This document shows positions 1 to 37,348 of a DNA stretch of 37,348 bases, in pieces. Positions within the stretch are counted from its first letter, which is position 1, and each line of letters starts with the position of its first letter. The stretch spans positions 1-37,348 of the forward strand of contig JBBTVG010000013.1 in the NCBI GenBank assembly GCA_038063375.1. Direction: 5' to 3'. The notes beneath the pieces are model-generated. The model was not told the origin of the DNA and ran no database searches. It saw only the letters and a list, made by a program, of their open reading frames with translations. Both the position numbers and the translations under genes were made by a program. The stretch is from Patescibacteria group bacterium. GTDB lineage: Bacteria > Patescibacteriota > Minisyncoccia > Phycocordibacterales > JANLHH01.

Positions 1-3000
1 CGAGGCCCGAAGAGAACGTCGTCGTCGCCACCCAACTCGGTATGCCGCCCGCGGACGCGAGAATGGTGCCGGCCGTGCCCAAGGTGAGTTTGCTTAATGT
101 GTTGGCGCCCGAGGCGTAGAGAATGTCGCCGGTCGCATACGTACTCTGGTTCGTGCCGCCGCGCGTTTCTCCTAAGATGCCCGTCGTGTCAGAGAGGAGG
201 ACGCCCAAGGTGGAGGTGGCGACGAGGGTGTACCCTGTTCCCGTGCCTCTCAAGATCTGTCCGAAGGAAGGAGTGGCGGTGAGACCGGTACCGCCTGAAG
301 AGACGCCGAGGGCTGAAGCCAAAGTGAGGGCGCCTGATGATGAAAATGTGGAGGTTGCCGTCGCGCCGAAGGCGGCGGTGTATGCCGAGAGCGCGGTCGT
401 GCTTGCATTGGCAATTTGTGAAATTCCTAAGAGTGTCGGTGAGGTGCCGAAGACGAGCGCGCCGGTGCCCGTTTCGTCGGTGAGAAGAGAAATTAATTCT
501 GCGGACGTATCGATAGACGTGGAGGAAACTTTGTTGTTGAAGAGCGACCAGTCGGAAGAAGTGAGGAACCCTTTGAGGGAAGCGGAAGCGGCTTGGCCGT
601 TTAGGTAGTCAATGGAAAGATTACCTTCTCCTGCGGGAGAGTTGGTGAGGTCAAAGTCGGTGCCGAGGAAGTCGAGGATGGTGGCGGTGGTGACGACATC
701 AGAGTCATCCACTTGCAGTGTCGCAATGCCGCCGCCCGCGCCGGAGTCATCGGTACCGCAGATGACATTGCCTGACGCATCGGTCTGGAGGAGTCCCGTT
801 GAGCCGGAGCAATTGAAGCCGACAAGAACGAGGCCCTCGCTTGTAATGCGCAGTCCGGTGAGTGTAGAGGTAGCGGAAGCACTGAGACGAGTCGCAGAGA
901 CGCCGCCGGCAAACGTAGAGGTCGCTGTTGCTTCGCCGCGAATAGTCGTGGTCGCGGTGCGGCCGACCGCAAGGGAGTCATATGCCGAGAGCGCGGTCGT
1001 GGACGCGTTCGCGATCTGCGTGATGCCGGAGAGCGTCGGGCTCGTGCCGAAGACGAGCGCGCCGGTGCCTGTTTCGTCGTCGACGATGGCGGCGAGTTCC
1101 GAGGATGTATTGATAGAGGTGGAGTTGAGGAAGTCGGTGCCCAAGACCGCGGCGAGGAGCGAGCCGGAGCCGTTCGTTTTGAGGAGGCTAGAGGTGATGC
1201 CGGTGACGGCGAAGTTCGTCGTCGAGGCGTTCGTGAAGACGCCGGTCGCAGGCGTCGAGGCGCCGATCGTCGTGTTGTTGATCGTGCCGCCACTGATAGT
1301 GAGGGCGTCTGTCACCTGTCCGTCGGTTGCCGAACCGGTGAGGTCGGCGAAGTTGATGCCCAAGGTGCTCGTCGCAAAGGACGTTACGTTCCCTAGCGCT
1401 CCCGTGTTGTTGCCGAGGATCGAGTTCGCGGCGATTTGCGGGAGTTGCGCGAGGGTGAGCGCGTTGTTCGCGATGCCGAGAGTGACGGCGCTGCCGCCGA
1501 CTTGCGCGCCGAGCGTTCCCGACGTGACTGAAATGCCGGCGCCGACTGCGATGGAAGAGGTGGCGACGCCCGAAAGCGCGTTCCCTCCATTGCCGTAGAG
1601 GAGCTGGGAGGAGGTAAAGGTTCCCTGCCCCGTGCCGCCGCCGGCAACCGAGAGCGTGCCGGTGATCGTGGGCGGAGCGAACGTGAAGGCGCCGCCTGAA
1701 TTCGTGATGGCGTTGGAAATGGTGAGTCCGTTAAACGAGGTCGCCGTGGAGGTGGCAAAGGTAAGCGCGCCCGTCTGCGCCGTTCCATACGTTTGAGCGA
1801 TGGATGAAACGCCGCCGCTGCCTCCGCCGACGCAGACACCGCCTATGGCGAAACATCCGGCCGAAAGATTGATGCCGTTCCCGGCGGTGGAGGAAGCGGC
1901 GGCGCCGGTGAGGTTTAAATATGTTGCGGCGAGTCCCCCGCTGAACGTGGAGGTGCTATTCGCGCCGAGCACATTGACAAAGCCCTGAATCGTGGAGGTG
2001 CCGGTCGTGTTGCCCTGGAGCGTGGACGTCGCCGTTCTGCCGACAGAGAGATAGTCAAGCGCGGAGAGCGCGGTGGAGGAAGCATTCGTGAGAGAAAGTA
2101 ATGTCGGCAAGGACAGCGTGACGGCGCCGGTGGAACCCGAAGCGGAGATCTGGTTTGTTGTGCCGGTCAAAGAGGTGACGCCCGTGTTGGTGACATTGCC
2201 GTTTGCGTATGCGAGTCCCGACGAGAACGTGGTCGTCGCCACCCAACTCGGAATGCCCGCTGAGGACGCGAGAATGGTGCCGGCCGTGCCCAACGTGAGT
2301 TTGGAAAGCGTGTTGGCGCCCGAGGCGTAGAGAATGTCGCCGGTCGCATACGTACTCTGGTTCGTGCCGCCGCGCGTTTCTCCTAAGATGCCCGTCGTGT
2401 CAGAGAGGAGGACGCCCAAGGTGGAGGTGGCGACGAGGGTGTACCCTGTTCCCGTGCCTCTCAAGATCTGTCCGAAGGAAGGAGTGGCGGTGAGACCGGT
2501 ACCGCCTGAAGAGACGCCGAGGGCTGAAGCCAAAGTGAGGGCGCCTGATGATGAAAATGTGGAGGTTGCCGTCGCGCCGAAGGCGGCGGTGTATGCCGAG
2601 AGCGCGGTCGTGCTTGCATTGGCAATTTGTGAAATTCCTAAGAGTGTCGGTGAGGTGCCGAAGACGAGGGCGCCGGTGCCGGTTTCGTCGGTAAGAAGTG
2701 CGGCCAATTCCGCGGAGGTGTCGATAGACGTGGAAGAAACTTTGTTGTTGAAGAGCGACCAGTCGGAGGAGGTGAGGAAACCTTTAAGGGAGGCGGATGC
2801 GGCTTGGCCGTTTAGGTAATCAATAGAGAGGTTCCCTTCTCCCGCGGGAGAGTTGGTGAGATCAAAATCGGTGCCGAGAAAATCAATAACGCTTGCAGAA
2901 GTGACAACATCAGAGTCATCCACTTGAAGTACTGTGATGCCGCCGCCCGCGCCACTGTCATCTGTACCACAGATAACATTCCCCGACGCATCGGTTTGGA

Positions 3001-3997
3001 GGAGTCCTGCGGCACCGGAACAATTAAATCCTGTGAGTTGTAAACCCTCACTCGTAATGCGCAGTCCGGTGAATGTAGAAGTAGCGGAGGTGTTGAGGCG
3101 CGTTGCAGAAACCCCGCCGCTAAACGTGGAAGTTGAGTTGGTGCCCAAGACGTTCAAGAATCCCTGAATGGTTGACGTGCCGGTCGTATTGCCTTGGAGG
3201 GTTGAAGTCGCGGTGCCTCCGACGTAGAGCGTATTAAAGACGGAAAAAAGAGTGGATGATGCCTGACCTAATGTGGTGAGTCCGGAAACATCCAGCGTGG
3301 AGTACAGCCGAGTTGCTCCTGTTGCTTGCAGTGTGGAGGACGCGAAGAACCCGCCTGTGGAATTTACAAACAACAGATTCGCGCCGGTGGAATCTTGTAT
3401 CTGGAAAATATTCGCGAGCTGATTTAAAATAGACCGCAAAGAAAGTGCGGTGGTGTTTGTTGAGGTCGCCTCAACGGATATCACTGACGTGCCGAACGGT
3501 GTCGTTGTTCCAAATGACGACGGTGTCGTTGACCCGCTCACCGCTCCACTTAATCGAGCAAACGGCGCGGCACTGATCCTCTGTCTTGGTGAAAGTGTTT
3601 GGAAAGTTGAATTATCGGAAGAAACTTCAACTTGAAGATAAATATCACTTGCGGTATTGAAGTCATAATCAAGCGCGTGCGGAAATCCGGCGGCAGTATC
3701 GCCGATGTTTGCAACAAATACACCTTGCCGTACAGTGAGCGAAGAAGATGACGGCGCGCCGGTCGGCCACAGCCGAGTCCCCGAACCGACGGTTGCATTA
3801 TCCCAGATAGAAAACTTAAAGTAGTATGCGGTTCCGGAACCTCCCAAAAGGTCACCGTTTGAATCAGCGAGCCTTCCTTGGTAACTAATGATGGACGGGG
3901 TTCCCGCGGCTTCCACGAATGAATAAGAAAGCAAAACCACCGGCAGTATTAGTATTAAGGCAAGAAAAATTTTTTTATTATGTCTGCTCGTGAACAT
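1..3997 (-). CDS. Giant repetitive secreted surface protein (partial; C-terminus beyond left edge)
   Basis: The reverse frame is open from an ATG at 3995-3997 to the left edge, about 1,332 codons with no stop, so the C-terminus is missing. The first ~32 residues form a signal peptide: basic MFTSRHNKK, a hydrophobic stretch, then likely cleavage near VEAAG. A head follows with the motif ISYQGRLADSNGDLL and then many short repeats rich in Ala, Thr, Ser and Gly, such as ATSTF, GNTTGTSTIQGF and SSTALSAY. This looks like the stacked beta-strand or tail-fibre-like surface proteins common in Parcubacteria. A ~0.9-kb module occurs twice, 2,211 nt apart. The start has an upstream AGGGA about 9 nt away, one of the few leadered genes here. 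GC is clearly higher than in the neighbours. The likely role is cell-surface adhesion or host contact, which is inference. Long open frames on the plus strand here are by-products of this composition. Confidence 0.85.
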   Translation of the reverse strand, partial: MFTSRHNKKIFLALILILPVVLLSYSFVEAAGTPSIISYQGRLADSNGDLLGGSGTAYYFKFSIWDNATVGSGTRLWPTGAPSSSSLTVRQGVFVANIGDTAAGFPHALDYDFNTASDIYLQVEVSSDNSTFQTLSPRQRISAAPFARLSGAVSGSTTPSSFGTTTPFGTSVISVEATSTNTTALSLRSILNQLANIFQIQDSTGANLLFVNSTGGFFASSTLQATGATRLYSTLDVSGLTTLGQASSTLFSVFNTLYVGGTATSTLQGNTTGTSTIQGFLNVLGTNSTSTFSGGVSATRLNTSATSTFTGLRITSEGLQLTGFNCSGAAGLLQTDASGNVICGTDDSGAGGGITVLQVDDSDVVTSASVIDFLGTDFDLTNSPAGEGNLSIDYLNGQAASASLKGFLTSSDWSLFNNKVSSTSIDTSAELAALLTDETGTGALVFGTSPTLLGISQIANASTTALSAYTAAFGATATSTFSSSGALTLASALGVSSGGTGLTATPSFGQILRGTGTGYTLVATSTLGVLLSDTTGILGETRGGTNQSTYATGDILYASGANTLSKLTLGTAGTILASSAGIPSWVATTTFSSGLAYANGNVTNTGVTSLTGTTNQISASGSTGAVTLSLPTLLSLTNASSTALSALDYLSVGRTATSTLQGNTTGTSTIQGFVNVLGANSTSTFSGGLAATYLNLTGAAASSTAGNGINLSAGCFAIGGVCVGGGSGGVSSIAQTYGTAQTGALTFATSTATSFNGLTISNAITNSGGAFTFAPPTITGTLSVAGGGTGQGTFTSSQLLYGNGGNALSGVATSSIAVGAGISVTSGTLGAQVGGSAVTLGIANNALTLAQLPQIAANSILGNNTGALGNVTSFATSTLGINFADLTGSATDGQVTDALTISGGTINNTTIGASTPATGVFTNASTTNFAVTGITSSLLKTNGSGSLLAAVLGTDFLNSTSINTSSELAAIVDDETGTGALVFGTSPTLSGITQIANASTTALSAYDSLAVGRTATTTIRGEATATSTFAGGVSATRLSASATSTLTGLRITSEGLVLVGFNCSGSTGLLQTDASGNVICGTDDSGAGGGIATLQVDDSDVVTTATILDFLGTDFDLTNSPAGEGNLSIDYLNGQAASASLKGFLTSSDWSLFNNKVSSTSIDTSAELISLLTDETGTGALVFGTSPTLLGISQIANASTTALSAYTAAFGATATSTFSSSGALTLASALGVSSGGTGLTATPSFGQILRGTGTGYTLVATSTLGVLLSDTTGILGETRGGTNQSTYATGDILYASGANTLSKLTLGTAGTILASAGGIPSWVATTTFSSGL
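99..457. repeat. Direct repeat copy A inside the surface-protein gene
   Basis: By eye this 359-nt block is identical, base for base, to 2310-2668 (offset 2,211). Immediately outside the block the two copies keep protein similarity but differ at many third codon positions, for example around 612-700 versus 2823-2911. The block length is not a small multiple of an obvious unit. Confidence 0.85.
2310..2668. repeat. Direct repeat copy B inside the surface-protein gene
   Basis: This is the partner of the block at 99-457. It ends at the first mismatch (position 2669 versus 458). The abrupt switch from perfect identity to diverged flanks suggests recent gene conversion or recombination between modules, not simple purifying selection. 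Confidence 0.85.
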
Positions 3998-4122
3998 GAA
4001 AAATGATCCCTGAAAATGTAGAGAACTTACCTATATTTTAGCATGGAAGGGCATAAAAAATCACATTAATTATCCCCACTTTAAAAAGCTTACGGGGGTC
4101 TTTCTTGGTCGTTTCACCATGT

Positions 4123-4155
4123 AAAAAATACCAAGGCCTCGCCTTGGTATTTTTA
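4123..4155. terminator. Bidirectional intrinsic terminator
   Basis: A perfect 10-bp stem (4128-4137 with 4141-4150, sequence ATACCAAGGC and its complement) closes a CTC loop. It is flanked by an A-run on the left and a T-run on the right, so it can terminate from either strand. On the minus strand it sits just after the DoxX stop codon and ahead of the surface-protein promoter region. Confidence 0.85.
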
Positions 4156-4171
4156 GGCCTTGATATTTTTT

Positions 4172-4639
4172 CTATCCGAGAATATTCCTTAACTTTGCGC
4201 AAAAAGAAAAACGGGAACACAACCTTCCAAGTCCCCAAAAACTGCCGGCGCGCGTCGCCATGAGCACAAGGAACGCAAGCGCGTAGATGATATGTTCATC
4301 AACAAGGTATGTATGCGGGTTCGGATATGGAAAGTCCAAGATCGGAAAATAAAACAACAGCATCAGTGCGATGCCAAAAAATGAAGCGGCGCGAACAAAG
4401 ACTCCCGTTAAGAGCGCGACACCGATGAGCAGTAGGCCCCATGCATTGAGGAAGTTGACGATCGGCAAAATGTCCGGCTGGAGAAACCACTGATAGAACC
4501 CCGGAAACGTCTTTGCTCCCTGGATATATCCCGCCGCTGACCATGCGGCATTTTGCACCTTCGTGATACCCGCGTAAAACGTAAACCAACCCATGGAAAT
4601 ACGGAGAAGAAAGATGGAGATTTTTTGAAAATTATTCAT
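4172..4639 (-). CDS. DoxX-family membrane protein
   Basis: The product is 155 aa with four predicted membrane helices. The first contains the family-typical stretch RISMGWFTFYAGITKV, and the rest follows the DoxX/TQO-small-subunit pattern: a central helix with NAWGLLLIGVALLTG, then ALMLLFYFPI, and a last helix after the conserved-looking HIIYALAFLVL. DoxX proteins are associated with terminal quinol oxidation or thiol-redox modules in other bacteria, but here no quinol oxidase gene is adjacent, so only the family call is safe. The start ATG at 4637-4639 follows AAAGGG by 2 nt, a poor Shine-Dalgarno spacing. It ends just before the terminator at 4123-4155 and appears to be a single-gene unit. 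Confidence 0.75.
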   Translation of the reverse strand: MNNFQKISIFLLRISMGWFTFYAGITKVQNAAWSAAGYIQGAKTFPGFYQWFLQPDILPIVNFLNAWGLLLIGVALLTGVFVRAASFFGIALMLLFYFPILDFPYPNPHTYLVDEHIIYALAFLVLMATRAGSFWGLGRLCSRFSFCAKLRNILG

Positions 4640-4724
4640 ACCCTTTATTGAACCATGTTACCAAATATATCAGCGCTTTAACATACAAAAGTGTGGATAC
4701 ATACGCCGAAACAAATCTATCTCT

Positions 4725-6191
4725 CTAGAGCAGTTGGATTGCGGCGCGGGTTTTCGGACCAAAATATCCCACAGCGGGAGTAATATTATGTGCCTTTTGG
4801 AAAAGAGTAAGCGCACGCACTGTTGCCGGTCCAAAGTATTTGGTTTCATTTCCCGGCGAGCCGCCGCCTGTCGTTGAGACGCTAAACCCGCGCTCGTTTA
4901 AAAATTTCTGCAACGTTCGCACATCCTCTCCTATTATGCCAAAATACAAATTGCGACTCGGTGCCACGACTCCGGGTTTACCGGAAACATTTATCACGGA
5001 AGTATCCGTGGTGTTTACTGAAATAGTCGCCGGCACAAACGCCATGCTTTTATTTTTATATTGAGCGAGTACATTCCACAAGCCGGCATCCTGTCCGCCA
5101 TCAATTTTAAATAACGCGATACCGCGCACTCCCAGTTTTTCTGCCAGCTCGGCTTTTTGGCGGATCGCTTCCGCGTCACTCCATGACATCACCCGAGTTG
5201 CGAATGGAAGAGGGATAGATGGATCAAGCGATCGCGACGCCGGATAGGTGAGGAAAAGTTCTCCCGCCGAATTGCGCATCGGCGCTATCTGCAGTTTCAA
5301 CGCCGTATCGGTGGCATAGCCGGGGTTGAATGACCACAGATTTGAATATTCTATTTCCCCGCTTCCATCAAGCGCGTTAAACATGTCGTACTCATATCCA
5401 TACGTCGGCACGCCGATAACGATCTTACTCTTGTCAATATCCTTCGCGGCAAGAAGTATAACCTTTTCAACCCACGCTTTATCCGCGACGGGAACGTACG
5501 GATCCGCGTTTGATTTATTCAACTTCAAGTCAATGCGACCTTGATCATAGGCCATGATGCGCACCCGGTCGCAGTATTTGTTGATCTCAACAAAGTCGTT
5601 GGCGTACTCAATATCCTTGGGAATTGATTCGGGTGATGAGTATCGCGAATCAAGGGGCGTGCGCGCCTCAATGGTGCACATGATCCATTTATCAAACTCC
5701 ATCGCTACATAAAGCTCTTGCAAGAAAAGAGAAAAGTACGGCTTCGTACGCGCATACTTCCCTTCATAGTCAATATCTATGCCGTCAAACTTGCGCGCGT
5801 ACACCTCTCGCACGATCGCGCGTACATGCTCTTGTCGCTTCAAAGGATCGCGAAGCACTTCATCAATCGCGTCAGGATTTGCCCACATGACGGTGGGAAT
5901 GAACCTAATCCCCTTCGCTTTAGTTTGCCCTGCCAAATTCACCCATTGCGCATCAGTAAGGAGAGATGCTTCGTTAAGTTCACCATTTAGCTTCACGGTG
6001 TATACAAATGGATTTACTTCGGTGAATGTGTCAACGTGCGGCAAGATGCTCTCCACCCCCGCTGTCCCACGCCAATACGGGATCCATCCTGATATTTCAA
6101 ATAGCTCATCAGTCGCGGCAAAACTCGCCCCGGGCAAAGCCGAAAGCGCCAGAGCAAACAAAAAAATTATTTTCCGCACCATAGTTCTCAT
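4725..6191 (-). CDS. Secreted GH18-family glycosidase with C-terminal peptidoglycan-binding domain
   Basis: The product is 488 aa. Residues 1-26 form a signal peptide ending in SFAATD. A glycoside hydrolase family 18 barrel follows, with the catalytic DxxDxDxE signature at 136-143 (FDGIDIDYE; E143 is the expected acid) and a later strand MSWSDAEA typical of YaaH/spore-cortex-type GH18 proteins. The tail (about 415-488) is a PG_binding_1 domain with GEDVRTLQKFLNERG and YFGPATVRALTLFQ. Such proteins cleave N-acetylglucosamine polymers or bind the cell wall outside the membrane. The ATG at 6191 lies 6 nt after a TAGAAT box, which suggests a leaderless transcript; the ATG at 6182 is an alternative start. 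Its upstream region overlaps the terminator of the metal-resistance operon. Confidence 0.88.
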   Translation of the reverse strand: MRTMVRKIIFLFALALSALPGASFAATDELFEISGWIPYWRGTAGVESILPHVDTFTEVNPFVYTVKLNGELNEASLLTDAQWVNLAGQTKAKGIRFIPTVMWANPDAIDEVLRDPLKRQEHVRAIVREVYARKFDGIDIDYEGKYARTKPYFSLFLQELYVAMEFDKWIMCTIEARTPLDSRYSSPESIPKDIEYANDFVEINKYCDRVRIMAYDQGRIDLKLNKSNADPYVPVADKAWVEKVILLAAKDIDKSKIVIGVPTYGYEYDMFNALDGSGEIEYSNLWSFNPGYATDTALKLQIAPMRNSAGELFLTYPASRSLDPSIPLPFATRVMSWSDAEAIRQKAELAEKLGVRGIALFKIDGGQDAGLWNVLAQYKNKSMAFVPATISVNTTDTSVINVSGKPGVVAPSRNLYFGIIGEDVRTLQKFLNERGFSVSTTGGGSPGNETKYFGPATVRALTLFQKAHNITPAVGYFGPKTRAAIQLL

Positions 6192-6203
6192 TACCCTATT
6201 CTA
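6192..6203 (-). promoter_or_regulatory. -10 box of leaderless promoter for the GH18 gene
   Basis: TAGAAT on the minus strand (6198-6203) is separated from the ATG at 6189-6191 by 6 nt (AGGGTA). No convincing -35 box is seen. The spacing matches other genes in this window whose -10 box is 4-8 nt before the start. Confidence 0.5.
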
Positions 6204-6217
6204 ACACACCAAAACAT

Positions 6218-6278
6218 ACACAAAAAATACCGAAGAAATACCGAGGCCTTGCCTCGGTATTCTCGGTATTTTTTGTGT
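6218..6278. terminator. Nested double-stem bidirectional terminator
   Basis: A 16-bp outer stem (6218-6233 with 6263-6278) encloses an 11-bp inner stem (6237-6247 with 6251-6261) with loop CTT. The motif ATACCGA is used in both stems. Poly-A and poly-T runs are built into the outer stem, so it works in both directions. It lies after the last small gene of the metal operon (stop at 6295). Confidence 0.85.
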
Positions 6279-6294
6279 AAACGTACTTTTCATC

Positions 6295-6420
6295 TTACTT
6301 CTTTGAAATTTGTTGCCAGAGCCAGATGCCGAGGAGAACGAGAACAACCATTACCACCAGCCACGTGATAACACCGAATCCTCCCATCATGCCTGTATCT
6401 CCATATCCATATCCCATCAT
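6295..6420 (-). CDS. Small Met/Gly-rich single-span membrane protein (41 aa)
   Basis: This short frame encodes 41 aa: a Met/Gly/Tyr-rich head (MMGYGYGDTGMMGGFG), one transmembrane helix (VITWLVVMVVLVLLGIWLW) and a short basic tail ending in SKK. Met-rich tiny membrane proteins of this kind are often found beside copper-resistance genes; the function is unknown and metal binding by the Met residues is inference. It starts 4 nt after the stop of the preceding 84-aa gene and is the last gene before the strong terminator at 6218-6278, which supports it being a real member of the operon. A second ATG directly follows the first, so the true product may be 40 aa. Confidence 0.7.
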   Translation of the reverse strand: MMGYGYGDTGMMGGFGVITWLVVMVVLVLLGIWLWQQISKK

Positions 6421-6424
6421 ATAT

Positions 6425-6679
6425 TTATGTTTTTATTTTATTAAAGAGAACGACAAATAGACTTACCGCAAGCGATGCAATCACATTCCACACAATCAGG
6501 CCCGCAATAAATGTTGAAAGTGTGATGACATTACCGCCAATGACTGTGTTTGTATGGAGCGCGTATTGCAAGAATAGCTCTCGTAAGGAAGGAAAAAGAG
6601 CCACTCCTCCAAAACACACCACATAGACGATACTCACCCAAGCGGCAACGATGACCAGAAGATGTCTTAAGTTCATCAT
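6425..6679 (-). CDS. Small membrane protein, DUF5676-like
   Basis: The product is 84 aa with two hydrophobic segments, roughly 6-30 and 50-80. The C-terminal part (STFIAGLIVWNVIASLAVSL and VVLFNKI) resembles DUF5676-type membrane proteins that accompany heavy-metal genes in Parcubacteria and other bacteria. I recognise the pattern but am not certain. There are no Cys or His pairs apart from one His at 42 and one Cys at 23. It is the penultimate gene of the metal operon, 71 nt downstream of the multicopper oxidase, and that gap holds a TATAAT box, so it and the 41-aa gene may also be transcribed separately. Confidence 0.6.
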   Translation of the reverse strand: MMNLRHLLVIVAAWVSIVYVVCFGGVALFPSLRELFLQYALHTNTVIGGNVITLSTFIAGLIVWNVIASLAVSLFVVLFNKIKT

Positions 6680-6727
6680 GTTAATATTTTTTACTGCTTA
6701 ATTTACTTATATCGACCTTTTGTTGTT

Positions 6728-6733
6728 ATTATA
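6728..6733 (-). promoter_or_regulatory. -10 box ahead of the DUF5676-like gene
   Basis: Consensus TATAAT on the minus strand lies 48 nt upstream of the ATG at 6679, in the gap after the multicopper oxidase stop codon. No clear -35 hexamer is seen, so this is a tentative internal promoter. Confidence 0.35.
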
Positions 6734-6750
6734 CTCTTTTGCTTTCAGAA

Positions 6751-8319
6751 TTACTGCACCTTGAAGCTAAACGCCATCCCCGCTTCAATGTGTTCAAGGA
6801 TGTGACAATGCGCTACCCACGCGCCCGGGTTTGAGGCATCAAGCAAAATATCAACCGTCTGACCTGAAGGGACAAGTACCGTGTCTTTCCATGCAAGATT
6901 TGTTTGCGGTGTACCATTTTGATTTACCACCAAAAATCGTTGGCCGTGGAAATGAATGGGGTGCTGCATTGAATGCACTCCGTTTGAAGTGTTCTCAATG
7001 CGTATTTTTACCGCACCGCGTTTAAATGACCAGTCAATATCCATATTTTCTTTACCGGTATCTTGGTCTACTATCTTCCATTTGATTAAACTTGTGTCGG
7101 ACATCTGGTTCATCATCGCCATATCGTCTTCCCATTCAATGCCTGCCTGACCGGTAGGCAGACCCTCTTTGTTCGAGGTCATCATCCCACCCCCCATCAT
7201 TTGCATCGTGTTGCCGATAGTATCAACAGAAAGCGCGAGGCGTCTTTGGTGCGGCACATCAAAATATTGCCGAAACGGGTCAATGCTTTTGATGACTTCC
7301 GGATGCGCGCGAAGTGTCGCAAAAGATTTTGCGGTCTCCGAAGCTACTTGCTCGTGAGAGACAATGATTGTGCCAAGCGTGTACGTTCTCTCCGGCGTTT
7401 TGCTTTGAAGCGCGTACTCGCCCGGAGTATCAAAGAGTACCTCAACAATGGCGCGTTCCGATGGATTCACCAGTACTTCATCTTTCCACATATCACGCTC
7501 ATACAAGCCGTTGTCCCCGCCGACCAATTTCATTTTTGCGCCTAATAGTGCGAGATTAAAAGGGCGGACGTTTGCGCTGTTGGTAAAGTAAAATCGGACC
7601 ACTTCGTTTTTCTTGACCAAAAGCGTGTAGTCGGTTTCGCCGTTTATGAACGCTGTGTTGCCATAACGACCCATAAGCGTATGATCTGCCTCGTCTTTTT
7701 TGAATGGCGCGATTTTGCCATTGAGAAGCAAGATGTCGTCCACGAAAATTGGCACCTCGCGATCAACGGGATTCCACGATGAACCCGGAGCTGGCGTCAC
7801 GAGGAAATTGCCATAGAGCCCCATCTCAATATTGTAGTCATCGCGCATGTGCGGATGATACCAATACGCCCCGGCGTCGGGAAATGAGAGCGTATAGGCA
7901 AACGAGTCGCCGGGAGAAACCGCCGGTTGCGTAACATCCGGAACACCGTCAAAAGCATTCTCCATGCGCACGCCGTGCGAATGGATTGTGTTTGCCATAT
8001 CGGTATCATTTTTGAAGTTGACGGTAATGGTAGCCCCCTCCTGAATTTTTATAGTAGGTCCGGGAATCATGCCGTTGTAGGCGAGCATCCGCACCTCTTT
8101 TCCTTTTATTTTTTTCTTCACAAATCCTGCCGTGAGGTCAAAGGTATCGCCATCTTTGAGTTCCACTGTCTCGTTTTGTTTTGCTTCGGGGAGACCGGCG
8201 GTATCGGTAGAAAAAACGCCGGACATCGCTTCTTTGTTACCGCTCGATTGCCCCCAGAGGATCGCTCCTCCGATGAGGATTGTGGCAATGACAATGAATG
8301 TGAGTGTTTTATTTTTCAT
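6751..8319 (-). CDS. Membrane-anchored multicopper oxidase
   Basis: The product is 522 aa from the ATG at 8317-8319, chosen because it falls 4 nt after the stop of the ATPase gene and starts a clean signal-anchor (MKNKTLTFIVIATILIG). All four copper-ligand motifs are present: HSH at 113-115, HPH at 155-157, HPIHFH from 453, and HCH at 504-506 followed by H510 and M515, the axial ligand of the type 1 site. So both the mononuclear and trinuclear sites look intact. A Met-rich stretch (MQMMGGGMM) lies before the C-terminal domain. The likely role is oxidation of Cu(I) outside the membrane, paired with the copper ATPase encoded just upstream. The LPTGQAG mini-palindrome is inserted in frame within the inter-domain linker after that Met-rich patch. 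Confidence 0.93.
   Translation of the reverse strand: MKNKTLTFIVIATILIGGAILWGQSSGNKEAMSGVFSTDTAGLPEAKQNETVELKDGDTFDLTAGFVKKKIKGKEVRMLAYNGMIPGPTIKIQEGATITVNFKNDTDMANTIHSHGVRMENAFDGVPDVTQPAVSPGDSFAYTLSFPDAGAYWYHPHMRDDYNIEMGLYGNFLVTPAPGSSWNPVDREVPIFVDDILLLNGKIAPFKKDEADHTLMGRYGNTAFINGETDYTLLVKKNEVVRFYFTNSANVRPFNLALLGAKMKLVGGDNGLYERDMWKDEVLVNPSERAIVEVLFDTPGEYALQSKTPERTYTLGTIIVSHEQVASETAKSFATLRAHPEVIKSIDPFRQYFDVPHQRRLALSVDTIGNTMQMMGGGMMTSNKEGLPTGQAGIEWEDDMAMMNQMSDTSLIKWKIVDQDTGKENMDIDWSFKRGAVKIRIENTSNGVHSMQHPIHFHGQRFLVVNQNGTPQTNLAWKDTVLVPSGQTVDILLDASNPGAWVAHCHILEHIEAGMAFSFKVQ
7143..7161. repeat. In-frame LPTGQAG mini-palindrome
   Basis: The 19-bp near-palindrome CTGCCTGACCGGTAGGCAG has arms CTGCCT/AGGCAG around ACCGGT. 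On the coding (minus) strand it reads Leu-Pro-Thr-Gly-Gln-Ala-Gly inside the multicopper oxidase. I recall this peptide as a recurrent insertion in Parcubacteria proteins. No second copy was noticed in this window. Confidence 0.7.
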
Positions 8320-8323
8320 ATTT

Positions 8324-10471
8324 TTATAGCTCTTGTCTTTTAAGCAAGATGGCATTAAGCGCGACAATCACCGTGGACATGCTCATAAACACGGCGGCAA
8401 GCGCGGGCTCTAAAAGTATCCCTTTGAACGAAAGTACACCAGCCGCGAGCGGAATTGCCACGATATTATATCCCGTTGCCCAAAAAAGGTTCTGAATCAT
8501 TTTAGCATACGTGAGACGCGAGAGACGAATGATCTTCGGAATGTCGCGCGGGTCGTTCCGTACCAAAATAATGCCCGCGGATTCAATCGCCACATTGGTG
8601 CCGGCGCCGATCGCGATACCGACGTCAGATTGAGTAAGCGCCGGCGCGTCGTTCACGCCGTCGCCAACCATGGCTATCTTCAGACCACGCGATTGCAGAA
8701 GCTTCACCTTCTCCGACTTCTGCTCCGGAAGCACGCGGGCAAAATACTCGTCAATGCCGAGCTCTCCGGCAACCCACTTCGCCACGTCTTCCGAATCGCC
8801 CGTGATCATGGCAGTCTTGATCCCCATCGCGCGAAGACTGTTGATTGCCTCGCGCGACTCCTCGCGTATGACATCGGCAAGCGCGATCGCGCCGAACGCT
8901 TTGCCATCTCGTATGACAACATTTATTGTTTTACCTTGGCTCTCTAACACGCGAACTTTTTCTTTGAGAGCGCCCTGAAGCGCCGCGCCACGCTCCTCCG
9001 AAAGCGACGTACTTCCGATGATTGTTTCCACGCCACCCACTAGGGCTTGAGCACCCTTCCCCGGTATTCTTTCAAAATTCTTCACCGGCAGGAGCGCGAT
9101 ATTCCTCTTTTTCGCTTCTTCCATCATCGCTTTAGCAAGCGGATGCTCGGAGAGACTGTTCACCGAAGCCGCGTACTGCAAAACTTCGGTTTCATTTCCC
9201 TCTGTCACGGGAATGATTGCGTCAATCCCAAACTCTCCGCGAGTGAGCGTTCCCGTTTTGTCAAACAAGACGACATCAATATTGCGCGCCGCTTCAAGCG
9301 CGAGACGTTGACGCACAAGAAAGCCGTTTCGCGCCGCTTTCGTTGTTGAAATGGACGCGACGAGCGGGATTGCGAGCCCGAGCGCGTGCGGACAGGCGAT
9401 GACCAAGACCGCGACCATCCGATTGATGGCGAACGCCGCGTCAGAGAGCGCAAGCCACGCGACGAGCGTGATGCCGCCGGTGACCACCGCGATGATGGTG
9501 AGATAATACGCCGCGCGGTCGGAGAGCATTTGCAAACGCGACTTTGAACTTTGCGCCTCCGCGACAAGGCGCATCACGCCGGCCAAAAATGTTTCGGCGC
9601 CGATCTTCGTCACCGTCACTTGGAGAGAGCCGTCGCCCACCGTCGTGCCGGCGATCACCGCATCGCCTTCTTTTTTGGGCACCGGTTTTGATTCGCCGGT
9701 TGCGATGGATTCGTTCACGTCCGAGACTCCATCTTTCACAACGCCATCCGCGGGAATCCTGCCGCCCGGTTTTACCAACATCAGATCGCCCTTCCGGAGT
9801 TCCGAGAGTGCGATCGTTTCCATCTTCCCGTTTCGTATGACCTCTGCTTGATCGGGCAAAAGTTTTGAAAGTTCTTTGAGCGCGCCCTGCGCCCCGCTTA
9901 CCGCGCGCATCTCAAGCCAGTGCCCCAAAAGCATGATGGTGATAAGCGTCGCGAGTTCCCAGTAAAGAGTTTCTCCTTTTCCAAGTAGCGTGATAGCAAC
10001 GCTGTAGAAATACGCGGTGGAAATAGCAAGCGCGATCAGGGTCATCATTCCCGGCAAGCGCGCCTTGAGTTCCCGATACGCGGACGCTATAAATATCCAT
10101 CCGCCGTAAAAGAAGATAATTGAAGAAAGGGCGAGAGGTAAATATTCCGAACCGAAAAATTGCGGAGCTTCCCAATCGAGAAGTTTCTGCGCGATGTCGG
10201 AATAGAGAACGATCGGGATAGAGAGCGCAAGGCTTATCCAGAACTTAACCTTAAAAATGTTTGTTGAGTGCCCCGCGTGTTTACCCGCCCCGTTGGAAGC
10301 TTGCTTTCCTGCGGGGTCGTGTCCTTCGTAGTCCACTGTTTTTTGCTTTTGTTTTGTCGGAACTAAATTCATACCACACTCCGGACACATTCCCGGCTTA
10401 TCCGAAACGACTTTCGGATGCATAGGACACGTGTACATAGTTACTCCGGAGTTATGGTGGTTGTGGTTCAT
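8324..10471 (-). CDS. Copper-translocating P1B-type ATPase (CPH type) with HMBD N-terminus
   Basis: The product is 715 aa. Residues 12-38 are a heavy-metal-binding domain (YTCPMHPKVVSDKPGMCPECGM) after a His-rich start. The catalytic core has TGES at 258-261, the ion-binding CPH motif in the sixth helix at 360-362, the phosphorylated DKTGT at 404-408, the P1B-specific HP pair at 443-444 and a GDGVNDAP hinge. CPH in place of CPC is typical of CopB-like pumps, reported to export Cu(I), Cu(II) or Ag(I). It would move copper out across the membrane, where the multicopper oxidase encoded 4 nt downstream could oxidise it. The gene starts 17 nt after the DUF302 gene. It is full length with no damage. 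Confidence 0.93.
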   Translation of the reverse strand: MNHNHHNSGVTMYTCPMHPKVVSDKPGMCPECGMNLVPTKQKQKTVDYEGHDPAGKQASNGAGKHAGHSTNIFKVKFWISLALSIPIVLYSDIAQKLLDWEAPQFFGSEYLPLALSSIIFFYGGWIFIASAYRELKARLPGMMTLIALAISTAYFYSVAITLLGKGETLYWELATLITIMLLGHWLEMRAVSGAQGALKELSKLLPDQAEVIRNGKMETIALSELRKGDLMLVKPGGRIPADGVVKDGVSDVNESIATGESKPVPKKEGDAVIAGTTVGDGSLQVTVTKIGAETFLAGVMRLVAEAQSSKSRLQMLSDRAAYYLTIIAVVTGGITLVAWLALSDAAFAINRMVAVLVIACPHALGLAIPLVASISTTKAARNGFLVRQRLALEAARNIDVVLFDKTGTLTRGEFGIDAIIPVTEGNETEVLQYAASVNSLSEHPLAKAMMEEAKKRNIALLPVKNFERIPGKGAQALVGGVETIIGSTSLSEERGAALQGALKEKVRVLESQGKTINVVIRDGKAFGAIALADVIREESREAINSLRAMGIKTAMITGDSEDVAKWVAGELGIDEYFARVLPEQKSEKVKLLQSRGLKIAMVGDGVNDAPALTQSDVGIAIGAGTNVAIESAGIILVRNDPRDIPKIIRLSRLTYAKMIQNLFWATGYNIVAIPLAAGVLSFKGILLEPALAAVFMSMSTVIVALNAILLKRQEL

Positions 10472-10488
10472 ATATTCTCTTCTTACAT

Positions 10489-10875
10489 TTACGCAACAGA
10501 ATCAACGGCCTTTTTCAATTTCGCCTCCGCGAGAACCGCAATGTCGGACAGTGCCGGATTATCAAGCATTCCCATCGCGGTGGTGGGGAGGATTGCTGAT
10601 ACAAAAATATTCCCCTCCTTCTCATACACGATGACATTGCACGGCATAAAAAGCCCTATCTCTTTTTCGGCTTGCAGTGCTTGATAGGCAAACGGCGGAT
10701 TGCACGCACCTAAAATGACGTACTCTCCGTGAGAAACGCCGAGCTTCTTTTTGAGTGTCGCTTTCACATCAACCTCGGTAAGAATGCCGAACCCTTCCTC
10801 TGCGAGCGCGGCCACTGTTTTCTCTTTCGCCTCTTGAAACGAAAGTGGTACTTGTTTTGTATAACTGTATTTCAT
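10489..10875 (-). CDS. DUF302 family protein
   Basis: The product is 128 aa with the DUF302 layout: an N-terminal strand (MKYSYTKQVPLSFQEAKEKT), the segment GFGILTEVDVKATLKKKLG, then YVILGACNPPFAYQALQAE and MPCNVIVYEK, and a last helix with AKLKKAVDSV. No signal peptide or membrane segment is seen, so it is cytoplasmic. The conserved Cys in GACNP and MPCN could bind metal or haem, but this is not established. DUF302 genes often accompany copper or sulfur redox genes; here it is 17 nt ahead of the copper ATPase. A TATACT box 4 nt before the ATG suggests its own leaderless promoter, just downstream of the inverted-repeat element at 10921-11078. Confidence 0.85.
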   Translation of the reverse strand: MKYSYTKQVPLSFQEAKEKTVAALAEEGFGILTEVDVKATLKKKLGVSHGEYVILGACNPPFAYQALQAEKEIGLFMPCNVIVYEKEGNIFVSAILPTTAMGMLDNPALSDIAVLAEAKLKKAVDSVA

Positions 10876-10885
10876 AGATAGTATA
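10876..10885 (-). promoter_or_regulatory. -10 box of internal promoter for DUF302-ATPase-oxidase
   Basis: TATACT on the minus strand (10880-10885) lies 4 nt before the ATG at 10875. The surrounding sequence is AT-rich and no good -35 hexamer is visible. It would start transcription at or next to the start codon and split the operon into two units. Confidence 0.45.
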
Positions 10886-10920
10886 AGTAATTATTTTTTA
10901 ATAACACTGAGATTTAATTA

Positions 10921-11078
10921 GAACTCATCTCAAAAATGCTTTCGTGGCGAAATGCAAGATTTTCGAGCGAAAGGCGCGAAGCCCGACGAAGAATAGCAGT
11001 GCTATTTTGAGGAGGGATGAGCGTCTTGCAGCCGAAAATCTTGTCATTGCAGCAGAAATTGATTTTTGAGATGGGTTC
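10921..11078. repeat. 158-bp inverted-repeat element (MITE-like or structured RNA)
   Basis: The outer arms 10921-10937 and 11062-11078 pair at 16 of 17 positions (GAACTCATCTCAAAAAT). An inner 11-bp pair lies at 10955-10965 and 11033-11043 (CAAGATTTTCG). At the centre is a perfect 7-bp pair, 10992-10998 with 11000-11006 (AATAGCA/TGCTATT). No target-site duplication is obvious. It holds no gene and sits between the membrane-protein gene ending at 11090 and the DUF302 promoter. It could be a mobile mini-element or a processing or attenuating hairpin. Confidence 0.75.
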
Positions 11079-11089
11079 AGTAGTTGGAT

Positions 11090-11551
11090 TCAATGCTGTT
11101 GCATGCTCTTCATGTGGTTTCGGAACGCGATAATTTTTTGCGCAATATAAACAATACCACCGACATTGAAGACAATACCTACCCAGAAAAACTCTACTTG
11201 ATATTGGCCAACGACGCTTGCCAATCCGGCAATGCCTAACACGGGAAGGATATTCGCAAGGTAATGCGCGCAACAAGAAATCATGGCGGCAGTAGAAGTT
11301 GTTCCGGAGAGAGCAATGACCGCCTTTGGAGCACCGCTGTCGCCCGAAACTGCTTGTTTAAGGTAACTATAGAGACCGATCTGAATACCAAATCCGACCG
11401 CCAAGCTCACAATGAAATACCAATACGCGGAAAACTGACTTAGGGTGAATGCCCAGCCGGAAATAAGCGTGACTACGAGAAAGAAGACGGCGAGCATTGC
11501 GATTGCCGCTCCCGTTCCTTTAATGATTGCTTGAATAATTGTTTTGGACAT
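11090..11551 (-). CDS. Four-helix membrane protein with CCxH motif
   Basis: The product is 153 aa with about four hydrophobic helices (roughly 15-35, 42-62, 80-110 and 118-140). The third carries MISCCAHYLANILPVLG, a Cys-Cys-x-His pattern at the membrane that would suit metal or thiol chemistry. A short charged tail ends in KSMQQH. I do not recognise a named family with confidence, though similar CC-containing small membrane proteins occur in mercury and copper operons, where they act in uptake or transfer. It begins 2 nt after the stop of the DUF1573 gene and is followed by the inverted-repeat element. Function is inferred from context only. Confidence 0.7.
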   Translation of the reverse strand: MSKTIIQAIIKGTGAAIAMLAVFFLVVTLISGWAFTLSQFSAYWYFIVSLAVGFGIQIGLYSYLKQAVSGDSGAPKAVIALSGTTSTAAMISCCAHYLANILPVLGIAGLASVVGQYQVEFFWVGIVFNVGGIVYIAQKIIAFRNHMKSMQQH

Positions 11552-11553
11552 AA

Positions 11554-12054
11554 TTATTCCGTATCTCCCTTAAATTTTAATGCGTCTTTGCCGAGATCGT
11601 AGTCCACTTCAACAAAAACCTTAACCTCGGGCGCTTTCCCGTGTATATTGGATTTAATGGTAGCCGTTCTGAAAAATCTTCCGTCATCTTCGTAGTGGTA
11701 ATTGGGATCAAATATCACGGTAAGAATTCCTTGTTCCCCAGGTCGCAATAATTTTTTATCAATTTCCGCACTCGTGCAACTGCATGAGGTAAGAACTTCA
11801 CTGATAGTAACATCTTCGCTTCCATTATTAAGCACATTGAATGTTTTTGAGACGGTGCCACCGCTCTGGCGGATTTTTCCGAAATCATACTCTTCCGGGT
11901 CAAGGGTAAGATGTGGCCCATGGAGAGACTCGGAAACCGTCTCGTTCTCTCCCGCAGTTTCTGCCGGGACTCTTTGATTTTTTGAGATAGTACCGGCAAG
12001 TACGATCAGAAGTGCTATGATCCCGGTTATCAACAATATATTTTTTTTCGTCAT
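11554..12054 (-). CDS. Membrane-anchored DUF1573 protein (copy 2)
   Basis: The product is 166 aa. An N-terminal signal-anchor (residues ~5-22, ILLITGIIALLIVLAG) is followed by a DUF1573 immunoglobulin-like domain: LDPEEYDFGKIRQSGGTVSK, the Cys-bearing TSCSCTSAEI, and PGEQGILTVIFDP. The CxC pair in TSCSC is the family hallmark. DUF1573 domains are extracytoplasmic and of unknown exact role, though they often sit with thiol or metal proteins. It lies 17 nt after a paralogue encoded just upstream and 2 nt before the CC membrane-protein gene, which suggests one co-translated set. Confidence 0.85.
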   Translation of the reverse strand: MTKKNILLITGIIALLIVLAGTISKNQRVPAETAGENETVSESLHGPHLTLDPEEYDFGKIRQSGGTVSKTFNVLNNGSEDVTISEVLTSCSCTSAEIDKKLLRPGEQGILTVIFDPNYHYEDDGRFFRTATIKSNIHGKAPEVKVFVEVDYDLGKDALKFKGDTE

Positions 12055-12071
12055 AACGTTAAGGTTAGAGT

Positions 12072-12590
12072 TTAAGGAGTTACATTTGCTTCAAAGGTAA
12101 GTTCAATCGGTTCCTTTTGGGCGTCCGTTTCAAGATAGATAATACGACGTACCTTGCCTATGGCGGATGGCCCATGCGCCGCCGGATCAAATACTATTTC
12201 CACGCTTGCTTCTTCGTTAGGGGTAATAGATTCCGAAATGGTTGGGATTGCTGTGTGTCCCGGCATACCGAATGGCCCCGCCTTGCCTTCCTTTGTGATA
12301 AGCGTTGCCGTCGTGCACATGCAGGATGTGTATATTTTTTTGACCTGCACAGGGCTTCCACCGCTATTTTTTATTTTGAACACACGCGAAACCTTGCCCG
12401 CCGACATTGAAATGGTGCCAAGATCGTAGAATGGTTCAATGGCGACAAGCGCTCCCGCGCCGGGTAGTACATCAGTAAGAACGTTTGATTCGTTCCCCAA
12501 GCGCGACAACTCCGCCCTTTTCTCAAAGAGAATGACGGAGCCTGCCGCAACTACAAAGATGATAAGTATAACGAGTTGATTTTTTTTCAT
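12072..12590 (-). CDS. Membrane-anchored DUF1573 protein (copy 1)
   Basis: The product is 172 aa with a signal-anchor (residues ~4-20) and a DUF1573 domain: IEPFYDLGTISMSAGKVSRV, the Cys pair in YTSCMCTTATL, and ASVEIVFDPAAHG. It differs from its neighbour by an insertion of about 25 residues (GKAGPFGMPGHTAIPTISES) after the Cys pair, which contains a Met and a His and could extend a metal site. The two copies are clearly related but well diverged, so the duplication is old. The gene follows the rhodanese gene by 41 nt. It is probably exposed outside the membrane. Confidence 0.85.
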   Translation of the reverse strand: MKKNQLVILIIFVVAAGSVILFEKRAELSRLGNESNVLTDVLPGAGALVAIEPFYDLGTISMSAGKVSRVFKIKNSGGSPVQVKKIYTSCMCTTATLITKEGKAGPFGMPGHTAIPTISESITPNEEASVEIVFDPAAHGPSAIGKVRRIIYLETDAQKEPIELTFEANVTP

Positions 12591-12631
12591 AAGAGTTTTG
12601 TTAATGTATTCCTGTAATCATATCGCCCGCA

Positions 12632-13108
12632 TTACGGACGATTGTTGTGTTCAACTGTATATCCGCTCTTCTCCCACGCATTCATTCCGCCCGTCAAGTT
12701 GTACACATTGGTGTACCCGAGAGCGATAAGTTCTTTTGCCGCCACGGTGCTCATACTACCACTCCGGCAATAGAGTACGATCTTCGCATTCTTGTCGCTT
12801 GGTAGCTTCCCGAGATTTTGTCCAATAGTATCGTAGGGAATAAATGCGTCCGTGTTCGCAAGTTCCCCCGCGTAAGGAATGTGGACGTTCACGAAAAAGA
12901 AGTCTTCGTTCTTTTGCTTCTGGGTGAGCGCGATGCTTTCTATGTCGTAGTACCCCTCGGCATTCTTTACATCCACTCCGTTCACCACGGATGATGCTTG
13001 CGGAGTAGCGGTATCCTGTTTAACGGTATCACCGCGCAGGAGGAAATACCCGCCGAGGATAGCAATAAGGCCGATAGAAGCAACAGCAATGATATTATTT
13101 TTACTCAT
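12632..13108 (-). CDS. Membrane-anchored rhodanese-like sulfurtransferase
   Basis: The product is 158 aa from the ATG at 13106-13108. A longer frame extends upstream but would overlap the preceding gene, and the chosen start gives a normal signal-anchor (IIAVASIGLIAILGGYFLL). The rhodanese domain runs from about 50 to 155, with the active-site loop CRSGSMS, Cys at 114, and the end GGMNAWEKSG. Rhodaneses carry a persulfide on this Cys and move sulfur to acceptors. Anchored on the outer face and set beside DUF1573 and Cys-rich proteins, it may work in envelope sulfur or metal chemistry. The gap to the gene before it is 19 nt. Confidence 0.88.
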   Translation of the reverse strand: MSKNNIIAVASIGLIAILGGYFLLRGDTVKQDTATPQASSVVNGVDVKNAEGYYDIESIALTQKQKNEDFFFVNVHIPYAGELANTDAFIPYDTIGQNLGKLPSDKNAKIVLYCRSGSMSTVAAKELIALGYTNVYNLTGGMNAWEKSGYTVEHNNRP

Positions 13109-13127
13109 AGTAGTATTCTTCTTCCTA

Positions 13128-14042
13128 TTATACACTGCATCCGCCACCTCCTTGCGGCACTCCTTTGACACTTTCTGCGACACGAGCAAAACCGGACGCG
13201 CTTGAATATTCTTTTCCGAGGATCTCTTTCGGAGAGACCTCACTTGGTACGCGTCCTTTTGATTCAAGATAGCGGTCAATCGTGGCGTACTGATTCGTGA
13301 ACCAAAATCTATTCATTTGAAGCGCGGCTTTATACATCTGTTCCTCGGTCGCGCCCTGCGAAACGAGAAGCTCAAGAAGCCCCAGCATCGCCATGCCGTG
13401 ATTGCAATCGGGGAAGATTGCAGGATTATTACAGCACGGACGGTAAATATTGCCGCTTACACTTTCAACCATTCTCTGCTGTTTTTGAGTGAGGGTGATG
13501 AACGGATGCGCACTGTAATGCTCCATCGCGTCGCCATTGGCGAGCGTCCATCCGCCCGTTGAAGCGAATCCTCCGGCGCCGCCGTAGCGCGCGTCGGCCA
13601 TTTGCCCCTTTTCCAAAATAGTATTTTCATTGCCGAGCCCCAATCCCCACAGGAGATTGAGGATGAATCCGGCGTTTTCTTGCGTAACTACGATGTTCCC
13701 TTTCATATTGGTTTCAAGAAATCGCTTCTCATCTTCGGTGAGTCCCCCACGCCCTTGATAGAGCGCTTCAAATTTCGCGCGATCAATCACTCCTGTTTCT
13801 ACCATGCGCATGCCGAGATTACCCCACTCTGCGGAAAGCTCCACTCTCTCTAGGGTATTTCCCTTGTCTCGCGCGCCGCCACCCCAAACAGATATCGTTG
13901 CGGGCTTCTCTTTTTGGATAACATCAGGCGCAATGAAGTTTATCGCCTCAACAGCAAAAACAACTCCCGCGATAAGGATGAACGCTCTAGCGTGCTTTCC
14001 CACTTCCCGCGTAATGAATTTTTCTTTTTGTGGTTCATTCAT
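13128..14042 (-). CDS. Unrecognised membrane-anchored Cys/His protein (304 aa)
   Basis: I do not recognise this 304-aa protein. It has one N-terminal transmembrane helix (about 19-39), then a long soluble part. The striking motif is RPCCNNPAIFPDCNHGMAML at about 201-220, with C203, C204, C213 and H215 as a probable metal or cofactor site, followed by a helix GLLELLVSQGATEEQ. The sequence SAHPFITLTQKQQ just before it adds another His. The C-terminus is GGGGCSV with a lone Cys. It lies 11 nt after the His-rich gene and 19 nt before the rhodanese gene, so it should work outside the membrane with them. The dense Cys/His motif in a copper operon suggests copper binding, which is inference. Confidence 0.7.
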   Translation of the reverse strand: MNEPQKEKFITREVGKHARAFILIAGVVFAVEAINFIAPDVIQKEKPATISVWGGGARDKGNTLERVELSAEWGNLGMRMVETGVIDRAKFEALYQGRGGLTEDEKRFLETNMKGNIVVTQENAGFILNLLWGLGLGNENTILEKGQMADARYGGAGGFASTGGWTLANGDAMEHYSAHPFITLTQKQQRMVESVSGNIYRPCCNNPAIFPDCNHGMAMLGLLELLVSQGATEEQMYKAALQMNRFWFTNQYATIDRYLESKGRVPSEVSPKEILGKEYSSASGFARVAESVKGVPQGGGGCSV

Positions 14043-14053
14043 AATGAAAGCGG

Positions 14054-14485
14054 CTATTCAAACTTCATAACAATTTTGTCCCCGTCTGCCATCGCATAAC
14101 TACCAAACTCCGTGTTCTCTTTTCCATTCACCGTCATGGTCATGGCGGAACCGAATTCGCTCATGTCCTTGCCCCAGTTTTTGAAGAAGTTGCCAAGCTT
14201 TACATCATCTTTCGTCACTCGTCCGGAGAATTCAAGGTGGAGTACGCCTTGTGCCGCATCCTCGCTGTGTGTGTGTATGGGCTGATGCACGGCGCCGAGA
14301 CCGATACTCTCGGGAATTTGCTGCAGTTCGCCCTTCACATAGATCTCAAGTTTCGGATGCCAATGAATGCCTTTTTGGGCAATTATGTTAGGGTTGCCTT
14401 TGTCTCCGGAAAGACTCCGAGAAAAATACGACCCTCCGACAAGAAGCACTATCACTATAACGCCTCCGATAATAAATTTTTTCAT
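14054..14485 (-). CDS. Membrane-anchored His-rich protein (143 aa)
   Basis: The product is 143 aa. After a signal-anchor (residues ~3-18) comes a soluble domain with clustered His: HWHPKLEIYVKGE (H41, H43), then VHQPIHTHSEDAAQGVLHLEF (H67, H71, H73, H83). The two His groups flank a beta-rich segment and could form a mono- or binuclear copper site. I recall similar HWHPKL/HTH proteins in archaea and other small-genome bacteria, but I have no family name. It precedes the 304-aa Cys/His gene by 11 nt and follows the CxxC membrane protein by 22 nt. The lack of a Cys sets it apart from its neighbours, so any metal chemistry would be through His alone. Confidence 0.72.
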   Translation of the reverse strand: MKKFIIGGVIVIVLLVGGSYFSRSLSGDKGNPNIIAQKGIHWHPKLEIYVKGELQQIPESIGLGAVHQPIHTHSEDAAQGVLHLEFSGRVTKDDVKLGNFFKNWGKDMSEFGSAMTMTVNGKENTEFGSYAMADGDKIVMKFE

Positions 14486-14507
14486 GATTCTAAGAAGTTA
14501 ATGTTTG

Positions 14508-15053
14508 TTAATTAATGCACACAGCCGAGCTTTCAATTTGCTTTGCGGTGAGATAGAGAGACAGCACGAGTAATGCAAGACCAAGAAGTCCGAATTCGGC
14601 GCCGGCAAGCGGCAATAATGCAACTGCCGATGCCGCGCCAAACCAAGCAAGGACTGTCGTGAGAAGAAAAGATCCGCATGCCGCGCAACCAATGCCGAAC
14701 GCGCCGGAAACGATACCGAGTACGCTCCCTGCCATTCCTTTCTGTGCCGCGTTTGCAACCCCGCGACGGAGAAGAAAGACCGCGAGCGCGACATTTAATC
14801 CGAAGAATACCGCTATGCCGATGGTATACGAGGCGGACAGCAAAGAGAAATTGGTGGCAATTCCACCCAAGAGGCTCCATGGAATTTCAATCTTTTGAGC
14901 CAGCGTCGCGTGAGAGCGGAATATATCGGCGATGAGCCCGAGATTCGGGAGCCACGTCGCAAATATAAATACCAGGAGACCCACGCTAGCGGCGAGCATT
15001 GCATACAGCGGCCGCCTTAAAACTTTCCCTAATGCTTGAACTACAATACTCAT
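14508..15053 (-). CDS. Multi-span membrane protein with in-membrane CxxC
   Basis: The product is 181 aa with five or six hydrophobic helices. A short soluble loop (about 45-60) follows helix 1, then helices at about 68-95, 108-130, 132-150 and 152-170. The motif SGAFGIGCAACGSFLL places C123 and C126 in a helix, as a thiol pair that could be reduced or bind metal. This reminds me of DsbD/CcdA-like or mercury-transport-like small membrane proteins, but the rest does not match well enough to name. It lies 66 nt after the 141-aa gene and ahead of the His-rich gene. The likely role is thiol or metal relay across the membrane, by inference. Confidence 0.7.
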   Translation of the reverse strand: MSIVVQALGKVLRRPLYAMLAASVGLLVFIFATWLPNLGLIADIFRSHATLAQKIEIPWSLLGGIATNFSLLSASYTIGIAVFFGLNVALAVFLLRRGVANAAQKGMAGSVLGIVSGAFGIGCAACGSFLLTTVLAWFGAASAVALLPLAGAEFGLLGLALLVLSLYLTAKQIESSAVCIN

Positions 15054-15119
15054 TTTTTCTAAAGTGCTTTGTCAATAAAGGGTACGAGTGCCCGAATGGA
15101 ATCGGACGAAAAGAAAGCA

Positions 15120-15545
15120 CTAAAAGATTTTTGGGTTGAGAATTCCGTTTGAAAACGCTTCGGCAAGCGGGTTACGAATTATGGAAATAACTCTCCTCAA
15201 GATCAGAATCGTCTTTTGATTGAAAAAGAAAGAAGCAAGACCCGCACTCCAAAAATCTTTTACTGAAAAAGCAAAAAGCAAAAATGCCAAGAAAAGGACG
15301 AGTGCGTCAAATGTGCCCTTCGGTGATACGCTCACAAACATATTTTGCCAAGCGGCAATGTGCTCCAGGGGATTCATCTGGCAAACAGTTGTCATTCCCA
15401 TTACGGAGCAACCCGACATCTCTTGCCCCAGGGAACCCATATTCATCCCTAGATGATTAGCGCCAATAAAACCCACCAGCAAAAAAGCGATAATGCCGAA
15501 GAAAAGGAGAAATTTGGTCAGGTTTTGCGACAGAGAAATATTCAT
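15120..15545 (-). CDS. First gene of the metal operon: two-helix membrane protein with Met/Cys/His loop
   Basis: The product is 141 aa with a first helix at about 10-28 and a second at about 75-95. The loop between them is rich in soft ligands: HLGMNMGSLGQEMSGCSVMG and TVCQMNPLEH, with C46, C55, H31, H62 and several Met. Such a loop facing outward would suit Cu(I) capture, although that is inference. No family is recognised. The last 45 residues are basic and cytoplasmic in a simple topology. The gene is the first of the 13-gene set and has a good leaderless promoter at 15552-15579, whose -10 box ends 6 nt before the ATG. Confidence 0.7.
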   Translation of the reverse strand: MNISLSQNLTKFLLFFGIIAFLLVGFIGANHLGMNMGSLGQEMSGCSVMGMTTVCQMNPLEHIAAWQNMFVSVSPKGTFDALVLFLAFLLFAFSVKDFWSAGLASFFFNQKTILILRRVISIIRNPLAEAFSNGILNPKIF

Positions 15546-15579
15546 ATTTTTAGTATAGTCAGTATAGCAGATATTGCAA
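15546..15579 (-). promoter_or_regulatory. Leaderless promoter of the metal/redox operon
   Basis: On the minus strand, TTGCAA (15574-15579) is followed after 16 nt by TATACT (15552-15557), and the ATG at 15545 is 6 nt further on. A second TATACT copy sits 9 nt upstream (15561-15566), giving a tandem repeat that could also be an operator. Farther up, GGGCATAA occurs twice (about 15612-15619 and 15661-15668). Confidence 0.7.
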
Positions 15580-15660
15580 ATCCTTGCCTAGTGATAACTG
15601 CGACAATCCTTATGCCCAACGAGGTAACGCAAATCGGAGTATCCGCACACGACACAGCGA

Positions 15661-16065
15661 TTATGCCCGTTCTTTTAGTTCCACCGTTTCTTTTTTAAGA
15701 TCAAATTTAACAACAAAGATATTAAAAAATCCATTTTGTCCCACAATACCGTATGGCATAACATTTCCAGCAACATTGTGCATAAAACCTGCGTCGATTT
15801 TATACGAATGTCCTCCGACTTCAATTCCCACCTCTTTATGTAAAAAATATATAGACGATTTTCCGCCAACACCAAAAACCTCGTGTCGTTTCCCGCTTTT
15901 CACATCAATACCGATAGCCTCACCAATCTCTGCATCAAAAATACACAAATCGGCGCCTGAATCAACAAGCACCTCATATCCTACAGTATTGTTTTCATTT
16001 TTTATTTTAATGGGGATAACGGGTCGAAGTGTTGTTTTGCTGTAGCGTTTATATTTGAATTTCAT
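15661..16065 (-). CDS. Retropepsin-like aspartic protease
   Basis: The product is 134 aa. The catalytic motif of clan AA aspartic proteases is seen at VLVDSGADLCIFD, about residues 31-43, and a second conserved stretch PYGIVGQNGFF (about 103-113) matches the Ile-Leu-Gly part of the fold. The size fits a single-lobed enzyme that works as a dimer. There is no signal peptide, so it acts in the cytoplasm. It begins 8 nt after the stop of a DUF5678 gene with which it forms a two-gene unit under a palindromic operator, an arrangement that looks like a regulatory or toxin-antitoxin-style pair. The substrate is unknown. Confidence 0.82.
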   Translation of the reverse strand: MKFKYKRYSKTTLRPVIPIKIKNENNTVGYEVLVDSGADLCIFDAEIGEAIGIDVKSGKRHEVFGVGGKSSIYFLHKEVGIEVGGHSYKIDAGFMHNVAGNVMPYGIVGQNGFFNIFVVKFDLKKETVELKERA

Positions 16066-16073
16066 AGCGTTTT

Positions 16074-16262
16074 TCAGCCGATATAGGGGACGAGCTTTTC
16101 GGGTACGCGCGTCAAAAACGGAGTCTTGTTACTCTTTTTTTTTGCTTGATCCAGCGCTTCACGGACGGTCTTCCCAGCACCAAGAACCGTTTTTTCATCA
16201 GCTGCCAAAGCAACCCAATTGCCTTTATATTTTTTATAGATTTTTGTCCAGTTGATAGCCAT
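16074..16262 (-). CDS. DUF5678 small protein
   Basis: The product is 62 aa with the DUF5678 pattern: WTKIYKKYKGNWVALAADEK, TVLGAGKTVREALDQAKKK, then TPFLTRVPEKL. These small basic proteins are usually found next to a retropepsin-like protease or another short gene, and their function is not settled. Here the stop is 8 nt from the start of the retropepsin gene. The ATG at 16260-16262 directly follows a 16-bp palindrome (16264-16279), which suggests that the pair regulates itself. It could be the antitoxin-like or substrate-adaptor partner, but that is inference. Confidence 0.75.
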   Translation of the reverse strand: MAINWTKIYKKYKGNWVALAADEKTVLGAGKTVREALDQAKKKSNKTPFLTRVPEKLVPYIG

Positions 16263-16263
16263 G

Positions 16264-16279
16264 TTGATAAGATTATCAA
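16264..16279. promoter_or_regulatory. Palindromic operator upstream of DUF5678/retropepsin
   Basis: Perfect inverted repeat TTGATAA-GA-TTATCAA, adjacent to the ATG at 16262. It overlaps a possible -10 box (GATAAT) on the minus strand, and TATAAT lies a few bases upstream. A protein binding here would block transcription of the pair. Confidence 0.6.
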
Positions 16280-16364
16280 AAATTATACAATACTACAACT
16301 TGCTCTTATTATAGAGAATAAACAAGGAGGAGCACTGCGAGGAGATGGCAATAAATCTCTCGCC

Positions 16365-17216
16365 TCACGGCAAACTCTCGCACGCCAAACCATCCTTGTC
16401 GTTATCCAACTTGTGTACGTCGTTACCCGCTCCCCCGCACGCCTCATAGACCGACTGCGCTTCCATATGCGTCAAAAAATCGCTACAGTTGTAGAGGTTT
16501 GTTGCGCAAGAATATTGAGAGGAAGGAGGTGGTGTTGGTGGAGGAGGTGGTGTTTTTGTTTGTTCAGATCCATCACAAGCGCCGTTGCCCCAGAGCCCAT
16601 ACTTCTTTGCCTCCGCGGATTTCTGCGCCGCCTTAAATTCCGACTGATACTTGTACGGGATGTTGTATGTGTACTCGTATGCATATCCTTTTTCTATCAT
16701 ATACTTGTTAAAAAAAAGTCCGTCTTCTCGGTAGACGTAGGCAAGAAGACGGCCGTACTTATCGCGATCACCTTGGGACGGATCTTTTTCAATCCGAACT
16801 TGCTTGCCCATCAAAAGCTCCTTTGCTTTGTTTGACGCTTCAGTGCCAAAACATAGAACGGCGGTACGCGGGTCAACGGTTTCTGGCGTATTGATGCCGA
16901 TAAGGCGAATGGTCTCCGTTATACCATTCATACGGAGGGCAATGGTATCTCCGTCAACGACCTTCGTAACGAGATAAAATGTATCTTGATGAGCGGTCGG
17001 GGCAGGTTGTACCTGCTCGCTTGCCGCAGAAACTGTCGCGGTGTTTTCCGTGTCTGTTTGTTCGGATTCTGGAGCAATATCAGCGACGGCCGAGGCATCT
17101 TGGGATGTTGAAGCGGTGTTTTGGTTTACTGAAGGTTCTGAACCACCAACAAAAACACCGAGCACGACAATAAGTCCAATAAGTCCTAAGGTGGTATACA
17201 AGACTTTCTTGACCAT
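16365..17216 (-). CDS. Secreted thermonuclease (SNase) with Excalibur domain
   Basis: The product is 283 aa. An N-terminal signal-anchor (about 3-23) leads to a Ser/Thr/Gln-rich linker to about 75. The staphylococcal-nuclease fold follows with VDGDT at 88-91, IRLIGINTPET (R104, E112) and DKYGRLLAYV (R156), which supply the catalytic Arg-Glu-Arg set. A Pro-rich linker (about 220-235) leads to an Excalibur calcium-binding domain ending in DNDKDGLACESLP. It should degrade DNA or RNA outside the cell with Ca2+, perhaps to salvage nucleotides, which suits a reduced-genome organism. TATTAC lies 5 nt before the ATG. It is the last of a run of small genes before the DUF5678 pair. Confidence 0.92.
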   Translation of the reverse strand: MVKKVLYTTLGLIGLIVVLGVFVGGSEPSVNQNTASTSQDASAVADIAPESEQTDTENTATVSAASEQVQPAPTAHQDTFYLVTKVVDGDTIALRMNGITETIRLIGINTPETVDPRTAVLCFGTEASNKAKELLMGKQVRIEKDPSQGDRDKYGRLLAYVYREDGLFFNKYMIEKGYAYEYTYNIPYKYQSEFKAAQKSAEAKKYGLWGNGACDGSEQTKTPPPPPTPPPSSQYSCATNLYNCSDFLTHMEAQSVYEACGGAGNDVHKLDNDKDGLACESLP

Positions 17217-17251
17217 ACTATGTAATACTTCAGTTCAACCTCTCAAAGGGA

Positions 17252-17626
17252 CTAGAGACAAGCCCTCGCTTTGAAGTAGTCGGTGGCGGTTGGCTCGGCG
17301 CCGGCCTTTATCTCATTTGCCCGCTGTGTGCCGAGCTTCTCGTAAAAGCACTGCTCCATTGCCGGTGTGATTTTTGAAGGGAGAACTGCAGGGTCTATTC
17401 CCAATGCCTCAGCCGCCTTTTCTTGCTCCGGGCTTAAAAGCGTGTTTTTGTCCGTAGTACCACTCTCTACTTTCGTATCAGATACCTGTTTGGTCGGCTG
17501 ACCAATCAGAGTTTTAATGAGAGGCTTGAGCTCAAAAGGATCGGCGATATACAAATATGCTCCGGTGAGCAAAGTCAAGAAAAATATGACCCCAAGTGTG
17601 GTAAAAAATGTTTTTAAAAAATTCAT
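17252..17626 (-). CDS. Hypothetical membrane-anchored protein (124 aa)
   Basis: The product is 124 aa. A transmembrane helix at about 6-28 (TTLGVIFFLTLLTGAYLYIA) is followed by a soluble tail with a Thr/Ser/Lys linker and a helical domain: LLSPEQEKAAEALGIDPAVL, then KITPAMEQCFYEKLG, QRANEIKAGAEPTATDYF and a terminal RACL. The two Cys (about 93 and 123) could pair. No family is recognised with confidence, though this helical tail is a type I have seen in Parcubacteria hypothetical proteins. It lies 35 nt before the thermonuclease gene and may be co-transcribed with it. Function unknown. Confidence 0.6.
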   Translation of the reverse strand: MNFLKTFFTTLGVIFFLTLLTGAYLYIADPFELKPLIKTLIGQPTKQVSDTKVESGTTDKNTLLSPEQEKAAEALGIDPAVLPSKITPAMEQCFYEKLGTQRANEIKAGAEPTATDYFKARACL

Positions 17627-17677
17627 ACTTGTTTTGTTTTTTAACTACTTAAAAATGTTCTTTAAACTCTCCACCAT

Positions 17678-17950
17678 CTAACGTCCCTGTCGATCAAGAC
17701 TCTTGTACAACGAGCCGGTGAATACAAGGATACCCAATCCGGTGATGAAGATCAGAAACGGGCGGTCGGCGAGAAACGATATCTGGTCAATGACGGACTC
17801 AAAACCATAGAGAACCGCTACGACACCAAAGACGCTGAGAAGAGAAAACAATAACGGATAACGACCCAAAACGCTCTGCGCCCGTTCACCCATATAATCA
17901 TTGGTCTTCTTTGTCAGATTTTCTATATGATCTAATGGATTATTATTCAT
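17678..17950 (-). CDS. Small two-helix membrane protein (90 aa)
   Basis: The product is 90 aa. After a polar head (MNNNPLDHIENLTKKTNDYM) are two helices at about 30-50 (LLFSLLSVFGVVAVLYGFE) and 62-80 (PFLIFITGLGILVFTGSLY), ending in KSLDRQGR. No metal-binding residues or named domain are seen. It starts 6 nt after the stop of the 77-aa gene, so the two genes are one unit. The order, with a small soluble protein followed by a membrane partner, is all that can be said about its role. Confidence 0.65.
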   Translation of the reverse strand: MNNNPLDHIENLTKKTNDYMGERAQSVLGRYPLLFSLLSVFGVVAVLYGFESVIDQISFLADRPFLIFITGLGILVFTGSLYKSLDRQGR

Positions 17951-17956
17951 TGTGAT

Positions 17957-18190
17957 TTATGACGCGTCGCTGTTTCGCGGGAGCCAGTCAATGAGCTTTT
18001 TTCGGTGCTGGTCAAGCGACCATAAGTCACCATGCTTAAAAAGCATGGTGTGCGCGTCTTGGAACTTTTTTAATAATACGGCAGTGGCGCGCGGAAAGCC
18101 TGCGGGCATATTTTGATTGTAGGATTTCAAAAAATCCGCAAGAGGTATCTGCATCTGACTCTCCTTCAACTTTTCTCCGTATTTTTTCAT
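17957..18190 (-). CDS. Small soluble hypothetical protein (77 aa)
   Basis: The product is 77 aa from the ATG at 18188-18190. A TTG 33 nt upstream is an alternative start but lies inside a good promoter, so I reject it. The sequence is helical, with the conserved-looking LADFLKSYNQNMPAGFPRAT and HGDLWSLDQHRKKLIDWLP. I believe this second stretch recurs in Parcubacteria proteins of similar size, but no function is known to me. There is no membrane segment or signal. It has a leaderless promoter (18199-18227) and is the first gene of the pair with the 90-aa membrane protein. Confidence 0.65.
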   Translation of the reverse strand: MKKYGEKLKESQMQIPLADFLKSYNQNMPAGFPRATAVLLKKFQDAHTMLFKHGDLWSLDQHRKKLIDWLPRNSDAS

Positions 18191-18227
18191 TACTTGCAAT
18201 AGTACCACAAAATAAACCCTCAATCAA
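18191..18227 (-). promoter_or_regulatory. Promoter of the 77-aa/90-aa pair
   Basis: TTGATT (18222-18227) and TACTAT (18199-18204) are 17 nt apart on the minus strand, close to the consensus. The -10 box ends 8 nt before the ATG at 18190, leaving at most 1-2 nt of leader. Confidence 0.6.
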
Positions 18228-18283
18228 GAAAAACCGGACAAACGATTTCATCCTCTATCCTTTTAGTAAAAAAGGTGATATTC

Positions 18284-18313
18284 AAAAAAAGCCGCCAGGA
18301 ATATCCTGGCGGC
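18284..18313 (-). terminator. Intrinsic terminator of the DUF454 gene
   Basis: A perfect 10-bp GC-rich stem (18291-18300 with 18304-18313, GCCGCCAGGA) with a 3-nt loop is followed on the minus strand by TTTTTTT. It lies 5 nt after the stop codon at 18318. Confidence 0.9.
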
Positions 18314-18317
18314 AGAC

Positions 18318-18683
18318 TCAAATTTTTTTTCGTGACGGTCGTGTGAAAATATAGAGGGCGACGGCAACACCCAACACCCCTAAACCAATCTTCACTGGCA
18401 ACAAGGGCGCGATTATGATTGCCCACGTAATGCTCGCCGCGATCATTATGATGGCGGTCGCTTTCGCGCGAACCGGAATGGCTTTATGCTCGTGCCAATC
18501 TTTTATCAGCGGACCAAACCACTTGTTGCGGATGAGCGCCACATGAAATCTCTCCGACCCCTTCGCGTAACACCCGCACGCCAACAAGACGAAGGGTGTT
18601 GTGGGCAGGATGGGGAGGAATATTCCAATGACTCCTGTTGCAAGTGAAAGATGTCCGCAACACACAAAAAAGAACTTATACAT
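18318..18683 (-). CDS. DUF454 (YbaN-like) inner-membrane protein
   Basis: The product is 121 aa. It follows the YbaN/DUF454 pattern: first helix GHLSLATGVIGIFLPILPTTPF, then the family-typical VLLACGCYAKGSERFH, and two more helices at about 80-98 and 100-115. The role of this family is not established. The start at 18681-18683 is fixed by an excellent Shine-Dalgarno (AAAAGGAGGT, 18691-18700) 7 nt away, unusual in this window. A GTG further up would overlap that site and is rejected. The gene is 38 nt downstream of another gene with a strong Shine-Dalgarno, and it ends at a strong terminator. Confidence 0.85.
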   Translation of the reverse strand: MYKFFFVCCGHLSLATGVIGIFLPILPTTPFVLLACGCYAKGSERFHVALIRNKWFGPLIKDWHEHKAIPVRAKATAIIMIAASITWAIIIAPLLPVKIGLGVLGVAVALYIFTRPSRKKI

Positions 18684-18690
18684 TACGAAC

Positions 18691-18700
18691 ACCTCCTTTT
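18691..18700 (-). promoter_or_regulatory. Strong Shine-Dalgarno fixing the DUF454 start
   Basis: AAAAGGAGGT on the minus strand lies 7 nt before the ATG at 18683. Together with the GGGAGG site at 19218-19223 it contrasts with the leaderless or SD-less starts elsewhere in the window. Confidence 0.8.
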
Positions 18701-18720
18701 AGGATACCTTGAGCGAATAG

Positions 18721-19212
18721 TTACGCGAAAAGAAACTGTCTCCAAAGGAGAATGGTTCCTGTCGTAAACGTCGCGATGAAAAAAACAATGAACGGATAGG
18801 TCACGTATCGGTGCCGCCGCGGGGCAGAAAGTCCCGTCAGGCGAAAACGCGCAAGCAGATACGTAGTCGTACTAAGCCCCACCAGAACAAAATGGAAGGC
18901 GACCAATGCGGGATCCCCCCAGAGACCGCCTGATTTGCGGACAGCGATCTCCATGCCGACAACGCCGACAAGAATAAAAGTTGTCAGTATGGCAACGTGA
19001 ATGCGATGAACATCCACCGCGTCCGGTTCTTCGGGCTTTCCCTCCCGCAGACGTCTGGCGCGGATTCCCGTTGAAACGACATATCCCATAAAGAGCACTG
19101 CGGCCGCGAGTGACATCCACCCGAGGTACGCCGCTCTCTCGGCATTGCCTGTCCAAAAGAATATTCCGCTCGCCAAAGCGACAGTAAACACATAAAACCA
19201 CTGGTAAGACAT
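18721..19212 (-). CDS. Four-helix membrane protein, DUF420-like
   Basis: The product is 163 aa from the ATG at 19210-19212, set by GGGAGG at 19218-19223, 5 nt away; a longer frame starts upstream but has no such site. Helices lie at about 5-22, 27-47, 74-92, 104-124 and 136-157. The pattern DVHRIHVAILTTF, then LVAFHFVLVGLSTTTYLLAR, then APRRHRYVTYPF and ATFTTGTILL has the spaced His residues and final TG of DUF420 proteins, a group linked to cytochrome oxidase assembly in some bacteria. I call it DUF420-like at modest confidence. The His residues could bind haem. It lies 38 nt upstream of the DUF454 gene and is probably co-transcribed. Confidence 0.6.
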   Translation of the reverse strand: MSYQWFYVFTVALASGIFFWTGNAERAAYLGWMSLAAAVLFMGYVVSTGIRARRLREGKPEEPDAVDVHRIHVAILTTFILVGVVGMEIAVRKSGGLWGDPALVAFHFVLVGLSTTTYLLARFRLTGLSAPRRHRYVTYPFIVFFIATFTTGTILLWRQFLFA

Positions 19213-19350
19213 GGTGACCTCCCGGTTTAAAAAGAACAAGTTTTTATACCACCCGAACTCAACATTGAGCGAGGATATTACTAAAAAACATCTTACCAGT
19301 AAGGAGCATATAAAACAATGCTTACCGCGACTGACGGAACCGAGCCGACA

Positions 19351-19752
19351 TTAGAGAAAAAATCCGCTGATGAGCGAAAAGACCCACGCAAAAACGAGAA
19401 GCGCCGTCCACTTTTTATGTTCCCTGAAGAAGTTTATCCCCGCCCGGTATGCTCGGTGCGCAAAGAAAAACATCACTCCCGCCTGCACGAACGCCCACAG
19501 TGAAATGATGCCGTGCACCGGCGCGAGGAATATATACGTCGGTTCGGACATCGCATGCTCGGCCATGTGTCCCGTAACGTATTGCCGGGACAAGAGCAGG
19601 ACAACAAAGATAACGGCGTACGCAAATATACTAGACGCGATCTTGGAAAAGAACACGCCTCTTCTGTACGCGACGAGCGCAACGCCGATCACGCCGAAGG
19701 TAATGCCGGCAAAAGAAGTGTGGATAAAAAGATCGGTAAACAAAAATTCCAT
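19351..19752 (-). CDS. Four-helix membrane protein with conserved-looking His (133 aa)
   Basis: The product is 133 aa with helices at about 8-28, 36-56, 73-98 and 115-132. His occur at the helix edges: FIHTSF, TGHMAEHAMSEPT, VHGIISLWAF, and FAHRAYRAG. The layout recalls the DUF420-like neighbour 139 nt downstream, though the two are not obviously homologous. The His could bind haem or quinone, which is inference. TATAAT lies 8 nt before the ATG at 19752, with no Shine-Dalgarno. No named family is recognised. A plus-strand open frame from 19318 overlaps it and lacks any support. Confidence 0.6.
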   Translation of the reverse strand: MEFLFTDLFIHTSFAGITFGVIGVALVAYRRGVFFSKIASSIFAYAVIFVVLLLSRQYVTGHMAEHAMSEPTYIFLAPVHGIISLWAFVQAGVMFFFAHRAYRAGINFFREHKKWTALLVFAWVFSLISGFFL

Positions 19753-19778
19753 ATCAATATATTATATATCAATCCCTA

Positions 19779-20672
19779 TTAACGGATCCCCGTATCTACA
19801 TCAATAGTGAGCGTAACAGGCGTATTCGCCGTAACGTGAATTTGGATGGGCAAACCGCTTGTTCCTCCGATCCCCTGATGCGCCATGTCAACCCAGTAAT
19901 CTCCTTCCGGGAGAGTCGTGCTGAATTTCCCTTTTCCATCCGGAACAAGTGTTGCCACGAGCGTCTCTCGGTCGGTGAGGTAGACGAAAACTTTTCGCGC
20001 GGCAAACATTTCAGGTGTTGGATCGCAGGGTTCGTCAATCCGCTGGACGGGACAAACAGGACCAATCGTCATGGTGCCTTGCAGTATGCCGGTACCTCTT
20101 CCCTCCGATTTAGTCGTATTGAACCGCAGTGGGATTGAAACTGAATCGGCGTGTTCCGGTAAGCCAGAAGGATTATCTTTCTCTAACACCAAGGTCCCCG
20201 TTTCTGTCGCGGGAGTATCAAAAGTAAGCACTACTTCAAATGGAACGAATTCTGTTGTCATCCAATCACCCTTGGCTTGCGCGGGCAAAGCGACGAGTTC
20301 CCTTCCGTTCGCGTCAAAGAGCCGCACTGGAAATGAAGCTTCAAAATACCAATTTCCTCTTGCTTCTCCTCGCACGAGAAGCGGACTCTCTACCAGAGCA
20401 TTCGGCAGAGGTAGCGTTATGCGAATTTTATCACTCTTTACTAGATCGATTATTTCAGTGAATGACTTTTCCCCCGCACGACACTGGCGCGGATACGTTT
20501 CCATCACCGGGAAGCCCAGAAGAACGCACCGCTCAAAACTGTCCGCGCTCTTTCCCTTTTGTTGCTGGAACACAAAACACCAGTCGTCCTCACACTGGAA
20601 AAGAAAGATGACCGCAAGTCCCGCGGTAACTACCAGTATTCCTATGATGATAATGATTAATTTTATTTTCAT
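19779..20672 (-). CDS. Lipoprotein-like or anchored protein with Gmad2 domain
   Basis: The product is 297 aa. An N-terminal membrane helix (about 3-25) is followed by a Cys-bearing head, RCVLLGFPVMETYPRQCRAG, then a Gmad2 immunoglobulin-like domain at about 80-190: ESPLLVRGEARGNWYFEASF, PVRLFDANG, GTLVLEKDNPSG. The C-terminal part (about 200-297) has GTMTIGPVCPVQRIDEPCD and a Ca-regulatory-like strand set ending in LPEGDYWVDM. Gmad2 domains were first noted in spore-germination proteins and are widespread on small-genome bacterial surfaces. It is probably outside the membrane. The ATG overlaps the hydrolase stop (ATGA), which indicates translational coupling. Confidence 0.82.
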   Translation of the reverse strand: MKIKLIIIIIGILVVTAGLAVIFLFQCEDDWCFVFQQQKGKSADSFERCVLLGFPVMETYPRQCRAGEKSFTEIIDLVKSDKIRITLPLPNALVESPLLVRGEARGNWYFEASFPVRLFDANGRELVALPAQAKGDWMTTEFVPFEVVLTFDTPATETGTLVLEKDNPSGLPEHADSVSIPLRFNTTKSEGRGTGILQGTMTIGPVCPVQRIDEPCDPTPEMFAARKVFVYLTDRETLVATLVPDGKGKFSTTLPEGDYWVDMAHQGIGGTSGLPIQIHVTANTPVTLTIDVDTGIR

Positions 20673-21295
20673 AAATACTTCTTAAACCATACTACCGCAA
20701 GTTCCGCCACCTGTTCAAGTGTCCCCGATTCTTCAAAAAGATGTGTCGCGCCGGGGACTATTTCCATCTTTTTCTCGCAATGAAGCGCGGCAAGTGCTTG
20801 TTCGTTAAGTTCAATAACGCCGTAGTCTTCACCACCGACGATGAGAAGGGTTGGGGAGGTGACTTTGTCCAATTCCTCCATCGCAAGATCTGGTCTTCCT
20901 CCGCGCGAGACGACCGCCGCGATGCGTGAGGGAAACCGCGCGGCAACTTGAAGCGCGGCGGCCGCGCCCGTCGATGCTCCGAAGAGCCCTACGCCGAGGC
21001 CTTTTAACTCTCGCTCCTCTTCAAGCCAGGAGACGACCCCACCGAGGCGCTCCGTCAAAAGACCGATATCAAAACGGGTTTCATACACCTCATCCTCCTT
21101 CTCTGTCAGAAGATCTATCAAAAGCGTTGCGATTCCGGCCTTCTCTAGTTCCCTCGCGACAAACATATTGCGAGGAGAAAATCTGCCACTCCCGCTCCCA
21201 TGCGCGAAAAGCACAACGCCAGTAGCGTTCTCCGGAACGGCAAGTGTGCCTTCAAGCGTTACGGCGGGAACCGGTATTTTTATCTCTCGCTTCAT
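20669..21295 (-). CDS. Alpha/beta hydrolase (dienelactone-hydrolase type)
   Basis: The product is 208 aa from the ATG at 21293-21295, picked because family members begin with a REIKIPV-like strand. The oxyanion region AHGSGSGRFSPRN (31-43), nucleophile elbow GASTG (Ser108), acid D157 in GGEDYG and H185 in GATHLF make a complete catalytic triad. The substrate is unknown. The gene overlaps the upstream phosphoribosyltransferase gene by 44 nt. In many bacteria a hydrolase and a phosphoribosyltransferase are fused into one chain, so here the same pair is seen as two overlapping genes. Two in-frame alternative starts (21328 and a TTG at 21343) would lengthen the overlap. Confidence 0.85.
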   Translation of the reverse strand: MKREIKIPVPAVTLEGTLAVPENATGVVLFAHGSGSGRFSPRNMFVARELEKAGIATLLIDLLTEKEDEVYETRFDIGLLTERLGGVVSWLEEERELKGLGVGLFGASTGAAAALQVAARFPSRIAAVVSRGGRPDLAMEELDKVTSPTLLIVGGEDYGVIELNEQALAALHCEKKMEIVPGATHLFEESGTLEQVAELAVVWFKKYL

Positions 21296-21920
21296 ACATT
21301 GACTGCAGTAATCTGATAACTTCTTCATCGGGAACCTGTTCAAACCGGTCGTAATGGGCGCCGACGGCTCCTAAAAATCCCTCCGGCGGTTCAAGCACGA
21401 TAACGTCTCCGGCACCTTCCTCTTTAAGAGCGCGCAGGGATTCCATCGGCGCAACGGGCACGGCGACGATGATCTGTTCCGGTTTTTGCGCTTTAACGGA
21501 ACGCACGGCAAGCCGCATCGTGAGGCCGGTTGCGATGCCGTCGTCAACGACAATGGCGATTTTCCCCGCAAGGCCGCGCGGCATTCTTTTTTCGCGATAT
21601 ACGGTGCTGCGCCGCTGTGCTTCTTTTCTTTGTCGTCCGATCTCTTCTCTAAGCCACGCTTGGTCAAGCGCTGCCGTTTCCGTTTCATTCAGGATTGTAG
21701 TCCCCTTCTCATCAACCGCCCCGATCGCATACTCGGGGGAGGAAGGATGACCGATCTTGCGAACGACAATGATATCGAGCGGGAGTTTGAGCGCTTCGGC
21801 TATTTCGTGCCCTGTGACGACCCCGCCGCGCGGTAGCGCCAAAACAACCGCTTCTTTCCCGCGATATCGTTCCAGTTTCTTTGCGAGTTGCCGCCCGGCA
21901 TCTGCTCTGTCGGTAAACAT
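21252..21920 (-). CDS. Phosphoribosyltransferase-family protein
   Basis: The product is 222 aa from the ATG at 21918-21920. The PRPP-binding loop is at about 124-133, VVDDGIATGLT, preceded by a hydrophobic strand, and the N-terminal stretch EAVVLALPRGGVVTGHEIA is also typical. Homologues often lack a proven purine substrate and are called predicted phosphoribosyltransferases. A long helical insert (about 85-112, with RQRKEAQRRSTVYREKR) precedes the PRPP loop. The C-terminus overlaps the hydrolase start, which supports a functional pair. A TTG at 21938 is an alternative start. No promoter with clear consensus is seen upstream. Confidence 0.86.
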   Translation of the reverse strand: MFTDRADAGRQLAKKLERYRGKEAVVLALPRGGVVTGHEIAEALKLPLDIIVVRKIGHPSSPEYAIGAVDEKGTTILNETETAALDQAWLREEIGRQRKEAQRRSTVYREKRMPRGLAGKIAIVVDDGIATGLTMRLAVRSVKAQKPEQIIVAVPVAPMESLRALKEEGAGDVIVLEPPEGFLGAVGAHYDRFEQVPDEEVIRLLQSMYEARDKNTGSRRNA

Positions 21921-22044
21921 AAATTTCTTCAATGTCAATCGAATATTCCGAGTGCCCCGGCAATATACGATACATAGTCACTTTCATCGTACTCTTCGTC
22001 TCTGTTACAGTCAAACACGCACATGACCCCATTCCCCCCACGTT

Positions 22045-22109
22045 ATTAGCGACGTAGAGCGAGCAGAGTATAAAAGATTACTTTTATACTCTCGAGCCGA
22101 GAAGCTAAT
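22045..22109. repeat. Hairpin element with 11-bp A/T-rich stem
   Basis: A perfect 11-bp stem (GAGTATAAAAG, 22066-22076, with 22081-22091) closes an ATTA loop. ATTAGC at 22045-22050 pairs with GCTAAT at 22104-22109 as an outer stem. No T-run follows on either strand, so a terminator is not assured. It adjoins a second structured element and lies between the metalloprotease gene and the phosphoribosyltransferase upstream region. Confidence 0.6.
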
Positions 22110-22203
22110 ATAGGTCAATACCGCGTGGTCTCTGCCACGCTTCTGTATGAGCGAAGCGAATTCCACGTATTACCCTGCGGTTTCTGCCGCAGGGGCCTAT
22201 ATT
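22107..22203 (-). ncRNA. Candidate multi-hairpin RNA or structured intergenic repeat
   Basis: An 8-bp outer stem (22107-22114 with 22196-22203, AATATAGG) encloses two hairpins that share an apical sequence. On the minus strand they read CCCTGCGG-CAGAAA-CCGCAGGG (22194-22173) and GCGTGG-CAGAGA-CCACGC (22140-22123). The stems differ in sequence while the GG-CAGARA-CC core is kept. A third, alternative stem CGCTTC/GAAGCG (22138-22143 with 22153-22158) lies between. It directly follows the metalloprotease stop codon, so it may be a 3' element rather than a separate RNA. Confidence 0.45.
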
Positions 22204-22213
22204 TTTCATTTTA

Positions 22214-23143
22214 TCACTCTTTGATAGCACAACGCGCTTTGAGTTCTTTGCGGTCGTCATCTGTCAGTTTTTCGTTCGTGCTCGTATTAAGCCTGTACAT
22301 AATAGCTTGGGGATTCTCTATATGCTGGAGTCCTAGCGCGTGCCCAAACTCGTGTGCTAAAACTCGCACCAGTTTATCGCGGTTGCTGAATTCGTAAATA
22401 TTTATCTCCTGTTCGCCTCCGCTCTCTTGGTAGTCTCCTTCGGTAAATTCTTCACCGCGCGATGCACCGATTTCATTATACTTTTCCACGCTTAGATTAA
22501 GCGAAGCTACCAGGCGATTGAGTACTACCACCAACGAATTGATATTCTCCACATCTTCATGGAGATTCATTTCGAGTTTTTGTATTTCTGCCAGCTCCGC
22601 TTGAAGTGCCGTTTTTTCTTCTTGAAGCTGTTCATATTCTTTTTTCGGAGCCCCGCCTTTTTTATTCCAATACTGTACTGCTTGATCGTAAGCATCTTTC
22701 TTCTCTGTGAATGAAGCTGCACGCGTATCGTAATCTGTTTTTGCTTGTGTGTATTCTGCGCGGAGCGCGCCGTATTTTGCTTTCAACTCATCGTACGAAG
22801 CTCTGTCTCCCTTCACCACAATACCAAGACTCTCTAATTTATTGGTCGCCTGCTGACGATAATCGTAGACGAGGTTTATTGTTAGCTCTCCGGACTCTCC
22901 ATAAACAAAAAGTTCTTTTCCGATCGGCTTCTCCCATGTGACCTCGGCTTCTTCGATCGCGCTTAAGAAAGCTTCTCTCGAGAGGCCAAATTTGTCATCG
23001 AACGAACCAATCGTGTACGTGATCGGTTTTTCGCACGGAGCATATATGAAATATGAGGTAAGGATATCCTTAATTGGCTGCTGAAACGCATAAGCAAAAG
23101 CGCCAAGGATGACTATGATTACTATCGTTTTAATACTTTTCAT
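22214..23143 (-). CDS. Matrixin-like zinc metalloprotease with coiled-coil insert
   Basis: The product is 309 aa from the ATG at 23141-23143, 5 nt after a TATACT box. A signal-anchor (about 5-20) is followed by a domain with two Cys (C37, C304) and a beta-rich stretch, then a long charged helical region at about 115-225 that looks like a coiled coil (DELKAKYGALRAEYTQAKT, EEKTALQAELAEIQK). The zinc motif HEFGHALGLQH is at 264-274, with a Met-turn-like AIMY at 280-283, as in M10 matrixins. It should cut proteins outside the membrane. The coiled-coil insert ahead of the catalytic motif is unusual and may span the envelope or bind a partner. The structured element follows the stop. Confidence 0.88.
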   Translation of the reverse strand: MKSIKTIVIIVILGAFAYAFQQPIKDILTSYFIYAPCEKPITYTIGSFDDKFGLSREAFLSAIEEAEVTWEKPIGKELFVYGESGELTINLVYDYRQQATNKLESLGIVVKGDRASYDELKAKYGALRAEYTQAKTDYDTRAASFTEKKDAYDQAVQYWNKKGGAPKKEYEQLQEEKTALQAELAEIQKLEMNLHEDVENINSLVVVLNRLVASLNLSVEKYNEIGASRGEEFTEGDYQESGGEQEINIYEFSNRDKLVRVLAHEFGHALGLQHIENPQAIMYRLNTSTNEKLTDDDRKELKARCAIKE

Positions 23144-23154
23144 ATAACAGTATA
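23144..23154 (-). promoter_or_regulatory. -10 box of leaderless promoter for the metalloprotease
   Basis: TATACT on the minus strand (23149-23154) is 5 nt before the ATG at 23143. It lies in the 40-nt gap after the SanA/YdcF stop codon. No clear -35 hexamer is seen. Confidence 0.5.
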
Positions 23155-23183
23155 TCCAACACTCTTCGGAGTCCAAACCTGGA

Positions 23184-23828
23184 TCATGGGTAATTCCTCC
23201 CGTCACCCATGATAGGTATCGTATCTCCCAGATACTTTGGCTGTCGGTGAAAGATCAGATTGAGTGCTGCCTTCTCATTGGCAAGCACTTCGTGAACATA
23301 GTTGCGAAAGAGCATATGACCCACATCCGCATTTACTCCATATGCGGTTATTCCAAGTCGGCGTGCGATAAAAACAGCACGGGGCAAATGGAATGATTGG
23401 GTTGCGATAAGAACGGAGGTGACGCCAAAAATATCGCGAGCGCGGTACATAGTGCTGTACGTATCAAATCCGGCGTGATCAAGGAAAATATCCTGATCCG
23501 GAATACCCTTACTGATAAGATAAAGGCGGACCGGATTCACTTCGTTGTGGCTCACAGTGCTGTTGTCGCCAGAGACAAGAATTTTTGACACTTGTTTCGC
23601 TTCATACAATTTAATAGCCATATCCGCACGGTCAATAAAGATTGAGGAAAGTGAACCATCTTGGAAGATAGCCGCACCGGGAATGAGCGCCACCTCGACG
23701 TTCGGAGCCTCCGGAGCGTCATCATATATATATGGTTTTGCCCCCAAGAAAATAACTATATTGGTGACAAGAATGACCGCAATTAAGAGCCCAAAACCCA
23801 GTGCAATAAAAAAGAAAAGGCGCTTCAT
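23184..23828 (-). CDS. SanA/YdcF family (DUF218) membrane-anchored protein
   Basis: The product is 214 aa from the ATG at 23826-23828, which is 6 nt after a TATACT box; a longer frame starts upstream and is rejected. A signal-anchor (about 3-25) is followed by a DUF218 domain: VALIPGAAIFQDGSLSSIF, KILVSGDNSTVSHNEVNP, FLDHAGFDTYSTMYRARD and TQSFHLPRAVFIARRLG. E. coli SanA is an inner-membrane member involved in envelope integrity and vancomycin resistance at high temperature. Here the exact role is unknown. It ends 40 nt before the metalloprotease start. Confidence 0.88.
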   Translation of the reverse strand: MKRLFFFIALGFGLLIAVILVTNIVIFLGAKPYIYDDAPEAPNVEVALIPGAAIFQDGSLSSIFIDRADMAIKLYEAKQVSKILVSGDNSTVSHNEVNPVRLYLISKGIPDQDIFLDHAGFDTYSTMYRARDIFGVTSVLIATQSFHLPRAVFIARRLGITAYGVNADVGHMLFRNYVHEVLANEKAALNLIFHRQPKYLGDTIPIMGDGRNYP

Positions 23829-23840
23829 TTCATAAGTATA
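23829..23840 (-). promoter_or_regulatory. -10 box of leaderless promoter for SanA/YdcF gene
   Basis: TATACT on the minus strand (23835-23840) lies exactly 6 nt before the ATG at 23828. This supports that start over the upstream in-frame one. The -35 region is not clear. Confidence 0.55.
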
Positions 23841-24210
23841 CGCTTTTCTAGATTGGTTGCCGAGCAGGAACTCGATCACGAGTTACTAAGTATTTTATCA
23901 TGCTTCGCATTTCTAAAATACTAAGTACTCTCGACCCCGGCTCGCCTGTCGCAGAGCGACATTGCTCCGCCTTTCGAGTCCTGACGCGAGACAATCAATT
24001 CGCTCCCGGCAGCAAAATCTCGCTACCGCTCTATTTTGCTGACTGTCGCGGTCTCAAATACGTGAGATGAGGCCTTGTAAGGACATTTTAGCATCCCTTC
24101 TACTCATTAGACGAGCCGTCTCGGTCTGTGGGGTGTTTTTGTGAATGTTACAAATGAGACACAAAACACCCGTCTCGGTCACTGTCTCATTTACAATGCG
24201 TTTGACTTTA
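23841..24210. other. Intergenic region at the accessory/defence boundary with several repeats
   Basis: No gene is supported here. It holds a hairpin with a 9-bp stem (23889-23897 with 23914-23922, AGTATTTTA) capped by ATGC-TTC-GCAT, and the direct repeat ACTAAGTA beside it. Further on are an inverted repeat GGGTGTTTTTGTG/CACAAAACACCC (24131-24143 and 24160-24171, one extra T), the 11-bp direct repeat CCGTCTCGGTC (24116-24126 and 24170-24180) and the inverted AAATGAGAC/GTCTCATTT (24152-24160 and 24184-24192). They may be control sites or remnants of an integration boundary. Confidence 0.5.
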
Positions 24211-24244
24211 TTGACTTCTGCTTCATACCCTATATACTTGGGGT
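24211..24244 (+). promoter_or_regulatory. Strong leaderless promoter of the XRE-like gene
   Basis: TTGACT (24211-24216) and TATACT (24233-24238) are 16 nt apart on the plus strand, and the ATG starts 6 nt after the -10 box at 24245. A second TTGACT lies at 24202. The predicted start point is at or next to the A of the ATG. Confidence 0.8.
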
Positions 24245-24250
24245 ATGAAG
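24221..24250. promoter_or_regulatory. 10-bp inverted-repeat operator spanning -10 box and start codon
   Basis: CTTCATACCC (24221-24230) and GGGTATGAAG (24241-24250) are exact complements separated by TATATACTTG. The dyad covers the spacer, the -10 box and the ATG, so a bound dimer would shut off transcription. The natural candidate is the XRE-like product itself. As RNA, only the right arm would be in the transcript, so a DNA operator fits better than an RNA hairpin. Confidence 0.75.
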
Positions 24251-24571
24251 ATAACTACCCCACCAGAACCTAAGGAGGTAAAAGCTTGGATGCAAGAGCT
24301 GAAAAATACCACTTTTAGCGATCCTACAATCGACTGGGATTCTTATGTCGTCTGGGCTGGTAACCAGCTCCCAAAGTATCTCTGGGGCCAATGGAAGGAT
24401 GAATTGAAGCCTCTAGGGTTTACATGGCAGAAGTTTCTCAAGCTTCTCCGTCTTAGAACAGATAATATGCTTCTTTGGTATAGGGGTATTATGCCGTGGC
24501 CACGTTTGGTAGGCACCATCACTGAGCTGATTGAAGGACCACTTGGCAAAGAGCTTGCGAGTCGCAAATAA
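24245..24571 (+). CDS. Small XRE-like HTH protein, probable autoregulator
   Basis: The product is 108 aa and the only supported plus-strand gene. The C-terminal half has the pattern of a lambda-repressor/XRE helix-turn-helix: LGFTWQKFLKLLRLRTDNML, then WYRGIMPWPRLVGTITEL, which lines up with the usual five-helix layout (W-x-R-G near the fourth helix). The N-terminal half (MKITTPPEPKEVKAWMQELK, then a Trp/Asp-rich stretch) is of unknown fold and may bind DNA or a partner. The start fits the leaderless promoter and sits inside a 10-bp inverted-repeat operator. Its stop at 24571 is next to the stop of the convergent 586-aa gene at 24573, so the 3' ends of the two transcripts must overlap. It may control the island, which is inference. 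Confidence 0.7.
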   Translation: MKITTPPEPKEVKAWMQELKNTTFSDPTIDWDSYVVWAGNQLPKYLWGQWKDELKPLGFTWQKFLKLLRLRTDNMLLWYRGIMPWPRLVGTITELIEGPLGKELASRK

Positions 24572-24572
24572 T

Positions 24573-26333
24573 TTATTTAAAAACCTGCTTGGGGGAGAAA
24601 AAATCCGCAAAGTCGTGATTGCTTATTCTTGCCTCTCCATCGCGTTGCTTCTCTACAAACCTACATATACCAGAGGAGGCATTATGAAACTGTGGCCCCT
24701 TATCTAAAGGTATCCAATATTTTGTAAACCCAGCAAATCCCTCCACTGCATCACTGGGATCAAAGAGTCCCCAAAAAGTCTCAATATCATCTAGACAAAG
24801 AAATAGAGGAGGATTTTGTTGTAGATGGGTAAGTTTTTTATCGGAAATCTCTTTGTCGTAAAAATTATTGAAGGCATTGAACAGATCATGATTGCCTAAA
24901 AGATTTTCTGTGACTAAAACAGGAATTACTGTTTTACCATCACTTTGAACTTTTTCTATATAGTCGTTAAGCTTTATTAACTTACCTCTGTCATTCTTAC
25001 CTCTTGCTCGTGAGTCTGTCTTTCCGGTATTAAAAAGAAGCCGATAAGCATCGTCAAGAAATTCCTGTGAGGTTGGATTATACAAAGATGATAATCGATA
25101 ATATTCGGTTGTAAATTCAATAATAAAAATTTTATCCCCCTGTTCGACAAGGGCGTCCGCTCCAGAGGTACCGCCAAAAGTGACCTTTGCATCCTTAAAG
25201 ATATTTTGTATTAGAAACTTAAAATACTCTTCCATTAGACGACCGTAGGCAGATTTAAAGTTCTGCAAATTTTCTGCATTTCTAATTCGCCACAGTAAGC
25301 CCCCACACACGTTTTCAATAAGAAATTTCAAATCAATTACGCAATAGTACCCATCTTCTATTTTAAAAATAGGATTGTCGAAAAAGACTCTGATGTTTTT
25401 GTTGTATCCCGTTATGGGGTCTCGCTCCCTTGTGCTTTCTTCCACTGCAGACACCCTGAGTGCATCCGTTCCCTTCGAGAGAGTATCTATTGTTTTGATA
25501 AAAGAAGGATCTTTTTCAAATAACTTCGCGTCAATATAAAAAGAGCTTATATTCATAAAATCAAAACCAAGTTTTGGTTGACCGGGAGGTGGCGGACTCT
25601 TTGCGTGTTGAAATGGCATTTCAAAAAACCATGCAAATAAACCATTGATGACCTTCATATATTCTTTCAGAGAAACTCCTGCTCTCTCTTCGAATGCACG
25701 AATACCTGACTCCATCATCGCCTTATCCGTATTTCCGAGTTTGGATAGTAGTATTTCGTAGCAATAGCGATAACGAACCAATCTGTGCCCATAAACAAGC
25801 CTTGCGGTATCGGAAAGATAGTAGTGTGGCCATTCCCTGATGAAGTGATCTCTGAGAAATGTCTCTTTTGAAGAAGCCTCCGAGCTGCCAACTTCTAGAC
25901 TAATTAAGTCATTATTGAAAAGTATAGCTTCGCAATATTTCTTCTGATTCACCGAATGACCTTCTCCTGTCAGCTGTTGAGTCCCTCGTATGTTCTTAGT
26001 AAGAATTTGACCAATCAGATTTAAGAGATTTTCTCTATGAAAAACTATTTTATTCGAAAAACCAGTACCTTTTGGCACAACTTTAGTTTCCTCCAAAAAA
26101 GTAACTCCTCTTACCATGGTCATTTCCGTAGTGCGAGTCTGGCAGATCATATTAAGAAAAGATGTGAATTGTATCAACTCAACAGGGTTCATTTCTTGTA
26201 GGAGATACTCAATTTGAGTTTCAAAATCCTCTACCGTCTTCAAAGAACTAAATAACAGCACGAGGCCACTCTTTTCAAAAGTGTTGAAGAGTTCGGAGTA
26301 TGTGAGATATGTGACGATTGCCGTTTTTTTCAT
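24573..26333 (-). CDS. Unrecognised 586-aa protein with PD-(D/E)XK-like nuclease core
   Basis: I do not recognise this protein by name. It has 586 aa from the ATG at 26331-26333 (a non-ATG start upstream would overlap the 1132-aa gene and is rejected). The first ~360 residues are helical with few motifs. At 364-410 there is a helix with GRLMEEYF (E368/E369), then TFGGTSGADALVEQGDKIFI and IEFTTE, which gives D393 and E406-x-T408 in the spacing of a PD-(D/E)XK nuclease with Thr in place of Lys. A similar core is used by many restriction and anti-phage enzymes. The C-terminal third (about 420-586) may bind DNA or a partner. It is the last gene of the operon, 7 nt after the 1132-aa gene. No signal peptide is seen, so it is cytoplasmic. 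Confidence 0.72.
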   Translation of the reverse strand: MKKTAIVTYLTYSELFNTFEKSGLVLLFSSLKTVEDFETQIEYLLQEMNPVELIQFTSFLNMICQTRTTEMTMVRGVTFLEETKVVPKGTGFSNKIVFHRENLLNLIGQILTKNIRGTQQLTGEGHSVNQKKYCEAILFNNDLISLEVGSSEASSKETFLRDHFIREWPHYYLSDTARLVYGHRLVRYRYCYEILLSKLGNTDKAMMESGIRAFEERAGVSLKEYMKVINGLFAWFFEMPFQHAKSPPPPGQPKLGFDFMNISSFYIDAKLFEKDPSFIKTIDTLSKGTDALRVSAVEESTRERDPITGYNKNIRVFFDNPIFKIEDGYYCVIDLKFLIENVCGGLLWRIRNAENLQNFKSAYGRLMEEYFKFLIQNIFKDAKVTFGGTSGADALVEQGDKIFIIEFTTEYYRLSSLYNPTSQEFLDDAYRLLFNTGKTDSRARGKNDRGKLIKLNDYIEKVQSDGKTVIPVLVTENLLGNHDLFNAFNNFYDKEISDKKLTHLQQNPPLFLCLDDIETFWGLFDPSDAVEGFAGFTKYWIPLDKGPQFHNASSGICRFVEKQRDGEARISNHDFADFFSPKQVFK

Positions 26334-26340
26334 AAGTTTA

Positions 26341-29300
26341 TTAAAGCAGATCTCTGAAATCATCAATCATTCCAGCTTCTGACATAAGATAGTTGATCAA
26401 AACATCAGCATCTTTTTTAGCTTCCTCGTTTCCTGTTGATTTTACGAGTTTAATTACTTCCTTGTACTCATCTTTTTTATAGAGATATTCGTACGTTTCT
26501 CTTTTTGGTTTTACTAATAGATCAAGTATCTTGATTGTTTCGACCGGAAACTCAATCGCATAAGATTTTAATTCCTCGACGATTTCATATGGCACATCAA
26601 TTTTACTCTTAACAAATCCGAGAGTTTTTATCATCCGAACTAGAGTATCTTTTCTTTTAAAAGGACTGACCTTAAACCACCATCCAAATTCTTGTAGCTC
26701 TTCCTCGCTCACTTCTTCTTGGGGTAATGAAATTCTCTTATCCCATAAATCACAAAGTCGTTTTTTGACCTCATCTTTATTACTAAAACCACTAAGATCC
26801 CGCAGAATTACTCTACCGGCAAAATTAATCGCTTCAGCCCTTGCTTTGGGTGTGGCAACTTTAAAAAAATGATTTACAAAATTATCATGTTCAAATTCGT
26901 TAACATATATAACCATCACGTGTTGAGGAAATCTCTGTTCAACATCCGCGCCACGATATCCTTTTTTCTCGACAGTACCGATATGCGGTATAAAATCGTA
27001 ATACTCCTGCTTTAAGAGCGTGAACAATTCTTTTATGACATTGTTTGCAAGATAACCCTCCCATGAAGCAAGGAGGTATTTCGGCTCAGTTTTAGGAAAT
27101 ATCTTTTCCTTATTTGCCTTAAGCCAAGGCTCGTTCAAGTAAAATAGATTTGGTAACCTCCACCCGTATACAGATCTGATTGCTAATGATGGATCCTGTT
27201 TTATATCAAGATGTTTATCAAGCAACGCGGTCATTTCGGGTGGCATTTTTACCTCAACAGATTTGTCCTCAAGGTTTCGTGCAACCCAAAGACCATAATT
27301 GACAACCGCATGAATAGCTTCACCACGCGTAGTGTTTATTGCTAGCGTCATTGGGTCAAGACCTCCTTCGCCATCCCTCTGTTCATCTGCAGGAGTTGGT
27401 TCAGGGTCTTCTGAGAGATTAAGAATTATTGCCCAAACCTTCTCTCTAAGAGACATGGGGATGTTACAGGTATCTTTTCCAAGGGCATGACCGAGAAAAT
27501 CAGCAACGGCTCTTTGCACAGCATTCCAATCCTGCTCATCATTATTTGCTGGTTCTGATACGCGAGTATTTTCTACAAGAATTTTGTAGTAAATATTTAT
27601 GATAGAAACCCAATCAAAACTCTTTCCTTTTTGTAGAGCATCTTTAAGGCCGTGTGTGAGGTGGTAAAAAAATATTGGTCGTATCTTTTTTACAAAAAAT
27701 GATTCTGCAACTAAAACATATTTCTCAGGATTTTCTGCTACCAACCCAGAAAAGACCATGCCTAAACCACCAGATGAATGTCGAGCAAATGGATCGTCTG
27801 GAATTTTGTAATCAACAAAATACTGTAGAGTATCTTCTGCGCTCAATACTGATAACTCTTCAGATGAAATAGGACTTTGACCGCCATCCCATGTAACTAT
27901 TTCTCCATCGTTGTCTACAGACTCACCGTACTTCTTTACAATTTCTCCATATTCTTTTACCTCCTTTTGAGGTAACTGATCTTTAATTGGTTTCAAATAT
28001 AAACCTTTCCAGTCAGCCTGTACTCTCGTAAATTGCTCATCCGTAAGGTTGTCGTTCTTTTTAAAATCTGGACCTTGTTCAATGATTTTTAAGATTGTAT
28101 CTTTTGCATTTTTAGAAAGTTTTGAATATTCCTTACCCAATAGTGGAAGATATTCCCTTCGAAGGTTATAGGCAATTATGATTTTTTTATCAGAGAGAAT
28201 TTCTTCAATTTCCTTCGCAAAAGGGTTCGGATTGGTTGAGTAGGTTAGTATCTCAATGCGTCTAAACAATGCCCACGAATGAGTGCGCAATATAACAACA
28301 AATTCCCTTAATACTGTTTCGTCACCTTTATTATTTTCAATTAAATTTACCAATCCATCAAGAAGGATATTCTTTGCATCTTCTCGATTTAGTCGAGCAG
28401 ATAGTAAATTTGGGCGCCAGATATGCGAATACTCATAAAAACTATCTTCTGGATTGATTCTCCCTTCAAGTTCTATGGCCTGTCTAAGTGTAGTGGCAAA
28501 AATTGAGAATAAACCCACAGGATCCTTCTCCTCCAATCCTGCGAGTTTCTTTTTTACAATCTCGCCGAGTCTCCATGCATCAAAATGGGGCTTCGCATCA
28601 TGGCGAATAATAGAAAGAGGGTCGTCTGGATTATCGGATGTCTTAATGGGGGGGTCAACTTTCGTGTCAAAGAGTATCCTCGCAAGCTTCAAAGCTGTTT
28701 TAGTTTTACCGGCTCCCGCAAGTAAATCCATTAAGTCTGCGACTTTGTCTGGCAGGAGAAGATTATATGAATTTTGTATCCATTTATCTTTACAAATCAA
28801 ATCAACATATTGTTCAGCTATTTCTGGCGGAGATTTGATGGCCGCACCAACAAAATCATCCAATACAGATTGATTGGTAGATTTTAAATCCTTAATAATA
28901 TCAAAAACTTCTTGCGGTTTTTTGTCGGCTATTCTCAGCAAGTATTGAGATTCAGGCCATACAATAAATCGAATATAGCCACCTTCACGTAAAGGTTCCT
29001 GAGGACTTGAGAAAGTGTTGATGGATTTTAGATGTTCTAACCAGTTAGGGTTATCGCATCTTTGAAAGAAATATCGACGATGTTCGGACTTAGAAATGCA
29101 TTTCGTAAGATTGCTTATATCGTCAGAAGTCGGGTTTTCAATTGTAAGTAGTTTATCAATTTCAGTAATTCCGTCGAAAAAAGTCCTTTCTACAAGAATT
29201 TGATACAGGAGATCCTCGTACTTCCATACTCGTGCTTCAAAGTCTTTCTCTTTAATATCTGAGGATTTTGTTCCTTTTAGGTATCCGTGTTTTGAACAAT

Positions 29301-29739
29301 CGTTGAAAAACGTGTGTAGCTCAATCCAGTCACGTACAAAGTTTTCTTTAAGGTATTCAGGTAAGGCATTACGTTCGGGATGTTTATCTAAAAGATCCTT
29401 CAAGATTGCACGTTGATTTTCGTTACCTTTTGTTTGTTCAGTTGGATTCTCGGTTTCTGGAATTGGAATACCTTGGAAATAACGTGGCAGTATAGAAGTC
29501 AGCTCCCTGGCGGAATGACCGACCTGCCCGATACGATCAGGGTTTCTCTTGTTGTTAAATGTGAGTACCAGTCCTTCATATATTTCACTCAGCCTCTTAC
29601 TTAGTTCAAGCGACTCGGGATCTATTTTTGAGAGAGCGTTCCTAATCTTCTTTTGTTTATCTTCGGCAGATGACAATACATCCTCAGTGTTTACTGAGTT
29701 CAGTAATTTATCTTTCTCATTAGTTTTGTCATCTGGCAT
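26341..29739 (-). CDS. Unrecognised large helical protein (1132 aa), defence-island type
   Basis: I do not recognise this 1132-aa protein by name. It is almost all alpha-helical, with many helix pairs that suggest HEAT- or ARM-like repeats. The N-terminal segment (about 44-90: ELSKRLSEIYEGLVLTFNNK, then NPDRIGQVGHSARELTSILP) is of a kind I have seen at the N-terminus of large hypothetical proteins in defence regions. Near 345 is LLAGAGKTKTALKLA, which is not a proper P-loop. No nuclease, helicase or membrane motif is seen. The C-terminal region (about 1020-1132) is charged and helical. It starts 2 nt after the Res stop and is 7 nt from the 586-aa gene, so it should be made with both. It may act as a sensor or scaffold for the putative nuclease, which is inference. 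Confidence 0.75.
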   Translation of the reverse strand: MPDDKTNEKDKLLNSVNTEDVLSSAEDKQKKIRNALSKIDPESLELSKRLSEIYEGLVLTFNNKRNPDRIGQVGHSARELTSILPRYFQGIPIPETENPTEQTKGNENQRAILKDLLDKHPERNALPEYLKENFVRDWIELHTFFNDCSKHGYLKGTKSSDIKEKDFEARVWKYEDLLYQILVERTFFDGITEIDKLLTIENPTSDDISNLTKCISKSEHRRYFFQRCDNPNWLEHLKSINTFSSPQEPLREGGYIRFIVWPESQYLLRIADKKPQEVFDIIKDLKSTNQSVLDDFVGAAIKSPPEIAEQYVDLICKDKWIQNSYNLLLPDKVADLMDLLAGAGKTKTALKLARILFDTKVDPPIKTSDNPDDPLSIIRHDAKPHFDAWRLGEIVKKKLAGLEEKDPVGLFSIFATTLRQAIELEGRINPEDSFYEYSHIWRPNLLSARLNREDAKNILLDGLVNLIENNKGDETVLREFVVILRTHSWALFRRIEILTYSTNPNPFAKEIEEILSDKKIIIAYNLRREYLPLLGKEYSKLSKNAKDTILKIIEQGPDFKKNDNLTDEQFTRVQADWKGLYLKPIKDQLPQKEVKEYGEIVKKYGESVDNDGEIVTWDGGQSPISSEELSVLSAEDTLQYFVDYKIPDDPFARHSSGGLGMVFSGLVAENPEKYVLVAESFFVKKIRPIFFYHLTHGLKDALQKGKSFDWVSIINIYYKILVENTRVSEPANNDEQDWNAVQRAVADFLGHALGKDTCNIPMSLREKVWAIILNLSEDPEPTPADEQRDGEGGLDPMTLAINTTRGEAIHAVVNYGLWVARNLEDKSVEVKMPPEMTALLDKHLDIKQDPSLAIRSVYGWRLPNLFYLNEPWLKANKEKIFPKTEPKYLLASWEGYLANNVIKELFTLLKQEYYDFIPHIGTVEKKGYRGADVEQRFPQHVMVIYVNEFEHDNFVNHFFKVATPKARAEAINFAGRVILRDLSGFSNKDEVKKRLCDLWDKRISLPQEEVSEEELQEFGWWFKVSPFKRKDTLVRMIKTLGFVKSKIDVPYEIVEELKSYAIEFPVETIKILDLLVKPKRETYEYLYKKDEYKEVIKLVKSTGNEEAKKDADVLINYLMSEAGMIDDFRDLL

Positions 29740-29741
29740 TT

Positions 29742-32555
29742 TTAACTATTTTGGGTTAATAACACCGCCACAGTAGAACTGACAGTAATCTTTTCTGTTG
29801 GGACAATTACATATCGCCACGGTTTTGTTATGCCGTGTTTACCCACATTCGCTGAGACAAGCTCGCAATACTTGTCTGCGGTCTTCTTTTTCTCTTGTAC
29901 GTCTAGGTCTTTTATCTCACCGCTTGGCTTTACTTCAATCATTACGATTTCGTGTTCAAACTCAACTACAAAATCTGGCTCGTAGCGATGTTGCGAATTA
30001 CCAGCTTCATCACGCCAGTACAGTCCCTCGAATTGATTCGGAGCAGGCCTGAGCCAATCTTCCACTGACGGCTCTTTATCGAGAAGGTACGCCATTCGTG
30101 CTTCATCCGAAGAATCAAACCTGTACATTGAGTGGCACGCTTTCTTAAATCCTGTATAAATCTTGTCTCTTGAGAAACGGTCAAGTTGCGACTCCAAAGT
30201 TACAGGTTTTTCATCAAAACTTCGAGAGATGTTGTACTGCTCCAAATATGATTTTGGTTCACGAATACTGGACTCTAAATAACTCTCAGACTTGAACTCT
30301 TTGTGAGTTAAAATTTGATCGTATATTTCTTTGGCAATCTGACGGAAATTATTTTCCACCATCATTTTGAGTGCACTTACGTCACTGACAAATGATTTGT
30401 AATGCGCGACCGCCTGATTTGAAAGCTTAAGTAGCAATTCCTTTTGATCATCATAGTCAACAAGCGGATAATCAAGGAGTGCAGAAATGATAGTATTTTC
30501 TGGACTTTGTGCTCGACCTTCACCAAGGCTTGAAACACGAGTAATTTCAGTCTCCCGGTTTCCTTGGTAAGCAACGCCGAATAAATCCTTCTCTTCTTTG
30601 CCTTGTAACGCTTGTTCAAGGATTGAAGCGTCCGTAGCAAATTTACTTAATTTTGTTAAGTCTAAGTCAAAATTATCAATTGTAAGTTCGCCATAATGGG
30701 GTGTGAGCATCAACCTAGGAATAGGGATGTTACGAATCTCAATAGTCTGTTTGGAGATACGCCCGATGTCTTCGAGTTCTTTTTTCGCGGACTCACTTAA
30801 AATAGTAAACAGTGATCCTTCCTCGTATACGGCATCACTCGTCTGAGTACCTATCTTGATTGCTTCGTTCTTTGCCGTTATCTCTACAATCTCATTTATC
30901 TTATTTTGTATCGTCGCCACTTTTACATCTTCTGGGGTGTCGTCTGAAATAACAGCACTGACTGTTTTTGTGGCCTGTGCCTCAATTTCTTGCATAAGGC
31001 TTCCACTTGCCTTGATTTGCTCCTGAATGCTTGTGACAAAAGCTGACTGCACCTCAATTACCTCTCTTACTACTTTCGTGTCGTCGGTAGAAATACTTTC
31101 AATATTCGATGGCTGTATAAGCTTGGAGTGTTGTGCCTCCTCAATCACTTTCGCATAATTATCATGAGCAACAATCATTACACGATCAACATTTTTATTC
31201 CCCGTTTTTTCTCCATACGGCAAGCGAAGGCCACGGCCAATTGTTTGCTCAGTTAAAATTTGTGCCGCTGAAGACCTGATTGGGGCAATAGTGTAAATGT
31301 TTGCAACATCCCAACCCTCCTTGAGCATATTCACATGGATGACAATTTCCACGATGTTATCTGGGTGTTCAAGTGATATAAGCTTTTCAATTGTCTCATC
31401 CGCTTCGTCGCCTTTTGTTTTTGTATGAACTTCGATTACCTTGCCCTTGTAGGCACCTCCTCTAAATTGATCGCTATCAATCAGTGCGCGCAGTGCACTT
31501 GCATGAGCGGTGTCTTTCGCCACCACAAGCATCACAGGCTTCACTTCTTGTTTGTTATTTTCAAGAGCATATTCTTTCAAAGCAACTTTCGTGCGTTCAT
31601 GAAAAAAGGCGGCGAGCTGTAGTTTACGAGCATCGGTTTCTATGGACTCCGCATCCCACTGGCCAAAATCAACATCGGCTTCTGTGCCTACCCACGGATC
31701 TTTTACATACCCGTCCCGAATAGCATTTCCGAGATTATATGCGTAGAAGATATTTTTCTTGAGAATAAGCCCCGTGCCTTTCTTTGTACTCGTCGGAGCA
31801 AGATAGGGCGTAGCAGTAAATTCAAGTCCAAACAAAGGGTTTATACGGTCAAGCGAACCCATTGCCGCATCGGCATGGTAGTGGTGCGATTCATCCATCA
31901 ATACAACAAGATCATCGAGAGAGCTGAGATATTCAAAATATGATTCCCCGAGCATTTCACTAAACTTGGTAATACCTTTTTCTTTCTCTATATCCTTTTG
32001 CGCAAATTGCTGAATATTGAAAATGTTAATTTCTATCTTGTTTGCAAAAAGTTGCGCCATCTGGCTTTGGGCATAGTTGTCCTTGGTGATAACTTTTACA
32101 TTCGAAGTCGTAAGCTCTTCAATTCCTCGAAAAACATACTTGGGATTGTTGGCTTTACTGAAGTCATCTACCAACTTGCGATAAATCGTATTGCCAGGAG
32201 CAACGATCATAAAATGCTGTATGCCGTAAACAAGGTAGAGATACGCTACAAAGGCACCCATAAGACGAGTTTTGCCCACACCTGTAGCCAGTGCAAAGGT
32301 ATATGCAGGGAAAGTTCGTTCGAAAGATTGAAACTGTCTCAGGTCGGGTATTGCTTGAGAGTACTCTTTGGTCAAGGCCTCAATATCCTCGACGCTTCCA
32401 CGATTTTCTCTCTTCATTCTCGCCAATACCTTTTTGCCAGCATCTCCTTCTAGATAGTCAGCAAAAAACACCAAGCTTTTTTCTTGAGGATCTCGCAAAC
32501 TCATTGCGTTTGTTATGTATTGCAGGGCTTGTTCTCGGTTCATAAAAGTAGACAT
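29742..32555 (-). CDS. Type III restriction enzyme, Res subunit (helicase-nuclease)
   Basis: The product is 937 aa from the ATG at 32553-32555, 1 nt after the Mod stop; longer starts would overlap the mod gene. The superfamily 2 helicase core has ATGVGKT at 90-96 and DESHH at 221-225, with EFTATPYL a little later and the motif VI-like EQTIGRGLRLPYG in the second RecA domain. The C-terminal PD-(D/E)XK nuclease is seen at EPDFVVEFEHEIVMIEVK, with D861, E874 and K876. So all parts of a type III Res are present and appear intact. It should cut DNA near unmethylated paired sites, driven by ATP, together with Mod. The gene is followed 2 nt later by the 1132-aa gene. Confidence 0.92.
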   Translation of the reverse strand: MSTFMNREQALQYITNAMSLRDPQEKSLVFFADYLEGDAGKKVLARMKRENRGSVEDIEALTKEYSQAIPDLRQFQSFERTFPAYTFALATGVGKTRLMGAFVAYLYLVYGIQHFMIVAPGNTIYRKLVDDFSKANNPKYVFRGIEELTTSNVKVITKDNYAQSQMAQLFANKIEINIFNIQQFAQKDIEKEKGITKFSEMLGESYFEYLSSLDDLVVLMDESHHYHADAAMGSLDRINPLFGLEFTATPYLAPTSTKKGTGLILKKNIFYAYNLGNAIRDGYVKDPWVGTEADVDFGQWDAESIETDARKLQLAAFFHERTKVALKEYALENNKQEVKPVMLVVAKDTAHASALRALIDSDQFRGGAYKGKVIEVHTKTKGDEADETIEKLISLEHPDNIVEIVIHVNMLKEGWDVANIYTIAPIRSSAAQILTEQTIGRGLRLPYGEKTGNKNVDRVMIVAHDNYAKVIEEAQHSKLIQPSNIESISTDDTKVVREVIEVQSAFVTSIQEQIKASGSLMQEIEAQATKTVSAVISDDTPEDVKVATIQNKINEIVEITAKNEAIKIGTQTSDAVYEEGSLFTILSESAKKELEDIGRISKQTIEIRNIPIPRLMLTPHYGELTIDNFDLDLTKLSKFATDASILEQALQGKEEKDLFGVAYQGNRETEITRVSSLGEGRAQSPENTIISALLDYPLVDYDDQKELLLKLSNQAVAHYKSFVSDVSALKMMVENNFRQIAKEIYDQILTHKEFKSESYLESSIREPKSYLEQYNISRSFDEKPVTLESQLDRFSRDKIYTGFKKACHSMYRFDSSDEARMAYLLDKEPSVEDWLRPAPNQFEGLYWRDEAGNSQHRYEPDFVVEFEHEIVMIEVKPSGEIKDLDVQEKKKTADKYCELVSANVGKHGITKPWRYVIVPTEKITVSSTVAVLLTQNS

Positions 32556-32556
32556 A

Positions 32557-34173
32557 TTAGTTTTCGTCAGAATCAACTTCGTCTTCGTCAACTTCTTCCA
32601 TCGCTCGTTCTTTGATAGGAAGCAGGTATTCTTTCTTTCCAAATTGACACGCCTTCAAAATTGACTGCGGTATCTTTTTGATAGTGATACGGGTATCTAC
32701 CTTCTCACATCCAGGTTCAAATTTCTTTGGACAGATGAGGAGTGTCTCGTTTGCACCAAGATGACTCACAATCTGTTGAACCATTGCCACAGAAAGCATC
32801 TGGGTTGTTACATAAATACTATTGTTGCCTTGGCCTTTACCGTGCTTCCAGTAGTCAGATGGGCTTGGGGCAAATTTGTAGTTGGTAAGCTTACACATTG
32901 CGCGAATGAGTTTGGTATCGTTGTAATAGCTATCAATTACTGGATTACCGAATTCATCAATCACCACAAAGCTTGGGGCAAGCTCGTAAAACTTGTATCC
33001 GCCTCCACCTTTCCAGTCAAGAACTTTCGACAGCTCAAGACCATCATTTCCATCCACCACTTTTTTCATTCGAGGTTGCACATGGGTATATGCGTGTTCA
33101 CCCATTTCAATACCTACGTATCTTCTACCCATCTTTTGAGCTACAGCAGACGCTGTGCCAGAACCAAGGAATGAATCGAGTATTAGATCACCAGGTTTGG
33201 TTGCTAAGTCTAAAACTCTTTTTAACAATCTCTCCGGCTTTGGTGTACTAAATAAATCCGTTTGACCGGCGAATAATTTTCTCGCCTCCGACTTAGCCTC
33301 GATATTATGTCCGACTTCAGAGTGGAACCAAAGAGAGAGCGGGACTGTTCCTTGTTGAACTTCTGAGAGAAAAGTCTTCTTATATGGACGCGAAATACCT
33401 TTTGAACCAAACCATATTCTATTATCAGATAACAGTTCTTGATACTTCTCCTTTGAAACTACCCAGCAGCGGGTAGGAGGTGGTAAAAATTCCTTCCCAG
33501 CGGGTGAAAGAATCGTATAATAATTCTTTTCAGAAAATGTCTTTACCGAAAGATTGGTTGGATACCATGGGCCACGCGAATCGTTATCAGGGTTAGAATA
33601 TTTAGCATTTAATTCATCTGACCGTTTCAGTAAATTGGGTCTCCAAGAGTCCTTGGACTTTGCATAAACCAAAATGTGATCGTGTACGTCTGATAACCAC
33701 TTAGCATCATTTGATGCGGCGTACTTCTTTTGCCATATGACATTTGCTACAAAATTATTTCTTCCAAACACTTCATCGCATAATACTTTCAGGTAATGCG
33801 TCTCATCATCGTCGATGGATATCCAGATGCTTCCGTGATCTGGATGCAGGAGCTCTCGCAGTAACTCCAGTCTTGGCTTCATCAGGGAAAGCCACGTGGA
33901 ATGCTCTACGCTGTCGTCGTAGTGCTCAAAAGCATTCCCAGTGTTGTATGGGGGGTCGATATAAATGCACTTCACCTTGCCTTCATACTCGGGCAGGAGA
34001 GCTTTGAGTGCGAGAAGGTTGTCGCCATGGATGATCATGTTCTCGCTGTCCTTGTCGCCATATGACAGATCAGTCCGCTCTTCCAAGATACGTGGCTCAA
34101 TATTCGCAATATCATACTCGGGATTATTCTTCCCGATCCATGTAAGCTCTAGTTTTTGTTTGTTATTGCTCAT
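32557..34173 (-). CDS. Type III Mod DNA methyltransferase (beta class, N6-adenine)
   Basis: The product is 538 aa. Catalytic motif IV is DPPYNTGN, with DPPY at 73-76, and the S-adenosylmethionine motif FLGSGT is at 335-340, so the order is IV then I, as in beta-class amino-methyltransferases. The stretch between (about 130-320) is the target-recognition domain. The segment AFEHYDDSVEHSTWLSLM next to motif IV is typical of type III Mod. After the catalytic part, about 180 residues lead to an acidic tail (MEEVDEDEVDSDEN). It methylates adenine in a short asymmetric site and gives specificity to Res. The gene starts 6 nt after the SNF2 helicase and ends 1 nt before Res. The recognition sequence cannot be read from the protein by eye. 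Confidence 0.93.
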   Translation of the reverse strand: MSNNKQKLELTWIGKNNPEYDIANIEPRILEERTDLSYGDKDSENMIIHGDNLLALKALLPEYEGKVKCIYIDPPYNTGNAFEHYDDSVEHSTWLSLMKPRLELLRELLHPDHGSIWISIDDDETHYLKVLCDEVFGRNNFVANVIWQKKYAASNDAKWLSDVHDHILVYAKSKDSWRPNLLKRSDELNAKYSNPDNDSRGPWYPTNLSVKTFSEKNYYTILSPAGKEFLPPPTRCWVVSKEKYQELLSDNRIWFGSKGISRPYKKTFLSEVQQGTVPLSLWFHSEVGHNIEAKSEARKLFAGQTDLFSTPKPERLLKRVLDLATKPGDLILDSFLGSGTASAVAQKMGRRYVGIEMGEHAYTHVQPRMKKVVDGNDGLELSKVLDWKGGGGYKFYELAPSFVVIDEFGNPVIDSYYNDTKLIRAMCKLTNYKFAPSPSDYWKHGKGQGNNSIYVTTQMLSVAMVQQIVSHLGANETLLICPKKFEPGCEKVDTRITIKKIPQSILKACQFGKKEYLLPIKERAMEEVDEDEVDSDEN

Positions 34174-34179
34174 AAATTG

Positions 34180-37125
34180 TTAAATGATTTTCCAACTGAT
34201 TGTGAATAATGTTTCTATTTTTGACCTTTGCTTCAACTGAGCTTCTATTCCCTCCAGCAACTTTTCTTTTTTAACCTCTACTTCGTCCTGCGCCTCATAT
34301 AACTTTCTCCGCATTTCGTTCCGTTTTTTCTCTGAATCCTTTATTTCCCGTTGAGCCTTGAGCTTCTCCTCAAGATTAACAATTTTTTTGGCATTTGTTT
34401 TGGCTGTCTTAATGTCAATATCAAGCTTTCTCAAATCAAGCTCGAGTGCTTTCTTCACATCATCTGACCAATTGTCCAGCTTATCTACTTCATCATCAAA
34501 AAACTCACTGTTTCTTTCTGCAATCTGTCCAGAAATAACCGATATAGTTTGTTGCTCAAGCTCGTCTAGTTTCCCACACTCCTCAGATGACAATACTTTC
34601 GGTGCAACCGATTGAGCGGAGAGCGAAAATAACTTTTTAATAATATCTCTTTCAATGGGTTCACCAGCTTCATCGAGGGATGTTACGACAACAGCATCTT
34701 CCTTTTCAAAAGCTTCAACGGTGTAATTGGAAACTTTCAATATTCCACTTTTACCAACAAGAGGCTGTAGTACGGAAATAATTGATGAATGATTTGAGTA
34801 ATCAAAGACAATCTCTGCGGTATCAATCTGTTTGTTTTTTACCTCGTTCAGTATTCTTTGTGCCAAAGAATGCCCAGGGCGATATACATGGGCATCTTCT
34901 ACATTTTTACCAATTTTGTATGGACCTGGATCTATATCCTCGTTTTGGAAAGGATTTACTTTGAGAGAAAAAGAATACTCGTGCTCGGCAAAGTCAGCTT
35001 TATCCCCCAAGTAGTAACGGGTGACATCCCATAGCCAGCGTTCATAGGTATCAAGGTATGCCTGACTCTCTCTTTGATTGAGTTTAAGTTTTTCGTGGAC
35101 CTCGGAATCGAAATTTTCTAGAAGCTTCTGACGGGTATCAGATAAATTACTCTGAATACTTTCATCCATCTCTTCTTGGAGTTTATCGAAAGCAGTATTG
35201 ATATCTTCGGAAGTTCGGCATGTCTGATAAATACCAGCAATACGCTTTTCAAAATCCACACCAGATTCAATAGAGCCAAGTACCTCATCACTTGCGCCGA
35301 ACACACCTTTAAACAATTTAAACTTCTGATCTAACAGTTCATAGACGCGTTGGTCGGCTGCGTTCTTTCTATTTACAAAGTTGATTACGACAACATCATG
35401 TTTCTGTCCGTAACGATGGCAACGACCGATGCGTTGCTCGATGCGTTGCGGATTCCATGGTAAATCGTAGTTAATGACCAGCGAACAAAATTGCAGGTTC
35501 ACACCCTCAGCTCCCGCTTCGGTGGCAATCATAATTTCCGCTTCGTCTCTAAAATATTCAATCAGTGCCGCTCGAGTGTCAGCTGTCTTTGAGCCAGTTA
35601 CTTTATCGGTGTCCTTATTTTTTGCGAGCCAGTTTTTGTATATCTCTTTTGATTTATCGTCATTATTTGAACCGTTAAACAAAACGATTTTACCTTCATA
35701 ACCATTTTTGCCGAGTAGAGTCTCTGAAAGATATCTTTGTGTGATAGTGGATTCAGTAAAAATGATTGCTTTCTTCTTAGCACCTAGTTCGGCCGTCATT
35801 TCAAAACCTTTCTTGAGAGCAGTAAGTAGGGCGTCTCCCTTGGAATTTGTATATATTTTTTGTGCGAGATCACGGAATCTTTCTAGATCAGCTTTTTCAT
35901 GCTCCATGAGTACAATATCTTTCTCTGTGAGAGCTTTCTTTTCCTTCTCATCTTCATCTTCATCGCTCTCCTCATCATCAATCCATTCATCTGATACTTC
36001 TGGAAGAGCTTCAAAATCTCCTAGTAGTGATATGGTATCTACATCTTGCTGAGGTAACTTTGCTTTTGTATCTGTAATTAATCGTTCAAGCTTATATACC
36101 AATTTATCCAAGGTGCTAGCGATAGCGAAGGAAGACGATGCTAAAAGCTTTCGCAAAATGAGCGTCATGAGCTGGCGCTGACTAAAAGGTAGGGCGTAGA
36201 GCTTTGTCCGCTGAAGATACTCAGACATTCCGTCATAGAGCTCAACTTCCTGCTCAGTAGGAACATAGTCCTGTGTTATCGGCTTTCGCTCGGTATAGTT
36301 AATATATTCCAGCACCTGGCGACGGAGCGTGCGGATACAGACTGGCTTTAGGCGATTACGTAAATCGACAAACATTTCTTGCTTTGGCTCAACAAGACCG
36401 ACTTCATTCTCATAAATATCCTGCTCGCGGGAAACTCGTGCATAATTTGCTTTGAAACTTTTGAGATCACCAAATACATGATCATCAATAATACTCACCA
36501 GTCCATAGAGTTCGAGTAGGGAGTTTTGTAGTGGAGTTGCGGTAAGTAAGATTTTGGGTACTTCCGTCAGCGCATCTTTAATTTCGCGTGCAATCTTATT
36601 GCTCGTTTTATATACATTACGAAGACGATGTGCCTCATCAATTACGGCCAAGTCCCATTTCGTCTGTTTTATGTATGGAGATTTAGAGCGAGCAAAGTGG
36701 TATGAGCAGATAATTATTTTGTCTTCTTGATTGAACGGATTCAGATTTCCATCTTTTATGTACTGGTTGAAAGATTTTGCTTCAAGAATTATTGAAGGTA
36801 GAAAGAATTTCTCCGAAAGTTCGTCGTTCCACTGTTTTCGCAAACTTGAAGGTACTATCAAAAGAATACTTCTCTTTCTCTCTGCCCATTTCTGGGAGAG
36901 AACAAGTCCTGCCTCAATCGTTTTTCCTAGACCAACTTCATCTGCAAGAATTGCACCTTTTGAGAGCGGCGAGCGAAAGGCAAAAAGCGCCGCTTCTATC
37001 TGGTGTGGGTTTAGATCAACCTGAGCATTAGAAAGTGTGGAGGAAAGTTTCTCCAAACTATTGGAGGAACATCGCTTGGTCAGCTCGTAAGCAAAATATT
37101 TAGCTTGTTGATCAGTAATTTTCAT
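34180..37125 (-). CDS. SNF2-family helicase-like ATPase (981 aa)
   Basis: The product is 981 aa. The SNF2 core has DEVGLGKTIEAG (DEVGLGKT at 62-69), VIDEAHRLRN (DEAH at 163-166), LLTATPLQNS at 193-202, and in the second half IATEAGAEGVNLQFCS and INYDLPWNPQRIEQRIGRCH (motif VI, about 551-570). An acidic insert sits at about 376-395. The C-terminal ~350 residues are helical and end in a probable coiled coil (about 880-960). The DEVGLGKTIEAG form is that of RapA-like and defence-linked SNF2 proteins. It would move along double-stranded DNA and could remodel or clear bound complexes. Type III restriction does not need it, so its presence marks a composite system. It starts 4 nt after the HTH gene. 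Confidence 0.92.
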   Translation of the reverse strand: MKITDQQAKYFAYELTKRCSSNSLEKLSSTLSNAQVDLNPHQIEAALFAFRSPLSKGAILADEVGLGKTIEAGLVLSQKWAERKRSILLIVPSSLRKQWNDELSEKFFLPSIILEAKSFNQYIKDGNLNPFNQEDKIIICSYHFARSKSPYIKQTKWDLAVIDEAHRLRNVYKTSNKIAREIKDALTEVPKILLTATPLQNSLLELYGLVSIIDDHVFGDLKSFKANYARVSREQDIYENEVGLVEPKQEMFVDLRNRLKPVCIRTLRRQVLEYINYTERKPITQDYVPTEQEVELYDGMSEYLQRTKLYALPFSQRQLMTLILRKLLASSSFAIASTLDKLVYKLERLITDTKAKLPQQDVDTISLLGDFEALPEVSDEWIDDEESDEDEDEKEKKALTEKDIVLMEHEKADLERFRDLAQKIYTNSKGDALLTALKKGFEMTAELGAKKKAIIFTESTITQRYLSETLLGKNGYEGKIVLFNGSNNDDKSKEIYKNWLAKNKDTDKVTGSKTADTRAALIEYFRDEAEIMIATEAGAEGVNLQFCSLVINYDLPWNPQRIEQRIGRCHRYGQKHDVVVINFVNRKNAADQRVYELLDQKFKLFKGVFGASDEVLGSIESGVDFEKRIAGIYQTCRTSEDINTAFDKLQEEMDESIQSNLSDTRQKLLENFDSEVHEKLKLNQRESQAYLDTYERWLWDVTRYYLGDKADFAEHEYSFSLKVNPFQNEDIDPGPYKIGKNVEDAHVYRPGHSLAQRILNEVKNKQIDTAEIVFDYSNHSSIISVLQPLVGKSGILKVSNYTVEAFEKEDAVVVTSLDEAGEPIERDIIKKLFSLSAQSVAPKVLSSEECGKLDELEQQTISVISGQIAERNSEFFDDEVDKLDNWSDDVKKALELDLRKLDIDIKTAKTNAKKIVNLEEKLKAQREIKDSEKKRNEMRRKLYEAQDEVEVKKEKLLEGIEAQLKQRSKIETLFTISWKII

Positions 37126-37129
37126 ACTT

Positions 37130-37330
37130 TTATTTCTGATTGAGCACTTTCAATATATCCTCCTTGCGGTAACGGCGGTCTCTTCGTGTACCAAACCGCA
37201 TCGCTTTCAGGAGACCTTTGTTGTCCCACTTACGCAAGGTGTTTGGATGACAATTCAATACATCACACGCTTGTTGGAGTGTCAGGATATCGAGGAGGGC
37301 GGATAGGTTTTTGTCGTGATTTGTTGGCAT
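37130..37330 (-). CDS. Small excisionase/MerR-like HTH protein
   Basis: The product is 66 aa. A winged helix-turn-helix of the excisionase or MerR type covers most of it: LTLQQACDVLNCHPNTLRKW, then a short wing DNKGLLKAMRFGTRRDRRYR and the last helix EDILKVLNQK. Such proteins bind DNA as regulators or as recombination directionality factors. It is the first gene of the operon in the window, 4 nt ahead of the SNF2 gene. Only 18 nt remain upstream, so its promoter lies outside the window or at the edge and is not visible. It may regulate the operon or remain from a mobile element, and no integrase is seen to decide between these. Confidence 0.85.
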   Translation of the reverse strand: MPTNHDKNLSALLDILTLQQACDVLNCHPNTLRKWDNKGLLKAMRFGTRRDRRYRKEDILKVLNQK

Positions 37331-37348
37331 AAAGCTAACTTACCATTA

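Follow-up and report, generated by a model that had tools for sequence, protein, structure and literature searches.

A gene for a Dsr1-like protein without the SIR2 domain recurs in Patescibacteria at unrelated restriction-modification (RM) loci, sometimes 10 nt or less upstream of a gene encoding a nuclease of another family. One of these loci is an operon in the window, that is, the whole 37,348-nt stretch of DNA analyzed here. We read this operon as a restriction operon carrying a plug-in Dsr1-type sensor, in which the adjoining, exchangeable nuclease (a 586-aa protein) would be the sensor's effector; we put the probability of this reading at about 0.5.

Five genes of the operon were seen, all on the minus strand. 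From its 5' end, with the parts of the last two proteins that are discussed below, they are:

34180..37125, minus strand: DrmD-like SNF2 helicase, first gene of the operon (NCBIfam model DISARM_DrmD_b: 712 bits against a cut-off of 950).
32557..34173, minus strand: Mod, a type III DNA methyltransferase (Pfam N6_N4_Mtase, E 1e-46; PADLOC MTase_III).
29742..32642, minus strand: Res, a type III-like helicase/restriction subunit with a C-terminal TnsA-like nuclease domain (Pfam ResIII, E 9e-20; Tn7_TnsA-like_N, E 5e-7; PADLOC REase_III).
26341..29739, minus strand: 1132-aa SIR2-less Dsr1-like putative sensor (open reading frame; PADLOC Dsr1 PDLC04166; NCBIfam; dN/dS).
29200..29739, minus strand: the N-terminal segment of the putative sensor, about 180 residues (a separate gene in several relatives; weak profile matches).
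26383..29184, minus strand: the Dsr1-like helical part of the putative sensor, residues 186-1119 (PADLOC alignment range; helical secondary structure in a low-confidence model).
24573..26333, minus strand: 586-aa GapS1-like PD-(D/E)XK-type protein (open reading frame; GapS1 match; hhalign).
24909..25247, minus strand: the PD-(D/E)XK-like core of the 586-aa protein, residues 363-475 (alignments; low-confidence predicted secondary structure).

For the last two genes, the frames, strands and lengths given by the sequence-only reading agree with the list of open reading frames, and the spacing that it claimed was measured at the same values, 2 nt between Res and the 1132-aa gene and 7 nt between the 1132-aa and 586-aa genes. 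The open reading frame listed at 597 aa begins at a TTG at 26366, inside the upstream gene; the start of the 586-aa protein is an ATG, in agreement with its relatives. The G+C content of the operon genes is 0.38-0.43, well under the 0.50 of the first 24 kb of the window. Both accessory genes are under purifying selection, with dN/dS of 0.115 (1132-aa) and 0.065 (586-aa) against the Falkowbacteria CG10 copies. The source assembly, a draft of 0.70 Mb, is 98.7% complete; among named relatives, a Falkowbacteria MAG (L017) is the nearest. None of the five operon genes seen is DrmA, DrmB or DrmC of DISARM; because the contig ends 223 nt beyond the DrmD-like gene, on its 5' side, further DISARM genes are possible. 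Immediately downstream of the island, a gene at 22214-23206 encodes a Matrixin-like metalloprotease (Pfam Peptidase_M10, E 5e-12) with a coiled coil; it adjoins a gene for a DUF218 protein.

The two proteins had been described as lacking a recognized family, which does not hold for either. The PADLOC Dsr1 model PDLC04166 matches residues 186-1119 of the 1132-aa protein with an E value of 9.1e-50, and the alignment spans model positions 289-1210 of 1227. The NCBIfam Dsr1 model gave E 2.4e-13 and 48.8 bits, below its cut-off of 1400. Searches against Pfam, NCBIfam and PADLOC returned no SIR2 match. Given the part of the model that is matched, the score below the cut-off and the absence of SIR2, we class the protein from its sequence as SIR2-less and Dsr1-like rather than as a Dsr1. 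No Pfam domain was found anywhere in it, and neither Pfam nor PADLOC revealed a recognizable effector domain. The AlphaFold2 models of both proteins were built from two to three sequences each, and only their secondary structure is usable because the mean pLDDT is 38 for the 1132-aa and 35 for the 586-aa protein. The near all-helix prediction for the former agrees with its earlier description as all helical, within the limits of this poor model. Its N-terminus had been called defense-type. Pfam lends this no domain; the segment is, however, weakly matched (E 6e-7 to 1e-5) by small separate genes of 183-190 aa that sit in front of the sensor gene in three relatives (G193, G124 and G812). PDB sequence matches of the sensor were short and to designed PPR/solenoid repeats, and were not accepted as homology.

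The 586-aa protein is a distant GapS1-like protein of PD-(D/E)XK type. It scores E 0.0071 and 15.3 bits with the NCBIfam GapS1 model (NF047931), and its orthologue at L018 scores E 2.7e-4 and 19.9 bits, both below the cut-off of 320. When its profile was aligned with hhalign to five GapS1-like proteins from Patescibacteria, which are themselves under the GapS1 cut-off, the E value was 9e-6 and the probability 83 over 387 columns that include the nuclease-like core. It has no sequence match in the PDB. The PD-(D/E)XK-like core proposed earlier is borne out in part. The acidic residues E368, D393 and E406 are present and invariant, but Thr408 (E406-F-T408) stands where the catalytic Lys is expected, and does so in all four orthologues, whereas the five GapS1-like Patescibacteria proteins keep E..D..E-x-K. 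The site thus departs from the canonical E/D ... D ... (D/E)-x-K pattern by its Lys to Thr replacement. In the poor model (pLDDT 35), residues 353-475 run helix-strand-strand-strand-helix-strand, with a helix at 353-378, strands at 383-387, 393-398 and 401-408, helices, and a strand at 468-475; this order is compatible with a PD-(D/E)XK fold. In several active PD-(D/E)XK families the Lys varies or moves, and the predicted nuclease may still be active.

A survey of Patescibacteria genomes for the sensor gave about 13 further loci; with the window included, ten loci have visible upstream sequence. In six of these ten, a raw count from few loci and among defense genes that cluster anyway, the sensor gene lies in or directly behind RM genes:

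Window: DrmD-like, Mod and Res before the sensor; GapS1-like 586-aa protein after it.
G001: HsdR and HsdS (type I) with an interrupted HsdM region; the sensor gene overlaps HsdS by 29 nt.
G522: N6-MTase and EcoRI-like before the sensor.
G649: C5-MTase and HaeII before the sensor.
G193: N6/N4-MTase and DpnII before the sensor; Mrr_cat nuclease 10 nt or less downstream.
G124: PLD-SNF2 helicase and Eco57I methylase before the sensor; PDDEXK_1 nuclease 10 nt or less downstream.

The remaining four (G273, G812, G870 and G880) are without RM genes. A nuclease gene follows within 10 nt in the window, G193, G124 and G880, the last being DpnI-like; no family-supported nuclease lies directly downstream of the sensor in G001, G812, G870, G273, G443 or G707. 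In the sensor tree, RM-linked members fall on several branches, which are long and uncertainly placed.

Two members differ in architecture. At G273 (L004:1210-4707), a SIR2-less Dsr1-like protein is fused to a LexA-type DNA-binding HTH (E 4e-15), which hints at a possible transcriptional role for this member. At G284 (L052:5796-9263), a protein of 1155 aa combines a HamA-like (DUF1837) N-terminus (PADLOC, E 2.8e-8) with HEAT repeats and weak Dsr1-like segments; since the Dsr1-like part matches weakly and in two pieces, we keep it as a possible fusion of a HamA-like nuclease to a Dsr1-like sensor. Several neighboring genes were also recorded. At G649, the HaeII-type endonuclease gene is immediately preceded by a single open reading frame of 591 aa (L051:14679-16454) in which a RadC-like JAB domain is fused with a C5 cytosine DNA methylase. 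The HsdM region of G001 (L013:1229-3543) appears, by eye, to be broken by a transposase-like gene of 226 aa on the opposite strand. Inspection by eye suggested nuclease-like motifs in two genes downstream of the sensor, of 158 aa (G649) and 317 aa (G522), as well as an HEPN-like motif (RNNILIH) in a 192-aa neighbor at G112; these were left uncounted.

Outside the phylum, the Vibrio coralliilyticus plasmid pOCN014 encodes SIR2 as a separate gene immediately before a Dsr1-like gene. In haloarchaea, plasmid-encoded proteins of about 1390-1510 aa (L028, L030-L034) have a Dsr1-like C-terminal region behind an ATPase-like N-terminus, which in several is AAA/nSTAND-like.

The sequence-only reading took the two genes for a module of their own that could travel independently of the restriction core, and this part of it is not supported. 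The search for close relatives of the 586-aa protein yielded three genomes, with identities of 93% (L017), 68% (L018) and 65% (G471). In L017, the order Res-1132-586 and the convergent neighbor are both as in the window, and the 7-nt spacing is kept at 93%/88% protein identity. The L018 orthologue (genome G882) is encoded 6.7 kb downstream of a related Mod-Res, with other genes between and without the 1132-aa gene, and the G471 orthologue has neither the 1132-aa gene nor an adjoining RM gene. Whole-genome searches found no 1132 homologue in G882, in G471 or in G100, which holds a distant relative of the 586-aa protein. About 13 other sensor loci carry no 586-like gene, and 228 further genomes of the class yielded no new relative of the 586-aa protein. 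No relatives were recovered when viral contigs were scanned with both alignments, and none of the 586-aa protein in plasmids or phages. A shared second partner of the 586-aa gene in L018 and G471 was considered and dropped, as the adjoining proteins are unrelated. The pair was not found without restriction genes: it occurs together only in the window and L017, two close genomes, both times at Res, and elsewhere the genes occur singly. Its absence elsewhere, which the sequence-only reading had named as a refutation, is thus nearly complete. From the shared order in L017, the orthologues without a 1132-aa gene and the 228 empty genomes, we conclude that the pair is seen in a single lineage, always linked to Res, and is no independent traveling module. 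A restriction operon with a plug-in sensor is the better supported description.

The same distribution raises the alternative that two independent genes happen to lie side by side, with the 586-aa protein acting on its own as a single-gene GapS1-like system and the 1132-aa protein working with the restriction enzymes or alone. We consider this a serious possibility, one that we do not favor. Because orthologues of 65-68% identity persist in G471 and G882 without any 1132 homologue, the 586-aa protein does not need the 1132-aa sensor. GapS1-like proteins of Patescibacteria likewise occupy mixed contexts: the four loci inspected, of about 19 kb each, have mixed surroundings and no sensor. (The run of genes at one of the four, on G124 contig 3, includes a gene of 1023 aa that resembles, by eye, a restriction-type methylase.) The type I example G001, conversely, has the sensor with no nuclease gene directly after it. 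Against independence stand the 7-nt spacing kept across two genomes, the sensor relatives that are directly followed by a nuclease of another family, and a sensor with no recognizable effector domain of its own.

It is improbable that the 1132-aa protein is instead a regulator or extra subunit of the upstream RM system and does not sense phage on behalf of a separate effector. The position of the sensor gene in or directly behind six RM loci, its 2-nt gap to Res and its 29-nt overlap with HsdS in G001 would fit such a subunit. However, the RM systems involved belong to types I, II and III and are not related to one another, which makes a shared subunit interface unlikely; members without RM genes exist; and the homology is to Dsr1, which elsewhere is accompanied by SIR2. 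That the 586-aa protein has a nuclease fold but no catalysis and serves as a binding or regulatory partner, as the conserved E-F-T might be taken to say, is very improbable given its invariant acidic residues, the strong purifying selection on its gene and the variable Lys of active families.

Returning to the operon with a plug-in sensor, we propose a layered defense in which an RM core (DrmD-like helicase, Mod and Res) would be backed by two accessory 3' genes. Judging by its homology to Dsr1, the 1132-aa protein has most likely kept the ability to sense a phage protein. Its effector would be supplied in trans by the exchangeable nuclease encoded alongside; in this operon that nuclease would be the GapS1-like 586-aa protein, brought into play when restriction fails. 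The sensing, the activation of the nuclease and the backup to restriction are what we infer; the dependence of the 586-aa protein on the sensor is uncertain, because it can live without the 1132-aa gene. A division of labor between sensor and nuclease, as first suggested from the sequence, is supported by a Dsr1-like putative sensor that has no effector domain, a neighbor with a predicted nuclease fold and sensor relatives that adjoin other effectors.

Dsr1 and DSR2, as known so far, each consist of one polypeptide that includes a SIR2 NADase. If our reading is true, the Dsr1-type putative sensor is a plug-in part that can be attached to unrelated restriction systems and various nucleases, and the RM systems of small-genome Patescibacteria have a built-in second line of defense. 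In the literature searched, of which coverage was partial, we found no description of RM-linked SIR2-less Dsr1-like proteins. A broader idea, which we regard as speculative and rather unlikely, is that SIR2-less Dsr1-like proteins serve RM systems of types I, II and III in general as an add-on sensor, which fires an interchangeable adjoining nuclease upon restriction failure; they would then form a new class of RM-linked second-line immunity, represented here by a Lys-less GapS1-like nuclease.

The operon resembles several known systems in part. A type III RM system with a DrmD-like helicase accounts for the three upstream genes, whereas the accessory sensor and nuclease genes are no part of it. 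DSR2 offers a parallel to the mechanism proposed for the 1132-aa protein, in which a helical solenoid would recognize a structural protein of a phage and trigger an effector: DSR2 binds the tail tube protein via its middle domain and its C-terminal domain, and the C-terminal one is an alpha-helical solenoid (PMC11087589). Unlike the arrangement proposed here, its effector is in the same chain, and no sequence match to DSR2 was seen. The 586-aa protein shares with GapS1 (NF047931) an alignable nuclease-like core, with profile-profile similarity (E 9e-6) to the phylum's GapS1-like proteins; it differs in the low score of its family, 15-20 bits against a cut-off of 320, and in the Thr that replaces Lys. 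The split SIR2 pair of pOCN014 also places a separate effector gene beside a Dsr1-like gene, but there the effector is SIR2, it precedes the sensor, and no restriction genes are annotated in the 14 kb shown. Dsr1 itself shares the long C-terminal helical region (residues 186-1119 against model positions 289-1210, E 9e-50); it carries an N-terminal SIR2 NADase, whereas the 1132-aa protein is without SIR2 and sits in a restriction operon.
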